A stretch of DNA of 64,000 nt, from contig JAGFZV010000005.1 in assembly GCA_017889545.1 (NCBI GenBank), positions 62,001 to 126,000 of the forward strand, in the 5' to 3' direction. Position numbers and translations under genes: made by a program. Source of the stretch: Bacillota bacterium. Lineage in GTDB: Bacteria; Bacillota; Negativicutes; CTSoil-072. Positions 1 through 64,000 of the stretch are shown here, in pieces; position 1 is the stretch's first letter; each line of letters starts with the position of its first letter. The notes beneath the pieces are model-generated. The model had not been told where the DNA came from, searched no databases, and worked only from the letters and a program-made list of their open reading frames with translations.

Positions 1-182
1 AGCGCCGTCAAGACCCGCGAGGGCGTGTCTATTACTGGATGGGCGGCAAAATTATGGCCACAGACAATGATCCGGACAGTGATGTGATGACTGTGTCCAG
101 AGGGGAAGTTTCCGTAACGCCAATTCATTTTGATTTAACAAATTATGAGTTGATGCATCTATTGACCGAATGGAAATTATAG
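1..182 (+). CDS. surE: 5'/3'-nucleotidase SurE, C-terminal end (partial)
   Basis: The reading frame from base 3 to the TAG at 180-182 encodes about 59 residues with the pattern DPRGRVYYWMGGK near the start and GEVSVTPIHFDLTNYE near the end, which is the conserved C-terminal part of SurE. SurE is a metal-dependent phosphatase acting on nucleoside 5'/3'-monophosphates. The N-terminal metal-binding half lies outside the window. It is followed after about 118 bases by the HAD phosphatase and the nucleoside-salvage operon, so it may belong to the same functional neighbourhood. Identity is by recalled family pattern. Confidence 0.8.
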   Translation, partial: RRQDPRGRVYYWMGGKIMATDNDPDSDVMTVSRGEVSVTPIHFDLTNYELMHLLTEWKL

Positions 183-191
183 ATGGTGCGG

Positions 192-271
192 GACTACTCT
201 TCAAAAAGAGCGCAATCATGATGCATAAAATAGTCGGGGCATACAGCTTGCGAGAGTCGTATGCCTCTTTT
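192..271 (+). promoter_or_regulatory. Structured leader with terminator-like hairpin before the salvage operon
   Basis: A stem GACTA (192-196)/TAGTC (231-235) encloses a hairpin CTCTT-CAAA-AAGAG (197-210) and a short GCA/TGC pairing, giving a possible three-way junction. It is followed by the hairpin GGCATAC (238-244)/GTATGCC (259-265) and TCTTTT. The ribosome binding site AAGGAGG (285-291) of the next gene comes shortly after. This may simply be the surE terminator or it may be an attenuator. It matches no riboswitch class I can name. Confidence 0.35.
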
Positions 272-299
272 CCCATATTAACGTAAGGAGGATTTTCGC

Positions 300-956
300 T
301 TGAAGTTTCACGGACTTTTATTTGATTTGGATGGCACAATATTAGACACTACAAACCTAATTCTTCAGTCATTTCAACATACTTTTCATATTCACTATAA
401 TCGGCAGATTGCACCGCAAGAGGTTCACCGGTTTTTTGGCAAAACATTGCGGGCTGCAATGGAGGCGTTGGGGCCGGATAAAGTGGAAGAACTGATTGCA
501 ACTTATCGCGAATTTAATTTGGCGCATCATGATGAACTGACATCAACTTTTGCAGGCATGCATGAAACACTGCAAAAATTGCATGAGGCTGATTTTCCTA
601 TGGCGATTGTCACGTCAAAAGCATCGGAAACGGCCTTGCGTGGTTTAAAACTATTTCATATGGATCATTTCTTTTCGGTTATTATCGGCGTCAATGAGTG
701 CAGCAAACATAAACCCGATACCGAGCCGGTGCGAAAAGCGTTGGAGCAATTGCAGCTTCCCGCATCGGCCTGCTTGATGATTGGGGACAGTCCGTTTGAT
801 ATTATCAGCGCCCGTGAAGCCGGAGCCAAGACCGCTGCTGTCCGTTGGACTCATGTTTCTTGGCAAGAGTTACTAACTGAAAACCCAACATATATTTTGG
901 AAAAACCGCAGGATTTGCTATCTTTATGCGGGCTTAGAAGTTTGAATAAGAAATGA
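300..956 (+). CDS. HAD-family hydrolase (PpaX/phosphoglycolate-phosphatase-like)
   Basis: Haloacid dehalogenase phosphatase of 218 residues with motif I DLDGTILD at residues 9-16, motif II at TSKAS, and motif III/IV KPDTEP followed by MIGDSPFD. The helical cap between motifs I and II is of the PGPase/PpaX type. The start is TTG at 300, supported by AAGGAGG nine bases upstream. The gene precedes the MTA/SAH salvage genes by 17 bases, so a substrate such as a sugar phosphate from deoxynucleoside breakdown is possible, but family members also hydrolyse pyrophosphate or phosphoglycolate. Substrate unknown. Confidence 0.8.
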   Translation: MKFHGLLFDLDGTILDTTNLILQSFQHTFHIHYNRQIAPQEVHRFFGKTLRAAMEALGPDKVEELIATYREFNLAHHDELTSTFAGMHETLQKLHEADFPMAIVTSKASETALRGLKLFHMDHFFSVIIGVNECSKHKPDTEPVRKALEQLQLPASACLMIGDSPFDIISAREAGAKTAAVRWTHVSWQELLTENPTYILEKPQDLLSLCGLRSLNKK

Positions 957-973
957 TTTGGAGGTAGAAAGAG

Positions 974-1771
974 ATGACACGGATTGCAATTATTGGCGGT
1001 ACGGGAGTGTACGATCCCCGGGTCTTGGATAATGTACGCACATGTTCAGTTGAAACGCCTTATGGCGAAGTCGATTATACAATAGGAGAATTCGCTGGGC
1101 AAGAAATTGCTTTTTTGGCCCGCCATGGAAGTAAACATTCTATTCCGCCGCATCTCATTAATTATCGTGCAAATATTTGGGCGTTGAAAAAAATCGGAGT
1201 GGAAAGCATTCTAGCAACAACTGCCGTTGGATCGCTTGTAAAAGATATTCCTCCGGGTCAATTTGTTTTAATTGATCAATTTATTGATTTTACTCACAGC
1301 CGGGTGAATACATTCTACGAAGGCGGAGAGCGCGGAGTTGTTCATGTTGATCTAACAACTCCGTATTGTCCTGAACTTCGGAAGATTGTTGCTCAAGCCG
1401 CAAAAAATTCCGGTTTGCCAACAACAACATCCGGAACGTATGTCTGTACTGAAGGACCGCGATTTGAGACTCCGGCGGAAATTAGCATGTTTGCTAAATT
1501 GGGCGGTCATGTTGTCGGAATGACTAATATCCCTGAAGCAGTGCTGGCGAGAGAAGCAGAAATGTGTTATATGACCATATCGCTGGTAACCAATTATGCA
1601 GCCGGTATTTCTTCAATGCCGTTAACACATAGTGAAGTACTGGATATAATGAAAGAGAACACCGATAAATTGCAAACATTATTGCTGGGCACTTTACGTT
1701 TGCTCCATTTTCGTCAAAAGGATTGTACTTGTTATCATGCATTAAAGGAATATGGCGGGTTTAAACTATAG
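974..1771 (+). CDS. mtnP: Methylthioadenosine/methylthioinosine phosphorylase
   Basis: Family 2 nucleoside phosphorylase of 265 residues. It releases the base from 5'-methylthio-nucleosides using phosphate, giving 5-methylthioribose-1-phosphate. Visible signatures are IIGGTGVYD at 6-14, the phosphate-binding ARHG at 49-52, HxxNYRAN at 60-67 and MTNIPEAVLARE at 183-194. At the base-binding position it has TNYAAG (206-211). Human MTAP, which takes adenine nucleosides, has TDYD there, whereas the Pseudomonas methylthioinosine phosphorylase has NPAAG. This points to 6-oxopurine substrates and fits the MTA deaminase encoded downstream. Well-placed ATG with AGGTAGAAAG upstream; six bases before mtnA. 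Confidence 0.9.
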   Translation: MTRIAIIGGTGVYDPRVLDNVRTCSVETPYGEVDYTIGEFAGQEIAFLARHGSKHSIPPHLINYRANIWALKKIGVESILATTAVGSLVKDIPPGQFVLIDQFIDFTHSRVNTFYEGGERGVVHVDLTTPYCPELRKIVAQAAKNSGLPTTTSGTYVCTEGPRFETPAEISMFAKLGGHVVGMTNIPEAVLAREAEMCYMTISLVTNYAAGISSMPLTHSEVLDIMKENTDKLQTLLLGTLRLLHFRQKDCTCYHALKEYGGFKL

Positions 1772-1777
1772 AAAGCG

Positions 1778-2842
1778 GTGGTATCATTGGTTTCATTACG
1801 ATGGAAGGACGACTGCTTGTTTTTGCTCAATCAAGTCAAACTGCCAGGATCGGTGGAGTATATTCAGTGCAAAGACTACCGACGGGTAGCAGAAGCAATA
1901 CGCCGATTGGAAGTGCGTGGAGCACCCGCTATTGGCGTAGCAGCCGCTTATGGCTTGTTGTTGGGCGCGGCAGAAATCAAAGAAACAGGAACTGGCTTCC
2001 TGGAAAAATTAGCAGAGATTGCAGAAATTTTGCGACAGACTCGTCCAACCGCCGTCAATCTTTCTTGGGCATTGGATAAGATGCTGGATGCCGCAAAAGA
2101 AACATCTCGTGAAAAGGACTCTCGTCCACAAGAAATTTTGACGGTATTGGAAATGACAGCCCAATTCATTATGAATGAGGATTCCAACGTAAATAGAAGG
2201 ATCTCTGCTTTTGGCGCCAGCTTGTTTAAAGATGCGAAAACAGTTATATTGACTCATTGTAATGCCGGCGCTTTGGCTACAGTTGAATATGGTACAGCGT
2301 TGGGCATTATTCGGGAGTTATGGAAGGAAGGCCGGTTGGATAGAGTATTTGCTGATGAAACACGGCCTTTATTGCAAGGCGCGCGCTTGACAGCATGGGA
2401 ACTTATGCAAGATGAAATACCGGTCACTTTGATTACTGATAGCATGGCTGGAGTAGTGATGAAAAACGGCTGGGTGCAAGCAGTTGTTGTTGGGGCGGAT
2501 CGGATTGCCCGAAATGGTGACGTAGCGAATAAAATAGGAACATATACAGTGGCTGTACTCGCTGAAAAACATCATATTCCTTTTTATGTGGCTGCTCCGG
2601 TCTCCAGTTTTGATTTTTCTTTGCCCGACGGATCGGCTATTCCAATTGAAGAGCGTTCTGCAAATGAAGTGACTCATTGCTGTTCCGTTCCAATTGCTCC
2701 GCAAGGGGTTGCTGTTTATAATCCTGCGTTTGATGTGACGCCCAATGAACTAATTACAGCCATTGTCACGGAATATGGGATACTGCGTGCTCCTTATAAT
2801 AAATCAATTGATTGGCTCCAAAGTCAGAAAGGTGGAAAATAA
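1778..2842 (+). CDS. mtnA: S-methyl-5-thioribose-1-phosphate isomerase
   Basis: Isomerase converting 5-methylthioribose-1-phosphate to 5-methylthioribulose-1-phosphate; homologues also accept 5-deoxyribose-1-phosphate. The eIF2B-like fold is evident from RRLEVRGAPAIGVAAAYG (42-59), the catalytic cysteine in THCNAGALAT (C161) and the catalytic aspartate in VVGADRIARNGD (D241). The annotated start is GTG at 1778, but TTG at 1787 has a better spaced GCGGTGG and may be the true start. The stop is two bases before the next gene, so translation is probably coupled. Confidence 0.93.
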   Translation: MVSLVSLRWKDDCLFLLNQVKLPGSVEYIQCKDYRRVAEAIRRLEVRGAPAIGVAAAYGLLLGAAEIKETGTGFLEKLAEIAEILRQTRPTAVNLSWALDKMLDAAKETSREKDSRPQEILTVLEMTAQFIMNEDSNVNRRISAFGASLFKDAKTVILTHCNAGALATVEYGTALGIIRELWKEGRLDRVFADETRPLLQGARLTAWELMQDEIPVTLITDSMAGVVMKNGWVQAVVVGADRIARNGDVANKIGTYTVAVLAEKHHIPFYVAAPVSSFDFSLPDGSAIPIEERSANEVTHCCSVPIAPQGVAVYNPAFDVTPNELITAIVTEYGILRAPYNKSIDWLQSQKGGK

Positions 2843-2844
2843 GA

Positions 2845-4086
2845 ATGGAAATGATGATTCGTGATCCGAAATTAGCGCCGCAAGGAATGGATAAAATAAA
2901 TTGGGTACGTCAGCACATGCCGGTATTGAACGTGTTAAATGCCGAATTGTCTAAATCGAAACCGTTGCTCGGAAAAAAAATGGTTGTTACGATGCATCTG
3001 GAAGCAAAAACTGCATATTTGGCAATTGTGTTAAAAAACGCCGGTGCAAGCGTTGCTGTTACCGGAAGCAATCCTTTGTCCACACAGGATGATGTTGCGG
3101 CAGCTCTCGCTTCCCAAGGCGTAAAAGTGTTTGCGTGGTATAATCCGACACCAGCCGAATATGAACTTTTTTTGCATAAGGCTTTGGATACAAAACCGGA
3201 TATCATTGTCGATGATGGCGGCGATCTGGTCGCATTATTGCACGGAGAGCGAAAAGAATTGTCAGAGCATATTATTGGTGGTTCGGAAGAAACAACGACT
3301 GGTGTACTGCGTTTAAGAGCTTTGGCACGCGAAGGAAAATTAGCGTTTCCAATGATGGCTGTAAATGATGCATATTGCAAATACTTATTCGATAATCGTT
3401 ATGGGACTGGACAATCTACTTGGGATGGAATTATGAGAACGACCAATCTGACTGTTGCAGGAAAGACTGTCGTAGTCGCTGGGTACGGTTGGTGCGGCAA
3501 AGGCGTCGCTATGCGTGCCAAAGGGTTAGGTGCAAATGTAATCGTTACCGAAGTGGATCCCATTAAGGCAATTGAGGCTGTGTTTGACGGGTTTCGCGTT
3601 ATGCCGATGATAGATGCCGCGGCCTGTGGTGATATTTTTGTCACATTGACCGGCTGCAAAGATGTTCTGCAGAAGGAACATTTTGCGGTCATGAAGTCGG
3701 GAGCAATTATGGCAAATGCCGGTCATTTTGACGTTGAGATTAACAAAATCGACTTAACAGAAATTGCTGTTTCTCATTCAACGGTTCGTAAAAATATTGA
3801 AGAATACGTTCTGCCTGACTCGCGCAAACTATATTTATTAGCAGAAGGCCGGCTTGTGAATTTAGCCGCCGGCGATGGGCACCCGACGGAAATAATGGAT
3901 CTTTCTTTTGCAATGCAAGTTTTGGCTGTGTTACATATCCTTAACCATCATTCCGAAATGGATAAACAAGTTTATAATATGCCGGAGGAACTCAATCACC
4001 GTGTGGCGGAGCTTAAATTGAAAGCGATGGGAATGAATATTGACTGTTTGACAGCCCAACAGAAAGCGTATTTGTTCAATGCATAA
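2845..4086 (+). CDS. ahcY: Adenosylhomocysteinase-like protein (SAH or S-inosylhomocysteine hydrolase)
   Basis: NAD-dependent hydrolase of 413 residues that cleaves S-adenosyl- or S-inosyl-homocysteine to homocysteine plus nucleoside. Seen: TMHLEAKTA (49-57), DDGGD (123-127), EETTTG (148-153), NDAYCKYLFDN with the catalytic Lys region (174-184) and the Rossmann motif GYGWCGKG (213-220). It belongs to the short archaeal/Thermotoga-like group. The C-terminus ends in LTAQQKAYLFNA and lacks the Lys/Tyr tail that closes the NAD pocket in mammalian-type enzymes. The start is ATG 2845 with AAGGTGG; an upstream in-frame GTG at 2812 lies inside mtnA and is less likely. Overlaps the aldolase gene by 8 bases. 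The deaminase in the same operon makes the inosyl substrate plausible. Confidence 0.9.
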   Translation: MEMMIRDPKLAPQGMDKINWVRQHMPVLNVLNAELSKSKPLLGKKMVVTMHLEAKTAYLAIVLKNAGASVAVTGSNPLSTQDDVAAALASQGVKVFAWYNPTPAEYELFLHKALDTKPDIIVDDGGDLVALLHGERKELSEHIIGGSEETTTGVLRLRALAREGKLAFPMMAVNDAYCKYLFDNRYGTGQSTWDGIMRTTNLTVAGKTVVVAGYGWCGKGVAMRAKGLGANVIVTEVDPIKAIEAVFDGFRVMPMIDAAACGDIFVTLTGCKDVLQKEHFAVMKSGAIMANAGHFDVEINKIDLTEIAVSHSTVRKNIEEYVLPDSRKLYLLAEGRLVNLAAGDGHPTEIMDLSFAMQVLAVLHILNHHSEMDKQVYNMPEELNHRVAELKLKAMGMNIDCLTAQQKAYLFNA

Positions 4087-4762
4087 TATAAACACTGAAC
4101 TGGAAAAAATAATTCATGATATGAGACGCATTATTTTAAATGCTGGGATAGAGTTGGTTTCCAAAGGATTGGTAGCCGGAACATGGGGTAATATCAGTGC
4201 AAGGATTGGAAAAAGCAGTTGGATTGCGATTACTCCGTCAGGACGGGATTATCTGACAATGCAGGAAGAAGATATTGTCATTGTTGATCAAGGGTGCAGC
4301 CGTATCCTCGGCAATCTTAATCCATCTTCGGAAATGCCGCTGCACATTGCTATTTATAAAGCTCGACCTGAAATTGACGCAATTGTTCATACGCATAGCA
4401 CATTTGCTAGTGTTTGTGCGGTAGCAGGACGGGATATCCCGCCGATTATTGAGGATTTAGTACAAATTGTCGGCGGCAGTGTTCGTGTTGCCGAATATGG
4501 CTTCCCGGGAACGGATGTTTTGGCAGAAAATGCTGTTAAGGGTCTCGCTGATAAGCAAGCAGTACTTTTGGCCAATCATGGAATGATTGGCTGTGGATCT
4601 ACAATTTCGGAGGCAATGATGGTTTGTGAGCTGGTGGAAAAAGCGGCTTCTATTTATCTATATGCACAACAATTAGGGGGAGCCAAAGAATTGGCCGCGG
4701 ATGATGTGCTTCGCATGAGGGAATTTTATCTGAAACACTACCGCTTACAACGAGGTGAATAA
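4079..4762 (+). CDS. Class II aldolase (candidate Ald2-type 5-methylthioribulose/5-deoxyribulose-1-phosphate aldolase)
   Basis: Zn-dependent class II aldolase of the FucA/AraD/MtnB family, 227 residues. Zinc ligands H104 and H106 (VHTHS) and H167 (NHGMI), and the acid E85 in SSEMPLH, are all present, with GTWGNIS at 34-40. In this family MtnB dehydrates 5-methylthioribulose-1-P, while Ald2 cleaves it, and 5-deoxyribulose-1-P, to DHAP and an aldehyde. No mtnB-partner genes (mtnW/X/C or the oxygen-dependent mtnD) are nearby, so the cleaving role is inferred. L-fuculose-phosphate aldolase is the generic alternative. The gene begins inside the end of ahcY. Confidence 0.85.
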   Translation: MHNINTELEKIIHDMRRIILNAGIELVSKGLVAGTWGNISARIGKSSWIAITPSGRDYLTMQEEDIVIVDQGCSRILGNLNPSSEMPLHIAIYKARPEIDAIVHTHSTFASVCAVAGRDIPPIIEDLVQIVGGSVRVAEYGFPGTDVLAENAVKGLADKQAVLLANHGMIGCGSTISEAMMVCELVEKAASIYLYAQQLGGAKELAADDVLRMREFYLKHYRLQRGE

Positions 4763-4765
4763 ATT

Positions 4766-6055
4766 ATGGCGAAAATATTAATTAAAAATCCAGAAGTTTT
4801 TGGAATAGGCGGGTTTGTTCAAAAAGCGGATATTGCAATTGATGGCGTTCAGATTGCTTACGTTGGCAATGTGCCGGATGATTGGCGAGCGGATCAGGTG
4901 ATTGATGGCGATGGAAAGCTTGCAATACCCGGATTTGTGAACACTCATACTCATGCGGCGATGACTTTATTCCGCAGTTATGCTGATGACATGAGACTCA
5001 TGGACTGGTTAGAAAAGAAAATATGGCCAGCAGAAGCCAATCTAACCGGTGAAGACGTTTATTGGGGCACACAATTGGCTATTGCAGAAATGATCCGTAC
5101 AGGGACGACAACTTTTGCCGATATGTATTTTTACATGGATGATGTAGCGCGTGCCGTCGAAAGCAGCGGGATACGAGCCGTTTTAGCGCGTGGAATGATT
5201 GGCGTTACGCCGGCAGGAAATCAATCCCTGATTGAAAGTGAAGAGCTATACCGGCAATGGCATAATGGTGCTGACGGTAGGATTACTGTGATGATGGGGC
5301 CGCATGCTCCTTATACCTGTCCGCCTGAGTATCTAAAGAAAGTCGTGAATTCTGCAATGCGTCTTGGCGCAGAAATTCATATTCATTTGGCGGAAACAAA
5401 GAGTGAAGTGGAGGAATGCATTCGCTTACACGGCAAATCACCGATACAATTGATGGAAGAGTTAGGTGTATTGCAATGCGGTGTTTTGGCAGCTCATTGT
5501 GTTCATATTGATGCGGCAGACATTGCGATTATGAATAAACATAACGTCCGTGTGGCGCATAATCCTGGAAGCAACATGAAATTGGCAAGCGGAATTGCAC
5601 CGGTTGTTGCATTATTGGAAGCTGGCGTTTGTGTTAGTTTGGGAACGGATGGCGCGGCTAGTAATAACAATTTGGACATGTTGGAAGAATTACGTTTAGC
5701 CACATTATTGCAAAAAGTACATCATTTAGATCCTGTCGCACTGCCAGCTAAGCAAGCTGTTTTAATGGGAACTGCAAATGGCGCGAAAGCGCTGAATTTG
5801 GATAAAATTATTGGTCATTTGGCCCCAGGATATCACGCGGATATTACTTTATTAGATACTCATTCTCCACATTGGTTTCCAAAACATGACAGGATTTCCT
5901 TATTGGCCTATGCAGCTAATCCGGGTGACGTACACACCGTGATCGTTGACGGCCGTGTTCTATTAAATAACCATCAATTAACGACAATTGACGAAGAAAA
6001 AATGATGTATGAAGCACAGGCAAGAGGAATGCGTCTTGTATCCAAGACATTGTGA
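4766..6055 (+). CDS. mtaD: 5-methylthioadenosine / S-adenosylhomocysteine deaminase
   Basis: Amidohydrolase of the MtaD/DadD family, 429 residues, converting MTA, SAH or 5'-deoxyadenosine to the inosine analogues plus ammonia. Metal and catalytic residues are visible: H61 and H63 in NTHTHAAM, H207 and E210 in HIHLAET, the histidine pair in AAHCVHID (244, 247) and D295 in LGTDGAASNN. N-terminal and C-terminal strands form the usual composite beta-sandwich. It follows the aldolase by three bases and is the last of the tightly packed salvage genes. Its presence with a phosphorylase that looks inosine-specific is the key to the pathway proposed here. Confidence 0.93.
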   Translation: MAKILIKNPEVFGIGGFVQKADIAIDGVQIAYVGNVPDDWRADQVIDGDGKLAIPGFVNTHTHAAMTLFRSYADDMRLMDWLEKKIWPAEANLTGEDVYWGTQLAIAEMIRTGTTTFADMYFYMDDVARAVESSGIRAVLARGMIGVTPAGNQSLIESEELYRQWHNGADGRITVMMGPHAPYTCPPEYLKKVVNSAMRLGAEIHIHLAETKSEVEECIRLHGKSPIQLMEELGVLQCGVLAAHCVHIDAADIAIMNKHNVRVAHNPGSNMKLASGIAPVVALLEAGVCVSLGTDGAASNNNLDMLEELRLATLLQKVHHLDPVALPAKQAVLMGTANGAKALNLDKIIGHLAPGYHADITLLDTHSPHWFPKHDRISLLAYAANPGDVHTVIVDGRVLLNNHQLTTIDEEKMMYEAQARGMRLVSKTL

Positions 6056-6184
6056 TGTTAAAATCGCAATCGGTATTTTTCAAAATACTTGAAATCAAAC
6101 AATAGAGAAGAGGAATTGCTTGGTTTTATCTTGAATAATATTACTGTAATGATAGAAATGGCAGAAAGAATGGGAGGAAAATTC

Positions 6185-7354
6185 ATGCTGCAGGAAGCTT
6201 CACGGATGTGTGGATTATCGTCTGCAATTTTTTCAGAAGTGGACGATATGCGTAAAGCGGAAGTTGCGAAGGGGCATGACGTCATCACATTGAGTATTGG
6301 CAGTCCGGATATGGCGCCGGCTCCCCATATTGTTAAAGCGTTAATGGACGCATGTGCTTTGTCAACAAGTTACGGGTATACGCTTTCGAAGGGCATATCG
6401 CCTTTTTTACAAGCAATTGCGGATTGGTACAAAATGAAATTTAATGTAGATCTGGATCCTGAAACTGAGATTCATACTTTAATGGGCTCACAGGATGGAT
6501 TGGCTCACATTGGTCTTTGCTTGCTTAATCCTGGAGATGTAGTGCTTGTTCCTGACCCTGGTTATCCTATTTTTAGCGCAGGACCGTTAATTGCCGGCGC
6601 CCAGATGCATTACATGCCATTGCGGGAAGAAAACGGCTATTTGCCGGATTTGGATGAAATTGAAGAATCAGTATTAAAGAAAACAAAAATGATGATTCTG
6701 AATTATCCTAATAATCCGGTAGCAGCAATTGCTCCGAGAGAATTTTTTGTAAAAGTAGTCGCTTTAGCCCAAAAATATAATTTTTTGGTTTGTCAAGATT
6801 TTGCTTACAGTGAATTGGTTTATGATGGCTATCGACCGGATAGCTTTTTGAGTATCCCCGGAGCGAAAGATGTTGGCGTCGAGTTTCATTCATTATCCAA
6901 AACATTTAACATGGCAGGGTGCCGTGTCGGATTTTTGGTCGGCAATTCGCAAGCGATATCATTATTGGGCCGACTAAAGTCCAATTTTGATTATGGTATT
7001 TTCTATCCGATACAGATGGCAGGGATTGCGGCTTTGACTGGTCCGCAAGATTGCATTGTTCAAACAACTGCCACCTACCAGCGACGAAGGGATGTTCTTG
7101 TTGATGGGTTTAATGCGTTAGGTTGGGCTGTCCCTAAACCACAGGGATCGATGTTTGTCTGGGCGCCTGTGCCAACGCAGCAAACGTCGATGGAGTTTAC
7201 AAAAGATTTATTGTATAACACGGCAGTTTCTGTTGTTCCCGGCAGAGCCTTCGGTCAGTTCGGCGATCATCATGTTAGAATTGCGCTGGTCCAACCGGAA
7301 AACCGATTGGAAGAGGTTGTATCGCGAGTTGCAAAATGGCTGGGAAGTAAATAA
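6185..7354 (+). CDS. Class I/II PLP-dependent aminotransferase
   Basis: PLP aminotransferase of 389 residues. The PLP lysine lies in SLSKTFNMAGCRVGF, close to the sequence around the lysine in LL-diaminopimelate aminotransferase (DapL) and related aspartate aminotransferases. The NYPNNP motif and the carboxylate-binding arginine near HHVRIALVQP are also present. The start is ATG 6185 with GGGAGG seven bases upstream; an extended frame to 6089 would give 32 unlikely residues. A small inverted repeat GTATTTT/AAAATAC (6073-6088) lies in the gap after mtaD. Possible jobs are lysine biosynthesis (asd, aspartate kinase and dapA are far downstream), or transamination of 4-methylthio-2-oxobutyrate. 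I cannot decide between them. Confidence 0.8.
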   Translation: MLQEASRMCGLSSAIFSEVDDMRKAEVAKGHDVITLSIGSPDMAPAPHIVKALMDACALSTSYGYTLSKGISPFLQAIADWYKMKFNVDLDPETEIHTLMGSQDGLAHIGLCLLNPGDVVLVPDPGYPIFSAGPLIAGAQMHYMPLREENGYLPDLDEIEESVLKKTKMMILNYPNNPVAAIAPREFFVKVVALAQKYNFLVCQDFAYSELVYDGYRPDSFLSIPGAKDVGVEFHSLSKTFNMAGCRVGFLVGNSQAISLLGRLKSNFDYGIFYPIQMAGIAALTGPQDCIVQTTATYQRRRDVLVDGFNALGWAVPKPQGSMFVWAPVPTQQTSMEFTKDLLYNTAVSVVPGRAFGQFGDHHVRIALVQPENRLEEVVSRVAKWLGSK

Positions 7355-7377
7355 TATAAATAAGGGGGAAATTTATC

Positions 7378-7725
7378 ATGCGGGCTTTAAATTTCTACTC
7401 GTCAACGTATCATAGTCAGTTAGTTTGCCGGAGAAAAACCTGTACCATCCGTTTGGGAGATAAAACTCATAAGTATGCCGAAGGTGATATTGTATGGGTG
7501 ACTGTAGGCAAACGATTTGCTCCGAAGAAGAAAATTTATACAGCTGCAATTGACAGAGTTTTGGTAAAACCCATTGCACAATTAACTGTTGATGATTTGC
7601 AGGGAGAAAATCCGGATATTATCTCTGTTGAGGATTTAGTTGGATTTTTACAGTCTATTTATGGCAAAACATTAACACCGGGAGATACGGTTACGGTAAT
7701 ATATTTCTCAGAAATCATTGAATAA
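7378..7725 (+). CDS. ASCH-domain protein
   Basis: Small protein of 115 residues starting with MRALNFYSSTYHSQLVCRRK and containing KTCTIRLGDK and YAEGDIVWVTVG, the pattern of ASCH (PUA-like, putative RNA/nucleotide-binding) domains. The good ribosome binding site AAGGGGGA stands just upstream, and the gene follows the aminotransferase by 23 bases. ASCH domains are found in translation-linked proteins and some in RNA modification or nucleoside deamination; function here is unknown. Confidence 0.7.
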   Translation: MRALNFYSSTYHSQLVCRRKTCTIRLGDKTHKYAEGDIVWVTVGKRFAPKKKIYTAAIDRVLVKPIAQLTVDDLQGENPDIISVEDLVGFLQSIYGKTLTPGDTVTVIYFSEIIE

Positions 7726-7746
7726 CTGGGAAAGATTACATATAAT
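7718..7746 (+). promoter_or_regulatory. Sigma-A-type promoter for pduL
   Basis: TTGAAT (7718-7723), 17-base spacer, TATAAT (7741-7746), located at the stop codon of the ASCH gene and 27 bases before the pduL ATG. Good match to the vegetative consensus, so pduL is probably transcribed separately from the salvage operon. Confidence 0.6.
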
Positions 7747-7772
7747 ATTATAATGCAGGAGTGATAATAGAA

Positions 7773-8351
7773 ATGTCAGAATTAAAAAAAATACCGGTTG
7801 GAATTTCTGCCCGTCATGTACATGTTAATCGCGAAGATTTGGATATTCTTTATGGTCCAGGATATCAATTGACACTGCGCAAAGAATTATCTCAACCTGG
7901 GCAATTTGCTGCGGAAGAAACAGTCGATTTAGTTACAGAAAAGGGCACTCTAAAAAAAGTTCGTATTTTAGGACCTGAACGAAAAAAAACTCAGATAGAA
8001 ATTTCCCTCACTGATTCATTGAAACTCGGCTTAAAACCACCTGTACGCGATTCTGGAGATTTAAAGGATTCTCCGGGAATGACGATTGTAGGTCCTAAAG
8101 GCTCAATCCAGTTAACAGAAGGTACAATTGCAGCTTGTCGGCATATCCATATGACGCCTGCTGATGCTGCTGCTTATGGGGTAAAAGACAAAGAGATCGT
8201 AAAGGTTCGCTGCGAAGGACCCCGGGGATTAATTTTTGACAATGTATTAATTCGTGTTCATGATAGTTTCAAATTGGAAATGCATGTGGATACTGATGAA
8301 AGTAATGCTGCGATGATGAATGCACAAAGTGCAGTAGAAATTTTAAAATAA
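7773..8351 (+). CDS. pduL: Phosphate propanoyltransferase / phosphotransacetylase PduL
   Basis: PduL-type phosphotransacylase of 192 residues, interconverting acyl-CoA and acyl-phosphate. The two zinc-site duplications are visible as ISARHVHVNREDLDILYG at the start and CRHIHMTPADAAAYGV in the second half. Start is ATG 7773 with AGGAG at 7757-7761. No microcompartment shell genes are near, and no N-terminal encapsulation peptide is obvious, so a cytosolic role in acetate/propionate energy metabolism is likely. It has its own promoter and a strong terminator directly after it. Confidence 0.92.
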   Translation: MSELKKIPVGISARHVHVNREDLDILYGPGYQLTLRKELSQPGQFAAEETVDLVTEKGTLKKVRILGPERKKTQIEISLTDSLKLGLKPPVRDSGDLKDSPGMTIVGPKGSIQLTEGTIAACRHIHMTPADAAAYGVKDKEIVKVRCEGPRGLIFDNVLIRVHDSFKLEMHVDTDESNAAMMNAQSAVEILK

Positions 8352-8365
8352 CATAGCATTTTTTA

Positions 8366-8398
8366 AACTCTGCCGTAATATCGGCAGAGTTTTTTTTC
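8366..8398 (+). terminator. Rho-independent terminator after pduL
   Basis: ACTCTGCCG-TAATAT-CGGCAGAGT stem-loop followed by eight T residues. Confidence 0.9.
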
Positions 8399-8427
8399 TA
8401 TTTTTTATTTTCATAGCAGGATTCTCA

Positions 8428-8476
8428 GAACGATGTTCGAATAATTATATATGTAGAAAAACAAAGAACAACGTTC
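8428..8476 (+). promoter_or_regulatory. Two GAAC-N3-GTTC palindromes, candidate IclR operators
   Basis: Identical half-sites in GAACGATGTTC (8428-8438) and GAACAACGTTC (8466-8476), extended as AGAAC-N3-GTTC(T/G). Their centres are 38 bases apart, and an AT-rich possible -10 region (TTATATATG) lies between them. They sit 31-79 bases before the iclR start codon, the expected place for autoregulation. IclR-family regulators bind short palindromes; the assignment is inferred from location. Confidence 0.5.
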
Positions 8477-8506
8477 TGTAATTGGAAACAGAGAAAAGGT
8501 GATCTT

Positions 8507-9283
8507 TTGTCCAGTCAGATAAATTCTTCCTACACGGTTGCTTCGGTGGATCGTGCATTGCAATTGTTGCTGCTGCTGGGACGGGCAACAAAGGATATGG
8601 GTGTAACTGAAATCAGTAAAGTATTAGGAGTTCAAAAAAGCACCACGCATAGTCTCTTGCAAACTTTGATGGGAAGAGGTTTTGTCCAGCAAAATGAAAA
8701 TGGAAGGTACGCATTGGGAGTTCGTCTTATTGAACTTGGGCAAGTGTGCAAAGACAAATTAGATGTCAGAGAAGCGGCAAGACCTCTGATGCTGGAATTG
8801 GCTAATGAGACCCGACAAATTGCACTTCTTGCCGTATTGGCGCGCAATGAGTTAATTATTGTTGAAAAAGTTGAACCGGAGCGACCATTTCTCATTATTC
8901 CTAAATTTGATTTTAGCGTTGCTGTTCATAGTACTGCTGTTGGAAAAGTATTGATGGCAAATGCACCAGATGAAATCATCGATAAAATTATCAGCAGTGG
9001 ATTGGAAAAATACACTGATTTTACATTAACCGATAGAGAAGCATTGCTTAATGAGCTGGAAGCGGTTCGTCAGCAAGGGTATGGCATGGGTTGCAATGAG
9101 ACGATCAATGGTGTAACTTGTTTGGCAGTACCGATTTTCGACAATTCGCGGAAGGTAATGGCAGCGCTGTCTGTTTCCTGCCCGAGCTCAATATTGTCTA
9201 ACAAAGATTATATGGAGATTATTCAGATTTTGAAACAAAAAGCGGGAATTATATCACAACGGCTCGGCTACCGTCTGTTGTGA
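8507..9283 (+). CDS. IclR-family transcriptional regulator
   Basis: Regulator of 258 residues: N-terminal winged helix-turn-helix (VASVDRALQLLLLLG to about residue 75, with the recognition segment KSTTHSLLQTLMGRGF) and a C-terminal IclR effector domain (VHSTAVGKVLMA, NETINGVTCLAVPIFD). The start is TTG 8507, preceded by AGGTGA. It lies directly upstream of the kor/vor genes on the same strand, so the effector may be a 2-oxo acid or aromatic/branched-chain degradation product. Two matching palindromes precede it. Confidence 0.92.
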   Translation: MSSQINSSYTVASVDRALQLLLLLGRATKDMGVTEISKVLGVQKSTTHSLLQTLMGRGFVQQNENGRYALGVRLIELGQVCKDKLDVREAARPLMLELANETRQIALLAVLARNELIIVEKVEPERPFLIIPKFDFSVAVHSTAVGKVLMANAPDEIIDKIISSGLEKYTDFTLTDREALLNELEAVRQQGYGMGCNETINGVTCLAVPIFDNSRKVMAALSVSCPSSILSNKDYMEIIQILKQKAGIISQRLGYRLL

Positions 9284-9351
9284 TAATTCTATAGTGTTAC
9301 TTAGTTAGTTACTACGGTAAGCTAAAATCGTACAAAAAGGAGGAAAAGAGA

Positions 9352-9555
9352 ATGCCAAGACCCGAGTTTAGGGAAGAACGGTGTAAAGGCTGCGGACTAT
9401 GCGTAGTTGCCTGCCCCAAAAAAATCGTTGAGTTGTCTGATCGTTTCAATTTGAAAGGGTATCGTGTTGCAACTTGCATTGACGATGCAAAATGTATTGG
9501 CTGTGCTTTGTGTGCCAAAACATGTCCGGATGTAGTAATTGAAGTCTATAAATAA
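9352..9555 (+). CDS. korD: 2-oxoacid:ferredoxin oxidoreductase, delta (ferredoxin) subunit
   Basis: A 67-residue protein with two 4Fe-4S motifs, CKGCGLCVVACP and CIGCALCAKTCP, that delivers electrons from the catalytic subunits to ferredoxin. Start ATG with AAGGAGG. First gene of a delta-alpha-beta-gamma cluster with very short gaps. Confidence 0.92.
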   Translation: MPRPEFREERCKGCGLCVVACPKKIVELSDRFNLKGYRVATCIDDAKCIGCALCAKTCPDVVIEVYK

Positions 9556-9573
9556 AAGACAGGAGTGATCAAT

Positions 9574-10641
9574 GTGGCAGAAAAGATTTTGATGAAAGGG
9601 AATGAGGCCATTGGTGAAGCGGCCGTCGTTGCCGGATGTCGCCACTATTTCGGTTATCCGATTACACCTCAATCAGAATTAATTGAATATATGGCGAAAC
9701 GCTTACCGCAGGTTGATGGAGTTTTCCTTCAAGCGGAAAGTGAAGTTTCTGCGATTAATATGGTTTATGGTGCTGCAGGAGCCGGTGCAAGAGTAATGAC
9801 CTCTTCTTCCAGTCCGGGATTCAGTTTAAAACAAGAGGGAATTTCATACATTGCCGGAGCGGAACTGCCATGTGTACTGGTAAATGTTCAGCGCGGCGGC
9901 CCTGGATTAGGTAGTATCCAGCCTGGCCAAGCCGATTATTTCCAGGCGACCAAAGGTGGCGGACATGGAGATTATCACAATATTGTTATCGCACCGAATT
10001 CAGTGCAAGAATTAGTTGATATGACGATTTTGTCTTTTGATTTGGCGGATCAATACCGTAACCCAGTTGTATTGCTGGCTGATGGCGCGATTGGTCAAAT
10101 GATGGAACCGGTTGAATTCCGGGAAGTCACTGCGAAAAATATTGAAAAACCTTGGGCTTCCACGGGTTTGCACGGACGCAGCGAAACGAATGTTATTAAT
10201 TCCTTGTTTTTAAAACCGGATGAATGCGAAAAACACAATAAACATCTTCAAGAAAAATATGCCGTAATTGAGAAAAATGAAGTTCGTTATGAATCGATCC
10301 ATGTTGAAGATGCGGATTTGGTACTAGTTGCGTATGGAATTACTTCAAGAATTGTTTTTTCTGCGATGGAAAAAGCTCGTAAAGAAGGCATGAAAGTTGG
10401 TTTGATACGTCCCATTTCACTCTGGCCATTCCCATATAAACCGATTGAGGACGCCTCTGCACATGCAAAAGCTTTCTTGACAGTTGAAATGAGTGCTGGT
10501 CAGATGGTAGAAGATGTACGCTTAGCTGTTGGCCGCACAAAACCTGTTTATTTCTATGGACGCACAGGTGGAATGATTCCAAATTCTGCGGAAATTTACG
10601 ATCAAATTGTTACTATTATGCAAGCTAAAGGGGGCAAATAA
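9574..10641 (+). CDS. korA: 2-oxoacid:ferredoxin oxidoreductase, alpha subunit (KorA/VorB type)
   Basis: Alpha subunit of 355 residues with the domain I pattern GCRHYFGYPITPQSE and QAESEVSAINMVYGAAGAG, then TSSSSPGFSLKQEGISY. It decarboxylates a 2-oxoacid to acyl-CoA with the beta and gamma subunits, reducing ferredoxin. The pattern resembles proteins called VorB (3-methyl-2-oxobutanoate) as well as KorA (2-oxoglutarate), so the substrate is unsettled. Start GTG 9574, eight bases after AGGAG; the in-frame GTG at 9565 overlaps that site. Confidence 0.9.
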   Translation: MAEKILMKGNEAIGEAAVVAGCRHYFGYPITPQSELIEYMAKRLPQVDGVFLQAESEVSAINMVYGAAGAGARVMTSSSSPGFSLKQEGISYIAGAELPCVLVNVQRGGPGLGSIQPGQADYFQATKGGGHGDYHNIVIAPNSVQELVDMTILSFDLADQYRNPVVLLADGAIGQMMEPVEFREVTAKNIEKPWASTGLHGRSETNVINSLFLKPDECEKHNKHLQEKYAVIEKNEVRYESIHVEDADLVLVAYGITSRIVFSAMEKARKEGMKVGLIRPISLWPFPYKPIEDASAHAKAFLTVEMSAGQMVEDVRLAVGRTKPVYFYGRTGGMIPNSAEIYDQIVTIMQAKGGK

Positions 10642-10642
10642 A

Positions 10643-11392
10643 ATGACAGAAAAATTGTTTGCCATACCGGCTACGTTAAAAGATATACCGACTCATTATT
10701 GTCCCGGTTGTCACCATGGAATTATTCATCGCTTGGTAGCGGAAGCGATCCAAGAATTGGGTGTTCAAGACAAAGCGATTGGTGTAGCTCCGGTAGGCTG
10801 CTCTGTATTATGCTATGACTATTTCAACATTGATATGCAGGAAGCAGCTCATGGTAGAGCGCCGGCTGTTGCAACTGGAATTAAAAGAGTTCATCCCGAA
10901 GCGGTTGTCTTTACGTATCAAGGTGATGGCGATTTAGCTTCGATTGGTTGTGCGGAGATTGTTCATGCCGCTGCTCGGAGTGAAAAAATCACGACTATTT
11001 TCGTAAATAATGCAATTTACGGGATGACAGGCGGACAGATGGCTCCGACGTCGCTGGTTGGACAAGTTACGACCACTTCTCCGTATGGACGTAAAGAAGA
11101 TTCGTGCGGAAAGCCGATACAGATGTCTGAAATGCTATCAACTTTGCATGGCCCGAAATTTATTGCGCGCGTTGCAGTTAACAATCCAGCCAATATGGCA
11201 AAAGCTAAAGCGGCAATCAAAAAAGCTTTTGAAATCAACGTAAAAGGCGAAGGCTTTGCGCTGGTAGAAGTATTATCTACATGTCCGACAAACTGGGGAA
11301 TGAGCCCTGTAGAAGCCGTTTCCTGGCTGGAAAAGAATATGCTTCCTTATTTTCCGCTTGGCATATTCAAATCTGAGGAGGTGGCAAAATGA
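10643..11392 (+). CDS. korB: 2-oxoacid:ferredoxin oxidoreductase, beta (TPP-binding) subunit
   Basis: Thiamine-pyrophosphate subunit of 249 residues. HYCPGCHHGIIHRL near the N-terminus and the TPP/Mg motif GDGDLASIGCAE with NNAIYGMTGGQMAPTS are characteristic. Start ATG 10643 just after the korA stop, with GGGGGC upstream. Its TGA overlaps the ATG of the gamma gene. Confidence 0.92.
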   Translation: MTEKLFAIPATLKDIPTHYCPGCHHGIIHRLVAEAIQELGVQDKAIGVAPVGCSVLCYDYFNIDMQEAAHGRAPAVATGIKRVHPEAVVFTYQGDGDLASIGCAEIVHAAARSEKITTIFVNNAIYGMTGGQMAPTSLVGQVTTTSPYGRKEDSCGKPIQMSEMLSTLHGPKFIARVAVNNPANMAKAKAAIKKAFEINVKGEGFALVEVLSTCPTNWGMSPVEAVSWLEKNMLPYFPLGIFKSEEVAK

Positions 11393-11934
11393 CACATGAG
11401 ATCGTAATGGCCGGTTTTGGCGGTCAAGGCGTTTTGTTAGTTGGTCAATTACTGGCTTATGCCGGGATGCTTGAAGAAAAACAAGTATCTTGGATGCCCT
11501 CCTATGGACCGGAAATGCGCGGCGGTACGGCTAACTGCTCTGTAATTATATCAGAAGAGCCTATCGGTGCTCCGATTATCGCTGAACCGACAGCGGTTGT
11601 CGCCATGAATTTGCCTTCTATGGACAAATTTGCACCGTCGATAAAAACCGGTGGTGTATTGATTATTAACAGTTCGTTAATTTCTACCGAGCCAAATCGG
11701 AAAGACCTGGTTATTTATAAAGTTCCTGCAAATGAAATTGCTAACGAGATAGGCAACTCCAAAGTAGCCAATATGGTTATTTTAGGTGCCGTGATCGCAG
11801 CAACCGATGCTGTGACTGTGGACGGGGCGATCAAAGCGTTCCAGAAAAAATTTGCAAGCAAGCCGAAAATGTTTACAGTCAACGAACAAGCAATTCGCCG
11901 TGGTATGGAATGTGTTATCAACGCTGGTAAGTAA
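11389..11934 (+). CDS. korC: 2-oxoacid:ferredoxin oxidoreductase, gamma subunit
   Basis: Gamma subunit of 181 residues, beginning MTHEIVMAGFGGQGVLLVGQ and containing SYGPEMRGGTANCSV, the CoA-binding subunit signature of KOR/VOR/POR enzymes. ATGA overlap with korB indicates translational coupling. The last gene of the cluster, followed by a terminator. Confidence 0.92.
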   Translation: MTHEIVMAGFGGQGVLLVGQLLAYAGMLEEKQVSWMPSYGPEMRGGTANCSVIISEEPIGAPIIAEPTAVVAMNLPSMDKFAPSIKTGGVLIINSSLISTEPNRKDLVIYKVPANEIANEIGNSKVANMVILGAVIAATDAVTVDGAIKAFQKKFASKPKMFTVNEQAIRRGMECVINAGK

Positions 11935-11949
11935 AAGCTGAAACTGGTC

Positions 11950-11990
11950 AAGGGATCTGCTCTGCAAGTTAGGGCGGGTCCCTTCGTTTT
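11950..11990 (+). terminator. Terminator after kor cluster
   Basis: AAGGGATC (11950-11957) pairs with GGTCCCTT (11977-11984, one G-U pair), followed by CGTTTT. Moderate T tract. Confidence 0.65.
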
Positions 11991-12062
11991 GAGTCCATCA
12001 GAAGGTATCAATGCGGTTTCCACCGTCGTTTTAAAACTCGGCGCAAGCCGGTTTTCTAATTT

Positions 12063-12090
12063 TTGATTTTGGGCAGGATATTCTTATATT
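12063..12090 (+). promoter_or_regulatory. Possible promoter for the GGDEF gene
   Basis: TTGATT (12063-12068), 16-base spacer, TATATT (12085-12090). A plausible but imperfect vegetative promoter between the kor terminator and the next gene. Confidence 0.35.
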
Positions 12091-12139
12091 ATGGCGAATA
12101 TTAAAAGTTGCATTTCTTACAATGAGGCGGTGTCTGTTT

Positions 12140-13654
12140 TTGCAAGGCGAGAAAGTAAACACGATTCTTCTAAACGCAATTTTAAATTCTGTTCCGTCAG
12201 CGGTTTTATTGGTTGATGAGCAGGGGATATTGCTTGGGGGAAAAATATCGGATTTAACTGCTCACAAAACGAAATCGATTGCCGGCATCGGGCAGCAATT
12301 GGATCAGATTTTACGTGTACGGCTGGATCCGGAAAATGTCGAGAAAATCATGCTGGCTTTTCGCCGTTGTATAAAAACAAACGATTCGCTACTGCTTCCT
12401 TGCATTACAAATTGCAAGAATGATATTCATGAATATTTTCGCTGCTCTTTAGTACCGGTGCCGAATGAAAAAAAAGTCACGATTTCCTTTATTAATGTGA
12501 CGGAAACAATCTTAATACAAAAAGAATTTGATGTGGTTGCCGCTAAATACGGAGAAGTTAATGTTGATTTACAAGAAACTATGTTTAAGCTTGATCTCCA
12601 ATTAATGGATATTGACCGGGCTCATAAAAATTTGACGGCTTTATATAAAATTACTTCTATTGTACAAAAAACTGTCGATGAGTCGGAATTACTCAACGAA
12701 GTTTTGGACTGTATGATGCGAGAGTGCGGTTTCACAAAAACAGCCATTTTTTTACTTGATGAAGAACGACAAGAGCTGGTTTGCCGTGCTCAACGCGGCG
12801 GATATATGAGAGTGCATCTCCCAGTATCCCAAGGCGTCATGGGGCACGCTATTGCACAGAGAGAATTAATCTACATTCAAGATGTTATGGCTGATTCAAG
12901 ATATATAGCAAGCAGCGATCACCCTGGAAGCAGTGAAGTAGCAATTCCGCTGATTGTTAATGACCGAATGATTGGTGTTCTTGATATAGAAGCATCACAA
13001 AAATATGAATTGCAGAATTATGACTTCAATTTTTTGCGTTCTCTGGCAGGACATATTGCAATGACAATCGCACATGCGCAGCATGTAGTCAAAGTGGAAC
13101 AAGAAGCAATTACCGATTCATTAACCGGTTTATATAATAAACGCTATTTTAATGACTTGATTACCAAAGAAATCCGTCGTTCCAATCGTTATAGCCGGTC
13201 AGTGAGCATGCTCATGATCGATATTGATTATTACAAACAATATAATGACAAATATGGACACCGGATGGGCGATGAAGCATTGAAAGTAATCGCAAGTATT
13301 ATCCGGCAGTCATGTCGTGATGTAGATTTTGCAGTACGGTACGGTGGGGAAGAGTTTGTGCTTCTCTTGCTTGAAACTTCGATGGCAGAAGCGATTGAAG
13401 TTTCTGAACGGCTGCGAAAAACGATTGAATATTATCCATTTCCCCATCAGCATCATCAATCCCACGGATCACTTTCTGTAAGCATTGGCCTTTCCAACTA
13501 CCCTGATGATGCCTGGACTGAGATTGAATTGATTGACCATTCGGATGCCGCTTTATATGCTGCGAAACGCGCGGGACGTAATTGTGTTCGTAGTTATTCC
13601 GCTGATTGTGTTTTTTTTCAATCAAATAATTGCAATACAACGATTGGCTATTAA
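12140..13654 (+). CDS. Diguanylate cyclase with PAS-like and GAF domains
   Basis: Soluble signalling protein of about 504 residues. An N-terminal PAS-like segment (NAILNSVPSAVLLVDEQG), a short helical linker, a central GAF domain (LLNEVLDCMMRECGF to about residue 315) and a C-terminal GGDEF domain (DSLTGLYNKRYF, then GGEEF) follow one another. The GGEEF active site is intact and RDVD five residues before it is a good RxxD inhibitory site, so active, feedback-inhibited c-di-GMP synthesis is likely. The TTG start at 12140 has GAGGCGG nine bases upstream; ATG 12122 has no ribosome binding site but is possible. Confidence 0.88.
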   Translation: MQGEKVNTILLNAILNSVPSAVLLVDEQGILLGGKISDLTAHKTKSIAGIGQQLDQILRVRLDPENVEKIMLAFRRCIKTNDSLLLPCITNCKNDIHEYFRCSLVPVPNEKKVTISFINVTETILIQKEFDVVAAKYGEVNVDLQETMFKLDLQLMDIDRAHKNLTALYKITSIVQKTVDESELLNEVLDCMMRECGFTKTAIFLLDEERQELVCRAQRGGYMRVHLPVSQGVMGHAIAQRELIYIQDVMADSRYIASSDHPGSSEVAIPLIVNDRMIGVLDIEASQKYELQNYDFNFLRSLAGHIAMTIAHAQHVVKVEQEAITDSLTGLYNKRYFNDLITKEIRRSNRYSRSVSMLMIDIDYYKQYNDKYGHRMGDEALKVIASIIRQSCRDVDFAVRYGGEEFVLLLLETSMAEAIEVSERLRKTIEYYPFPHQHHQSHGSLSVSIGLSNYPDDAWTEIELIDHSDAALYAAKRAGRNCVRSYSADCVFFQSNNCNTTIGY

Positions 13655-13679
13655 CGAAATAGATAAAGGTGGCGAAAAA

Positions 13680-14366
13680 ATGAGGAAAATATGCGATTTT
13701 CATACGCATTCTTTTTTCAGTGATGGTGAGTTATTACCAAGCGAATTGATTCGCCGGGCAGTCGATAAAGATTACGCAGTAATCGGTATTACCGATCACG
13801 CCGGAATGAGTAACATGGACAGCATTATCGACAACGTATACCGGGATTGTCAGATCGCCGAAAAATATTGGGATATCAAAGTCATTCCGGGCATTGAGAT
13901 CACACATGTTCCAGCTGGCTATATTGCACAATGCGCTGCTTATGCCCGTGGTCGCGGTGTTGGATTGATCGTTGTTCATGGTGAAACGATCGTGGAACCT
14001 GTTGAACCGGGGACAAACCATGCAGCAATCTGTTCAGGAATGGTAGATATTTTAGCTCATCCAGGCTTTTTAAGTCAAGAAGATGCTCGGTTAGCTGCTG
14101 AAAATGGAGTGTTTATTGAGGTGACTGCCAGGAGCGGACATAGTCTAACGAATGCCGTTGTAGTACAACAGGCAATGTCTGCCGGAGCTCATCTATTGAT
14201 TAATAGTGATTCTCATGCTCCTCGTGATTTGATGAGTAAGGATTTTTCGCGACGGGTTGGTCTTGGGGCTGGCATTCCTCTTGATCACATTGACACTGTT
14301 CTTTTTAAAAACCCAGAATTATTATTACAGAGGATTGCAGCGTCCTCAAGAACTTCTTTTAAGTGA
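13680..14366 (+). CDS. PHP-domain phosphoesterase (histidinol-phosphatase-like)
   Basis: PHP metallo-phosphoesterase of 228 residues with DFHTHSFFSDGE (metal ligands), GITDHAG, PGIEITH, ILAHPG and INSDSHAPRD, all expected metal-binding motifs. Start ATG 13680 with AAAGGTGG; an upstream open frame overlapping the GGDEF gene is rejected. There is no histidine operon nearby, so the substrate is unclear. Its stop overlaps the start region of the following methyltransferase. Confidence 0.85.
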   Translation: MRKICDFHTHSFFSDGELLPSELIRRAVDKDYAVIGITDHAGMSNMDSIIDNVYRDCQIAEKYWDIKVIPGIEITHVPAGYIAQCAAYARGRGVGLIVVHGETIVEPVEPGTNHAAICSGMVDILAHPGFLSQEDARLAAENGVFIEVTARSGHSLTNAVVVQQAMSAGAHLLINSDSHAPRDLMSKDFSRRVGLGAGIPLDHIDTVLFKNPELLLQRIAASSRTSFK

Positions 14367-14377
14367 CGGTGATTTCA

Positions 14378-15100
14378 ATGGTTCAGAATATGGTCAGTGA
14401 CTGGAAAGCATATTCGCCAGTCGGGACAGAGCAAGAAGTTCGATTTATTTGTGATGTATTAAATTTAAAGCCGAACTCTCAAATACTGGATTTATATTGC
14501 GGTTATGGCCGCCACGCAATTGAATTGGCAAAATGTGGTTACCAAGTAACAGGTCTGGATGTAAATAAAGATTTTCTGGATATAGCAAAACAAAAAGCGA
14601 TTGAAGCCGGCGTTGATGTCGATTTTCGCCAGTCAGATATGCGGGATATGCAATATAATCAACGATTTGATGCGATTATTAATATGTTTGTAGCTTTTGG
14701 CTATTTTTCTGACATAGAAAATTCTGAAGTTATCAAGAAAATTGCACAGGCTTTAAAAATAGGTGGTTGTTTTTTAATAGACTTATTGAACCGGGATTGG
14801 ATGATCCGCAATAATCTAAACCGGTATTGGCGACATCCGAGCGGTGAATATGTGCTGGCATATAAAATTGAGTTACAGCAGGGGATTGCCATTATGCGTC
14901 GGGAACTGCTTAACCAGATTACCGGTACTAAAACGCGTGCTGAATTTGTTTTGCGTGCCTATTCGCTGACTGAAATGAATAATATTCTTGAGGAGAACGG
15001 CTTTTCAATTGTTCATTCTTATGGTGGATTTGATGGTTGTGAGTATACGAAAGATACGCCGCGTATGATTATCCTAGCTAAAAAAACTCAAACTTGCTAG
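14378..15100 (+). CDS. Class I SAM-dependent methyltransferase
   Basis: About 240 residues with motif I ILDLYCGYGRHAIELA, motif II GLDVNKDFLDIA, and the acidic DFRQSDMRDM typical of small-molecule methyltransferases. ATG 14378 with GGTGA upstream is preferred over GTG 14363. The substrate cannot be told from sequence. Probably co-transcribed with the PHP gene, since the gap is 11 bases. Confidence 0.82.
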   Translation: MVQNMVSDWKAYSPVGTEQEVRFICDVLNLKPNSQILDLYCGYGRHAIELAKCGYQVTGLDVNKDFLDIAKQKAIEAGVDVDFRQSDMRDMQYNQRFDAIINMFVAFGYFSDIENSEVIKKIAQALKIGGCFLIDLLNRDWMIRNNLNRYWRHPSGEYVLAYKIELQQGIAIMRRELLNQITGTKTRAEFVLRAYSLTEMNNILEENGFSIVHSYGGFDGCEYTKDTPRMIILAKKTQTC

Positions 15101-15158
15101 TTATTACGGATTGGTTATTCTTTTTTAGTAAAATGCAGTTTGAATAAGGAAGATTATT

Positions 15159-15779
15159 GTGACAAAAATAAAATTTTATGCCGTAAAAGCTGGACGAGTT
15201 CCCGGAATTTATAAAACCTGGACTGAATGCCAAAAGCAAACGGTTGGTTATTCCGGAGCCATTTTCAAGAGCTTTCCAACTGAACAAGAGGCTAGGAACT
15301 ATATCAACAATACAATTGCATCTATACACATAGCAAATGGTGGAGAGAAAGAAGCGGTTGATAAAAAGTGGTATGATGTATATGTAGATGGCAGTTTCAA
15401 TGGTGTAAATTATGGTTGGGCTTTCGCCGTATTTTTGGGGGAAGAGGAAATATATCGCGAATGTGGAGCTGGAACAAATGCAGAGGCTGCGATTATTAGA
15501 AATGTGGCAGGCGAACTGGCGGCTACAATGCGGGCGATACAATGGGCTGACCAACAAAAAATATCGATCATTATCCATCATGATTATATCGGGATAGCGG
15601 CATGGGCTATGGGTGAATGGAAAGCAAAAAATACCTTTACGCAAGCTTACGTTCAATTTGTACGGCCTTATTTACAGCAAATAAAATTTTGTAAAGTTGC
15701 TGGTCATAGCGGCGTAAAAGGAAACGAACTTGTAGATCGTCTGGCCGGCGAAGCGTTAAAAAAACAGAATCAAACATAA
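15159..15779 (+). CDS. rnhA: Ribonuclease H with N-terminal viroplasmin/hybrid-binding domain
   Basis: RNase HI-type enzyme of 206 residues. Residues 4-50 form the RNA-DNA hybrid-binding (caulimovirus viroplasmin) domain, KFYAVKAGRVPGIYKTW and FKSFPTEQEARNYI. The catalytic domain follows, with the first Asp in YVDGSFNG, Glu in VAGELAA, Asp in IIHHDYIGIA and the last Asp in GNELVDRLAG. Start GTG 15159 with AAGGAAG upstream. It degrades RNA in RNA-DNA hybrids. Confidence 0.9.
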   Translation: MTKIKFYAVKAGRVPGIYKTWTECQKQTVGYSGAIFKSFPTEQEARNYINNTIASIHIANGGEKEAVDKKWYDVYVDGSFNGVNYGWAFAVFLGEEEIYRECGAGTNAEAAIIRNVAGELAATMRAIQWADQQKISIIIHHDYIGIAAWAMGEWKAKNTFTQAYVQFVRPYLQQIKFCKVAGHSGVKGNELVDRLAGEALKKQNQT

Positions 15780-15785
15780 AACATA

Positions 15786-15828
15786 GGCATACGGTTCCTG
15801 GTTTTCCTAGAAGCAGTATGCCTTCATT
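15786..15828 (+). terminator. Terminator-like hairpin after rnhA
   Basis: GGCATAC (15786-15792) pairs with GTATGCC (15816-15822), followed by TTCATTTG. Long loop and weak T tract. Confidence 0.5.
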
Positions 15829-15927
15829 TGTTCTAAAACAGGAGTTACAGTTTCAATAAATAACAGAAAATTACGACTATAATGTGCTATAATAAAAGTA
15901 AATCGATATTAAATGAGGTGAAAATCT

Positions 15928-16263
15928 ATGGATGACTATATTCATAATCACGATATCATTGTGGAAAATCTTAAATATTTAACTGAAAATCATGGTGAAA
16001 TATATGAGGCTTATCAAAATTACGGCAAGCAGATCCATGAGAAAGGTGGTCCGTTGGATGAAAAAACACGCTGGCTTATCAAGATTGCGCTTTCTACAGC
16101 TGGACAGCATGAATTTTCATTAAGGACGCATATCTTAAAGGCTTTGAAATGCGGATGTACGAAGGAAGAGGTGGAACATGCGATTCTTCTTGTGGCTCCT
16201 ACGGCAGGATTTCCCAAAATGATGGAAGGACTGCTTATTTTAAGGGATATATTAAAAAAATAA
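15928..16263 (+). CDS. Carboxymuconolactone decarboxylase / AhpD-like family protein
   Basis: A 111-residue all-helical protein. LDEKTRWLIKIALSTAGQHEFSLRTHILKALKCGC followed by TKEEVEHAI (described here in two parts) is the CMD-domain pattern. The redox CxxC of true AhpD is absent, since the GQHEFSLRTH helix has no cysteines, so a peroxidase role is doubtful. AGGTGAAAATCT precedes the ATG. Two TATAAT-like boxes occur upstream (near 15880-15895). Converges with the NimA-like gene, with a five-base gap. Confidence 0.75.
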   Translation: MDDYIHNHDIIVENLKYLTENHGEIYEAYQNYGKQIHEKGGPLDEKTRWLIKIALSTAGQHEFSLRTHILKALKCGCTKEEVEHAILLVAPTAGFPKMMEGLLILRDILKK

Positions 16264-16268
16264 AGCAA

Positions 16269-16766
16269 CTATTTTTGCGTGGCCACTTCACGTTTTTTGG
16301 CAGATAAAGAATTGACACGCAAACGCAATACATGAATTCGAGGCATTACTTCATGGTGAAAATGATAATTTGGACCTTCCTTGACATCATATTGCGAGAG
16401 CATTGTTTGTAGTGCTGCAAGTTTTTCTTCTTCTGAGACATATTCCATCATTCCAGTACCCATAACGCATTCAAATTCCATGGTGCATTCACAAGCGCCT
16501 ACCTGAGGACCAGTTACAATACCATGGGTATTTTCCATGACAAAGCTAACTTTGTTGTTTTTTTTCATTAATTCATGCTTTTTCCCTTCTTTTGCTCCAT
16601 GAAAATAAAGGTTAATTTTATTGTCATATTTTATTTCCAGACCAAAGGTCATTGGAACAACATAGGGATATTCAATGTCAAAGAAAGCTACATGACAAAC
16701 CTTGCAGGAGCGTATTACGTTTATAATATTATTAAATCCAGTAATTTCACGATCTTGTCTTCGCAT
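16269..16766 (-). CDS. Pyridoxamine 5'-phosphate oxidase family flavoprotein (NimA-like)
   Basis: FMN-binding split-barrel protein of 165 residues starting MRRQDREITG, the usual N-terminus of NimA-like (nitroimidazole-resistance related) proteins, with YPYVVPMTFG and YFHGAKEGKKHELM for flavin binding. The start is ATG 16766, six bases after GAGGTG. The GTG at 16775 lies within the ribosome binding site. Physiological role unknown; it is divergent from a flavin/iron-sulfur reductase. Confidence 0.82.
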   Translation of the reverse strand: MRRQDREITGFNNIINVIRSCKVCHVAFFDIEYPYVVPMTFGLEIKYDNKINLYFHGAKEGKKHELMKKNNKVSFVMENTHGIVTGPQVGACECTMEFECVMGTGMMEYVSEEEKLAALQTMLSQYDVKEGPNYHFHHEVMPRIHVLRLRVNSLSAKKREVATQK

Positions 16767-16796
16767 CAAGTTCACCTCGTATTTTTATCTATGCTG

Positions 16797-16825
16797 ATTA
16801 TACGACTTGATTAGTGCTTTGTACA
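16797..16825 (-). promoter_or_regulatory. Likely promoter for the NimA-like gene
   Basis: On the - strand TGTACA (16825-16820), 17-base spacer, TATAAT (16802-16797). Good -10, partial -35. Confidence 0.4.
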
Positions 16826-16890
16826 GGCGTATTTTTTTTTGCAGTAGGGGAAAGTTTATTTAAGCCAATTATTTTGAGGAGGAGATTTGC

Positions 16891-17481
16891 ATGAAGGTTG
16901 TTGCTTTTAATGGAAGCCCACGCCGCGGGGGAAATACCGAACAAATGCTTTGGATTGTCTTGAACGAATTGATAAAACACGGAATAGAGACTGAATTTGT
17001 GCAGGTCGGTGGAACTGAGTTGCGATTTTGTAAGGCATGCGGCTATTGTCATACGAATAAAACTGCGAAATGTGCCATTTCCAAAGACCCCGTTAACGAA
17101 TGGATAGAAAAGATTATCGCTGCTGATGGAATTATTCTTGGATCACCCGTTTATTTTCACAATGTAACTGGCGAAATGAAAGCATTCATTGATAGAGTCG
17201 GATTTGTCGCAAGAGGAAACGGTCGCATATTCACTGGAAAAATCGGAGCAGGATTAGTCGCCATGCGACGTATGGGAGCTATGTCTGCCTTAGACGCTAT
17301 GTTCAACTTTTTTGTGTCGATGCAAATGTACGTTGTAGCGGCGCCAAGTCTTGTTGTTGCAACAGATAAAGGTGATGCGGCACGAGATCCGGAAGGCTTG
17401 CAAAGTATGGAAGCTTTAGGCAAAAATATGTCAAAGCTTCTTGAGATGAGGGATCTTTATCTCCGGAGCCGACCTTTATAA
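16891..17481 (+). CDS. NAD(P)H-dependent FMN reductase / iron-sulfur flavoprotein (Isf-like)
   Basis: Flavodoxin-fold protein of 196 residues. GSPRRGGNT (8-16) is the FMN phosphate loop. Cysteines C47, C50, C53 and C61 form CxxCxxCx7C, which fits the compact cluster motif CX2CX2CX4-7C of the Isf family; a 4Fe-4S cluster is therefore inferred. GSPVYFHNVTGEMKAFIDR (134-nearby) is the conserved flavin-binding turn. Start ATG with GAGGAGG. Role probably in oxidative or electrophile stress. Confidence 0.82.
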   Translation: MKVVAFNGSPRRGGNTEQMLWIVLNELIKHGIETEFVQVGGTELRFCKACGYCHTNKTAKCAISKDPVNEWIEKIIAADGIILGSPVYFHNVTGEMKAFIDRVGFVARGNGRIFTGKIGAGLVAMRRMGAMSALDAMFNFFVSMQMYVVAAPSLVVATDKGDAARDPEGLQSMEALGKNMSKLLEMRDLYLRSRPL

Positions 17482-17504
17482 CAAGATGATCTCAAAATTA
17501 TCTC

Positions 17505-17537
17505 AAAAAAGCTCTTGCGTTTTTGCAAGAGCTTTTT
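17505..17537. terminator. Bidirectional terminator between convergent genes
   Basis: AAAAAGCTCTTGC-GTTTTT-GCAAGAGCTTTTT, with T tracts on both strands. Serves the Isf-like gene on + and the glycosyltransferase gene on -. Confidence 0.9.
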
Positions 17538-17638
17538 GTACGAAAAAACTTTTATAAAAAATGTACGAATTACTTCTCTTTTGTGTCTAGTTTACATAAT
17601 AGTTATTATCGGACGTTAAAAAAGGGCTAAAATACGCA

Positions 17639-18322
17639 TTACTTTTTTGGTTTCAATCCATAGTATCCGTCTCTGATTTTTTTCGCGGGTACACCAATCC
17701 GGTAAGCAATATACGCCCACGTTGTTCGATAGATCGCTTGGATTTTTGTTTCGTTGGCATATTTACGAGCGCTTGTCATAACCGTATCCGGAAGTATCAC
17801 AATTTTTCCAGATTGCCGCATGGCGGTTGCTAATGCGGCGTCTTCCATAATTTCGATTACAGGGAAACCTCCCAAACGCCAAAAATCAAAAGAACGGATA
17901 AAAATTCCCCGGTCTCCAAATATCATCCGGGTCATCCTGCAGAATATATTGGAACTAGCCGCTAATAAAGCGTAAAACGGATGAAAAGGGAAAAAGTCCA
18001 AGCTAAAGCCTCCACCAATAATTTGGCAGTTGTCCATCCGCGTTGTTATGGCGTCAATGCCCCTCTGCGGCAGACGGCTATCAGCATGAAAAAATAAAAA
18101 CGTGTCGCCTTTTGCAAGCTTGGCTCCGGTATTCATTTGCACAGCTCGATTGCTTATATTCAACTTCATAACTTGTACGCCAAAATTTTCGGCTATTGTT
18201 ACAGTATGATCGGTACTTCCTCCATCAATAACAATTACTTCGCATTGATCGCGAGGCAGGCTTTTCAGACAATCTGCCAAATATTTTTCTTCATTTAAAG
18301 TGGGTATAATAATGGAAAGCAC
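17639..18322 (-). CDS. Family 2 glycosyltransferase (TIGR04283-like)
   Basis: GT-A fold transferase of 227 residues with SIIIPTLNEEKYL at the start, VIDGGSTDHT and FFHADSRLP (the DxD-like metal site), then FGDRGIF and EIMEDAALA. These features fit the group named transferase 2, rSAM/selenodomain-associated. Start GTG at 18320-18322, sharing a base with the stop of the oxidoreductase upstream, so the two are coupled. Substrate unknown. Confidence 0.82.
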   Translation of the reverse strand: MLSIIIPTLNEEKYLADCLKSLPRDQCEVIVIDGGSTDHTVTIAENFGVQVMKLNISNRAVQMNTGAKLAKGDTFLFFHADSRLPQRGIDAITTRMDNCQIIGGGFSLDFFPFHPFYALLAASSNIFCRMTRMIFGDRGIFIRSFDFWRLGGFPVIEIMEDAALATAMRQSGKIVILPDTVMTSARKYANETKIQAIYRTTWAYIAYRIGVPAKKIRDGYYGLKPKK

Positions 18323-19743
18323 TATGAAAACCTCCGTAACAGTTCAAGCCCGAATTCAACATACCAACGTTTTCTTAAGTCGAGAAGCCAATGATCGGCC
18401 GCTCGCTGCAAGCCGTAACCCCAACTGGGATAGACATGCGGTAAGGAAGAAATTTTTGTCAATCCATTATTGGCATTCATTGCTAATAATAATTCGTTCA
18501 AAAGTTCCGCCGCATTTGTTGCTAAAATATGTGCGCCTAATATTTTGCCATGCGGGTCGGCGATAATTTTGATCATTCCCTGATCTTCCTGTTCAACAAT
18601 GGCCCGGTCGATCAGTGACATAGACTGTCGATAGACTTGGTGTTTTATTCCCTTCTCCTCAGCCTCTTTCTGAGTAATTCCGAGATGTGCTAATTCAGGT
18701 TCTGTGAAAGTTGCCCAAGGGATACCTTTATAATTAATTTTTTGTTTCACCGGCAGAAGGATATTTTGTAATACTGTCCGCGCTTCAATTTCAGCAATGT
18801 GGGAGAATTGGTATTTGCCAATACAGTCTCCACAAGCCCAAATGTGTGGTATCGTTGTCTGAAGGTATTTGTTAACATCAATGCCTTTCGATGTAAAATG
18901 TATACCAATTTTCTCCAAATCCAAATTTTCAACATTACACTGGCGACCAACCGCGATTAATAGTGCGGCAACGCTTTTATTTATTATCGTTCCCGCACTA
19001 TTTTGGGCCATGATAGTAATCCTATTATTTTCTTGTGTAAGGTTTTGAACCCGTGAAGTTAAATTGAATTCGATGCCTTCTTGTTCTAAAATTTCTGCCA
19101 ATCGACCGGTTAGTTCCGTATCGTCTTTCGGAAGAATGTTCGAACCGGAATGAAACAGATTAACCTTGCTTCCTAAGCGGCAAAAGGCTTGTGCCATTTC
19201 TACCCCAATAGGGCCGCCGCCGATAATTCCCATACTTTCAGGGATATCTTGAATTTCAAAGATATCCTGGTTTGTGTAGTAAGGAACGTTTTCTAATCCA
19301 ATATTTTTGCTGCGAACGGGAGAAGAACCCGTGGCGATTACAAAATCTTGTCCGCTAATACGTGTGCCGTTGATATCCAATTCCTTTTCATTAATAAATC
19401 TTGGTTCGCCGAAAAAAATCTCCACTCCCGCTTTTTCCAGCAGCGTTCTTGTCTGAGCTCTTTCTGCAGCTCGTTGTCTCAATTCCTGTACTTTACCCAT
19501 GATGCCGGTAGTTACAATGGTGTCAGTGACGGTGATCCCCCATTTTCCAGCCGTATTGATTGTATGAAGCTTCTTAGCTGCCGCCAACAGCGCTTTAGAA
19601 GGAATACAGCCAGTCCAGGAACATTCCCCGCCAATGCGGCTTTTTTCAACTAAGGCTACGGAAAAACCCATTCCGGCGGCTCCCATCGCAGTCACAATGC
19701 CTGCTGCACCGCCTCCAACAACAACAATGCGGTACTTCTTCAC
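18322..19743 (-). CDS. FAD-dependent disulfide oxidoreductase (mercuric reductase/lipoamide dehydrogenase-like)
   Basis: Class I pyridine-nucleotide disulfide oxidoreductase of 473 residues. FAD motif VVVGGGAAGIVTA at the N-terminus, redox-active pair in GGECSWTGCIPSK (C41, C46), NAD(P) motif GIIGGGPIGVEMA, and dimerisation domain from about 350. The C-terminal HVYPSWGYGLQRAAD lacks the His-Glu arrangement of true lipoamide dehydrogenase, and no mercury-binding vicinal cysteine pair is visible at the C-terminus, so neither textbook function is supported. GTG start at 19743 with AAGGTGG. Coupled to the TIGR04283-like gene. Confidence 0.82.
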   Translation of the reverse strand: MKKYRIVVVGGGAAGIVTAMGAAGMGFSVALVEKSRIGGECSWTGCIPSKALLAAAKKLHTINTAGKWGITVTDTIVTTGIMGKVQELRQRAAERAQTRTLLEKAGVEIFFGEPRFINEKELDINGTRISGQDFVIATGSSPVRSKNIGLENVPYYTNQDIFEIQDIPESMGIIGGGPIGVEMAQAFCRLGSKVNLFHSGSNILPKDDTELTGRLAEILEQEGIEFNLTSRVQNLTQENNRITIMAQNSAGTIINKSVAALLIAVGRQCNVENLDLEKIGIHFTSKGIDVNKYLQTTIPHIWACGDCIGKYQFSHIAEIEARTVLQNILLPVKQKINYKGIPWATFTEPELAHLGITQKEAEEKGIKHQVYRQSMSLIDRAIVEQEDQGMIKIIADPHGKILGAHILATNAAELLNELLLAMNANNGLTKISSLPHVYPSWGYGLQRAADHWLLDLRKRWYVEFGLELLRRFS

Positions 19744-19799
19744 AAAAAACACCACCTTCAATTTTGTTCACGGTCAGCACGATCGCGCTTATAAGGCTA

Positions 19800-20450
19800 T
19801 CACGGCAGCTGCTGGCGATCATCCTTATAACCCATTACTGCAGCGTTTTCCAAATTATAAGCTATCCAGTCTTCATATGTATCAATATCCCGTTTTTCAG
19901 GCAATGTGAAAAGCGGTAAATCTTCTTTTTGACATAACTTTTTTACTTCGTCAAAGACTTTTGAAGTGGACCAAGCAATATTATCCAGAAAAATATGAGC
20001 TGCTGTTTTGCAATATTCATGAGAAACTCCAAATAAATAAAAACCTCCGTCTGTGCTGGGGCCGATAACCGCTGGAAATTTATTCAGCGAATGATAAGCG
20101 TTTGTGATTTGCGCGCGGTTCAAGGCAGGGATATCGGAACCAATCACCATTACTTGCTCGGCGCCAGCTTCAAAACCCAATAAAAAAGCGTTGCTAATTC
20201 GTTCCCCCAGGTTTTGCCCCTTTTGTCGAACGGTTTGCAACATCTGCTGTTGGAAGTAATCTTCATTCGATTCGGGAGTTATTGCAATGAGCTGTTGCCA
20301 TAACTCATTCGTGGCGCTTTCAGTAATGGCGATTTTTAACAATTTAGTGAAAATGATCGCAGCTTTTTTCATCCCTATACTTGCCCCAATACGTGTTTTA
20401 ACCAATCCCGGTGTTGGTGATTTGGCAAATAGAATAAGTAAACGGCTCAT
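19800..20450 (-). CDS. TIGR04282-like glycosyltransferase (DUF2064)
   Basis: Protein of 216 residues with LLILFAKSPTPGLVKTRIG at the start (nucleotidyl/glycosyl transferase loop), VIGSDIPALN and GPSTDGGFYLFGV, the hallmarks of the DUF2064 family called transferase 1, rSAM/selenodomain-associated. It accompanies the TIGR04283-like gene in many genomes. ATG start with GGAGGAAAA just upstream. Substrate unknown. Confidence 0.8.
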   Translation of the reverse strand: MSRLLILFAKSPTPGLVKTRIGASIGMKKAAIIFTKLLKIAITESATNELWQQLIAITPESNEDYFQQQMLQTVRQKGQNLGERISNAFLLGFEAGAEQVMVIGSDIPALNRAQITNAYHSLNKFPAVIGPSTDGGFYLFGVSHEYCKTAAHIFLDNIAWSTSKVFDEVKKLCQKEDLPLFTLPEKRDIDTYEDWIAYNLENAAVMGYKDDRQQLP

Positions 20451-20486
20451 TTTTCCTCCAAATTAAGGCTAAATTTAATTGTGATT

Positions 20487-20936
20487 TTATTGTGAATTAT
20501 CATACATTTTTTTGATTTTTTCGTAACGATCGCGATTGACGCCAAAATCAGAATATCCTACGCGTGAAGCAGACCTGAAATGCACTAAGTTTGTAGTTTC
20601 GTCGAAAAAAAATTCTACATCATCTCTAAAGGGTATTATTGGAGCTTTATATACAAAATGGAAATAACTATGCTCCTTTTTGAGCAGTGTTGCCCCCTGG
20701 GCAATTGCTATTTTAGTGATGGTCTCTTTTGTTTTTTCCAGATTTTCTTTAAAAACAAATGGCTCTACTCTTTTTCCCGGGTCCGATGTTTGCGAGGATA
20801 TTGCGTTTGCGGATGCAGGCAATTCAAGAAGCTTCCCGTTTTTTAATCCCAAGTTTTCTGGGGCGGCAAGACTTTTTATAAACAAATAGATGAGAATGAT
20901 CACCGGGAGTACGATAATAAGATATAGCCAACGCAT
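20487..20936 (-). CDS. DUF1499 family protein with N-terminal membrane anchor
   Basis: A 149-residue protein with a hydrophobic N-terminal helix (residues 4-22) followed by a DUF1499 domain (FVFKENLEKTKETI, then FRDDVEFFFDE and RSASRVGYSDFGVNRDR). The domain is outside or at the membrane face. ATG with GGGAGG. Thirty-six bases before the DUF2064 gene, so probably in the same transcript. Function of DUF1499 unknown. Confidence 0.8.
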   Translation of the reverse strand: MRWLYLIIVLPVIILIYLFIKSLAAPENLGLKNGKLLELPASANAISSQTSDPGKRVEPFVFKENLEKTKETITKIAIAQGATLLKKEHSYFHFVYKAPIIPFRDDVEFFFDETTNLVHFRSASRVGYSDFGVNRDRYEKIKKMYDNSQ

Positions 20937-21087
20937 AATTACCTCCCTGCTCTATTCATGATATTTACCGGTTCGATCATTGTATGCTTAATGAAAATGT
21001 TAATCATTTCTAAGCAGAAATCCTCTAATTTTTTTGAATTTGTTGAATGTTTTTTGTCTTATGAACTGTTTTCCCCAATATACAAAC

Positions 21088-21120
21088 AGGGCTAATATTT
21101 TTTATAAAAATATTAGCCCT
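21088..21120. terminator. Terminator after vanW-like gene
   Basis: Perfect inverted repeat AGGGCTAATATTTTT/AAAAATATTAGCCCT with a minimal loop, 20 bases beyond the stop of the - strand gene. The stem itself carries the A/T runs. Confidence 0.75.
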
Positions 21121-21140
21121 AAAATAATGGAATGAACATA

Positions 21141-22535
21141 CTACTTTATAGGTTTTACAGCAGGCAATGGCACTGTTGAAGGAATTTTCGTCCCGACTTT
21201 TATAATTTTATCAGCGGGTGGAAATTCGTCGGCGGCCAGGAATTCGCGGCTAATTTCCTGGCCGTTTCTTGTTTTTACCCGGTATGTCGTAACTAAAAAT
21301 CCTTTGTGGCCTGGGTCTTCGATAACTTCTTTGCCCAGTTCAATCTCCGGATCCTGTTTTTTCACAACATTATATTCGATTTCTTTTTTATTTGTTGCGA
21401 CAATAACTATATCGGGAGCATTGTCGTCTCGTTTTCCTAAGATTTCCACGGTAATTTGACCGCCTGATACCCTGCTTATTATGTAAATACTGGTTGGAGA
21501 ATTGTTAACAAATTTAAAATCCAATTGGTTATCGGCGACCGTGGCATCGTGACCAAGTGGAACATAACCCGGCGGGCTAAAATGGGAGGTACGTTCGGTG
21601 ATGCTCATATCGGCCAATAATGCGGCATTGTATAATGTGGTACTGACCTGGCAAACTCCCCCGCCCCAGTCCGGTACTAGTTTTCCACCAATAAATACCG
21701 GCGCTTGTTTGTACCCGTGCTGCGCCAAACGCGGTCCAATAACGGAATTAAATGAAAAAGTGCTGCCGCTGCGAATTAGAGTTCCGTTTAATTCATTGGA
21801 GGCAATTATAATGTTCTGCGTCCGGTTTGCGTCGACAGTGCTAAAGTGCGTAGTATACGACGCGATAACGCCATCGATGCCTTCATAATCTTTTGCTGCA
21901 ATATCGGGAGCTGCAGCGTCGACAGGAAGTTGATATGTGAATGAAAAGTTAGTAGCCAATTTATCGGAGATTTCTTTCAGTGCCCTCGGTATGTTTGTTT
22001 TGCGGCCGATTTGTTCCGGCGTGATTACAATAGAAGAACCTCTAAAGCGAAAAGTTGCATTTTGCGGTTCCTGGTCTACCGTTTTTGCAAGCTTAACCAA
22101 TATCGATTGCAGGAGTTCTTTATCCAGAGATGGAGACAATGGAATCGTAATATTTTGATTCAGGGATAAATAACGCTGTTTCATGCGAAAGAAAAGATTT
22201 CCGGTACGGCCAACTTGGAAGGCATTTTGCGCAAGGGCGGATGCATCGATAGTTAAGTTGATTTTGTTGGCAGCAATTGGCCATTGATGGTCTTGGTAAA
22301 TGATCTTCAGAGGCTGGGAAGTGCGCGTTTGAAAATCAATTGAAATTTTTGCGGCCGCGGCTTCAGGAGATAAGCCACCAACCGGAGTTTCCCCGACGTA
22401 AACGCCTTCGTAAATGTGATCGGAGACGATGAAACGATAGTTTGCGGCAAAAAGAAGTATACTGGCAAATAAAAGTATCATGATGAATGTGGATACTGTT
22501 TTTATAATAAGTGTTTTTTTGGGACTTTTTGGCAT
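21141..22535 (-). CDS. VanW family protein with G5 domain
   Basis: Membrane-anchored extracytoplasmic protein of 464 residues. The N-terminal helix (about 8-32) is followed by a peptidoglycan-binding-like (YoaR) region with GVYVGETPVGGLSPEEA-like sequence, the VanW domain (SGSTFSFNSVIGPR, WGGGVCQVSTTLYNAAL, ERTSHFSPPGYVPLGHDATV) and a C-terminal G5 domain. Start ATG 22535 with AGGAAG, preferred to GTG 22547. Such proteins occur in many spore-formers; a cell-wall role is inferred. Confidence 0.88.
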   Translation of the reverse strand: MPKSPKKTLIIKTVSTFIMILLFASILLFAANYRFIVSDHIYEGVYVGETPVGGLSPEAAAAKISIDFQTRTSQPLKIIYQDHQWPIAANKINLTIDASALAQNAFQVGRTGNLFFRMKQRYLSLNQNITIPLSPSLDKELLQSILVKLAKTVDQEPQNATFRFRGSSIVITPEQIGRKTNIPRALKEISDKLATNFSFTYQLPVDAAAPDIAAKDYEGIDGVIASYTTHFSTVDANRTQNIIIASNELNGTLIRSGSTFSFNSVIGPRLAQHGYKQAPVFIGGKLVPDWGGGVCQVSTTLYNAALLADMSITERTSHFSPPGYVPLGHDATVADNQLDFKFVNNSPTSIYIISRVSGGQITVEILGKRDDNAPDIVIVATNKKEIEYNVVKKQDPEIELGKEVIEDPGHKGFLVTTYRVKTRNGQEISREFLAADEFPPADKIIKVGTKIPSTVPLPAVKPIK

Positions 22536-22561
22536 TACAAGGAACACTTCCTATCCTACAA

Positions 22562-22588
22562 AATAAAATCCCCATCATAATGGGGAAT
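22562..22588 (-). terminator. Terminator after PRC-barrel gene
   Basis: On the - strand TCCCCAT (22586-22580)/ATGGGGA (22575-22569), then TTTTATTT. Five bases beyond the PRC-barrel stop. Confidence 0.75.
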
Positions 22589-22592
22589 GATT

Positions 22593-23354
22593 TCATTGTA
22601 TGCTCATTGAGAGTTCAACAAATTTCCCGGCAAGTTTCGCTTTTTGAAGGACTTCTTCTGTTATTTCACAACCATTATCAACAATGAGCTTCCCATTGTC
22701 TGTTTCAATGCGGCGCCCTGCTTTTTTCCCCAATAAAAATTTACGATGTTTACTTTCTAATTTTTTGACAGCATCTTCGTCTGCCGATTCATGATTTTCT
22801 GTTGTCGGAGGCATCAATGGCTGCTCACAGGAAGGCTGCGGAGCCGGTTCCATGTTTTCTATCATAGGCTTTATAGATACAGGTGGTCGTAGTGTCTCTT
22901 CTTTTATAATGAGGACATCTTCACCGAAGGTACAGATGCTTTGAGCGGAAATTGCATTGATTTCCCCGTTCTGTTCCATGATTTCACAGGCCGTTATTTT
23001 TCCGGCCTGATTGAAAAACAGTTCCTTTACCTCGCCTCTGAAGCGGCCTGAAGTAGTTAATACCTTCCCTCCCACTACATGTACACCGGCAACCAAGAAC
23101 CGTTCTAGATCAGGAGCTGCAGTAATATGTTTTATGACACTGTTATCTTTGATAGTAACGGCATTTTCTCCGATCCCTGCAATTGCCGGAAAAGGGATGA
23201 GCACTGCGCCGTAATACCATCGACCATCATCAAGTACTAAAGCGGCAACGCTTCCTTCGTCAGGATTAATAACGAGACTCTTCACAGTGCCAATTTTATT
23301 CGCATCGTTGATGGTGATCACGGGTAGTCCAATAATATCCAAACTTCTTTTCAC
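22593..23354 (-). CDS. PRC-barrel domain protein
   Basis: A 253-residue protein with two PRC-barrel modules (SLDIIGLPVITINDANKIG near the start and VHVVGGKVLTTSGRFRGEV at about residues 90-110). A Pro/Glu-rich linker and a small C-terminal helical segment (LLGKKAGRRIETDNG) follow. GTG 23354 with GGAGG seven bases upstream is chosen over the longer frame. No transmembrane segment. PRC-barrels occur in RNA-processing and membrane-associated proteins of unknown role. Confidence 0.8.
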   Translation of the reverse strand: MKRSLDIIGLPVITINDANKIGTVKSLVINPDEGSVAALVLDDGRWYYGAVLIPFPAIAGIGENAVTIKDNSVIKHITAAPDLERFLVAGVHVVGGKVLTTSGRFRGEVKELFFNQAGKITACEIMEQNGEINAISAQSICTFGEDVLIIKEETLRPPVSIKPMIENMEPAPQPSCEQPLMPPTTENHESADEDAVKKLESKHRKFLLGKKAGRRIETDNGKLIVDNGCEITEEVLQKAKLAGKFVELSMSIQ

Positions 23355-23393
23355 AGTGGAGCCTCCAATGCTTCTCGAAGTATTAAGCAATGA

Positions 23394-23669
23394 CTAAATT
23401 TTTTTGTTTTTTTCAGTATGCGTTTGATCGTAATAAGAAATATAGTAAGAACATATTGCCGAACAGACCATAGCAATGAGCGCTGCACAGACAATGTTGC
23501 CATAACTGATAAAGACTTTGGGAAGCATAAGATTGATAAAAACTGCACAACAGGCGCAAAGCAGAAGCTGCTTTAAATTTATATTCACGTCGAAAATCAT
23601 TTTCGCAAGTTTGTGCGCTATGCAAATGGTCACTGCGGATGTTACCAGACTGACCGTAATATATTCCAT
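23394..23669 (-). CDS. Small membrane protein, unknown
   Basis: A 91-residue hydrophobic protein with about three predicted membrane helices (roughly residues 3-18, 30-52 and 55-75) and a charged C-terminal tail. ATG 23669 with GGTGA. It lies 39 bases before the PRC-barrel gene and is probably co-transcribed with it. I recognise no family. Confidence 0.6.
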   Translation of the reverse strand: MEYITVSLVTSAVTICIAHKLAKMIFDVNINLKQLLLCACCAVFINLMLPKVFISYGNIVCAALIAMVCSAICSYYISYYDQTHTEKNKKI

Positions 23670-23818
23670 AAAATCACCACGCATTACTACTTATATTCGA
23701 GCGTATTCCTAATAACAAGCTGTCCGGAAAGATCAATGAAGACTTATTTCCAATGGATAAACTCATAACTCATAGAAAGGGTAGTTCGACGCAGCATGAT
23801 CATTTCCTGTCAAGAATA

Positions 23819-25075
23819 TTAAGAATGAGAAAATTTACCGTGATCTAACTCTGCTGCAGCTCCCATGACTGCGATTACGACGTGTTCGAAAGTCAGACCT
23901 CCCTGGAGATATACTGTGTACGGAGGGCGCATTGGGCCGTCTGCGCTCAATTCAATAGAAGCTCCTTGAATGAAGGTTCCGGCAGCCATAATAATTTGAT
24001 CAGCATAGCCGGGCATTGCACTCGGTTCTGGGCGAACATAAGAATCAATAGGAGAATACTTCTGTAAGCCTCGACAAAATGCGACCATTTTTTCCTGCGA
24101 ACCTAATTCAATAGCCTGAATGATATCGCCACGCGTTGCAGAAGGCGTTGGCGATGTTTGATAACCAAGCTGTGAAAAAAAAGCGGCAGCAAAAGCAGCG
24201 CCTTTTAACGATTGAGCAACGGTATGCGGTGCCAGGAAAAGGCCTTGAAATAACAACCGGTTTTCAATTAAGGAAGCCCCCATCTCATCCCCTAAGCCGG
24301 GTGCAGTCAAACGAAATGACGCTAGATCAACGAGATCCGCACGGCCGGCAATATATCCACCGGTAGGCGCAATTCCGCCGCCAGGGTTTTTGATCAGGGA
24401 ACCGGCTATGATGTCCGCTCCTGCTGCGTTTGGTTCCATTATATCAATAAATTCTCCATAGCAATTATCAACAAAACAAATACAGTCCGGTTTAATTGCT
24501 TTAATTTGTGCGCAAATAGCGCGAATATCACTGATATACAGAGGTTGGCGCATGCTGTATCCGCGGGAACGCTGAATCAGGGCAACTTTTGTGTTAGACG
24601 TGATTACTCGTTCTATGCCTTCAAAATCGACTCCATTCTCCCCCATTGGCAATTCCTTATATGTGATGCCAAATTCTTTCAATGAACCGGCAGACGGATG
24701 AGCATGTCCAATAACGGTCTGCATAGTATCATAAGGAGATCCTGTGATTGATACGAGTTCATCGCCTGGTCGCAATATACCGAATAGAACTGTAGCCAAG
24801 GCATGGGTTCCGGATACAAATTGCGTTCGAACCAGCGCTTTTTCGGCACCGAAGATATCAGCCCATACCGCATCTAATTTCATACGGCCGGCATCATTGT
24901 AAGCATAACCAGAGGTTGTGCGGAAGTGATAATCAGAAATTTGATGTTTGCGAAAGATAGTAAGAACTCGACCGGTGTTTTTTTGAGCCACATCATCAAT
25001 AGCAGAAAACATGGGTTGAGATTGAGCTAAAGCCAGTTCTTTAGCCAAATTCAGTTTTTTAGAAAATAAATCCAT
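23819..25075 (-). CDS. Methionine gamma-lyase family PLP enzyme (aluminium-resistance-protein family)
   Basis: PLP fold-type I protein of 418 residues. TSGYAYNDAGR, VRTQFVSGTHAL, ITGSPYDTMQ and the PLP lysine in GSLIKNPGGGIAPTGGY identify the family once called aluminium resistance protein and now methionine gamma-lyase family. The reaction in the cell is not established. It follows hflX by three bases, an arrangement seen in other Firmicutes, so it is in the same operon. Confidence 0.88.
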   Translation of the reverse strand: MDLFSKKLNLAKELALAQSQPMFSAIDDVAQKNTGRVLTIFRKHQISDYHFRTTSGYAYNDAGRMKLDAVWADIFGAEKALVRTQFVSGTHALATVLFGILRPGDELVSITGSPYDTMQTVIGHAHPSAGSLKEFGITYKELPMGENGVDFEGIERVITSNTKVALIQRSRGYSMRQPLYISDIRAICAQIKAIKPDCICFVDNCYGEFIDIMEPNAAGADIIAGSLIKNPGGGIAPTGGYIAGRADLVDLASFRLTAPGLGDEMGASLIENRLLFQGLFLAPHTVAQSLKGAAFAAAFFSQLGYQTSPTPSATRGDIIQAIELGSQEKMVAFCRGLQKYSPIDSYVRPEPSAMPGYADQIIMAAGTFIQGASIELSADGPMRPPYTVYLQGGLTFEHVVIAVMGAAAELDHGKFSHS

Positions 25076-25078
25076 TAT

Positions 25079-26899
25079 TTATTCTTCATCTCCAAGTGCG
25101 TTAGTATCAAGGCAATACATTTTATAACGACCTTTTTGGTCAGGTGACAGAGATACGGTTACATATATACCTTCATCTTGGTAATCAACATTCTTTACGG
25201 TAGCTGTATCATACAACTCAGATAAAATGCTGCTACAATCATAAGGAATTCTGAGTAATTCGTCAACTGTCTTTTTTCGCAGAGCGTTGCTGATCGCTTC
25301 GAGCAAATTGTCTATTCCGTCACCTGTCAAAGCGGATATTGCAGTGCTGCTTTCTTGACGTGTTAACCGTTCTTTTACAAATTCGTTGTCAATTCGATCA
25401 ATTTTATTGAAAACTGTCAGTATGGATTTTGATTCAGCGCCTAATTCACGGAGAACGTGAAACACTGCGTCGCTTTGTTCCTGATAACGCGGATGGCTGG
25501 CATCGACAACATGCAGGAGGAGATCTGCATGGATAACTTCCTCTAAAGTTGCGCGAAATGCGGCAATCAATTGGTGAGGCAGTTTGTGAATAAAGCCTAC
25601 GGTATCTGTTAACAAAGCTTCCTGCCGGTTAGGAAGATGAATTAAACGGGTCGTCGGATCAAGAGTGGCGAACAGCTTGTCTTCCGCTAATACGCCTGCA
25701 GAGGTCAAATAATTAAGCAATGTTGATTTGCCGGCATTTGTATACCCCACTAATGCTATATTCGGAAGATTTACGGCTTGGCGGCGTTCACGATGCAATT
25801 TGCGATGATTGCGTAACATTGTAATTTGTGTTTCAATATCATGAATGCGAGTTCGAATGCGGCGGCGATCGACTTCTAACTTTGTTTCTCCGGGGCCACG
25901 TGTGCCAATACCTCCGCCCAGCCTTGAGAGTACCAGACCCTGTCCCCCTAAGCGGGGTAAGTTATAACGCAATTGAGCCAGTTCAACTTGCAGCTTTCCT
26001 TCATGCGAATGAGCTCGTTGAGCAAAAATATCCAGTATCAAGGCAGTACGGTCTAATATTTTCAGTCCAAAGGCTTTTTCGAGATTGCGTTGTTGAGCCG
26101 GCGACAATTCGTCGTCAAAAATTAACAGATTGGCGTTCAACTCTTGTTGAAGAAGCCTTATTTCATCTACTTTACCACTGCCAATAAAAAGACTCGGATC
26201 AGGATGGTTCCTTTTTTGAATGATACTGCCAACAACCGATGCTCCGGCAGTTTCCGCTAATTGGGCAAGCTCAGCCAAAGAGTCTTCGGCTGACCAGGCA
26301 TTATGCGGAAAATCAACTCCGACTAAAAGGGCGGTTTCTTTTTCCATTAGCAAAGAAGTGGTAGTTTGTGATCCCAACTGGCGTTCTAGATAAGAAAGCA
26401 GATAATTAAGATCAATATTGATGAATTCACTCATCGGAAGCGGCCCAGCCGTTTGCGTCTCCAACTCTTCGTTGCTAAATCCAGCGACAAATCCAATAGT
26501 GATTTCTTCTATAGTTCCATCAGAGCTAACACTCATTGCAGCCATTAAATCAAGACGCAGGCTTTTTAAGGTAGCGATATCAACATTGCTCAACTGGCTG
26601 CTCGTTTGCGGATGGGTGTGAATACAGCGTATGCCGCTTAAGCGGCTTGCAGATCGCCGGCCTTCTGCAAGAGGAAGAGTTACTGTGCGTGTATCACCGA
26701 CGGCAACTTGGATAATTTGTCCGCGGCGATTGATGTAAACAGCTATTTCACGCCCCAGAGCTCCGGTTATTTTTGCCATAGCAGTCAGTAATTCTTCTGT
26801 TGCTGTTTGGCCATATGGAATAGAAAAAAGGTATAATCCTTCTAATTCTTGTTTGATAATTTTTTTTAATCCATCTAAATCACCGCATATTTCCGACAA
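25079..26899 (-). CDS. hflX: GTPase HflX, long clostridial form
   Basis: Ribosome-associated GTPase of 606 residues. About 200 N-terminal residues precede the usual HflX nucleotide/ribosome-binding domain ([34 protein letters not shown]). The G domain has [10 protein letters not shown] (G1), [10 protein letters not shown] (G3) and NKID (G4). HflX splits or rescues stalled ribosomes. Start TTG 26899, with AGGGTG slightly distant. The long N-terminus is normal for clostridial homologues, not a fusion. Confidence 0.92.
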
Positions 26900-26955
26900 A
26901 AATGATCACACCCTTTCCTGCGAAATTCAAGTGAGCCGCAAGTTCTAAATCATCT

Positions 26956-27837
26956 TTACAATGTTTTTTGCATACGCCTTACTTCTTGTAGTAAAGCATC
27001 CAATTCATTTTGATTAAAATGGTAAAATTGACTGCAAAAATGGCACTTTATTTCTGCTTTTTGTTCATTCAAGAGATTGATTAATTCTTCTTCTCCAAGA
27101 CTAATCAGCATTTTTTCAACCCGATCCCGACTGCATCGGCATTGAAATTTGAGAGGAGTCTCTCCACCGTACAAAATAGGCAAACCGGCAAAAGCTTTTT
27201 CGATCATTCCTTGTGCATCGAGTCCTGCCTCCAGCATTGCTGTGATAGATGGCAACTGAGAAATGTTATTTTCAATTTTTTCTATAATTTCTTCCTCAGC
27301 GTCAGGCAAAGCTTGTATTAGCATGCCTCCGGCAGCAGTGACGGTAAGATCAGGTTGCACTTTCACTCCCAGGATGATAGTAGATGGCGTTTGTTCTGAG
27401 AAAAGGAGATACTGTGCGATGTCTTCCGCGATTTCCCCGCTGACAAGTTCTATGCTTCCTGTAAATGGAGCTTTTAAACCGGTAAAACGGGTCACATGGA
27501 TGTGACCTTTGCCGATAGCGCCGCCAACATCTAATTTTTCGTTTTTTAGCGGCAAGTGAGTTTGAGGATTATTTACGTAGCCCCTGACATTTCCATGATT
27601 GTCAGCATCGACAACAATCTCTTCCAGAGGACCATCGCCAGTTACACGAATGGTAATACTTTCCTCGGTTTTTAAATTCGCAGCCAGTAAAAGAGCACCA
27701 GTCATTGTTCGCCCCAAGGCGGCAATTGCCGTTGGATAACAATTGTGACGCTGACGGGCATCTTCAACGAGATTGGTTGTAATTGCGGCAAATGCTCTTA
27801 TGCCAGGAACAGTTGCCTTTAATAGCACATCATTCAT
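26956..27837 (-). CDS. hslO: Redox-regulated chaperone Hsp33
   Basis: Hsp33 of 293 residues. N-terminal core domain with GRTMTGALLLAANLK, and the C-terminal zinc switch with C233, C235 (CRC) and C265, C268 (CHFC). Zinc release and disulfide formation under oxidants activate the holdase. Start ATG with AGGAGG. All four switch cysteines are intact. Confidence 0.93.
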   Translation of the reverse strand: MNDVLLKATVPGIRAFAAITTNLVEDARQRHNCYPTAIAALGRTMTGALLLAANLKTEESITIRVTGDGPLEEIVVDADNHGNVRGYVNNPQTHLPLKNEKLDVGGAIGKGHIHVTRFTGLKAPFTGSIELVSGEIAEDIAQYLLFSEQTPSTIILGVKVQPDLTVTAAGGMLIQALPDAEEEIIEKIENNISQLPSITAMLEAGLDAQGMIEKAFAGLPILYGGETPLKFQCRCSRDRVEKMLISLGEEELINLLNEQKAEIKCHFCSQFYHFNQNELDALLQEVRRMQKTL

Positions 27838-27881
27838 TTTAAAAACCTCCTGGGTAAAATAATGCTTTACTTTGACTATGG

Positions 27882-28472
27882 TTAATTATTTTGTTTTGCC
27901 GTAAGGCCAGAATAATCCGGTATTTTATTCAATAATTTATACATCATTTGATCGGCCATGTAATCTGGCTGCCCCCACAGGCTTTCATGCCCGCTATACG
28001 AATCGTAATCTTTTTGTTCCGTGAATTTTCCACTTGCTTTGTGGTAGCAAAGTATTTTGATGCTTAATTCCGTTCTTTGGATCACTTCTCCGTCCCAAGT
28101 TCTGAGGAGAATAGACCATAACTGCGTTACCTCGGCGCCAATTACAATATCAGCATTTGTTTTTTCAGAGATGTTCTGGAAAAGAGTTTTATTTAATTTA
28201 AAGTTTTTACCGGTTGCTTCGTCTAACATTGCGGCATCAATTTCATTCGCAGGGATAATATCAAAGATAGGAACAATTTTGGCTAAAGGTGTGTGAAATT
28301 TATTGGATAAGGCTTTAGCGATCACAGTTTCTACCTCTACATCGCGATGGCTGTGCGTAAAAGATACAGGCAGTATTGCCACTCGCTGCGGGGTAGCGGC
28401 GGAACAGATTTGCATGCTGATGAAAAGGATGTAAAACAGAATAGATACTGTTAACGAGGTCCTTTTAACCAT
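27882..28472 (-). CDS. Secreted protein of unknown function
   Basis: A 196-residue protein with a signal peptide (KRTSLTVSILFYILFISMQICSA, here summarised: positively charged start, hydrophobic core to about residue 22, AxA-like end). The mature part, beginning TPQRVAILPVSF, resembles proteins that build an outer-surface or periplasmic alpha/beta domain (ADIVIGAEVTQLW). ATG 28472 with GAGGTG. Similar lipoprotein-like domains occur in Negativicutes, which have an outer membrane. No family named. Confidence 0.6.
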   Translation of the reverse strand: MVKRTSLTVSILFYILFISMQICSAATPQRVAILPVSFTHSHRDVEVETVIAKALSNKFHTPLAKIVPIFDIIPANEIDAAMLDEATGKNFKLNKTLFQNISEKTNADIVIGAEVTQLWSILLRTWDGEVIQRTELSIKILCYHKASGKFTEQKDYDSYSGHESLWGQPDYMADQMMYKLLNKIPDYSGLTAKQNN

Positions 28473-28524
28473 AATTTTCACCTCACTATGATTTGTTTGT
28501 CTACGCATACAAGTCAATGTTTAC

Positions 28525-29127
28525 TTATCGCAAACCAAGTATTTTATGCAGTTGCACTCCTAGACGCAGTCGCTTTTCCGGAAACTGATTGATTAAATTA
28601 AATGCTTTTTGTAAGGATTCAGGACGCCCGCTTTCGACTTGGAGGAATGTCAGGCCTTCGTCAACGGCGTTCGTGGCAATACAGGCAATATCAAAATTGT
28701 CGTCCACAATATATTTTAATTCATTCGCCTTGCATTGCAGAGTGTAATTGCTTTGGGGTTTTGGTGAAACAGTAATCCAATCAATCCCCCATTCGGGCGG
28801 AACAGGGTTCGTTCCATTGGTTTCAATAGCGACATATTTTCCTAATTTATGCAACTCGCGGACAAGGGGTTTTAGATTATACATAGTGGGCTCTCCGCCG
28901 GTAATGACAACATGGTGATGCGGTATTTTATACGCGAATACAATTTCTTTTGCGTTCATTTCGACAGCTTGAGCAATATCAAGAGCAGCTTGCGTGTCGC
29001 ACCAACTGCAGCGCAAATTGCATCCGGCAAGGCGGATGAACGTTGCTCCCTTGCCCATATGGAATCCTTCGCCTTGAAGACTGGTGAATATTTCAAGGAC
29101 CGGATAATTTACAACATGGTCTTCCAT
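28525..29127 (-). CDS. queE: 7-carboxy-7-deazaguanine synthase
   Basis: Radical SAM enzyme of 200 residues with the cluster motif CNLRCSWC (CxxxCxxC) and SLQGEG, TGGEPT, converting carboxy-tetrahydropterin to CDG in queuosine/preQ1 biosynthesis. Starts immediately after the queC stop (TGA-ATG). The queD and queF genes are not in the window. Confidence 0.93.
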   Translation of the reverse strand: MEDHVVNYPVLEIFTSLQGEGFHMGKGATFIRLAGCNLRCSWCDTQAALDIAQAVEMNAKEIVFAYKIPHHHVVITGGEPTMYNLKPLVRELHKLGKYVAIETNGTNPVPPEWGIDWITVSPKPQSNYTLQCKANELKYIVDDNFDIACIATNAVDEGLTFLQVESGRPESLQKAFNLINQFPEKRLRLGVQLHKILGLR

Positions 29128-29784
29128 TCAAGTTTTTCCCCGTCTTTCCATGTATTTTATAAGACCTGCATTTCGTAATTTGCATGCCGGGCATTGACCG
29201 CACCCCTCCCCGGGAATGCCATTGTAACATGTTAATGTGTGTTGGCGAATGTACTCTAATTCGCCCAATTGATCGGCAAGTTCCCATGTATCTGCTTTGT
29301 CAAGCCACATCAACGGCGTATGGATGACAAAGGGATAATCCATAGCCAAATTTAATGTGACATTTAAGGATTTGATAAAAATATCCCGGCAGTCGGGATA
29401 ACCGCTAAAGTCTGTCTCGCATACGCCAGTAACAAGATGGCGTATGCCTTTCTGTTTTGCTGCAATTGCTGCAAAAGACAGGAATAATAGATTGCGCCCA
29501 TCAACAAACGTTGATGGCAATGCGCCAGCTTCTCCCGCCCGGATTTCAATATCGTTTCTTGTGAGTGCATTTGGAGCCAATTGGCTTAACAAACCCATAT
29601 CCAATACTTTATGGGGAATATTCCATTTCTGAGCAATTAAGTTTGCGCATTCTATTTCTGACTTGTGACGTTGATTGTAATGAAATGTGATTGCTTCAAC
29701 GTTCGTAAACTTTTTCATAGCCCAAAACAGACAAGTCGTGCTGTCTTGTCCCCCGCTGAAAACCACCAAGGCTGCATTAGACAT
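29128..29784 (-). CDS. queC: 7-cyano-7-deazaguanine synthase
   Basis: ATP-dependent enzyme of 218 residues making preQ0 from CDG. PP-loop [13 protein letters not shown] at residues 7-19 and C-terminal zinc ligands in [16 protein letters not shown]. Adjacent to queE in the usual order. ATG start with AAGGA. Confidence 0.94.
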
Positions 29785-29830
29785 TTTCCTTGGCCGCCTC
29801 CTCTTCTATTATACTTTCTGTGGCACGAAG

Positions 29831-29854
29831 TAAAACCACCCGCATAGCGGGTGG
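29831..29854 (-). terminator. Terminator after hfq
   Basis: On the - strand CCACCCGC-TAT-GCGGGTGG followed by TTTTAC, eight bases beyond the hfq stop. Confidence 0.85.
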
Positions 29855-29861
29855 ACAGCAT

Positions 29862-30119
29862 TTACTCTGCTGGTTTTAATTCTTCGCGCTTTTCTCTGTG
29901 TGCCGGATTGCCATGAAACGGCGTGATCGTAGAAATAGCGTGTTTATAAACAAGCTGCTGCTTGTTATCGTTCTCGATAATTACTGTAAAGTTATCAAAG
30001 CCACGCACTGATCCACGAAGTTGAAAACCATTAACCAGATAAATGATGACAGGCACATTTTCTTTTCGAACTTGATTCAAAAAACTATCTTGCAAATTAA
30101 TAGTTTTATTGGTAGTCAT
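29862..30119 (-). CDS. hfq: RNA chaperone Hfq
   Basis: Sm-like protein of 85 residues: [29 protein letters not shown] (Sm1) and [11 protein letters not shown] (Sm2) are conserved. It binds sRNAs and mRNA A/U tracts. Start ATG with GGGAGGA. Order miaA-hfq is the common one. Confidence 0.95.
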
Positions 30120-30158
30120 GAAGCAATCCTCCCTCGCGGTTTGTTACTTAGTAACATT

Positions 30159-31097
30159 CTACTTAAAATGAAACTTTCCTGCTATGGACCTGTAAACTGC
30201 TTCCAATAATTGGCCGTAATCAGCAAAATGCTCAATTTGGAACCATTGAATGTAAGACATTTTTTTGTACCAGGTTATTTGTCGTTTGGCGAAATGCCTT
30301 GTGGATTGTTTGATTCGCGAAATTGCAGTATCCAAATCGGTTTTGCCTTGCAAATGGGCGACAATCTCCTTATAGCCAATCGCCTGCATTGACTGTGCAT
30401 CCGGAGAAACTCCGGATGCCAGCAAATCGGATACTTCATCCAGTAATCCATGATGTACCATCTGGTCGACCCTCTGATTGATCCGCTCATAGAGGGTATG
30501 GCGTTCCATCATTAAACCAATCACCGCAGCTTCGTACATTAAGTTCCCATCAACAGTCTTTTTGCCTGTCAATAGTTTCTCACCAGGTTGTGCATGGGTC
30601 TCAAGTGCCCGAATAATACGGTTACGATCATTCGGGTGCAATTGACTGGCTATATGCGGTGCTACCGCGGCTAAGCGATCATGCAGGTATTGATTTCCGT
30701 ATATTTCTGCTTCCGCTTCCATTCTTTTCCGTTCAGGGTCATTTCCCGGCGCAGGGTGAAAAATGTACCCCTCCAGCAAAGCTTTGATATAAAGTCCTGT
30801 TCCTCCGCACAGGATCGGGATCTTATTTTGTTGATTCAGATCTGTAATTTGTTTGGCGGCAAGGTTTTGGAAGTCGACAACACTGAAATCTCCGGTAGGT
30901 GGAATAATATCAATAAGATGATGAGGTATTCCCTCTTGTTCTGTACGACTTGCTTTTGCAGTACCAATGTTCATGCCGGAATAAATCTGCATGGAATCGC
31001 CGGAAATGATTTCGGTATTTAGTCGATGGGCTAAGTCGATGCTGAGACGAGTTTTGCCTACTGCAGTTGGACCAATGATTACGATCAGTTTTTCCAT
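30159..31097 (-). CDS. miaA: tRNA dimethylallyltransferase
   Basis: Isopentenylates A37 of tRNAs reading UNN codons; 312 residues. P-loop IIGPTAVGKTRLS at residues 7-19, SGDSMQIYSGMNIGTAK and LCGGTGLYIKALLEG are typical. MiaB, the next enzyme in making ms2i6A, is encoded 5 kb upstream in the transcription direction. Overlaps the methyltransferase gene by 13 bases. Confidence 0.95.
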   Translation of the reverse strand: MEKLIVIIGPTAVGKTRLSIDLAHRLNTEIISGDSMQIYSGMNIGTAKASRTEQEGIPHHLIDIIPPTGDFSVVDFQNLAAKQITDLNQQNKIPILCGGTGLYIKALLEGYIFHPAPGNDPERKRMEAEAEIYGNQYLHDRLAAVAPHIASQLHPNDRNRIIRALETHAQPGEKLLTGKKTVDGNLMYEAAVIGLMMERHTLYERINQRVDQMVHHGLLDEVSDLLASGVSPDAQSMQAIGYKEIVAHLQGKTDLDTAISRIKQSTRHFAKRQITWYKKMSYIQWFQIEHFADYGQLLEAVYRSIAGKFHFK

Positions 31098-31891
31098 GCT
31101 GTTCCCCCTGTATGAATCACGCCGTATTGAATACTGCTGTATTTTCCTCCTGTGATATGAGTGATTCCTAAGCGGTTGAATTCGAGGCTGCCACTCGTTT
31201 CTTTGATTACGACTCTATGTGAGGCGACGCGGCAAGCTTCAGTGAGTACTTCTGGTTTTAAAGCTTCATTATTGGCGAGTTCGCGCAATGGTTTAAGAGT
31301 GATACTGTTTGCGACCGGGCGGCGGAACATCGGATCAAAATATACGACGTCAAAGCTATCGTCGGGCATAGATTTTAAATAAGAAAAATAATCCGTTTGT
31401 TGAACAGTGATTTGCCGTAAAGCGGCAAGAATTTTTGGTGAAACATCTGGATCCATAAAGTTTTGTAATCCCCAGGAAGTAATTAACGAAATAATAGCGG
31501 AAGCTTCAAGCCCCACGACTCGTCCTTCGCTCCCGGCAACATAACTGGCAACGATGGCATCTGTTCCCATACCCAATGTACAGTCTAATACGGATTGACC
31601 AGTCTGCAAGTTCATGGCGGAGATCATATGATCACTTTCGGCATTCAGTAATTTATTAATTCGCAGTTCCGCCATACTCAGATGAAAAAAATAATCGCCG
31701 TTAGACGTTGATGCAATCGGGTGGGTTTGTGTGGCAACAATGACAGTATCAATGCCGAAACGGCATCGAAGGGCATCGATTCCCATACCATCACGTTTTA
31801 TATAAGGAACTTGCAGGATGGCGGCTGCTCTATGAGCCAACGATTCCGCTGCCGTGGATTGTTTACGTATTGTTGTTACGATACAATTCAT
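31085..31891 (-). CDS. RsmJ-like class I SAM-dependent methyltransferase
   Basis: A 268-residue protein with VLDCTLGMGTDAIVAS (motif I), VVGLEAS, and YFDPMFRRP, the DPMF motif of the RsmJ/DUF548 family; VIKETSG follows as a late strand. RsmJ of E. coli methylates 16S rRNA G1516, but this homologue has a distinct N-terminus, so I do not give the symbol. Start ATG 31891 with AGGTGA. Overlaps miaA. Confidence 0.8.
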   Translation of the reverse strand: MNCIVTTIRKQSTAAESLAHRAAAILQVPYIKRDGMGIDALRCRFGIDTVIVATQTHPIASTSNGDYFFHLSMAELRINKLLNAESDHMISAMNLQTGQSVLDCTLGMGTDAIVASYVAGSEGRVVGLEASAIISLITSWGLQNFMDPDVSPKILAALRQITVQQTDYFSYLKSMPDDSFDVVYFDPMFRRPVANSITLKPLRELANNEALKPEVLTEACRVASHRVVIKETSGSLEFNRLGITHITGGKYSSIQYGVIHTGGTAWKN

Positions 31892-31970
31892 ATGTTATCA
31901 CCTGTATGAGTTCTTCTTTACATAGTCTATCATCTTCAAACTTTTATCAGGGAATTTAGACTGCTGCGCA

Positions 31971-33749
31971 TTATGTGCGTTTAAATAGTTTGGCCAGATC
32001 ATTTTCCGTAAACCGGATAACGGCAGGACGTCCGTGTGGGCACGTATAAGGAAGATTTGCGGCACACAATTCTTCCATTAACGCTTGTATTTGTCTCATA
32101 TTCAATGTCTCACCGGCTTTTATCGCAGCGCGGCAAGAGGCAGTTTGAAGACAGGCGTGACGAAGGCCTTGAGCGGTGGGCTGTGTAGTATTTTGAATAA
32201 AAGTAAGAGTTTCCCGCACAACTGCTTCGGCTTCCGCTGTAGGCAAGTCCGCAGGGATTTCCAACAAACGAAGTGTGAGCGGACCAACCGGATCAAGAAT
32301 AAATCCAAGATCACGAAAAGGTTCCTGGTATTGAAGAATTAGGTCGATTTCCTGTTGATCAAATTCAAGGTATAGCGGGATTAAAAGTTGTTGGGAAGGA
32401 ATTTCCTTACTGTGATGGCTGAAACGGTCATAAAGGATTCGTTCATGAGCGGCATGCTGATCAATTAAATATAACCCGTCTGCCCCCTGTGCGACAATAT
32501 AACAGGCGGCGATTTGACCAAGCGGATGCAAGCTGACCGTTGGTTTGGACGGACTAGCAATCCTTGGATCCATTCGAAAAACGTCATCTTTTTGCACACT
32601 CTCCATTGCAGATATAAATGATCCGGGAGTTTGCAATGGTTTTGGTTCAAACTTTGGTTCGAAAGAAGGCGTCCGTTCGTTCCACAGAGTCGGTTGCTGG
32701 GGCTTTTGCGGCCAAAGAACCGGTGCAGGTGTTGCAATTTGATCCAATGATTGCGGTTCTTCCAGCACTGCTATGATTGATTTATAAACTGCGCGAAATA
32801 TTTTTTGTTCATCGCTGAATTTTACTTCGCTTTTTTGCGGATGAACATTCACATCTACAATGTCGGCTGGGATTGATACAAAAACGACGGACAAAGGATA
32901 ACCGCTCTTGGGCAGCAGGGAATGATAAGCGTTGTCCAGTGCTTTGGATATCATCCGGCTGTTGACAACCCGGCCATTCACAATGAAAGTTTGCCATTGC
33001 CGGCTGCTTTTCAATAAAGTTGGTTTACTGACATAGCCGGTTATGGAAATACCATCTACTGTATAGTTCAGAGGGAGAAGATCAGGTGTTGCTTTTTGTC
33101 CATATAACGCGGTAAGGGTATCTATTAGCTGTTCATTTCCCGGTGTTGCCAAAACGAGTTTTTGATTATGAACGAGCTTAAAGGAAACGGCCGGATGAGA
33201 TAAAGCCAATTTAGCAACGATATCGTGAATGTGGCTGCTTTCTCCTTGCGGAGTTTTTAAAAATTTTCGGCGGGCTGGTGTGTTAAAAAAGAGATTAGAG
33301 ACTGTCACGGTCGTTCCAAGACCGGCGCCAGTTTCAAAAATATCCATAACAACACCACCGTTGATCTTTAAACAAGTTGCAAAATTTTGTTCAGGACGCC
33401 TGGTTGTTAACGATAATTCAGCAACCGCGGCTATGCTGGGTAAAGCCTCGCCACGAAAACCAAGTGATTGAATATCCTGTAAATCTTCAGCTGAACTAAT
33501 TTTGCTGGTTGCATGTCGAAGAACCGCTAATTCGGCATCCTGACGGCTCATGCCAAAACCATCATCAGTAACACGTATGTATTCTATGCCGCCCGCGGCA
33601 ATCTCGATTTCAATATTCCGGCTGGCAGCATCCAATGAATTTTCAACTAATTCCTTAACAATGGAAGCCGGCCTTTCTACAACTTCACCGGCAGCTATTT
33701 TATTTGCTGTGTTTTCATCCAAAATATGCACACGCGGTGAATGATTCAT
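31971..33749 (-). CDS. mutL: DNA mismatch repair protein MutL
   Basis: 592-residue GHKL ATPase. IAAGEVVERPASIVKELVENSLDA, GFRGEALPSI and the N-terminal ATP lid are conserved. The C-terminal endonuclease domain has QHAAHERILYD and the C-terminal CPHGRP. The metal site DQHAAHERxxYD indicates nicking activity, as expected in the absence of mutH. ATGA overlap with mutS. Confidence 0.95.
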   Translation of the reverse strand: MNHSPRVHILDENTANKIAAGEVVERPASIVKELVENSLDAASRNIEIEIAAGGIEYIRVTDDGFGMSRQDAELAVLRHATSKISSAEDLQDIQSLGFRGEALPSIAAVAELSLTTRRPEQNFATCLKINGGVVMDIFETGAGLGTTVTVSNLFFNTPARRKFLKTPQGESSHIHDIVAKLALSHPAVSFKLVHNQKLVLATPGNEQLIDTLTALYGQKATPDLLPLNYTVDGISITGYVSKPTLLKSSRQWQTFIVNGRVVNSRMISKALDNAYHSLLPKSGYPLSVVFVSIPADIVDVNVHPQKSEVKFSDEQKIFRAVYKSIIAVLEEPQSLDQIATPAPVLWPQKPQQPTLWNERTPSFEPKFEPKPLQTPGSFISAMESVQKDDVFRMDPRIASPSKPTVSLHPLGQIAACYIVAQGADGLYLIDQHAAHERILYDRFSHHSKEIPSQQLLIPLYLEFDQQEIDLILQYQEPFRDLGFILDPVGPLTLRLLEIPADLPTAEAEAVVRETLTFIQNTTQPTAQGLRHACLQTASCRAAIKAGETLNMRQIQALMEELCAANLPYTCPHGRPAVIRFTENDLAKLFKRT

Positions 33750-36343
33750 AATTGTCCCATCTCCTGTTTGGCTTGATTATGAAGTTTGAAAAGTAAATTA
33801 AGAGCTTCTAAAGGAGTAATGGTCATGACGTCCAACTTACTTAGGTCATCCGCTAATGAATTACTAAATAAGGAAACCGGTTTGAGCGTCTGGGCGGCGT
33901 CAATTTTCGCGGGTTGCGGCTGATTCGCCGAAGTGTTTTCCAAGCTGCTGAGAAAATCTTGTGACCGTTCAATGATTTTTTTTGGTAAACCGGCTAGCTG
34001 GGCAACATGAATTCCATAGCTTTTATCGGCTCCTCCGGGAATGATACGCCGTAAAAAGACGATATCATTGCCGCGTTCTTTAACAGCAACGGAATAATTG
34101 ACAATTCCTTTTGAAATATTGGCCAATTCCGTAAGTTCATGATAATGAGTGGCAAATAGAGTTTTTGCTTTAATTTTTTCCTTTATGTATTCGATTACAG
34201 CGCGCGCGATGCTCATTCCATCAAAAGTACTTGTTCCACGGCCGATCTCGTCTAATATGATCAAACTGTTCGTTGTCGCATGTTTCAAAATATGGGCAAC
34301 TTCCGTCATTTCGACCATAAAGGTACTTTGGCCGGTTGCCAAATCATCGCTGGCTCCAACCCTGGTAAAAATTCGATCAACCGGATAAATTTTGGCTTCA
34401 CGGGCCGGAATAAAGCTGCCGGTTTGCGCAAGAAGAGTTAATAAAGCCACTTGCCGCATGTAAGTGGATTTCCCGGCCATATTAGGTCCGGTGATCACGA
34501 TAATTTCATTTTCACGGTGATCGAGCAAGGTATCATTCGGAACAAACATTTCGCGGACTAACAGTCGTTCTACCACAGGATGACGTCCATCGCGAATTAG
34601 AATCTCCCGATTATTATTATGAATTACAGGGCGACTGTAACTATAGCGGGCAGCTGCTTCAGCAAGACTGACTAAACAATCAATTTGAGCAATTTGACGT
34701 GCTGTTTGCTGAATTAGGGAAATGTTTTTCTTTACATAGTCACGGATTGTGGTAAATAGATAATACTCGATGTTTACAATTTTTTCCTGAGCACCCAAAA
34801 TTTTTGTCTCAAATTCTTTTAGTTCGGGAGTGATATACCGTTCGGCATTCGCCAATGTCTGTTTACGAACATAAGTCATTGGAGCGGATGCAATATTACT
34901 GTTGGTTATTTCAATATAATATCCGAATACCTTGTTATAACCAATTTTTAAAGACTTTATTCCAGTAGCTTCACGTTCCCTCGTTTCCATGTCTTGCACC
35001 CACTGTTTACTGTCACGAGCAATATTGCGCAATTCATCAAGTTCCAGGTCATAACCTGTTTTGATCATGCCCCCATCGCGAACTGATAAAGGCGGGTTTT
35101 CAGCAATAGCCGACTGAATTAGATTAACTGTATCGTTATGTGTTTGCAGAGACAGTCCGGTGTTGTTAAGGATGCTTGAATTGGCAGTTTGGAGAATTTG
35201 CTTGATTTCCGGCAAGGTGGATAAGGACGCATGCAATGCGATTAGATCTCGAGCGTTGGCGGTTCCAACCTCAATTCGGGTCATAATGCGTTCAAAGTCG
35301 TAAATAACTGCTAGCTTTTCCTGCAAGCATATTTTCATTGCCGGCTTTTCAATTAGCTCAGCTACAGCGTCTTGGCGATTAATAATTGTTGGAATTTTAA
35401 ACAAAGGATATTCCAGCCAATTTTTTAATAACCGACCGCCCATGGCTGTTTTTGTAAAATCAAGAACGGATAAAAGGGTTCCTTTCTTACTTCCATCCCG
35501 GATATTACGGGTTATTTCCAAATTGCGCAGCGTAGCGGTATCAATAATCAAATGATCTGCAGCATTGTATTGAGTTAAACGGTTAATGTGTGAAAGATCA
35601 CATTTCATTGTTTGGTGCAAATAGTACAAGAGACATGAAATTGCCGTCAGAGACGCGTTGCCGGGCGGTAAATCATCTGGACTGAAGTGCTGTGATGGCA
35701 ATGAGTGGATCAGGTTGAAATCATCGATCATTAAAGTAGTTTGTATGCACTGGGAAATTCGGTTGGCCAGAAACGAATTAAGAACAGGCAATTGATCTAT
35801 TTTACCTGTTAATACCAGTTCGGAAGGCATTAATCGGTAAAGATGATCGAACATTGCCTCTAAACGGGTTCCCCCATTAAAAGCCGCCCATTCACATTCT
35901 CCAGTTGAAATGTCTACAGCAACCAAATAAAGAACATCATCGTCTTCCAATAACAAAGCAAGATAATTGTTGCTGCCAGAAGGCAACAGCGCTTCAGAAA
36001 GAACGGTTCCGGGGGTAATGATCTTGGTGACTTCTCTTCGGACGATCCCTTTCGCTTGCTTTGGATCTTCTACTTGCTCGCAGATTGCCACTTTATAACC
36101 TTTTGCAATCAAACGTGCAAGATAGTTTTCCGCCGCATGGTAAGGAATGCCACACATCGGGACGCGGATGTTTTGCCCGCCTTCTCTGGAAGTCAATGTG
36201 ATTTCGAGCTCACGAGACGCCAGTTCGGCATCATCAAAAAACATTTCATAAAAATCACCGAGTCGAAAAAAAAGAATTTCGTTCGGGTGTTGTTTTTTTA
36301 TAGTGCGGTATTGATCCATCATTGGAGTGTAAGTTACAGACAT
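33746..36343 (-). CDS. mutS: DNA mismatch repair protein MutS
   Basis: 865-residue mismatch sensor. The mismatch-recognition loop FFRLGDFYEMFFDDA (Phe-x-Glu) lies near residue 35; Walker A is GPNMAGKSTYMRQ; the signature TFMVEMTEVA and DEIGRGTSTFDG follow. Starts three bases after miaB. Same operon as miaB and mutL. Confidence 0.96.
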   Translation of the reverse strand: MSVTYTPMMDQYRTIKKQHPNEILFFRLGDFYEMFFDDAELASRELEITLTSREGGQNIRVPMCGIPYHAAENYLARLIAKGYKVAICEQVEDPKQAKGIVRREVTKIITPGTVLSEALLPSGSNNYLALLLEDDDVLYLVAVDISTGECEWAAFNGGTRLEAMFDHLYRLMPSELVLTGKIDQLPVLNSFLANRISQCIQTTLMIDDFNLIHSLPSQHFSPDDLPPGNASLTAISCLLYYLHQTMKCDLSHINRLTQYNAADHLIIDTATLRNLEITRNIRDGSKKGTLLSVLDFTKTAMGGRLLKNWLEYPLFKIPTIINRQDAVAELIEKPAMKICLQEKLAVIYDFERIMTRIEVGTANARDLIALHASLSTLPEIKQILQTANSSILNNTGLSLQTHNDTVNLIQSAIAENPPLSVRDGGMIKTGYDLELDELRNIARDSKQWVQDMETREREATGIKSLKIGYNKVFGYYIEITNSNIASAPMTYVRKQTLANAERYITPELKEFETKILGAQEKIVNIEYYLFTTIRDYVKKNISLIQQTARQIAQIDCLVSLAEAAARYSYSRPVIHNNNREILIRDGRHPVVERLLVREMFVPNDTLLDHRENEIIVITGPNMAGKSTYMRQVALLTLLAQTGSFIPAREAKIYPVDRIFTRVGASDDLATGQSTFMVEMTEVAHILKHATTNSLIILDEIGRGTSTFDGMSIARAVIEYIKEKIKAKTLFATHYHELTELANISKGIVNYSVAVKERGNDIVFLRRIIPGGADKSYGIHVAQLAGLPKKIIERSQDFLSSLENTSANQPQPAKIDAAQTLKPVSLFSNSLADDLSKLDVMTITPLEALNLLFKLHNQAKQEMGQL

Positions 36344-36346
36344 AGG

Positions 36347-37690
36347 CTAACACCTCTCGCCTTTGAGAACCCATGTTTGCGCATGAGTAATGATTATGTG
36401 CGCTAAACTACCCGGTATGTCTTGACCGGTTTTCTTCCAAAGAACAATTTTGTTGGTTCTGGTTCTTCCGGTTACTGTATCTTGGTCATTTTTACTGGGT
36501 CCTTCTACTAAAACTTCCAGACAGGAACCTTCTAACTTTTTGTTGATATCCAGACTAATATCATTTTGAACGAGCATTAATCGATTTAATCGCTCTTTTT
36601 TAATTTTTTCAGGAACTTGTGCTGACATTGTTGCTGCCGGAGTTCCTGAACGAGGTGAATACAAAAAGGTGTATGAGGCATCAAAACGGATAGAATTGAC
36701 AAATTGCAGTGTTTCCTCAAAGAGTTCATCCGTTTCACCGGGAAAGCCTACAATGAGATCCGTAGTTAATGCAGAATCGGGGAAAATAGTCCGTATTTTA
36801 TGAATTAAACTACGGTATTCTTCCGTAGTATAACCGCGGTTCATGGCTTTGAGGATCGCATTGCTTCCGGATTGAACCGGCAAATGAAAATGTTCGCATA
36901 TGTGGCGACTTTCCTTTATCGCACTAAGCACCTTATCATTGATATCACGTGGATGAGAGGTCATGTAGCGGATCCGTTCAATGCCACTTTCCTTGTCAAT
37001 AACAGATAGAAGGTCAGCGAAATCAGTTGAGGAGCCGGCATCCTTGCCATACGAATTTACGTTTTGACCTAATAAAGTGACTTCTTTAAAGCCGCGCTGC
37101 GCTAATTCTTTCATTTCTTTTAAAATATCGTCTGCAGGGCGACTCTGTTCACGACCTCGTACATAAGGAACAATACAATATGTGCAAAAATTATTGCACC
37201 CATACATAATCGGTACCCAAGCCGATATTTGACCGTTTCTTGCTGCAGGAATATCCAAGGTGCTCCGTTTGACTGCATTGTCAACAGCCAGAATTTTCTC
37301 ATTGTGAGATTGTTTTTCCTGCACAAGGTCTAAAAGCTGGTTTATATTATGAGTTCCTAGAACGATGTCAACATGGGGAGCTTTTTTAAAAATAGCGGCT
37401 TGATCTTTTTGGGCCATACAGCCGGCAATCCCGATGATCAGACTGGGGTTAGCGGTCTTTAGACGTTTAAATTCACCGATCTTGCCATAAATTTTTTTTT
37501 CAGCACTTTCCCTGACGCAACAGGTATTGATTAAGATAATATCGGCTTTTTCAGGATCTTCTGTGCACAAATAGCCGGCAGCGCCTAGCTGGCCGGCAAG
37601 ACACTCTGAATCATATTGATTCATTTGACAGCCATACGAAATGATATAATAGTTTTTTTCTTTATTCCTCTGTTGGGCGCATTCGGTCAT
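36347..37690 (-). CDS. miaB: tRNA-2-methylthio-N6-dimethylallyladenosine synthase
   Basis: Radical SAM methylthiotransferase of 447 residues. The auxiliary cluster uses three cysteines in the N-terminal UPF0004 domain (YGCQMNQYDSE region), the SAM cluster is CNNFCTYC, and a TRAM domain ends the protein. It uses two SAM per reaction, releasing SAH and 5'-deoxyadenosine. First gene of the miaB-mutS-mutL operon. Confidence 0.95.
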   Translation of the reverse strand: MTECAQQRNKEKNYYIISYGCQMNQYDSECLAGQLGAAGYLCTEDPEKADIILINTCCVRESAEKKIYGKIGEFKRLKTANPSLIIGIAGCMAQKDQAAIFKKAPHVDIVLGTHNINQLLDLVQEKQSHNEKILAVDNAVKRSTLDIPAARNGQISAWVPIMYGCNNFCTYCIVPYVRGREQSRPADDILKEMKELAQRGFKEVTLLGQNVNSYGKDAGSSTDFADLLSVIDKESGIERIRYMTSHPRDINDKVLSAIKESRHICEHFHLPVQSGSNAILKAMNRGYTTEEYRSLIHKIRTIFPDSALTTDLIVGFPGETDELFEETLQFVNSIRFDASYTFLYSPRSGTPAATMSAQVPEKIKKERLNRLMLVQNDISLDINKKLEGSCLEVLVEGPSKNDQDTVTGRTRTNKIVLWKKTGQDIPGSLAHIIITHAQTWVLKGERC

Positions 37691-37775
37691 TATTTTTGAG
37701 CACTCCTCTTTATGATAACGTTACATTTTCTATTGTTAGCATCAATCCGCTTGGAGCTTGCATTTAACCTATTTA

Positions 37776-37804
37776 ATTATATCCTACATTGTTCGGTTAA
37801 ACAA
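37776..37804 (-). promoter_or_regulatory. Promoter of miaB-mutS-mutL
   Basis: On the - strand TTGTTT (37804-37799), 17-base spacer, TATAAT (37781-37776), about 85 bases before the miaB ATG. The -35 box touches the terminator of the previous unit. Confidence 0.55.
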
Positions 37805-37841
37805 TAACAGGAGCCCTGATACGAGCCGGGCTCCTGTTATT
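37803..37841 (-). terminator. Terminator after TauE gene pair
   Basis: AATAACAGGAGCCC pairs with GGGCTCCTGTTATT over a 14-base stem, followed on the - strand by GTTTAA. Confidence 0.75.
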
Positions 37842-37917
37842 GGTGGTTTTATCGTTTTCACGTCCTAAAGACCCTGTCCTTTTGAGTCGGGAATTACAGT
37901 CTGTAATTCGAAGTAAA

Positions 37918-38286
37918 TTATTTCTTTGTTTTTGCAAAAATCATTTTTATCCCGGTGAAAATGATAAAAATACCAAAAATTTCCTGCAAATATTTTGCTG
38001 GTACCATCTGTACAAAATTAGAACTAATCAGCGTGCCGGATATGGCCCCAAGAGCTAAGTAAAAGGCTGCTTGATAATTGATAAGTTTTTCTTTATGAAG
38101 ATGATATGCGCCTGATAATGCTGTCGGGATAATAACTAAAAGTGAAATTCCCTGTGCTGTATGTTGTGTCAAACCCAGGATAAAAACCATAACAGGAACG
38201 AGAACAATTCCGCCGCCAACTCCCAACAATCCGCTTAAAACCCCGGCGCAAAGGCCGCTGAATAATGTCAATATTATCATTATCAT
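37918..38286 (-). CDS. TauE/SafE half-length membrane protein (second gene)
   Basis: A 122-residue protein with about four helices and the TauE/SafE motif GVLSGLLGVGGGIVLVPVM. Normal TauE/SafE exporters have two such repeats in about 250 residues; here each gene carries one. It overlaps the preceding half gene by four bases. Together they could form a heteromeric sulfite/organosulfonate or other anion carrier. Substrate unknown. Confidence 0.82.
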   Translation of the reverse strand: MIMIILTLFSGLCAGVLSGLLGVGGGIVLVPVMVFILGLTQHTAQGISLLVIIPTALSGAYHLHKEKLINYQAAFYLALGAISGTLISSNFVQMVPAKYLQEIFGIFIIFTGIKMIFAKTKK

Positions 38287-38639
38287 AGACTTATCATCCT
38301 TATTCCAACTAATACAAGCAAAACTCCGAACATGCGTTTTAATTGAGCTGCAGGGATTTTTTTCATTGTTTTTGCGCCAATGGCGGCCCCAATGATACTG
38401 CCGATCGCCAAGTTCATTGCAACTGACATGTCAAGTTGCCCGTGAAATCCATAAATGATACTGCTCGCGATTGCTGTTGGCACAATGACTGCAAGTGAAG
38501 TGGCATGTGCTTGGTGTTGGCTTAAATTAAAATAGGATATCATAATAGGAACCATGATAATGCCCCCGCCAACTCCTAGAAGACCGCTTAATATGCCGGC
38601 GAAAAAACCGCCGATTGTCAGTTTGCTCTTTTTACCCAT
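38283..38639 (-). CDS. TauE/SafE half-length membrane protein (first gene)
   Basis: A 118-residue protein with GILSGLLGVGGGIIMVPIM and three further helices (HATSLAVIVPTAIASS, MNLAIGSIIGAAIGA, MFGVLLVLVGIRM). Sequence pairs well with the second half gene, so the two are internal repeats encoded separately. Complete as a half: start ATG with GGAGAAATAA and stop in frame, no sign of a frameshift joining them, because both have their own start. Confidence 0.82.
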   Translation of the reverse strand: MGKKSKLTIGGFFAGILSGLLGVGGGIIMVPIMISYFNLSQHQAHATSLAVIVPTAIASSIIYGFHGQLDMSVAMNLAIGSIIGAAIGAKTMKKIPAAQLKRMFGVLLVLVGIRMISL

Positions 38640-38721
38640 TTTATTTCTCCTTGCATTTGCCGTTTGATGTGTGGTTATTACCAGAAATTTCTATGTTGTT
38701 TTTGATCAATGTGTAGAAAAG

Positions 38722-39546
38722 TTATTCGATGCTCAAACGTTTTACTTCAATATTTACTTCTTTTACAGTCATTCCGGTCATATACTCGACCATATTTTTG
38801 ATCCGCTCTTGAGCATGGTGAAGAACCTCCCATAATGAAACTCCATATTTTATAGTTACATCCAGAGATATCGAAATTCCTTTTTCTGCGTCGTTTGAAT
38901 TTTTAATAACAATTTGCGCAGTTTTCGTTAATAAAGGATCTTCTGTTGCAACTAAGTTCACAATTGTAGCAATAGCAGAATCAGACATCAATAATTTACC
39001 ATAATAGCTAAAGATTGGACGGATAATAGATTTTTCTCCTAATCTTCGGCGTTTGGTTTGTGGTTTTTTAAAAAATATTTCCAAAGGATCAATGAGGTAG
39101 CCAGAAAAATGAGGCTTTAGTTCAACGGTAGGTACCGGGATAACATGCTTGCCGTCTTTTAATCGACTGTCTCTGGCTTTCGCTATTTCAGCTTTCGTCG
39201 CAATATCTTCAATGTGAATAAATTGAGACACAGGCGGTAAGTTGAGTGTAGCGACGATTTTCCTGACCATATTTTCAGATGTGCCGAGTATAAGGATTTT
39301 ATCTGGGTGAACTTCTTCAATCACTTTTTGTACTTCTTCTGCATGTTCAGGTTCCATGAAAATGGCTCTACGCACAGCCTTAATTTTACTCGGTTCTTTT
39401 TTTGCTGAATGGCCGGCGATGATTTTACTGTCTTTAATTAGAAGACCATCATCAATGATTGTGTCGATATTATGTTCATGCGCAACAACAAGAGCTCGAT
39501 GGCTTTTGCCTGTACCGCTCGGGCCTACAAATGCGATGACTTCCAC
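38722..39546 (-). CDS. P-loop NTPase fused to Asp23/Gls24-like domain
   Basis: A 274-residue protein with two parts. Residues 1-135 are a P-loop domain (IAFVGPSGTGKSHRALVVA; IDDGLLI as candidate second motif). Residues from about 175 form an Asp23/Gls24-like domain (KLLMSDSAIATIVNLVATED, then VSLWEVLHHAQERIK). Gls24 proteins are usually standalone envelope-stress proteins, so this is an unusual fusion. GTG 39546 with AAGGAGG is the supported start. The neighbour upstream is a PHP phosphoesterase. Function unknown. Confidence 0.75.
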   Translation of the reverse strand: MEVIAFVGPSGTGKSHRALVVAHEHNIDTIIDDGLLIKDSKIIAGHSAKKEPSKIKAVRRAIFMEPEHAEEVQKVIEEVHPDKILILGTSENMVRKIVATLNLPPVSQFIHIEDIATKAEIAKARDSRLKDGKHVIPVPTVELKPHFSGYLIDPLEIFFKKPQTKRRRLGEKSIIRPIFSYYGKLLMSDSAIATIVNLVATEDPLLTKTAQIVIKNSNDAEKGISISLDVTIKYGVSLWEVLHHAQERIKNMVEYMTGMTVKEVNIEVKRLSIE

Positions 39547-39570
39547 GAGCTCATTCCTCCTTAGCACCCA

Positions 39571-40422
39571 TTAAAAACAACCACCTCTTCCAATCATGGA
39601 CAAGCGCTGTAAATTCAAAACCAATTCGTCAGGGATGGTGAATATTCCCAATTTCTCAGGAAAACGGTCAGGCGTAGCATGAAAATCAGACCCGCCGGTA
39701 ATTGCCAAATGATATTTTTCAGCGAGGTTTAAATATTCTTTTGTTTGGGATTTTGTATGTGACGGGTGATATACTTCAAGACCTTGAACACCGGAGTGAA
39801 TCATATCGAGCACTACTGAGTCATCGGCAATCAGGCCTGGATGGGCTAACACCGGGATACCGTTGGCTTGGTGAATTAAAGTGATGATTTGTGCAACGGA
39901 AAGTTTATAATGAGGTACATAACCAGGCCGATTTTGTTCCAGCAAGACGTCGAATACGGAACTGATAGAAGGAAAATAGTTTTTTTCGACTAAAACTCTG
40001 GCTATATGCGGTCTGCCGATGGTTGATTTTTCACCGGCAACTGCAAGAACTTCATCATAGTGAATATCATAGCCTAACGCGGCAACTTTTAAAACCATTT
40101 TTCTGGCCCGGTCACGACGGTTCACATGCAGAACCTGCAATTGTTTTCGTAAAATAGGGTTTTTTATATCAATGTAATAACCGAGAATATGGATTTCTCG
40201 TTGGGGCATATCCGTACTGAATTCAATGCCGGGGATTACAGTCAAACCGTGATAGTCTTTGTTATCGCCCTGATAAATGGCTTGAATCCCGTCTATTGTA
40301 TCATGATCCGTAATTGCGATGTGGGAAAGACCGGCTTGTATGGCCATGTCCACAATCATCTGGGGAGCCAACATGCCATCAGAGGCATCAGTATGAATAT
40401 GCAGATCAGATGCCATGTACAT
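39571..40422 (-). CDS. PHP-domain phosphoesterase (RNase AM/YciV-like)
   Basis: 283-residue PHP enzyme with DLHIHTDASDG, AITDHDTIDG, GIEFSTD, VLAHPG and GGSDFHA, the complete metal set. E. coli YciV (RNase AM) is a 5'-3' exonuclease and 3',5'-bisphosphate nucleotidase of this type; that identity is inferred. ATG 40422 or 40416. Overlaps pepA by 17 bases and precedes the P-loop fusion gene by 24 bases. Confidence 0.85.
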   Translation of the reverse strand: MYMASDLHIHTDASDGMLAPQMIVDMAIQAGLSHIAITDHDTIDGIQAIYQGDNKDYHGLTVIPGIEFSTDMPQREIHILGYYIDIKNPILRKQLQVLHVNRRDRARKMVLKVAALGYDIHYDEVLAVAGEKSTIGRPHIARVLVEKNYFPSISSVFDVLLEQNRPGYVPHYKLSVAQIITLIHQANGIPVLAHPGLIADDSVVLDMIHSGVQGLEVYHPSHTKSQTKEYLNLAEKYHLAITGGSDFHATPDRFPEKLGIFTIPDELVLNLQRLSMIGRGGCF

Positions 40423-41923
40423 GCGCCAACCTTTGGATGAGTTCTACCAAAGTACGAACTCCGACGCCCGATGCGCCCTTAACGTTATATCCGTTTTCTT
40501 TATCCGAATTTGCAGTTCCTGCAATATCAATATGAAGCCATGGAGTATTAGCAGCAAAATGTGCAATGAATAAACCTGCAGTAATTGTGCCAGCCGGTCG
40601 GCCGCCCGTGTTTTTTAGATCAGCAATATCACTTTTAATTTGTTCCTTATATTCTTCAAAAAGTGGTAATCGCCACATCTTTTCTCCCGTCGACAAAGAT
40701 GCAGATTTTAGCATCTCCCACCATGCTTCATTATTGGTCAATACTCCGGATGCTACATTGCCAAGTGCGGTAATACAAGCGCCGGTTAATGTAGCGACAT
40801 CAATAATTCGGGTAACTCCAAGTTTTATTGCATGATTCACAGCATCTGCCAAAATAAGTCGTCCTTCGGCATCTGTGCTGATGATTTCAATTGTACTGCC
40901 TTTTTGGGATGAAATTACATCACCAGGCTTGAGTGCATTTCCGGAGGGCATATTTTCTGTACAAGGGATCACAGCGATTACGTTGGTTTTCGGACGAAGT
41001 TGACCGATTGCTTCCATTGCTCCCAGTACAGCAGCACCGCCCGCCATATCATCTTTCATTTCGCACATGTTTTCAGAAGGTTTGATTGATATTCCTCCGC
41101 TGTCAAACGTAATGCCCTTACCAATCAATGCGGTAAGTTCCGAACTATCGGGATCTCCTTTGTAAGTAAGAATAATCATTTTTGGGGGCTCGCTGCTTCC
41201 CCTGGCTACGGCTAACAATGCATGCATTTGTTCAGCCTTCATTTGGTCTTGATCAAGAATTTGACTGTCAAAATGATATTGAGCGGCGAGGTGCTCAGCA
41301 TACTGTGCCATTCGTGACGGGGTCATATACTGAGGCGGATGATTTACTAGATTCCGGGTATTATTTACCGCGTTAGCGATTATTACCGCTTTATTTGCGC
41401 TTTGCAGCAATGTTTCATGTTGCAGAGCATCAGAATAGGCAAAGTAAATCGTAGTGAGAGAAACAAGTTTCTGCGGTTCTGTTTTGTAGTAATTGAATTC
41501 GTATGTTCCTAAGATGGTTCCTTCTATCACTGCTTGTACGATTTTTTCCAGTCGGAATTCGCTATTGATCTTTTCAAAAGAAAAAAATAATGGCATGGCG
41601 GAATGATAATGTAAGTCGACGATTTTACGCATGACAATAGCACTTAATGAACGAATTTTATCGAGAGTAAGTTCTTTTGCTTTTCCTGAACCAGCAAGAA
41701 GCACCACTTGAGGAGTCATCTTGCCTAAGGTATAAAGAGGCAATAGATGACCAAAACTCGAACAATCAGGAGCTCTTTTAATTATGCTGCTGACATGACC
41801 GTTCAGTAATTCATCAATTTCCGAAAAAAACGGGTGTAGTATGGTTTCATCTTCAAAAATGGGTAAAATAAGAACATCACAAGGGATGGTCAAACAGGAA
41901 TCTTGTGTAAATGTAATTTGCAC
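40406..41923 (-). CDS. pepA: Leucyl aminopeptidase (M17)
   Basis: 505-residue cytosolic zinc/manganese aminopeptidase. The catalytic region has GKGITFDSGGISIKPS, MKDDMAGGAAVLGAM and the signature TDAEGRLILADA (usually NTDAEGRL, here STDAEGRL). Start GTG 41923 with GGAAGTG. Own promoter upstream. Confidence 0.94.
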   Translation of the reverse strand: MQITFTQDSCLTIPCDVLILPIFEDETILHPFFSEIDELLNGHVSSIIKRAPDCSSFGHLLPLYTLGKMTPQVVLLAGSGKAKELTLDKIRSLSAIVMRKIVDLHYHSAMPLFFSFEKINSEFRLEKIVQAVIEGTILGTYEFNYYKTEPQKLVSLTTIYFAYSDALQHETLLQSANKAVIIANAVNNTRNLVNHPPQYMTPSRMAQYAEHLAAQYHFDSQILDQDQMKAEQMHALLAVARGSSEPPKMIILTYKGDPDSSELTALIGKGITFDSGGISIKPSENMCEMKDDMAGGAAVLGAMEAIGQLRPKTNVIAVIPCTENMPSGNALKPGDVISSQKGSTIEIISTDAEGRLILADAVNHAIKLGVTRIIDVATLTGACITALGNVASGVLTNNEAWWEMLKSASLSTGEKMWRLPLFEEYKEQIKSDIADLKNTGGRPAGTITAGLFIAHFAANTPWLHIDIAGTANSDKENGYNVKGASGVGVRTLVELIQRLAHVHGI

Positions 41924-42021
41924 GATTTCACTTCCAATCTTATCACTGTCGGTTGGTAAATTTTCTCCTTACAGCAGATGAAGTGATCACTTACCTGCAA
42001 CAAGGCTTAGTTTATAGTAAC

Positions 42022-42051
42022 ATTATATCTGAAAACTTTCTGCATAAACAA
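42022..42051 (-). promoter_or_regulatory. Promoter of the pepA unit
   Basis: On the - strand TTGTTT (42051-42046), 18-base spacer, TATAAT (42027-42022), directly after the spoVS terminator. Confidence 0.55.
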
Positions 42052-42052
42052 G

Positions 42053-42086
42053 AAAAACCTGTTCATTGATATAAACAGGTTTTTTT
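42053..42086. terminator. Terminator after spoVS
   Basis: AAAAACCTGTT (42053-42063) pairs with AACAGGTTTTTTT (42074-42086); T tracts are present on both strands. Confidence 0.85.
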
Positions 42087-42101
42087 CTCATGCTTTATTG
42101 G

Positions 42102-42362
42102 CTAACGAGGCTCAACGATCAGTTTGATGGCCGTTCGTTCTTCCCCATCAATCATTATGTCAGTAAAAGCAGGGATACAGATTAAATCTACTCCATGAGG
42201 GGCTACAAAACCTCTGGCAATTGCAACCGCTTTTACGGCTTGATTGAGCGCTCCTGCTCCAATCGCTTGCATTTCGGCGTTGCCGCGTTCTCTTAAAACT
42301 CCCGCTAACGCACCTGCTACAGAATTAGGATTAGATTTTGCTGATACTTTTAACACATCCAT
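42102..42362 (-). CDS. spoVS: Stage V sporulation protein S
   Basis: 86-residue protein, MDVLKVSAKSNPNSVAGALAG and AMQAIGAGALNQAVKAVAIARG (consensus shown in outline), the complete SpoVS/Alba-like fold. It is needed for spore coat and core maturation in Bacillus. Start ATG with AAAGGAGGG. It has a sigma-H-like promoter of its own and marks the organism as likely spore-forming. Confidence 0.95.
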   Translation of the reverse strand: MDVLKVSAKSNPNSVAGALAGVLRERGNAEMQAIGAGALNQAVKAVAIARGFVAPHGVDLICIPAFTDIMIDGEERTAIKLIVEPR

Positions 42363-42423
42363 AACGACTAGTACCCTCCTTTATTTCAATTAAGCTGGAA
42401 TTACACCTGCTATGTAAGTACTA

Positions 42424-42450
42424 ATTCGTTATTCACCAGATAATTCCTTT
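42424..42450 (-). promoter_or_regulatory. Sigma-H-type promoter upstream of spoVS
   Basis: On the - strand AAAGGAATT (42450-42442), 11-base spacer, AACGAAT (42430-42424). This is a full match to the sigma-H consensus RnAGGAwWW-N11/12-RnnGAAT. It lies 62 bases before the spoVS ATG. spoVS is sigma-H dependent in Bacillus subtilis. Confidence 0.65.
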
Positions 42451-42482
42451 TTTGTAATCAAAGAAAATAAAACAATTTGCAA

Positions 42483-43265
42483 TTATGCATTTATTTGCTC
42501 ATTTATACGTAAAATACTTGTACCTTTTTTGGAGAACTCATCGATATCAATAAGTAATGCATTAAAGATATTGGGACCATGAGCCAAAGAAAATTTCACC
42601 GGCAAACCGGTAACGAATTTTTGAATGACAAGGTCTTTATCCACGCCTAAAATGGAATTCCAGGGGCCAACCATCCCCACGTCAGTAATGTATGCTGTAC
42701 CGGCAGGTAATAGACGTTCATCCGCCGTTTGAATGTGGGTGTGAGTACCTGCCAGACAAGAAATTTTCCCGTCGAGATGCCATGCTAAGGCCATTTTTTC
42801 CGAAGTTGCTTCTGCATGAAAATCAATGATAAATGCGTCGGCTTGATCGCGAAGATGTTCTAAAAGGGTATCAATGGTTCGAAATGGACAGTCAACGGGA
42901 GGCATAAAAGTTCGACCTGCTAAATTTATGATGGCCAAAGTAATCCCATTCATTTTAAATAAATGATGGCCCTGGCCTGGTGTCCCAGGTGGATAATTAG
43001 CGGGGCGGATCAGTCGATCTGCAGAATCAATAAAAGAAAAAATTTCCTTTTTATCCCACACATGGTTTCCGCTAGTGATCACGTCAATCCCTATTGATAA
43101 CAAATCAGAATAAATGGGCTCCGTAATTCCAGTTCCACCGGCTGCATTTTCTCCGTTGGCAATGACTACGTCGATTTTATAACGTTTCTTTAACAGGGGA
43201 ATAAAATGACCGGCCGTCTGTCGGCCAGCTCGGCCGCAAATATCGCCGATCATTAATATTTTCAA
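42483..43265 (-). CDS. ymdB: TIGR00282 family metallophosphoesterase YmdB
   Basis: 260-residue metallophosphoesterase with GDICGRAGR, NGENAAGG, GNHVWDKKE, DFHAEATSEK and GTHTHIQTADE. It hydrolyses 2',3'-cyclic nucleotides in related bacteria and controls gene expression; often next to rny, though here three other genes intervene. ATG start with GGAGG. Confidence 0.93.
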   Translation of the reverse strand: MKILMIGDICGRAGRQTAGHFIPLLKKRYKIDVVIANGENAAGGTGITEPIYSDLLSIGIDVITSGNHVWDKKEIFSFIDSADRLIRPANYPPGTPGQGHHLFKMNGITLAIINLAGRTFMPPVDCPFRTIDTLLEHLRDQADAFIIDFHAEATSEKMALAWHLDGKISCLAGTHTHIQTADERLLPAGTAYITDVGMVGPWNSILGVDKDLVIQKFVTGLPVKFSLAHGPNIFNALLIDIDEFSKKGTSILRINEQINA

Positions 43266-43302
43266 AATAAACCTCCATCAATAGTGCCGAATAGTGGTTG
43301 CA

Positions 43303-43821
43303 CTATTTATTAAATACGATTACACGTCCATCCTCACGGATGCCGACAAGTCGGCGGCCAGAGCAACTCCTGGTAGCATTGTTCAGCATGTTATCAATCA
43401 GTTCCTCTTGTAAGAATAACTCTTCGTCCAACATCGTTTCACCGGCATCAACAATTAATGAAGCTCGGAATTGTTCCTTCAACAGAGAGATTGTCAATGC
43501 AATTTCACCTTTTGTCAGAGTCCGTATATCACGAATAATATGGAGCATGGCAACATTTTCGTAAGTGCTTAAGTGAATGTCAACATTTTTGTCTGTTATT
43601 CCCTCAATGCAATGATAAACCGCGATACTGTCGAGCAGCATTTTACGCGCCTTTAAAAATTCTTCTTCTAATGGTATGCCGGATAGCATAAAAGTTTGTT
43701 TTAAAGTGTGAGTCTCCGGATCAAAGCTTATCGTAGTAATTTCCGGATATCGGATCAAAATAGAAATCAGCAAGTTAACTCCGTCAGCAACTTGTTCGTT
43801 ATCTTGAATAAATTTCGGCAT
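43303..43821 (-). CDS. Conserved-looking protein, unknown
   Basis: A 172-residue soluble protein beginning MPKFIQDNEQVADGVNLL. The middle has LSTYENVAMLHIIRDI and the end is a Glu-rich helix (MLDEELFLQEELIDNML) followed by a small GIREDGRVIVF strand. The start is ATG 43821 with GGTGA; 17 upstream residues are unlikely. It lies between nadC and ymdB on the same strand, with gaps of 37 and 85 bases. I recognise no family. Confidence 0.6.
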   Translation of the reverse strand: MPKFIQDNEQVADGVNLLISILIRYPEITTISFDPETHTLKQTFMLSGIPLEEEFLKARKMLLDSIAVYHCIEGITDKNVDIHLSTYENVAMLHIIRDIRTLTKGEIALTISLLKEQFRASLIVDAGETMLDEELFLQEELIDNMLNNATRSCSGRRLVGIREDGRVIVFNK

Positions 43822-43906
43822 ATCATTCACCATCCAATACATGTCTAATGTTATAGTGCGATTATACACCATATGAGGTGTAATTGAAAGGCTGCTGAGA
43901 GTCCTC

Positions 43907-44743
43907 TTAGCTTTCTTCCATTTTCATACTTATGTCAGCTGCTTTAACGGAATGGGTAAGTGCGCCGCTGGAAATAATATCAACGCCTGTCATTGCCAAT
44001 TCGTGGATCCGTTCTAGAGTTACATTTCCGGACACTTCGACTAATGCTTGATGATTAATCAGCTTTACAGCCTCTTGTATCATAGGTAAAGACATATTAT
44101 CAAGCATAATTACATCTGCTTTTGCTTCCAATGCGTTCTGAACTTGATTGAGGGTCTCGGTTTCCACTTCAATTTTAATAAAAGGCGATATCCTGCTGCG
44201 TACTTTTGTTACGGCCGGTAAAATGCCTCCGGCAGCTTTAATGTGATTATCTTTGATTAAAACCATTGCATCTAATCCATAACGATGATTCTTGCCTCCG
44301 CCAACGGTAACCGCATATTTTTCCAAAATACGAAGTCCGGGCGTTGTTTTGCGGGTATCGGCAATTACAGTTTTGTGTTTTCCACAGGCATCTACGTACC
44401 GACTGGTTTCGGTCGCTATGCCGCTTAATCGTTGTAAAAAATTCAAAGCAACTCTTTCACCAGTAAGCAAAGATCGGGTTGGTCCTTGAAGATGGGCGAA
44501 TTTTTGACCAGTTTTTACCCGGTCTCCATCGTTACATTGAAACACAATTTTAACATTCTCATCAAGTAATGAAAATACCCGTAAAAAAACTTCTTTACCA
44601 GCTACAGTCATATCTTGTTTTGCTAAAAGATAACCTTTTGATGTATGGTTTTCTGTGAAAATTGTCTCGCTTGTAATATCGCCCAGGCCGATATCTTCGA
44701 TCAAGGCTCGCTTTAATAAATCGTCAACCGAAAACTTATTCAT
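43907..44743 (-). CDS. nadC: Nicotinate-nucleotide pyrophosphorylase (carboxylating)
   Basis: Quinolinate phosphoribosyltransferase of 278 residues with EDIGLGDITSE, ADTRKTTPGLR, KNHRYGLDAMVLIKDNH and VEVETETLNQV. It makes nicotinate mononucleotide in NAD biosynthesis. nadA and nadB are not adjacent. Start ATG 44743 with GGAAGG ten bases upstream. A small upstream ORF ends at its start codon in an ATGA overlap. Confidence 0.94.
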   Translation of the reverse strand: MNKFSVDDLLKRALIEDIGLGDITSETIFTENHTSKGYLLAKQDMTVAGKEVFLRVFSLLDENVKIVFQCNDGDRVKTGQKFAHLQGPTRSLLTGERVALNFLQRLSGIATETSRYVDACGKHKTVIADTRKTTPGLRILEKYAVTVGGGKNHRYGLDAMVLIKDNHIKAAGGILPAVTKVRSRISPFIKIEVETETLNQVQNALEAKADVIMLDNMSLPMIQEAVKLINHQALVEVSGNVTLERIHELAMTGVDIISSGALTHSVKAADISMKMEES

Positions 44744-44919
44744 TCGATTATTGCCTTCCTTCCCCATTGCTGGTAAATATGTATTTTGAATTCCGCATCA
44801 TTTTTATCCGGGTAATCCAAACGGTAATTTTCGGTTATTACCTTATCGATTGCCCCTGGATATAGTGAAATGTGTTCCTCGGTATGAAACCATGAAAACT
44901 TGACTTTACGCCGGGGCAA
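44740..44919 (-). CDS. Candidate small protein gene coupled to nadC
   Basis: TTG 44919 to TGA 44740 gives 59 codons. The frame is open upstream for another 10 codons. The protein starts LPRRKVKFSWFHTEEHISLY and ends GRKAIIE; the stop shares ATGA with the nadC start and the nadC ribosome binding site GGAAGG lies inside it. No good ribosome binding site precedes the TTG. A perfect stem GTGGAG-TTTA-CTCCAC lies at 44945-44930. Could be chance, but the coding-like composition and coupling are suggestive. No family recognised. Confidence 0.35.
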   Translation of the reverse strand: MPRRKVKFSWFHTEEHISLYPGAIDKVITENYRLDYPDKNDAEFKIHIYQQWGRKAIIE

Positions 44920-44979
44920 AGCGATTCTGGTGGAGTAAACTCCACTATTTCATAGTAACACGAAAATAAGGAGACAGCA

Positions 44980-45014
44980 ACGCCCGCTTAAAACAAGATG
45001 TTTTAAGCGGGCGT
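44980..45014 (-). terminator. Terminator-like hairpin after rny
   Basis: ACGCCCGCTTAAAAC/GTTTTAAGCGGGCGT, a perfect 15-base stem with a five-base loop, 12 bases beyond the rny stop. The T tract afterwards is poor. Confidence 0.7.
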
Positions 45015-45026
45015 AATAGCCGAGAT

Positions 45027-46574
45027 CTATTTTGCATAATCAACAGCACGTGTTTCACGTATAACAGTAACTTTGATTTGCCCGGGATATTCCAGTTCAC
45101 TTTCAATTTTCTTAACAATATCTCTTGCTAATCGGATAGAAACAACGTCATCGATTTTATCCGGTTTGACCATAATGCGTATTTCGCGGCCAGCTTGGAT
45201 AGCAAAGGATTTATCTACGCCATCAAAAGATTCGGCAATTTCTTCCAGTTTGGTCAAGCGTCTCAAATAACTTTCCAGTGTCTCTCTGCGTGCACCCGGA
45301 CGAGCGGCTGATACAGCATCCGCGGCCGCTACTAAAACAGCCTGGACAGTTGTTGCTTCCTCGTCTCCATGATGAGCGGCAATTGCATTGATCACCTCAG
45401 AAGATTCACGGTATTTTCGGGCCAGATCAGCACCGATTGTAACGTGTGGTCCTTCTACTTCGTGGTCGACGGCTTTACCAAGATCATGTAAGAGACCGGC
45501 CCGTTTGGCAAGCATTACATCTACTCCTAGTTCTGCAGCCATGACACCTGCTAAGTGGGCTACCTCCACTGAATGTTTCAGTACGTTTTGCCCATAGCTG
45601 GTACGATATTTTAATCGTCCTAGTAATTTAATAATTTCAGGGTGGAGTCCGTGAACGCCTGTTTCGAAAGTGGCTTGTTCGCCGGCTTCCTTGATTTTTT
45701 GCTCAACTTCTTTTTGAGCTTTTTCAACCATTTCTTCAATCCTTGCCGGATGGATACGGCCATCGGAAATCAGTTTTTCTAATGCAATCCTGGCTATTTC
45801 CCGACGTACAGGATCAAATCCGGATAGAATAACCGCTTCAGGAGTATCATCAATAATAAGATCTATGCCGGTAAGGGTTTCTAATGTACGGATATTTCTG
45901 CCCTCGCGGCCAATAATACGCCCTTTCATTTCATCATTAGGTAAGGCGACAACAGAAACGGTTGTTTCTGCAACATGATCCGCAGCACAGCGCTGTATGG
46001 CCAGTGAAATGATTTCGCGAGCTTTCTTGTCCGCTTCTTCTTTTGCCTGTTGCTCCAACTCTTTAATCATAATTGCAGTTTCATGCTTAATTTCTTGTTC
46101 TACATTTGCCAACAGTACTTTTCGGGCTTCTTCAGAAGTTAAGCCTGACAAACGTTCTAGTTCCGCAAGCTGTTTTGCATACAAATCTTGAATCTTTTCT
46201 TGACTCTTATCTAATTCAGTTTCTTTTCTGCTGAGAGATTCTTCCTTTTTCTCAAGAGAATCGATTTTGCGGTCAAGATTTTCTTCTTTTTGCAGCAATC
46301 GTCGTTCTAAACGCTGTAGTTCATTGCGGCGTTCTTTTGTTTCACGTTCCAGTTCACCGCGAAAACGATGAATTTCTTCTTTTGCTTCCAGCAGCGCTTC
46401 TTTCTTTTTTGCTTCACCGCTGCGTTCGGCGTCCTCAAGTATTTTTTTAGCGGCATTTTCTGCTGTGGCAATCTTAGCTTCAGCAATATTTTTGCGAATC
46501 CAATAGCCTATCCCAGCTCCAATGCACGCTGCAATACCAGCACTTAAAATAATTTCTATAACGATCTTTTTCAC
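45027..46574 (-). CDS. rny: Ribonuclease Y
   Basis: 515-residue membrane-anchored endoribonuclease. Residues 4-23 form the membrane helix; a long charged coiled coil (about 30-190) follows. The KH domain has [15 protein letters not shown] and the HD domain has [10 protein letters not shown] and [13 protein letters not shown], with the catalytic HD pair. Start ATG with AAGGAGGTG. It initiates mRNA decay. Confidence 0.95.
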
Positions 46575-46604
46575 CTCCTTTTTTAGTCATATTCAGGTAA
46601 GGGT

Positions 46605-46634
46605 AAAGCCGAGCGTTAACTCGGCTTTAAAAAA
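46605..46634. terminator. Hairpin between recX and rny
   Basis: AAAGCCGAG-CGTTAA-CTCGGCTTT followed by AAAAAA; the T tract is stronger for a + transcript, but the unit it serves is the - strand recA-recX. Confidence 0.6.
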
Positions 46635-46754
46635 TCCAGTCACTGAATGCTCCCTTCAGCAGTCAGCATTTTTTACCAAGGTTACATTGAAAGACACCAT
46701 ATAATTACATGATTCGCCATATTTATTGTAAATGTTTTTTAATCGAGTGTCAAG

Positions 46755-47237
46755 CTACCCGTTTTCGCGGTCATTTTTTAGACTGTTAAGAACCTGACTG
46801 ATTAACGTACCGGAAAAGCCTTTATTGGCCAAAAAGCGGTAGATTCTTGGCTTGTCCGAACCGTTGAAGACGGAAAATTTCTTTCGTGTGATTGCGATCG
46901 CTGAGTATAATTCTGTTGCTCGGTCAAAATTTTGCATCGTTTTCTGAATAATTGGCTCAGGGATACCACGTTGACGCATTTTAAATACGATCTTGTTTTC
47001 TCCATATTTTCCATCTTGAATCATCTTTTGAGATATTAAATTTGCAAGGGCTGTATCATTAAGGTATTTTCGTTCTTTTAGATAGGAAATTACTTCGCAA
47101 ATGATTTCACTCGGAAAGTCTTGTCTGCGTAATTTTGTCTCTATCTCTTGTTCACTGAGTGCACGGCAGGCTAAAGATCGAACAGCGGCCTCAATCGCTG
47201 TCTGTTTATCAGTTACCGGTTTCTTCCGCTGTATCAT
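46755..47237 (-). CDS. recX: Regulatory protein RecX
   Basis: 160-residue helical protein with three RecX repeats ([22 protein letters not shown], and [19 protein letters not shown], given here in parts). It modulates RecA filaments. Start ATG 47237 with AAGGA, 29 bases inside the end of recA, so the two genes overlap. A longer frame to 47303 is wholly inside recA and rejected. Confidence 0.85.
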
Positions 47238-48246
47238 CGATAGGTCCTTCCAGCTTAGTTGTACCGGATAATACGGTTTCGCGAATTTTCGCTTCAATTT
47301 CATTGGCTATCGCAGGGTTTTGTCTGAAAAAATCTTTTACGTTTTCGCGGCCTTGTCCTAGACGGTTATCGCCATATGAATACCATGCTCCGCTTTTGGC
47401 AATGATATTCAGATCAGAGCCGATATCAACAATACAGCCTTCGCGCGAAATCCCCAGACCATACATGATATCGAACTCACCCTGTTTGAATGGCGGTGCA
47501 ATTTTATTTTTAACGACTTTAATTTTTGTGCGATTTCCAATTGTGTCGTTGCCTTGCTTGATCGCTTCTGTTCTGCGAACCTCCAAGCGGATTGAGGAAT
47601 AAAACTTTAAAGCTCGTCCTCCGGTTGTAGTTTCAGGGTTCCCAAACATGACGCCGATTTTTTCCCGTATTTGATTGATAAAAATGGTAGTCGTTTTCGA
47701 TTTGCTGATAATTCCAGTCAGTTTTCGCAAGGCCTGCGACATGAGACGGGCATGCAAGCCAACGTGTGAATCTCCCATTTCGCCTTCAATTTCAGCCTTT
47801 GGGACCAATGCCGCTACTGAATCGATAACAATTACGTCAATTGCCCCGCTGCGAACCAATGCTTCTGCAATGTCTAATGCTTGTTCGCCGTTATCAGGCT
47901 GTGAAATTAACAAATTTTCTATATCAACACCGAGCCGCTTGGCATATTGAGGATCAAGAGCATGTTCCGCGTCAATAAACGCAGCGATTCCCCCCGCTTT
48001 TTGGGCTTCGGCGATGACATGCAATGCAACAGTTGTCTTACCTGATGATTCAGGACCATATATTTCAATTACCCGTCCCCTAGGCATCCCCCCTACTCCC
48101 AGAGCAATATCAAGCGGCAGTGCGCCGGTTGGAATCACATCAATATTCAGCCTGGCAGCAGCTTCGCCTAATTTCATAATTGAGCCTTTGCCAAAATCTT
48201 TTTCAATTTGCCGCATAGCATTTTCGAGCGCTTTAACCTTATCCAT
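47209..48246 (-). CDS. recA: Recombinase RecA
   Basis: 345-residue RecA. Walker A is GPESSGKTT, Walker [12 protein letters not shown], and the loop/DNA-binding parts ([19 protein letters not shown] and GGRALKFY) are conserved. ATG 48246 with AGGGAG; GTG 48258 is within range but lacks room for a ribosome binding site. Expressed from a LexA-controlled promoter and overlapping recX. Confidence 0.96.
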
Positions 48247-48279
48247 CGTATTATCCACTCCCTTATCGCTTCTATGTCA

Positions 48280-48308
48280 ATTATACAAACGTTTGTTCGA
48301 AATGTCAA
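48280..48308 (-). promoter_or_regulatory. recA promoter (sigma-A consensus)
   Basis: On the - strand TTGACA (48308-48303), 17-base spacer, TATAAT (48285-48280): both hexamers perfect. The LexA box fills the spacer. Confidence 0.85.
48286..48299 (-). promoter_or_regulatory. LexA (SOS) box
   Basis: On the - strand CGAACAAACGTTTG, matching the Bacillus/Clostridium LexA consensus CGAACRNRYGTTYG. It lies between the -35 and -10 boxes of recA, so LexA would block RNA polymerase. Confidence 0.8.
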
Positions 48309-48336
48309 TGGCGTGAAACGTTGCAAGTATTTGCGA

Positions 48337-49926
48337 TTAGCGGGCCTTGGCAGGTTCAACGTTAATCTTATAGCCTTTAATACTGTTTTTGTGCATAACG
48401 GCCACAACACGTTCAGCTACGCTTTCGGAAACTTCTACAAAGGAAAACTTTTCATATATATTGATTATGCCGATCATATTGCCGGCAATATCGGCTTCGC
48501 TGGCGATTGTTCGAATGATGTCCTCGGGACGGATTTTCTGGGCTTTGCCTATGTTAATAAACAAGCGAACCATGCCAGGAGCGCCACCGGTATTCGAAAA
48601 TGTTGTTTTTTCCTGGACAGCAGAACTTGGCTTAACACCCTCTTGAAAGAGTTTCAAAGCAGCGGCGGCAATATCCAGCGCGTCATATTGTTCGGCAAGG
48701 TCAACTACAATTTTTTGATAATCCGCGTACTTGCCTTGTTCAATAATATGAATTAGGTTGTTTTTGATCATTTCCCGCCGGCGGTCAAATATTTCAGTTG
48801 AAGAGGGTAACTGACGGCGAAGAATGCGCGTTTTGGCCATTCGTTCGATTAGTTTCAATTGACGGTACTCACGCGGGTTGATGAAAGTAATGGCGACACC
48901 CTTATGACCGGCACGACCGGTACGGCCGATACGATGGACATATGCTTCAGGATCCTGGGGTATATCATAGTTGATAACGTGGGTGACTTGTTCAATATCA
49001 AGCCCCCGGGCAGCGACGTCTGTGGCAATCAGTATTTCGAGTTTCCCTTCCCGAAATTTTTTCATGACACGGTCGCGTTGCATTTGGCTAAGGTCGCCAT
49101 GCAAGCCATCAGCCATATATCCGCGTGCCTGAAGAGAAGATACCAATTCATCGACGCCTTTTTTGGTCCGGCAGAAAATAATCAGACGTCCCGTAGTTTC
49201 GGCATCCAAAATCCGGCACAATCCATCCAGTTTATCTGTGGTTTCATAATAAAATTGATCAGTAAGGGGAACTGTAAGCTGTTCTTTACTAATGCTTACA
49301 TTAATTGGATTTTTCATATACCGCCCTGCCAGCATTGCAATTGGCGCAGGCATTGTGGCAGAAAATAACAGGGTCTGACGGTCGTCGCTGACAATGTGTT
49401 TCAAAATGGATTCTATATCTTCAATAAACCCCATATCCAACATTTCATCAGCTTCATCAAGCACCAGCATTTTTACCGACTGAAGTTTGATCGTTCCACG
49501 GCGGATATGATCTAAAAGACGGCCTGGCGTACCTATGACTACTTGTACTCCAAAATGCATCGCTTTAATTTGCCTGTCGATGGATTGTCCGCCATAAACA
49601 GCCAACGTTTTGACTCTTTTAAATTTACCTATTTTCGCCAATTCCTCCGCTACCTGAATGGCTAATTCCCTGGTGGGTGTGATCACCAAAGCCTGAATAT
49701 GCCGGGTATCGACAATTTTTTCTATGATCGGTATCCCAAAAGCGGCAGTTTTGCCTGTTCCGGTTTGGGCTTGGCCAATAACGTCATGACCTTCCATTAG
49801 AATAGGGATTGTTTGGCTTTGAATAGGTGACGGTTCTTCAAAACCCATTTCCGTGATGGCAGTATGCACTTTTTTACTGAGTGGTATGCTGCCAAAAAGT
49901 ACGGTCTCGGTACTACTGCTTTTCAC
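48337..49926 (-). CDS. DEAD-box RNA helicase with DbpA-type RNA-binding domain
   Basis: 529-residue helicase: Q motif GFEEPSPIQSQTIP, Walker A AQTGTGKT, DEAD, SAT, and HRIGRTGRAG in the second RecA-like domain. The C-terminus (MVRLFINIGKAQKIRPEDI, then IGIINIYEKFSFVEV) is a DbpA-like RNA-binding domain, so the role is in ribosome assembly or cold adaptation. GTG start 49926 with AAGGAGG; overlaps cinA by 14 bases. Confidence 0.92.
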   Translation of the reverse strand: MKSSSTETVLFGSIPLSKKVHTAITEMGFEEPSPIQSQTIPILMEGHDVIGQAQTGTGKTAAFGIPIIEKIVDTRHIQALVITPTRELAIQVAEELAKIGKFKRVKTLAVYGGQSIDRQIKAMHFGVQVVIGTPGRLLDHIRRGTIKLQSVKMLVLDEADEMLDMGFIEDIESILKHIVSDDRQTLLFSATMPAPIAMLAGRYMKNPINVSISKEQLTVPLTDQFYYETTDKLDGLCRILDAETTGRLIIFCRTKKGVDELVSSLQARGYMADGLHGDLSQMQRDRVMKKFREGKLEILIATDVAARGLDIEQVTHVINYDIPQDPEAYVHRIGRTGRAGHKGVAITFINPREYRQLKLIERMAKTRILRRQLPSSTEIFDRRREMIKNNLIHIIEQGKYADYQKIVVDLAEQYDALDIAAAALKLFQEGVKPSSAVQEKTTFSNTGGAPGMVRLFINIGKAQKIRPEDIIRTIASEADIAGNMIGIINIYEKFSFVEVSESVAERVVAVMHKNSIKGYKINVEPAKAR

Positions 49927-51181
49927 AATGCAAACCTCCTTCCAAAGATAGGATATAACATCGCAATTGATTCAATGCTGCCTGTGCAGAAAGGTGTTTG
50001 ATGCGGGTTCTTTCACCGGCAAAATGATATTCGATGCAGTTATTGCCCAATGGGCCGGCAACAGCGACATAAACCAAGCCTACCGGTTTGGTGGCTGTTT
50101 CACCGCCTGGGCCTGCAATCCCAGTTATGCCGATCCCTAAATCAGTGCCGAAATTGTTTCGAATGCCATTTGCCATCTCGATGGCCGTTTCTTGACTTAC
50201 AGCGCCATATATACGCAAAGTCTCTTTCGAAACATTCAACGCATCTGTTTTGACGTCATTGCTGTAGCAGATGATCGAACCTTTTAAATAGACAGAGCTA
50301 TTAGGAATATCAGTAATGCGGCTAGTCACTAATCCGCCGGTGCAAGATTCGGCCAAAGATATTGATAGATGATTATTGGTCAATAGTTTTCCGATGATCA
50401 GTTCCATGGTATCATTATCAGTGCCGTATACATATTTACCGATACGGGAACACAGTTTTTCTTCCATGTCATTGATTAAAATTTGAGCCGTTTCAATTTG
50501 TTTGGCATTGGCAGTTATTCGGATGATAATTTCACCGTTTCTGGCCAATAAGGCCAAAGTGGGGTTTTTTTGCGCCAAAATATAATCATTTATCTCTTCT
50601 TCCAATGCTGATTCAGTGATGCCATAGGTACGGAGAATTTTTGATGTGATAACTCCTTGGGTTCCGAAACGTTGCTGCAGGTAGGGAACTACGCTTTTTT
50701 CAAACATCCTCTGCATTTCATGCGGTGGCCCGGGCAGGTTGATAAAGGTTGCAGACGCTGTTTCAAGAACAACTCCAGGCGCTGTTCCCCGTTCATTGGG
50801 CAGCGTGAGCGCCCCTTCGGGTATCATAGCTTGCCGAAGATTATTCGAGGTCATCGTTCGGCGCATTTTAGCAAACCGGTTACGGATATGTTCCTCGCTT
50901 GCTTTATGAAGCAGCAATTTTCTATTCGTGATCTCAGCAGTAATTTCTTTTGTAATATCTCCTTGCGTAGGACCTAGTCCCCCGGTAGTAATTACAATAT
51001 CAGCTCGTGACCGGGCAGTTTCAAGAACTTGTGCCAGGCGGTCACGATTATCTCCGACCGTAGTTTGAAGCAATACATTGAAGCCAAGTTCGTTCAGCCG
51101 TTTCGCCAGATAGGGTGCGTTTGTATTGATAATTTCTCCTAATAACAACTCTGTTCCGGTGCTTACCAATTCAATGATCAT
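49913..51181 (-). CDS. cinA: CinA/MocF-like nicotinamide-nucleotide amidase
   Basis: 422-residue two-domain protein: N-terminal molybdopterin-binding/COG1058 domain (MIIELVSTGTELLLGEI, TTGGLGPTQGD) and C-terminal NMN deamidase domain (AESCTGGLVTSRITD, GITGIAGPGG). It acts in pyridine nucleotide recycling and competence. Start ATG 51181, with GGGGGAG, is chosen over a 23-residue longer frame. It lies after rimO. Confidence 0.92.
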   Translation of the reverse strand: MIIELVSTGTELLLGEIINTNAPYLAKRLNELGFNVLLQTTVGDNRDRLAQVLETARSRADIVITTGGLGPTQGDITKEITAEITNRKLLLHKASEEHIRNRFAKMRRTMTSNNLRQAMIPEGALTLPNERGTAPGVVLETASATFINLPGPPHEMQRMFEKSVVPYLQQRFGTQGVITSKILRTYGITESALEEEINDYILAQKNPTLALLARNGEIIIRITANAKQIETAQILINDMEEKLCSRIGKYVYGTDNDTMELIIGKLLTNNHLSISLAESCTGGLVTSRITDIPNSSVYLKGSIICYSNDVKTDALNVSKETLRIYGAVSQETAIEMANGIRNNFGTDLGIGITGIAGPGGETATKPVGLVYVAVAGPLGNNCIEYHFAGERTRIKHLSAQAALNQLRCYILSLEGGLHCEKQ

Positions 51182-51215
51182 CTTTCTCCCCCGTTTCCAG
51201 ACTGGAGCTTTTGAA

Positions 51216-52553
51216 TTATTCTTGAGGCAAAGTCTCAGCCAATAAATCATAGGTAAACCCTTGTACTATTTTTGCATGAACGATTTGACCGCGTTGAAGC
51301 CCACCCGCGTTTTCAATATAAATACGTCCGTCAACATCAGGCGCTTCACGACAGGAACGACCGTACGCAATATCAGGATTTTCCTGGGTAAATCCTTCAA
51401 TAAGAACATCTGTCAGCTGTCCTTCCAGGTTCAAATTTAGTTCTTCAGAAATTTTACATTGCAAAGACATCAGTGCATGATAACGTTCTTGTTTGATTTC
51501 TTCAGGTATTTGTTTCGATAAAGCTGCAGCCGGGGTATCTTCTTCTTGTGAGTAAATAAAAACTCCCATTCGTTCAAAACGTTGTTTTTCAACAAATTGG
51601 TAGAGATTGTTAAATTGTTCTTCTGTTTCTCCGGGAAAACCGACAATCATTGAGGTGCGAATGACTACGCCCGGAATTTGCTTGCGTAGTTTTGCAAGTA
51701 AAATTTCAATTTCTTCCCGGGTATCCTGTCTGTTCATCGCTTTGAGAATTTCATTATCAGCATGTTGTAAAGGCAAATCGATGTATTTACAAATTTTAGC
51801 TTCTTTGGCGATTAGCTGAATCAATTCGTCGGAAAAATATTTCGGATAGCAATACAATAACCGCAGCCAACGTATTCCATCTACTTTCACCAGTTCCTGT
51901 AGTAATTCTGTTAATCGCGGTTTACCATATAAATCTCTGCCATAACTGGTTGTATCCTGAGCAATAAGATTAATTTCCTGAACACCGCGAGCAGCAAGAG
52001 CGCTTGCTTCGCGAACTACGGAGGGAATAGTACGGCTGCGGAAAGAACCTCTAACGCTGGGGATCACACAGTAGGAACAGCAATTATCACAGCCTTCAGC
52101 AATTTTGATATAGGCGCTGTATTCAGGCGTGGTCGTTATGCGGGGGGTAGAATCATCATAAATGGTTTCTGCTTTGCCGACTAATAGAAGACGATGGCCC
52201 TGAATTGTAGCATCAACTGCTTCCATAATTCGATGCCATGCGCCGGTACCTACTATTGCGTCGACTTCGGGAAGTTCGTCCAGGAGTTCTTGTTGATATC
52301 GCTGTCCCAGACATCCGGCAACAATAAGCGAACGGCAAAGACCATTTTTTTTATATTCAGCCATTTGAAGAATAGTGGATATTGATTCTTCCTTTGCCGC
52401 ATCAATAAATGTGCAGGTATTAATAATTAAGATATCGGCATCCTGAGGATCGTCAGTGATGAAAAGGTTATGCTGAGTTAATATGCCAAGCATTACTTCC
52501 GTATCCACTAAATTTTTTGCACAGCCGAGGCTGATAAAACCAACTTTATACAT
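51216..52553 (-). CDS. rimO: Ribosomal protein uS12 methylthiotransferase
   Basis: 445-residue radical SAM methylthiotransferase: N-terminal SLGCAKNLVDTEVM, cluster motif CDNCCSYC, GIRWLRLLYCYP, and a C-terminal TRAM domain. It adds a methylthio group to an aspartate of S12. Start ATG 52553 with AGGAGGAG. Ten bases after the solute-binding protein stop. Confidence 0.93.
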   Translation of the reverse strand: MYKVGFISLGCAKNLVDTEVMLGILTQHNLFITDDPQDADILIINTCTFIDAAKEESISTILQMAEYKKNGLCRSLIVAGCLGQRYQQELLDELPEVDAIVGTGAWHRIMEAVDATIQGHRLLLVGKAETIYDDSTPRITTTPEYSAYIKIAEGCDNCCSYCVIPSVRGSFRSRTIPSVVREASALAARGVQEINLIAQDTTSYGRDLYGKPRLTELLQELVKVDGIRWLRLLYCYPKYFSDELIQLIAKEAKICKYIDLPLQHADNEILKAMNRQDTREEIEILLAKLRKQIPGVVIRTSMIVGFPGETEEQFNNLYQFVEKQRFERMGVFIYSQEEDTPAAALSKQIPEEIKQERYHALMSLQCKISEELNLNLEGQLTDVLIEGFTQENPDIAYGRSCREAPDVDGRIYIENAGGLQRGQIVHAKIVQGFTYDLLAETLPQE

Positions 52554-52563
52554 TAAGCTCCTC

Positions 52564-53616
52564 CTATTTTGCCTCTCTGGGTGCGAGGCGAACTGTTTGT
52601 ACCCAGGTATCAATCAATTTTTGTTTTTCTGCTAATGTAGGCTTGGAAGCGGGTTTCCACAATTCCAAATTTTTTATTGCTAAATTTTTTGCAACTTGGC
52701 TTTCCGGATTAACAGGAACGAAAAAATATTTATTTTTTTGCATTGTCCACTGAGCATGATCTTGAAGCAGCCAATCAATAAACGCGATACTGTCAGCTTG
52801 ACGAGTGGATTTTTTAACCAAGCCGGCTCCGGTCAGAAAAAATGCTGTTCCATCTTCCGGATAAAATATTTTAAGCGGAAAACCATCATTGATATAACGG
52901 ATTGTCTCACTTTGCACTGCAATCGCAACATCACATTCGCCTAATCCGGCCATCCGTATTGGGGTCGTCAAAAATTTCGCATATTGAACAATTTGCGGAT
53001 GAATTTTTCTAAGAAAGGAAAGTGTTTCCACTTCTCCGTTATTCGCAATCATAGAATAAAATAAGATTGCTGAAGCATCTGCAGTCATGAAATCTGTGAT
53101 GCCCAGACGGATTTTAGGACCATTTTCAGTTGCAATGAGTGAATTCCAAGTATGCGGTTCAAAAGTTTTAGTCCGAATATAATCCCGATTTGCAGCAAAA
53201 ATAATCGGATCATACCAGACACCTGTCCAATGATTGTCAGCGTCAACGAATTGTTCAGGTACAAGATCGACTTGCTCCGAGGAATAAGGTTCCAACAAAT
53301 CCATCTGTTTCAGTTGTTCAAGTAATGTCTGACTCGCTAAAACAAGATCGGATTGAGGGGCTTTTTTTTCTTCTGTCATACGGATCAACAAGTCGTGATC
53401 TGACAATAGAATAAGATTAACATGAATTTTATGATCATTTTCAAATTCCTGCGCAAGTATGGAAACCTGTTCGGCAGGTAGTGTTGTGTATACTGTAATA
53501 TTAGCGCTGTTTTCTGGTTTTTTTCTATCGGCATGACCGGAAAGATATGTCAGCCCGGATATCATTGTGATAACCATAAAACAAGAAATTAGAAATAAGG
53601 GTGCATAACGCCGCAT
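52564..53616 (-). CDS. Extracellular solute-binding protein (iron/ferric-type), orphan
   Basis: 350-residue protein with an N-terminal hydrophobic segment (residues 5-24) that could be a signal anchor or signal peptide; no lipobox cysteine is evident. The mature sequence begins ITVYTTLPAEQVSILAQEFE, typical of family 1/8 periplasmic binding proteins for iron or spermidine, then LASQTLLEQLKQ and WTGVWYDP. No permease or ATPase gene is nearby. ATG 53616 with GGAGG. Role in sensing or scavenging is open. Confidence 0.78.
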   Translation of the reverse strand: MRRYAPLFLISCFMVITMISGLTYLSGHADRKKPENSANITVYTTLPAEQVSILAQEFENDHKIHVNLILLSDHDLLIRMTEEKKAPQSDLVLASQTLLEQLKQMDLLEPYSSEQVDLVPEQFVDADNHWTGVWYDPIIFAANRDYIRTKTFEPHTWNSLIATENGPKIRLGITDFMTADASAILFYSMIANNGEVETLSFLRKIHPQIVQYAKFLTTPIRMAGLGECDVAIAVQSETIRYINDGFPLKIFYPEDGTAFFLTGAGLVKKSTRQADSIAFIDWLLQDHAQWTMQKNKYFFVPVNPESQVAKNLAIKNLELWKPASKPTLAEKQKLIDTWVQTVRLAPREAK

Positions 53617-53726
53617 ACAATCCTCCAAGATATTGTCTAGAGTGTTCATTAAAAAAAAACGTGTATTTATTTTACATTCGCCATGCAAGAAAAAAATCCT
53701 ACTGATGAAAAGGCGATGAACATTAG

Positions 53727-53755
53727 TTCAAAAGTTAAGAGTAGTGTGGTAAAAT
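53727..53755 (+). promoter_or_regulatory. Possible promoter of the small membrane gene
   Basis: TTCAAA (53727-53732), 17-base spacer, TAAAAT (53750-53755). Partial match. Confidence 0.4.
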
Positions 53756-53781
53756 GAGCTGTATACGGAAGGAGTGTTGTC

Positions 53782-54228
53782 ATGAAGAAAAAGTTAAAAC
53801 AGGTACGCTCAGAAAGACCGTCTTGGCTAGCTTTTTTTCACCCAAATTTAACACTGGGGTTGATTGTGATCGGGTTGTTTCTATCTTCAGTTGCAATTAT
53901 CAGTGCATTCGGCGTTTATGATTCAGTAGTAAATGGAAATCCAACCGAAATGATGCAATCCGGATTTCGCATGCTGCTGTATGCAGTTCCGGCTTATGGG
54001 ATATTTCGGATGAAAAAATGGGCGCGAGTCTTCGAATTAATTTTATCATATTTTTTAATTGCGTTAGCTGGTTTTTTAATCGTAATGTATTTTGTAGATA
54101 GCAGCGAAAGTGCTTTGTTGCTCATGGGCGGACTTATCCTGATTGTTCATGGATCCATTGCCAAGTATTTACGATCAGCCAAATGCTTGACGGCATTTGG
54201 TTTGGCAAGTGCCGTCAAACATAAGTGA
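53782..54228 (+). CDS. Membrane protein, four helices, unknown
   Basis: 148-residue protein with four predicted membrane helices (roughly 27-47, 61-82, 92-113 and 117-137). It begins MKKKLKQVRSERPSWLAFF, positively charged, cytoplasmic. No family recognised. GGAAGGAG precedes the ATG. Its coding end forms a stem TTGACGGCA/TGCCGTCAA (54187-54219), and the true terminator lies in the convergent neighbouring gene. Confidence 0.65.
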   Translation: MKKKLKQVRSERPSWLAFFHPNLTLGLIVIGLFLSSVAIISAFGVYDSVVNGNPTEMMQSGFRMLLYAVPAYGIFRMKKWARVFELILSYFLIALAGFLIVMYFVDSSESALLLMGGLILIVHGSIAKYLRSAKCLTAFGLASAVKHK

Positions 54229-54243
54229 GGAAATGAAACTGAA

Positions 54244-56130
54244 TCAGCGGGATTTTTTATCGCGCGCCGGAGAAATCCGGCGCGGTTTTTTATTATTATT
54301 GTTTTTTTGTTTATAATTATTAGTAGACTTGTCCGGCTTTGGCGGTCTAATGAGGCATTTCGGTCCATAACCGATTAAATCCATGCGACCTGCTTCTTTT
54401 AATGCTTCATAAACAAATTGGTAATTTGCCGGATTCCGATATTGCAGTAAGGCACGCTGTAGCTGTTTCGCATGCAGATCACGGGCTACATAGACCTTCT
54501 TTCCGGTCATAGGATTTATTCCTGTGTAATACATACAGGTTGAAAGGCTTCCTGGTGTAGGTATAAAATCCTGTACTTGTTGAGGATAGTAATTGAGATC
54601 GCGGATAAATTCTGCAAGTTCAACCGCCTCTTTCAATCCCGCTCCAGGATGGCTCGACATGAAATAGGGTACTAAATATTGCTCTTTTCCGCATTTTTGC
54701 GTGGCGTGTTGAAATGCTTTTGCAAAACGCAAATAAACTTCTTTACCTGACTTTCCCATCAAATCCAATACCGTGGAAGACACATGTTCCGGAGCAATTT
54801 TTAATTGGCCGCTAACATGGTTTTGACACAATTCAGCTAAAAACTCTTCGTTATTGCCAGCCATCAGGTAATCGTAGCGCAATCCCGAACGGATAAATAC
54901 CTTCTTTATGCCGGGTAAAGCGCGTATTTTACGCAATAAGCTGAGATAATCAGTGTGGTCTGTGTTTAGGTTTTTGCAGGGAGCAGGAAAAAGACATTGA
55001 CGGTTTTTACACGCGCCTTGTTTTTTTTGACGATTACAGGATAAATGACGGAAATTAGCAGTTGGACCGCCAACATCATGAATATACCCTTTAAAATCAG
55101 GTAAATGCGAAATGGTCTCCGCTTCTTTTACTAATGATGAGTGACTGCGGTTTTGGATAATGCGGCCTTGATGGGATACGATAGCACAAAAAGAGCAAGC
55201 GCCAAAGCAACCGCGGTGACTGACCAGACTAAATTTTACCTCTTGTATGGCAGGAACTCCGCCGGCAGCATCATACATGGGATGCCACGTTCGTTGATAC
55301 GGCAACTCATATATCTCATCCATTTCATCAGAAGTTAATGGTTCTGCAGGCGGGTTTTGGACAAGATAGTTCGCACTGTGCTTTTGGACAATACATTTGC
55401 CCCGTATAGGGTCTTGTTCCAAGTATTGCAGCTTAACTGCCGACGCAAAGGTTTCTTTGCTCAAACTAACCTCTTGGTAACTAGGTACTTCAACACAATC
55501 ACCGTTGAAGTCTTGTGAAGCAGACAACCAACAAGTTCCACGCACATCACGGATATCAGATATTTTGCTTCCCGCTGCTAATTTTCCAGCAATTTGGAGG
55601 ATCTGTTTCTCACCCATTCCATAAATTAAAAGATCAGCCATGCTATCTATAAGAATCGAGCGTCGAACGGTGTTTGACCAATAATCATAATGTGCGAAGC
55701 GCCGTAAACTAGCCTCAATACCGCCAATAATCAATGGCGTTTTTTTCCATAATTCACGTATCCGGCTGCAATACACCAGTGTCGCTCTTTCGGGCCGGAG
55801 ACCTGATTGCCCTCCTGGCGAATAGCTATCAGTACTGCGCGATTTTTTCGCAGCAGTGAATTTGTTCAACATGGAATCAAGGTTACCAGCGGAAACGAGA
55901 ACTCCAAGACGCGGGCGACCCATTTTTGTAAAATCGGATGTGCTTCGCCAGTCTGGTTGAGCGATTATACCAACCCGGTATCCCTGTTTTTCAAGCAACC
56001 GGCCAATAATAGCCGGTCCAAAACTTGGGTGGTCGACATAAGCATCTCCGCTGACAAATAAAAAATCGAGCTGATCCCAGCCTCGTTCTTGCAAATCTTC
56101 CTGGCATACCGGAAGGAATTTATTTTTCAT
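54244..56130 (-). CDS. YgiQ family radical SAM protein
   Basis: 628-residue protein with an N-terminal UPF0313 part ([33 protein letters not shown]) and a radical SAM domain with cluster motif [10 protein letters not shown] (CxxxCxxC), SHRG. The C-terminus carries an Asn/Lys-rich tail (about 20 residues). Function unknown, though widely conserved. Start ATG with GGAGAC. Confidence 0.9.
54263..54291 (+). terminator. Terminator of the membrane-protein gene, inside ygiQ
   Basis: CGCGCCGG-AGAAAT-CCGGCGCG followed by GTTTTTTATT on the + strand. It lies within the last 16 codons of the convergent ygiQ-like gene. Confidence 0.8.
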
Positions 56131-56199
56131 TGCATTGTCTCCTAAGTCTGTAAAAATAAAGTGAGGTTATACTCCGTGTTTAAAGAATAAGCAACGATT

Positions 56200-56300
56200 G
56201 AAAAAGGCCAATCTGCGTCACGGCTATGTCGTCTGCTTGCGTACGATGAGTACTCAAGCGTCGCAAGCATCTCCGTTCCTAGCATCTCAGCCTTTTTAAA
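56200..56300. repeat. Imperfect palindromic element, possible dispersed repeat
   Basis: The outer arms GAAAAAGGC (56200-56208) and GCCTTTTT (56290-56297) flank an inner stem GCTTGCG (56235-56241)/CGCAAGC (56262-56268) with a GTAC-GATGA-GTAC tip. About 100 bases between rodZ and ygiQ, with no convincing gene inside. The AAAAAGGC...GCCTTTTT frame resembles hairpin elements I have seen repeatedly in Sporomusaceae-type genomes, but this is from memory. Confidence 0.5.
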
Positions 56301-56368
56301 CAACTTGCTTTCTGAATAAATCAATGTATCGTTGGAATACTTCATGTATGCTCCGAACCAAGAAGCCG

Positions 56369-57091
56369 TCATGGATTTTTGGCAGAATTTAATGAAAATG
56401 TTTTCACAATGACTTCGCCCTTGCCGCCGATTTTATCAATATCTCGCCCATTTACTATTAAATTTACTGCGTCAGCATTCCCAACTTTAATAACCAAAGT
56501 TTGATTTGCTTTCCAAGTCATTGTTTCGCCGTTTTTGGGGATGCCTTCGTATATATCTTTGCCATCGGCAGTAATTAGTGTCCAGCATTGGTCGTTAAAC
56601 TTGGCAGTAATAACAATGGATTGTGGTGCTTCATCAGATTTTGCAGTTGGTGAGGCTGAAAGGAATGGTTGATTTTGTTGAGTTGAAGTTGATACTGTAG
56701 TTGAAGACGGAGTTGAGGATGACAAACGCCAGGAAACACCAAGAATAATGGCTAAAGCGGCAAGACTAATCAGCAATATGCGGCCTTTCAAAATATTTTT
56801 CCCAGTGTTGGAAGGCTTTTTTTGTGGAAGTATTGGTTCCGGAATTGCAGGTTTATCAAAATTTTGATTTATTCGGTAAAGATTTACGATCTCAGAACCG
56901 TTTAAATCGAGATAATTTGCGTAGTTGCGGATGAAACCTTTTAAGTACACCTCTCCGGGAATGACATGATAATCTCCTTTTTCAATCGCATCAAGATATA
57001 GTACCCGTATGTTTACGGCGTTTTCAATATCCTTCAATGAGAAACCTTTTTTTTCCCGTTCTTTGCGCAGAAGTTCACCCACCGTTTCCAA
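56369..57091 (-). CDS. rodZ: RodZ-like HTH protein with DUF4115
   Basis: 240-residue bitopic membrane protein. N-terminal HTH (GELLRKEREKKGFSLKDIE, residues 5-60), a juxtamembrane linker, membrane helix at about 105-122, a Ser/Thr-rich stretch, and a C-terminal DUF4115 domain (ITAKFNDQCWTLITADGKD). RodZ helps place MreB for cell shape. TTG 57091 with GGGAGGGG. Overlaps mnmH by 17 bases. Confidence 0.82.
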   Translation of the reverse strand: METVGELLRKEREKKGFSLKDIENAVNIRVLYLDAIEKGDYHVIPGEVYLKGFIRNYANYLDLNGSEIVNLYRINQNFDKPAIPEPILPQKKPSNTGKNILKGRILLISLAALAIILGVSWRLSSSTPSSTTVSTSTQQNQPFLSASPTAKSDEAPQSIVITAKFNDQCWTLITADGKDIYEGIPKNGETMTWKANQTLVIKVGNADAVNLIVNGRDIDKIGGKGEVIVKTFSLNSAKNP

Positions 57092-58139
57092 AAATGTCCC
57101 CTCCCAGCTTGTTTAAATAATCAACGATTTTTGCAGCAGCCTCGTCTAAATCATCAGCATTTACGGTTAAGTCGAATTTGTTTTTGTCTGATTTATGATA
57201 TCCGTATAGAGGATCATAATAATCAGTTAGCAAAGTTGTGATTACTTCCTCAACTTTATTAGCTGAAAAAGCATCCAGTAAACTTGCTGTCTTTTTCTTT
57301 CCCAAGCGGTTGCTTAATGATTGTAGGCTATTTATAATTTCTTGACGGTTTGTTTCAGAAAGATCAAGATATTCAAGCATCAGTCTGTTAACCCGTTTCT
57401 CTGTACTGGCTTCAATTAATATTCTTTTACCTTTTTGCATCTCCTGGAAAAACATATCCGGGATATATGCCTTCCCGATTCTTTTACTCTCACATTCGAC
57501 TAGAATATAAGGAGCTGAACGGAATTCATGCAATTTACAGAATAGGCCTGCTTCAAAGTTTGGGGTCGTCGTAGACGTTCCAAGACCGACCTGCCCGAAC
57601 ACAGATCCCCTGTGGTTGGCCAAACTTTCGAGGTCAATAACCGGAAAACCCCGGTCAGCCAACAGCTTTAATAATAACGTTTTGCCTACTCCTGTTGAAC
57701 CGGAAAAAACGACGATGGAACCGGAAAAACTCATTTGCTCTAAATTACTTAAGATATATCGTCTATGCGCTTTATATCCGCCAATCAGTTGATAAGCGGG
57801 GATATTCATCATATCCAAAACGCGAACAATCGACTGTGAGCGCATTCCGCCGCGCCAACAATATACAATAACATTTCCTCCGGGTGGTATAAGTTCACGG
57901 ATATGACTAATCATCTCAGGCAGTTTTGGCGAAACAATGGAAAGGCCGCGTTCTTTAGCATCTATTTGTCCGGCATTTTTGTAGATAATACCGATTTCGG
58001 ATCTTTCATTATCTGAAAATAAAGGAACGTTGATTGCGCCCGGAATGTGTCCTGCCGCAAATTCATGTGGAGATCGAACATCAACCCAAATGGAAGCTGT
58101 TTCACTTAGCGCTTTTTCTAAAGAAATTGTATTGTTCAA
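57075..58139 (-). CDS. mnmH: tRNA 2-selenouridine synthase
   Basis: 354-residue enzyme with an N-terminal rhodanese domain and a C-terminal P-loop domain. The catalytic cysteine is in VYCWRGGMRSQS, the P-loop is FSGSTGVGKTLLLK. It geranylates and then selenates 2-thiouridine at the wobble position using selenophosphate; SelD is not in the window. Start TTG 58139 with GGTGAAG. Its 3' end overlaps the rodZ start. Confidence 0.93.
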   Translation of the reverse strand: MNNTISLEKALSETASIWVDVRSPHEFAAGHIPGAINVPLFSDNERSEIGIIYKNAGQIDAKERGLSIVSPKLPEMISHIRELIPPGGNVIVYCWRGGMRSQSIVRVLDMMNIPAYQLIGGYKAHRRYILSNLEQMSFSGSIVVFSGSTGVGKTLLLKLLADRGFPVIDLESLANHRGSVFGQVGLGTSTTTPNFEAGLFCKLHEFRSAPYILVECESKRIGKAYIPDMFFQEMQKGKRILIEASTEKRVNRLMLEYLDLSETNRQEIINSLQSLSNRLGKKKTASLLDAFSANKVEEVITTLLTDYYDPLYGYHKSDKNKFDLTVNADDLDEAAAKIVDYLNKLGGDIFGNGG

Positions 58140-58298
58140 AAAAACTTCACCAACATATCATTACTATTTTTTAGATTAGAAACGAGTGCAACTAGATTAT
58201 TTTCATTACATCATTTAATTTTATCATATTATTGTCGATATGTAATAATAATTTTTAAAAGAGGTAAAAATAAATGAAAACATATGGTGATCCGGCAA

Positions 58299-60458
58299 TT
58301 ATGATTTATTAAAATAACGTGCATAAATTTGATCTGATGTCATAATGATTTCTCGTGCCTTACTGCCAATATTTGGTCCAACAATATGCATTTCTTCCAT
58401 TGTGTCAATTAAGCGTGCGGCGCGCGTATAACCAATCCTAAATTTTCGCTGCAGCATGGAAACAGATGCTTGCCCCGTTTCCATGACCATGCAAACGGCA
58501 TCTTCCAACAATTCATCAGTAAATTTTTCTTGTTCTTTCTTTTCAATTGTTTCTTCGCCTGTAACACCAATTTCCATATATTCAGGAGTCCCTTGCCGTT
58601 TAATAAAGGTAAGCAAGTCTTCAACTTCATTGTCGCCGATATATGCGCCCTGCACTCTCACCGGTTTAGGCGATCCGACCGGATAAAACAGCATGTCCCC
58701 TTTTCCCAATAGCTTTTCTGCGCCACCCATATCAAGTATTGTTCGAGAATCGACTTGGGAAGAAACTGCAAAAGAGATTCGTGATGGAATATTCGCTTTG
58801 ATTGTGCCTGTAATTACATCAACCGACGGGCGTTGGGTTGCCAAGACTAAATGCAGACCAGCCGCCCGGGCCATTTGAGCAAGACGACAAATGGCATCCT
58901 CAACGTCAACAGGAGCGATCATCATCAAATCAGCCAACTCATCGATAATAATGACAATAAGCGGCAATCGTTCTTCCATTGCTGTTTCATTGTAGCGAGC
59001 TATATCGCGAACACCGGTTTCTGCAAATAAGGAATAGCGATTTTCCATTTCTTTGACGGCCCAACGCAACGCTCCGGCCGCTTTTTTTGCATCCGTTAGA
59101 ACAGGCGTAAGCAAATGAGGGATTCCATTATAACTTGAAAGCTCAACGACTTTCGGGTCGATCAGCACCAATTTTACTTCTTGGGGTGTTGCTTTGAACA
59201 GTATGCTGGTAATTAATGTATTAATGCAAACACTCTTGCCCGATCCCGTGGCACCGGCAACCAGCAAATGAGGCATTTTGGCCAAGTCCGCAATAATTGG
59301 CTGTCCGGCAATGTCTTTACCAAGTGCAACTGTTAATTTCGATGAGGATTTATTGAATTCGGAACTCTCCAGAACGTCACGCAGCGGAACACTGCTTACA
59401 TCTTTGTTGGGAACTTCAATTCCAATTGCAGCTTTTCCGGGGATGGGAGCCTCAATACGGACGCCGGGAGCAGCCAATTTCAATGCGATATCATCGGCTA
59501 AATTAACAATTTTGGAAACTTTAACTCCAGGAGCAGGTGCTAGTTCATAGCGAGTAACTGTTGGGCCCTGACACGTGTTGATTATTTTCGCTCCGACTCC
59601 AAAGTTCTCCAGCATTTCTTCCAAAATATGGGTATTGGTGGCGATTTCTTTCGGCAGGCGCGAATTTTTCGGTGGAGTGGATTTTTTTAATAATGATAAA
59701 GGCGGAATAGAATATGCTTTCTCCTCCCCGCTATCGACGATTTCAACTGCCTCGCAAGAAGCGATTTCAGGAATTTTTTCTTTTGATGGCAATGTAAGGT
59801 CCTCAGGCGGTAAATCACGGGCTAATGGAGAATGCGGTGTAGTGTCCCGTTCTTGATTGTAAAAACTTCGACGTTTGCTAGAAGCTGTTTTGGGCCGTTC
59901 GTCTTCTGTAAAAATATGGCTGGCAATTGTTTCGCGTGCTGTCGCTGCCGTTTCTAGCGCCTTTTCTTTGGTTTTGATAATCGTTCGGCTCAAAGACCAT
60001 GTGAATACAAGAATGACCGTACATATGGAAATAGCGCTAAGTACAATGATTGTCCCATCCGTTCCAAAAAGTTTACGAAGACCGAATAATGTAAATCCAC
60101 CTAGCAAACCACCGCCGGGAATTAAACTTTGCGGTAAAATTTCTTCGCCGACGGGAATTCGAAAGTGGTGAAAAATTGCAAGCAAACAAATATAAAGCAA
60201 AGAATAACCAAAAAATTTTGGAGTATACTGGATTTTATTGCGTGTCCAAGCATAACATGAACCAACAACAAAAAGAACAACCGGAAGCACCGCAGCGCCA
60301 ATACCGAAGCCGTTCACCAGCATTCGGGCAATAAAAAATCCAACCGGACCTGTATTAGCGCCAAGCAGACTAATGATCGAAAAAATAGCAATTGTGATTA
60401 AAATAATGCCGAGTAATTCAAATTTAAATTCGAGCTTCATTTTAGGCCATTTGGGCAA
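58299..60458 (-). CDS. DNA translocase FtsK/SpoIIIE
   Basis: 719-residue translocase: four N-terminal membrane helices (about 12-170), a linker, the RecA-like motor with Walker [17 protein letters not shown], Walker [15 protein letters not shown], and a C-terminal gamma (winged helix) domain ending ARYFNKS. It moves chromosomal DNA at septa and, in spore-formers, into the forespore. TTG 60458 with GAGGTG is the chosen start; a 14-residue longer frame is possible. Confidence 0.94.
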
Positions 60459-60575
60459 AGATATCACCTCAACGTTAATTATTTCGATATAGTAGATCAA
60501 TTCCCTTTTCTTTTTTGAATAAAGTACGACTATATTCAGGCGGGGATTTTATCAAGTGTTGATTGCGAAAAGCAA

Positions 60576-60610
60576 CAAGTCCATACCACTGTTGTTGTGA
60601 TATGGACTTG
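60576..60610. terminator. Terminator-like hairpin after dapA
   Basis: CAAGTCCATA/TATGGACTTG (10-base stem) with an inner CAC/GTG pairing. T tract weak on the - strand (TTGCTTTT). Confidence 0.6.
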
Positions 60611-60681
60611 CCTCATGTTTTTTAAACACTTTTAAAGACATCTGTTATCCTTTACGTAGTTCCATAAACAAACTAAATATC

Positions 60682-61563
60682 TTAAAGAATACCCAGATCA
60701 TGCATAACATTGCGGATTTGTTCCGTTTCGGCCTCTGTCGGCGGGATCATTGGCAAACGGAAAGGGCCGGCATTTTGGCCAATCAAATTAACAGCCGTTT
60801 TAATGGGAATAGGGTTCGTTGTCAAAAAGATCACTTTAAAAACGGGCATTAATTCCTGGTGAATTGATGCTGCTGTATTCCTATCGCCTGCAAAAAACGC
60901 AGCAATCATTTCTTGCATTCTTCGACCGACAATGTGACCGGCAACACTGATAATACCGGCTCCGCCAACAGATAAAATTGGCAAGGTCAGACTATCATCG
61001 CCGCTATATACCAAAAAATCATCAGGAGTACTGCGAACAATTTCCGATGCCTGATCCAAGCTTCCGCTAGCTTCTTTGACAGCGACAATATTTTTAATTT
61101 TCGCGAGTCTGGCAATGGTTGCCGGCAAAACATTAGAACCGGTTCTCCCGGGAACATTGTACAGTATTAAAGGTAAAGCTGTTGATTCGGCAATTGCCCG
61201 GAAGTGTTGATAAAAACCCTCTTGAGGCGGTTTGTTGTAGTAAGGTCCAACCAACATTGCACCATGGACACCTAATTTTTCCGCCTCTGCTGTCATTGCA
61301 ATCGATGCTCGTGTATCGTTTGACCCTGTTCCGGCAATGACTGTAGCACGATCGCCTACGGCATCAAGAACTATACTAAATAAGCGCAATTTTTCCTCTT
61401 TGCTCATTGTAGCTGACTCACCGGTACTGCCGGCGACCACAATTCCATCTGATCCGTTATCTACTAAATATTGAGCAAGCTTACCTGCCTGATCGTAATT
61501 AATACTCAAATCGTTATGGAATGGAGTTACCATGGCAGTTAGAAGCCTTCCTAACTTAATCAT
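60682..61563 (-). CDS. dapA: 4-hydroxy-tetrahydrodipicolinate synthase
   Basis: 293-residue TIM-barrel lyase condensing pyruvate with aspartate semialdehyde. Schiff-base lysine K163 (VAVKEASG), Tyr 135 (LYNVPGRTG) and the substrate loop GSTGES (45-50). Start ATG with GGAGGG. Last gene of the asd-aspartate kinase-dapA operon. Confidence 0.95.
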   Translation of the reverse strand: MIKLGRLLTAMVTPFHNDLSINYDQAGKLAQYLVDNGSDGIVVAGSTGESATMSKEEKLRLFSIVLDAVGDRATVIAGTGSNDTRASIAMTAEAEKLGVHGAMLVGPYYNKPPQEGFYQHFRAIAESTALPLILYNVPGRTGSNVLPATIARLAKIKNIVAVKEASGSLDQASEIVRSTPDDFLVYSGDDSLTLPILSVGGAGIISVAGHIVGRRMQEMIAAFFAGDRNTAASIHQELMPVFKVIFLTTNPIPIKTAVNLIGQNAGPFRLPMIPPTEAETEQIRNVMHDLGIL

Positions 61564-61625
61564 TTCCTACCCTCCAACTTTACAGAAATTTTTCATTGTT
61601 TACATTTTGCTAATTTCTGTTTACC

Positions 61626-62852
61626 TTAAGAATTTGCAAGTGCAAATTTTTCGTGCAAAGCCTTTACCGCTTTTTCCACATCAACTTTTTTTATCAGAGC
61701 AGAAATGGAAGCGTCAGAATCGACTGTTTGCAGAATAGCAATATCATTCATCACCAATGCTTCTACAAAACTTGCCATTACACCAGGCACTTCCCGCATT
61801 CCGCCGCCTACAACCGATACTTTTGCGCAATCCTGCTCCGCTTGTACTTCATAGCCAAGTTGCTGCAATATGGCTATAGCATGGTCTAAGTTATCCTGGT
61901 GCAAAGTGAAACGGATTTCGCCTGGATTGATATTGATCAGATCTACATTTATGCCGCATTCTGCCATCGATTTAAAAACGTTAAAACTGGCTTGCTGGGA
62001 ATGCTCTGTCTCTGGACGTACCATCAATTGCGCGATGGAATTAAGGTAGGTTACTCCCGTCGCAATGCGATCAGTTACAAGATGTTCGGCACCTGCATCT
62101 TGTACCGGGATATTGGTAATTAACGTACCGGGAGCATCGGAAAAAGTGGATTTAATAACTAATGGAATACTCTTTTGCATAGCAATTTCAACCGCCCGGG
62201 GATGAATTACTTTCGCTCCCCTCTGAGCTAACTGACAGATTTCTTCATAGCTGACCATATCCAAGATTTTTGCATTGTTCACAATTCGTGGATCAGCCGT
62301 CATGATCCCGTCAACATCCGTATAGATTTCCACCTTTTCAGCTCCTAATGCGGCGCCGAGCGCTGCAGCGGAGGTATCACTGCCCCCCCGGCCTAATGTA
62401 GTGAAGTCGCCGTCGCCGGTTATCCCTTGAAATCCACAGACGACTGGGATCTTTCCGGCTTCCACACAACTTAGAATATGTGCAGGGTTGACTTGTAAAA
62501 TACGGGCATTATTGAAATTGTTATCGGTGGTGATGCCGGCTTGACCGCCTGTTAAAGCGATCGCATTCAAACCAGCAGCTTGTAGGGTTGCTGCCATAAT
62601 TACAGTTGAAATAATTTCGCCGCAACACATTATTTGATCTAATTCACGGCCGGCAGTTTTCTTGTAAGTCGACCGGACTAGTCCAAGCAATGTATCGGTT
62701 GCATAGGGATCTCCTTTGCGGCCCATTGCTGAAACCACGACTACCGGACTATATCCTTGCGCGCATGCAGCGGCAATTTTTTGCGCTGCAAGTTGGCGTG
62801 TTTCCGATGATACTACCGAAGTTCCGCCAAATTTCTGTACAATTAATTGCAT
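61626..62852 (-). CDS. Aspartate kinase
   Basis: 408-residue enzyme starting MQLIVQKFGGTSV, with GRGGSDTSA in the catalytic domain and two ACT domains at the C-terminus (from about residue 265). It phosphorylates aspartate, the first step to lysine, threonine, methionine and dipicolinate. ATG 62852 with AAGGAGA. Follows asd by 13 bases. Which allosteric type (dapG/lysC) cannot be said. Confidence 0.94.
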   Translation of the reverse strand: MQLIVQKFGGTSVVSSETRQLAAQKIAAACAQGYSPVVVVSAMGRKGDPYATDTLLGLVRSTYKKTAGRELDQIMCCGEIISTVIMAATLQAAGLNAIALTGGQAGITTDNNFNNARILQVNPAHILSCVEAGKIPVVCGFQGITGDGDFTTLGRGGSDTSAAALGAALGAEKVEIYTDVDGIMTADPRIVNNAKILDMVSYEEICQLAQRGAKVIHPRAVEIAMQKSIPLVIKSTFSDAPGTLITNIPVQDAGAEHLVTDRIATGVTYLNSIAQLMVRPETEHSQQASFNVFKSMAECGINVDLININPGEIRFTLHQDNLDHAIAILQQLGYEVQAEQDCAKVSVVGGGMREVPGVMASFVEALVMNDIAILQTVDSDASISALIKKVDVEKAVKALHEKFALANS

Positions 62853-62865
62853 CAATATTGTCTCC

Positions 62866-63897
62866 TTAAATCATATTCGCCTTAATCATGTATTCTGCGA
62901 TTTGCAAGGCGTTCAAAGCGGCCCCTTTGCGGATTTGATCACCAACTACCCACAAATTTAAACCATTTGCTACCGTATTGTCTTTACGGATCCGGCCAAC
63001 GAAAACTTCGTCGCGGTTTGAGGTAAATAAAGGCATAGGATAAATCATTTCTGCCGGCTCATCTTGAACAATCACACCAGGAAAGGCTGCTAACGCTTGT
63101 TGCGCATCCGATACAGAAAGGGGATCGACCAATTCGATGTTTATCGATTCAGAGTGGCTGCGGTAAACCGGTACACGGATTGTGGTAGCAGTGATGCCAA
63201 TCGTATAATCATTTAAAATCTTATGGGTCTCATTGACCATTTTCATTTCTTCTTTTGTATACCTATTTTCAAGGAAAACATCAATTTGTGGTAATAGGTT
63301 AAAAGCAATCGGATAATGTTTAGGCAATGAAGCGCCTGGTAAAATATTGGCTTCGAGGGGTCTGTTTTCTATAGAAGCCTTGACTTGTGCATCCAATTCA
63401 TCAATTGCTTCTTTCCCGGCGCCTGATACGGCTTGATAAGTGGAGACAACGATCCGCTTGATTTTTGCCTTATCATAAAGAGGTTTCAACGCCATAACCA
63501 TAATAATTGTCGAACAATTTGGGTTAGCAATAATCCCTTTATGACAATGGATTGCCTCCGGGTTAACTTCAGGAACGACCAATGGAACTTCAGGATCCAT
63601 GCGAAATGTACTGGAATTATCAATGACAACAGCTCCATGTCTTACGGCTGCCGGAGCAAATGTTTTGCTGGCAGAGCCGCCGGCAAACAACGCGATCTGA
63701 ACATCACGAAATGAATCTTCCGTGGCTTCTTCTACTGTATAAGTTTTTCCCATAAAATCAATTTTTTTGCCGGCTGAACGACTTGAAGCCAATAATTTTA
63801 ATTCTTGAAAAGGAAATTTTCGTTCTTCTATGATATTTAAAAATTCTTGACCAACAGCGCCGGTAGCGCCTAAAATCGCAACATTATATTTTTTCAT
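62866..63897 (-). CDS. asd: Aspartate-semialdehyde dehydrogenase
   Basis: 343-residue NADPH enzyme: GATGAVGQEFL at 10-20, catalytic cysteine in NPNCSTI, and DNSSTFRMDPEVPLVVPEVNPE nearby (quoted in part). Makes aspartate semialdehyde for dapA. ATG with AAGGGAGAG. The upstream part of the operon is off the window. Confidence 0.95.
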   Translation of the reverse strand: MKKYNVAILGATGAVGQEFLNIIEERKFPFQELKLLASSRSAGKKIDFMGKTYTVEEATEDSFRDVQIALFAGGSASKTFAPAAVRHGAVVIDNSSTFRMDPEVPLVVPEVNPEAIHCHKGIIANPNCSTIIMVMALKPLYDKAKIKRIVVSTYQAVSGAGKEAIDELDAQVKASIENRPLEANILPGASLPKHYPIAFNLLPQIDVFLENRYTKEEMKMVNETHKILNDYTIGITATTIRVPVYRSHSESINIELVDPLSVSDAQQALAAFPGVIVQDEPAEMIYPMPLFTSNRDEVFVGRIRKDNTVANGLNLWVVGDQIRKGAALNALQIAEYMIKANMI

Positions 63898-64000
63898 GAC
63901 TACACTCTCCCTTTATCTTTGTTAACAGATTGAAGATCTCAGAAGTCAAAGTCGTAGTTTTATCAATACGATTACTGCATCATCAGTTTTTCCAGCCCAT

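Follow-up and report, generated by a model that had tools for sequence, protein, structure and literature searches.

A P-loop domain joined to an Asp23/Gls24 domain in an ancient single-copy protein family of Negativicutes and Clostridia

Introduction

Proteins of the Asp23 family occur widely and in high abundance among Gram-positive bacteria, but what they do at the molecular level is not known (PMC6954212, PMC5437119). In Staphylococcus aureus, Asp23 polymerises into filaments that are tethered to the membrane through AmaP, and loss of either asp23 or amaP induces a cell-wall stress response (PMC6954212). In Bacillus subtilis, the relative YqhY has been linked to the control of lipid synthesis, where it appears to restrain acetyl-CoA carboxylase (PMC5437119).

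Here we describe a protein in which an Asp23 domain follows a P-loop NTPase half within a single chain. The gene lies in a window (the whole stretch of DNA analyzed) of 64,000 nucleotides from a Bacillota bacterium of the class Negativicutes. No paper describing this architecture was found in the open literature searched, where it is apparently undescribed. A relative in RefSeq, WP_158648977.1, is named 'Asp23/Gls24 family envelope stress response protein', and this current name hides the NTPase half.

Results

A first-pass annotation of the window had placed the motifs GPSGTGKSHR, KLLMSDSAIATIV and VSLWEVLHH within one 274-residue chain, and all three are present. The gene begins at a GTG codon at 39546, preceded by AAGGAGG at 39556-39562 (spacing 9 nt). 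This start was chosen over the GTG at 39567 because the longer frame begins upstream of the ribosome site. The 274-codon chain is a genuine gene, and the fusion that it encodes is real. Its features are as follows:

38722..39546, minus strand: fusion coding sequence, 274 aa; P-loop NTPase half, conserved joint and Asp23 domain; single-copy ortholog family
39154..39546, minus strand: NTPase core, residues 1-131; b1-P-loop-a1-b2-hairpin-a-a-b3-a-b4-a, an AlphaFold2 block with pLDDT 87-98
39502..39525, minus strand: Walker A GPSGTGKS, residues 8-15; K14 and S15 invariant (119/119), G8, G11 and G13 in 118/119
39400..39453, minus strand: DDGLLI...AGxSAK motif, residues 32-49; D32, D33, G34, S47 and K49 invariant; paired by hhalign with MiaA DSxxVY...IGTAKP
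39277..39282, minus strand: T89-S90 at the end of strand 3 (83-88), the usual position of the Walker B acid; LILGTS, no D/E; T89 in 117/119, S90 in 119/119
38989..39153, minus strand: conserved joint, residues 132-186; GKHVIPVPTVELKPHFSGY ... EKSIIRPIFSYYGKL; lowest sequence entropy
38725..39006, minus strand: Asp23/Gls24 domain, residues 181-274; assigned by PF03780 (E=4.6e-12), hhalign to canonical Asp23 and Foldseek

AlphaFold2 modelled the full chain with a mean pLDDT of 77 and residues 1-171 alone with 85, and both models agree. The predicted elements are all-soluble alpha/beta: strand 2-7, the P-loop, helix 14-24, strand 29-32, a hairpin (35-38/41-45) and further helices, followed by strand 83-88, a helix, strand 106-111 and a helix running to residue 131.

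Assignment of the C-terminal half was confirmed. Its profile search, named by the first-pass annotation as the refuting test for the fusion, returned Asp23, with PF03780 matching the fusion chain at 46.8 bits against a cut-off of 28. All 56 aligned relatives matched the same profile. By hhalign, canonical Asp23 proteins from this class, among them the copy encoded in this genome, aligned over 87-91 columns (E 1.9e-13 to 6.6e-14, about 33% identity). The match spanned columns 1-94 of the C-terminal half and included both its first helix (KLLMSDSAIATIV) and VSLWEVLHH. Foldseek placed this half in a ferredoxin-like fold of the CDF-CTD type. The same genome also encodes a canonical Asp23 together with an AmaP-like protein, next to genes identified by eye as efp and nusB.

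Profile searches of both halves had been suggested, and only the C-terminal search delivered a family; no Pfam or NCBIfam family scored above cut-off for the NTPase half. Neither half recovered a relative in a single-sequence search of solved structures. The structures that Foldseek placed near the NTPase half were mainly kinases (NMP, cytidylate, thymidylate and shikimate kinases) and P-loop GTPases (GPN/SRP-type). As the best of these reached only E=7.4e-3 and gluconate kinase gave a TM of 0.45-0.47, which is not close, any assignment to a P-loop class is tentative. A whole-chain Foldseek match to Era (1ega) was discarded (TM 0.23, rmsd 18).

A second resemblance emerged with MiaA. By hhalign, 87 columns aligned with three motifs in order (E=3.4e-6, probability 88%), although the resemblance is weak in profile score (21-22 bits); AroK, Gmk and Cmk aligned over 17-30 columns of the P-loop region only. 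Searched over the whole genome, the MiaA profile matched MiaA itself and the fusion protein (E=3.4e-4) and nothing else; it also matched the fusion ortholog in a second genome (G008), and MiaA matches were present in 25 of 25 genomes searched. The fusion scored 21.3 bits with TIGR00174, far from the equivalog cut-off of 148.65, and a true MiaA is encoded at 30159-31097 of the window. Since MiaA was not among the matches shown in the reverse PDB profile search, nor among the top Foldseek matches, the resemblance is a lead and not membership. Paralogy with another NTPase of this genome was discounted, as the next best match there reached only E=0.03.

Conservation across the family revealed which parts of the protein are most strictly kept. 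Fifteen residues (K14, S15, A18, D32, D33, G34, S47, K49, A61, S90, M93, A124, R128, H134 and P137) were identical in all 119 aligned sequences, and a further six (G8, G11, G13, T89, P177 and G183) were nearly so. Ten of the invariant residues (K14, S15, D32, D33, G34, S47, K49, S90, R128 and H134) resemble those of an active site. The identity of K14, S15, D32, D33, G34, S47 and K49 in every sequence places the N-terminal P-loop beyond chance. In the alignment and the AlphaFold2 model, the conserved Walker A motif (GxxGxGK[ST]) sits after strand 1 and the DD pair at the end of strand 2. The acidic Walker B residue expected after hydrophobic strand 3 is absent; LILGTS occupies this position, where T89 and S90 are conserved instead. 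Together with the PF03780 match, the invariant Walker A residues bear out that a single chain combines a P-loop half with an Asp23 half.

Sequence entropy was lowest in two segments of the joint (0.79 bits for residues 132-152 and 0.92 for 171-186), intermediate in the NTPase core (1.40) and highest in the Asp23 half (2.32). The joint is thus the most conserved stretch of the fusion protein, and the Asp23 half the most variable. Despite this low entropy, residues 138-186 were modelled in the monomer with pLDDT below 50, as might be expected of a segment that becomes ordered only with a ligand or partner.

The annotation had called for a search for the fusion in other Negativicutes, and the fusion proved to be nearly universal there. 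A search with the complete protein matched 60 of the 61 class genomes, in 59 cases over essentially the full length. The single genome with no match is 74% complete, and one partial match sits at a contig edge. Across the phylum, a profile of the NTPase half found the family in 168 of 399 sampled genomes, all at E 1.6e-47 or better, and the open frame was at least 269 aa in all listed cases. Twenty divergent members searched separately with a full-length profile were all fused end to end. A stand-alone NTPase half was found neither among the listed frames of the 399 genomes, searched with the NTPase-only profile, nor among these 20. Most genomes lacking the fusion still matched the full-length profile, though less strongly (E around 1e-6 to 1e-11); we take these matches to be their ordinary Asp23 proteins. 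Longer frames of 370-560 aa, seen in some high-GC genomes and in G047, resembled larger fusions, but reading them showed that the extra length is low-complexity or GC-rich sequence from starts placed further upstream.

The family was single-copy in every positive genome of the phylum sample but one. This exception (G210, contigs C194 and C344) carries two copies with equal scores in an assembly with 7% contamination, and the second copy is likely a duplicate contig. In a tree of 56 members, all Negativicutes fell on one side of a branch (support 89/98), with the protein of the window grouping with Sporomusaceae. The gene tree follows taxonomy, as expected for vertical inheritance with patchy loss. 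In a scan of genome contigs, the best 80 loci were all from Bacillota. Recurrence of the same fusion in more than 200 genomes rules out chance or an assembly artefact. Mobile-element cargo was likewise rejected: no phage or viral-contig relatives were found, and the only plasmid-labelled replicon was one of Monoglobus. The fusion is therefore an ancient orthologous family of Negativicutes and many Clostridia, not peculiar to this genome. The annotation had presented the fusion as unusual; it is real, but it is the normal state of the lineage, never seen split, and so not a novel joining.

The gene run in the window starts with pepA and PHP and continues with the fusion, a pair of half-size TauE genes, miaB and mutS; a terminator-like site lies upstream of pepA at 42084-42053. 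The two genes preceding the fusion are:

40406..41923, minus strand: leucyl aminopeptidase (M17), pepA; first gene of the pepA-PHP-fusion run
39571..40422, minus strand: PHP-domain protein, RNase AM/RNM-like, upstream neighbour; PF02811 at 1.7e-10, NCBIfam NF041577/NF047791 below cut-off

The PHP nuclease-like neighbour to which the annotation had drawn attention does adjoin the fusion, and it does so in most Negativicutes loci examined. At the non-Negativicutes loci examined, homology searches detected no PHP gene next to the fusion. As this neighbour is conserved only within Negativicutes, the link is weak as functional evidence. Elsewhere, the fusion gene was flanked by genes for sigma-54, a DnaD/DnaB-like protein, SfsA, Rex or a DNA glycosylase. 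In one clade of gut Clostridia (loci L118-L150, e.g. L126, L132 and L140), cmk and plsC lie directly downstream; the fusion is just upstream of cmk, plsC and typA in most of these loci, often within a few bases of cmk, which suggests co-transcription with phospholipid and nucleotide genes in this clade. Among the loci examined, no partner gene was conserved across lineages, and no envelope-stress gene was a conserved neighbour.

Two other features of the region were recorded. The TauE/SafE permease is split into two half-size genes (37918-38286 and 38283-38639, minus strand, overlapping by 4 bases), with PF01925 matched in its C-terminal half by the upstream gene and in its N-terminal half by the downstream gene. 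This two-gene form occurs in nine of the ten Negativicutes loci with TauE homologues, the remaining locus having one 257-codon frame. A 189-aa protein with no Pfam match (43303-43872, minus strand) adjoins ymdB; in most Negativicutes loci it is conserved next to ymdB/spoVS, with 31-57% identity.

Discussion

Our data lead us to propose, tentatively and at a little under even confidence, that the protein is a P-loop phosphotransfer-type enzyme borne on an Asp23 domain that positions it at Asp23/AmaP assemblies, within an ancient, vertically inherited, single-copy family. Two observations favour an enzyme of this type: the active-site-like residues never vary in the alignment, and the neighbours in fold are mainly kinases and P-loop GTPases. 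The N-terminal half would be a divergent small-kinase-type P-loop enzyme with some motif resemblance to MiaA, predicted most likely to bind a nucleotide and transfer a group to a small substrate. Homology suggests that the Asp23 half positions this enzyme, most likely through incorporation into Asp23/AmaP assemblies beneath the cell membrane; judged from its sequence, the Asp23 domain probably mediates membrane docking. The conserved joint would probably fold over the active site or a partner and so couple both halves. The protein may also have a role in envelope or lipid upkeep. The proposal is supported by the unbroken fusion in 60/61 class and 168/399 phylum genomes, by a tree ordered by taxonomy, by the Asp23 and AmaP-like pair of the same genome and by the cmk-plsC neighbourhood. 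Against it stand the distance of the best structural matches, the missing acid on strand 3, the weak MiaA resemblance (21-22 bits), the lack of a cross-lineage partner gene and the restriction of the cmk-plsC neighbourhood to one clade.

The first-pass annotation had instead suggested an ATP-controlled envelope sensor. In such a regulator, nucleotide binding by the P-loop would switch how the Asp23 half polymerises or binds the membrane. The behaviour of S. aureus Asp23, which polymerises and whose loss, like that of amaP, induces the cell-wall stress response (PMC6954212), agrees with such a regulator, and the invariant joint would suit coupling between the halves. However, the AlphaFold element list contains neither a sensing domain nor a membrane segment, and an envelope-stress gene is nowhere a conserved neighbour in the loci examined. 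Conservation reverses the emphasis of that annotation: the NTPase active site and the joint are most kept and the Asp23 half least, the opposite of a scaffold with an added switch. For this reason, an enzyme on a scaffold looks likelier than a sensor with an ATP switch, and we consider the regulator unlikely. Absence of the strand 3 acid from LILGTS, together with the failure to match known catalytic families, might point instead to a structural protein in which the nucleotide-binding P-loop is a stabilising site. Two invariant Asp residues along with Lys, Ser, Arg and His, held with no exception in 119 divergent sequences, are difficult to reconcile with a non-catalytic role, making it distinctly unlikely. 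The MiaA resemblance raises the alternative of a P-loop half that would modify RNA or a nucleotide, with dimethylallyl diphosphate as its ligand in place of ATP. Order and extent of the three motifs (87 columns, compared with 17-30 in the P-loop region for AroK, Gmk and Cmk), the restriction of MiaA profile matches in the genome to MiaA and the fusion, and the proximity of miaB, with miaA a few genes off in the window, all speak for such a prenyltransferase. Yet a score of 21 bits against a cut-off of 148, loss of the rest of MiaA, a separate true MiaA here and MiaA matches in all 25 genomes searched, and the absence of MiaA from the top Foldseek or reverse profile matches leave it highly unlikely.

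Returning to an enzyme carried by an Asp23 domain, the NTPase half and joint are conserved across distant Bacillota with neither a Pfam/NCBIfam family above cut-off nor a close solved fold. It is conceivable, if doubtful, that the N-terminal half founds an undescribed family of P-loop enzymes, present in about 40% of sampled phylum genomes, whose catalysis is carried on an Asp23 scaffold. If so, the Asp23 family would gain an enzyme partner, and the membrane role of Asp23 assemblies a direct biochemical handle. In this single-copy Asp23 relative, which always comes joined to an invariant P-loop active site, there is a candidate enzyme for assays.

Comparison with known systems

The protein belongs with the Asp23/Gls24 family (PF03780; S. 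aureus Asp23, B. subtilis YqhY/YloU) by its C-terminal half, which scores above the Pfam cut-off. Classic members are single-domain, whereas in the fusion 180 residues of NTPase and joint precede the Asp23 half, which has strongly diverged from the canonical copy of the same genome. AmaP (NF033218), the membrane anchor of Asp23, is likewise a two-part protein with an Asp23-like domain at its end, and 49 of 56 fusion-family members match it weakly; the fusion of the window scores 25.4 bits against a cut-off of 55, with the match confined to profile positions 85-166. The N-terminal part of AmaP is transmembrane, while that of the fusion is a soluble P-loop half.

Strand 2 ends in an Asp in shikimate and gluconate kinases as well as in the NTPase half of the fusion, and small P-loop kinases (gluconate, shikimate, NMP) are among the Foldseek neighbours of this half. 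It differs from them in a TM of about 0.45 at best, a strand 3 with no acid, a hairpin after strand 2 and a distinct C-terminal motif, KHxIPVP. With MiaA/IPT (TIGR00174, PF01745), it appears to share, in matching order, the P-loop, an Asp motif with (T/S)AK after it and a G-T motif on a hydrophobic strand, but it lacks the MiaA C-terminal region and coexists with a separate true MiaA.
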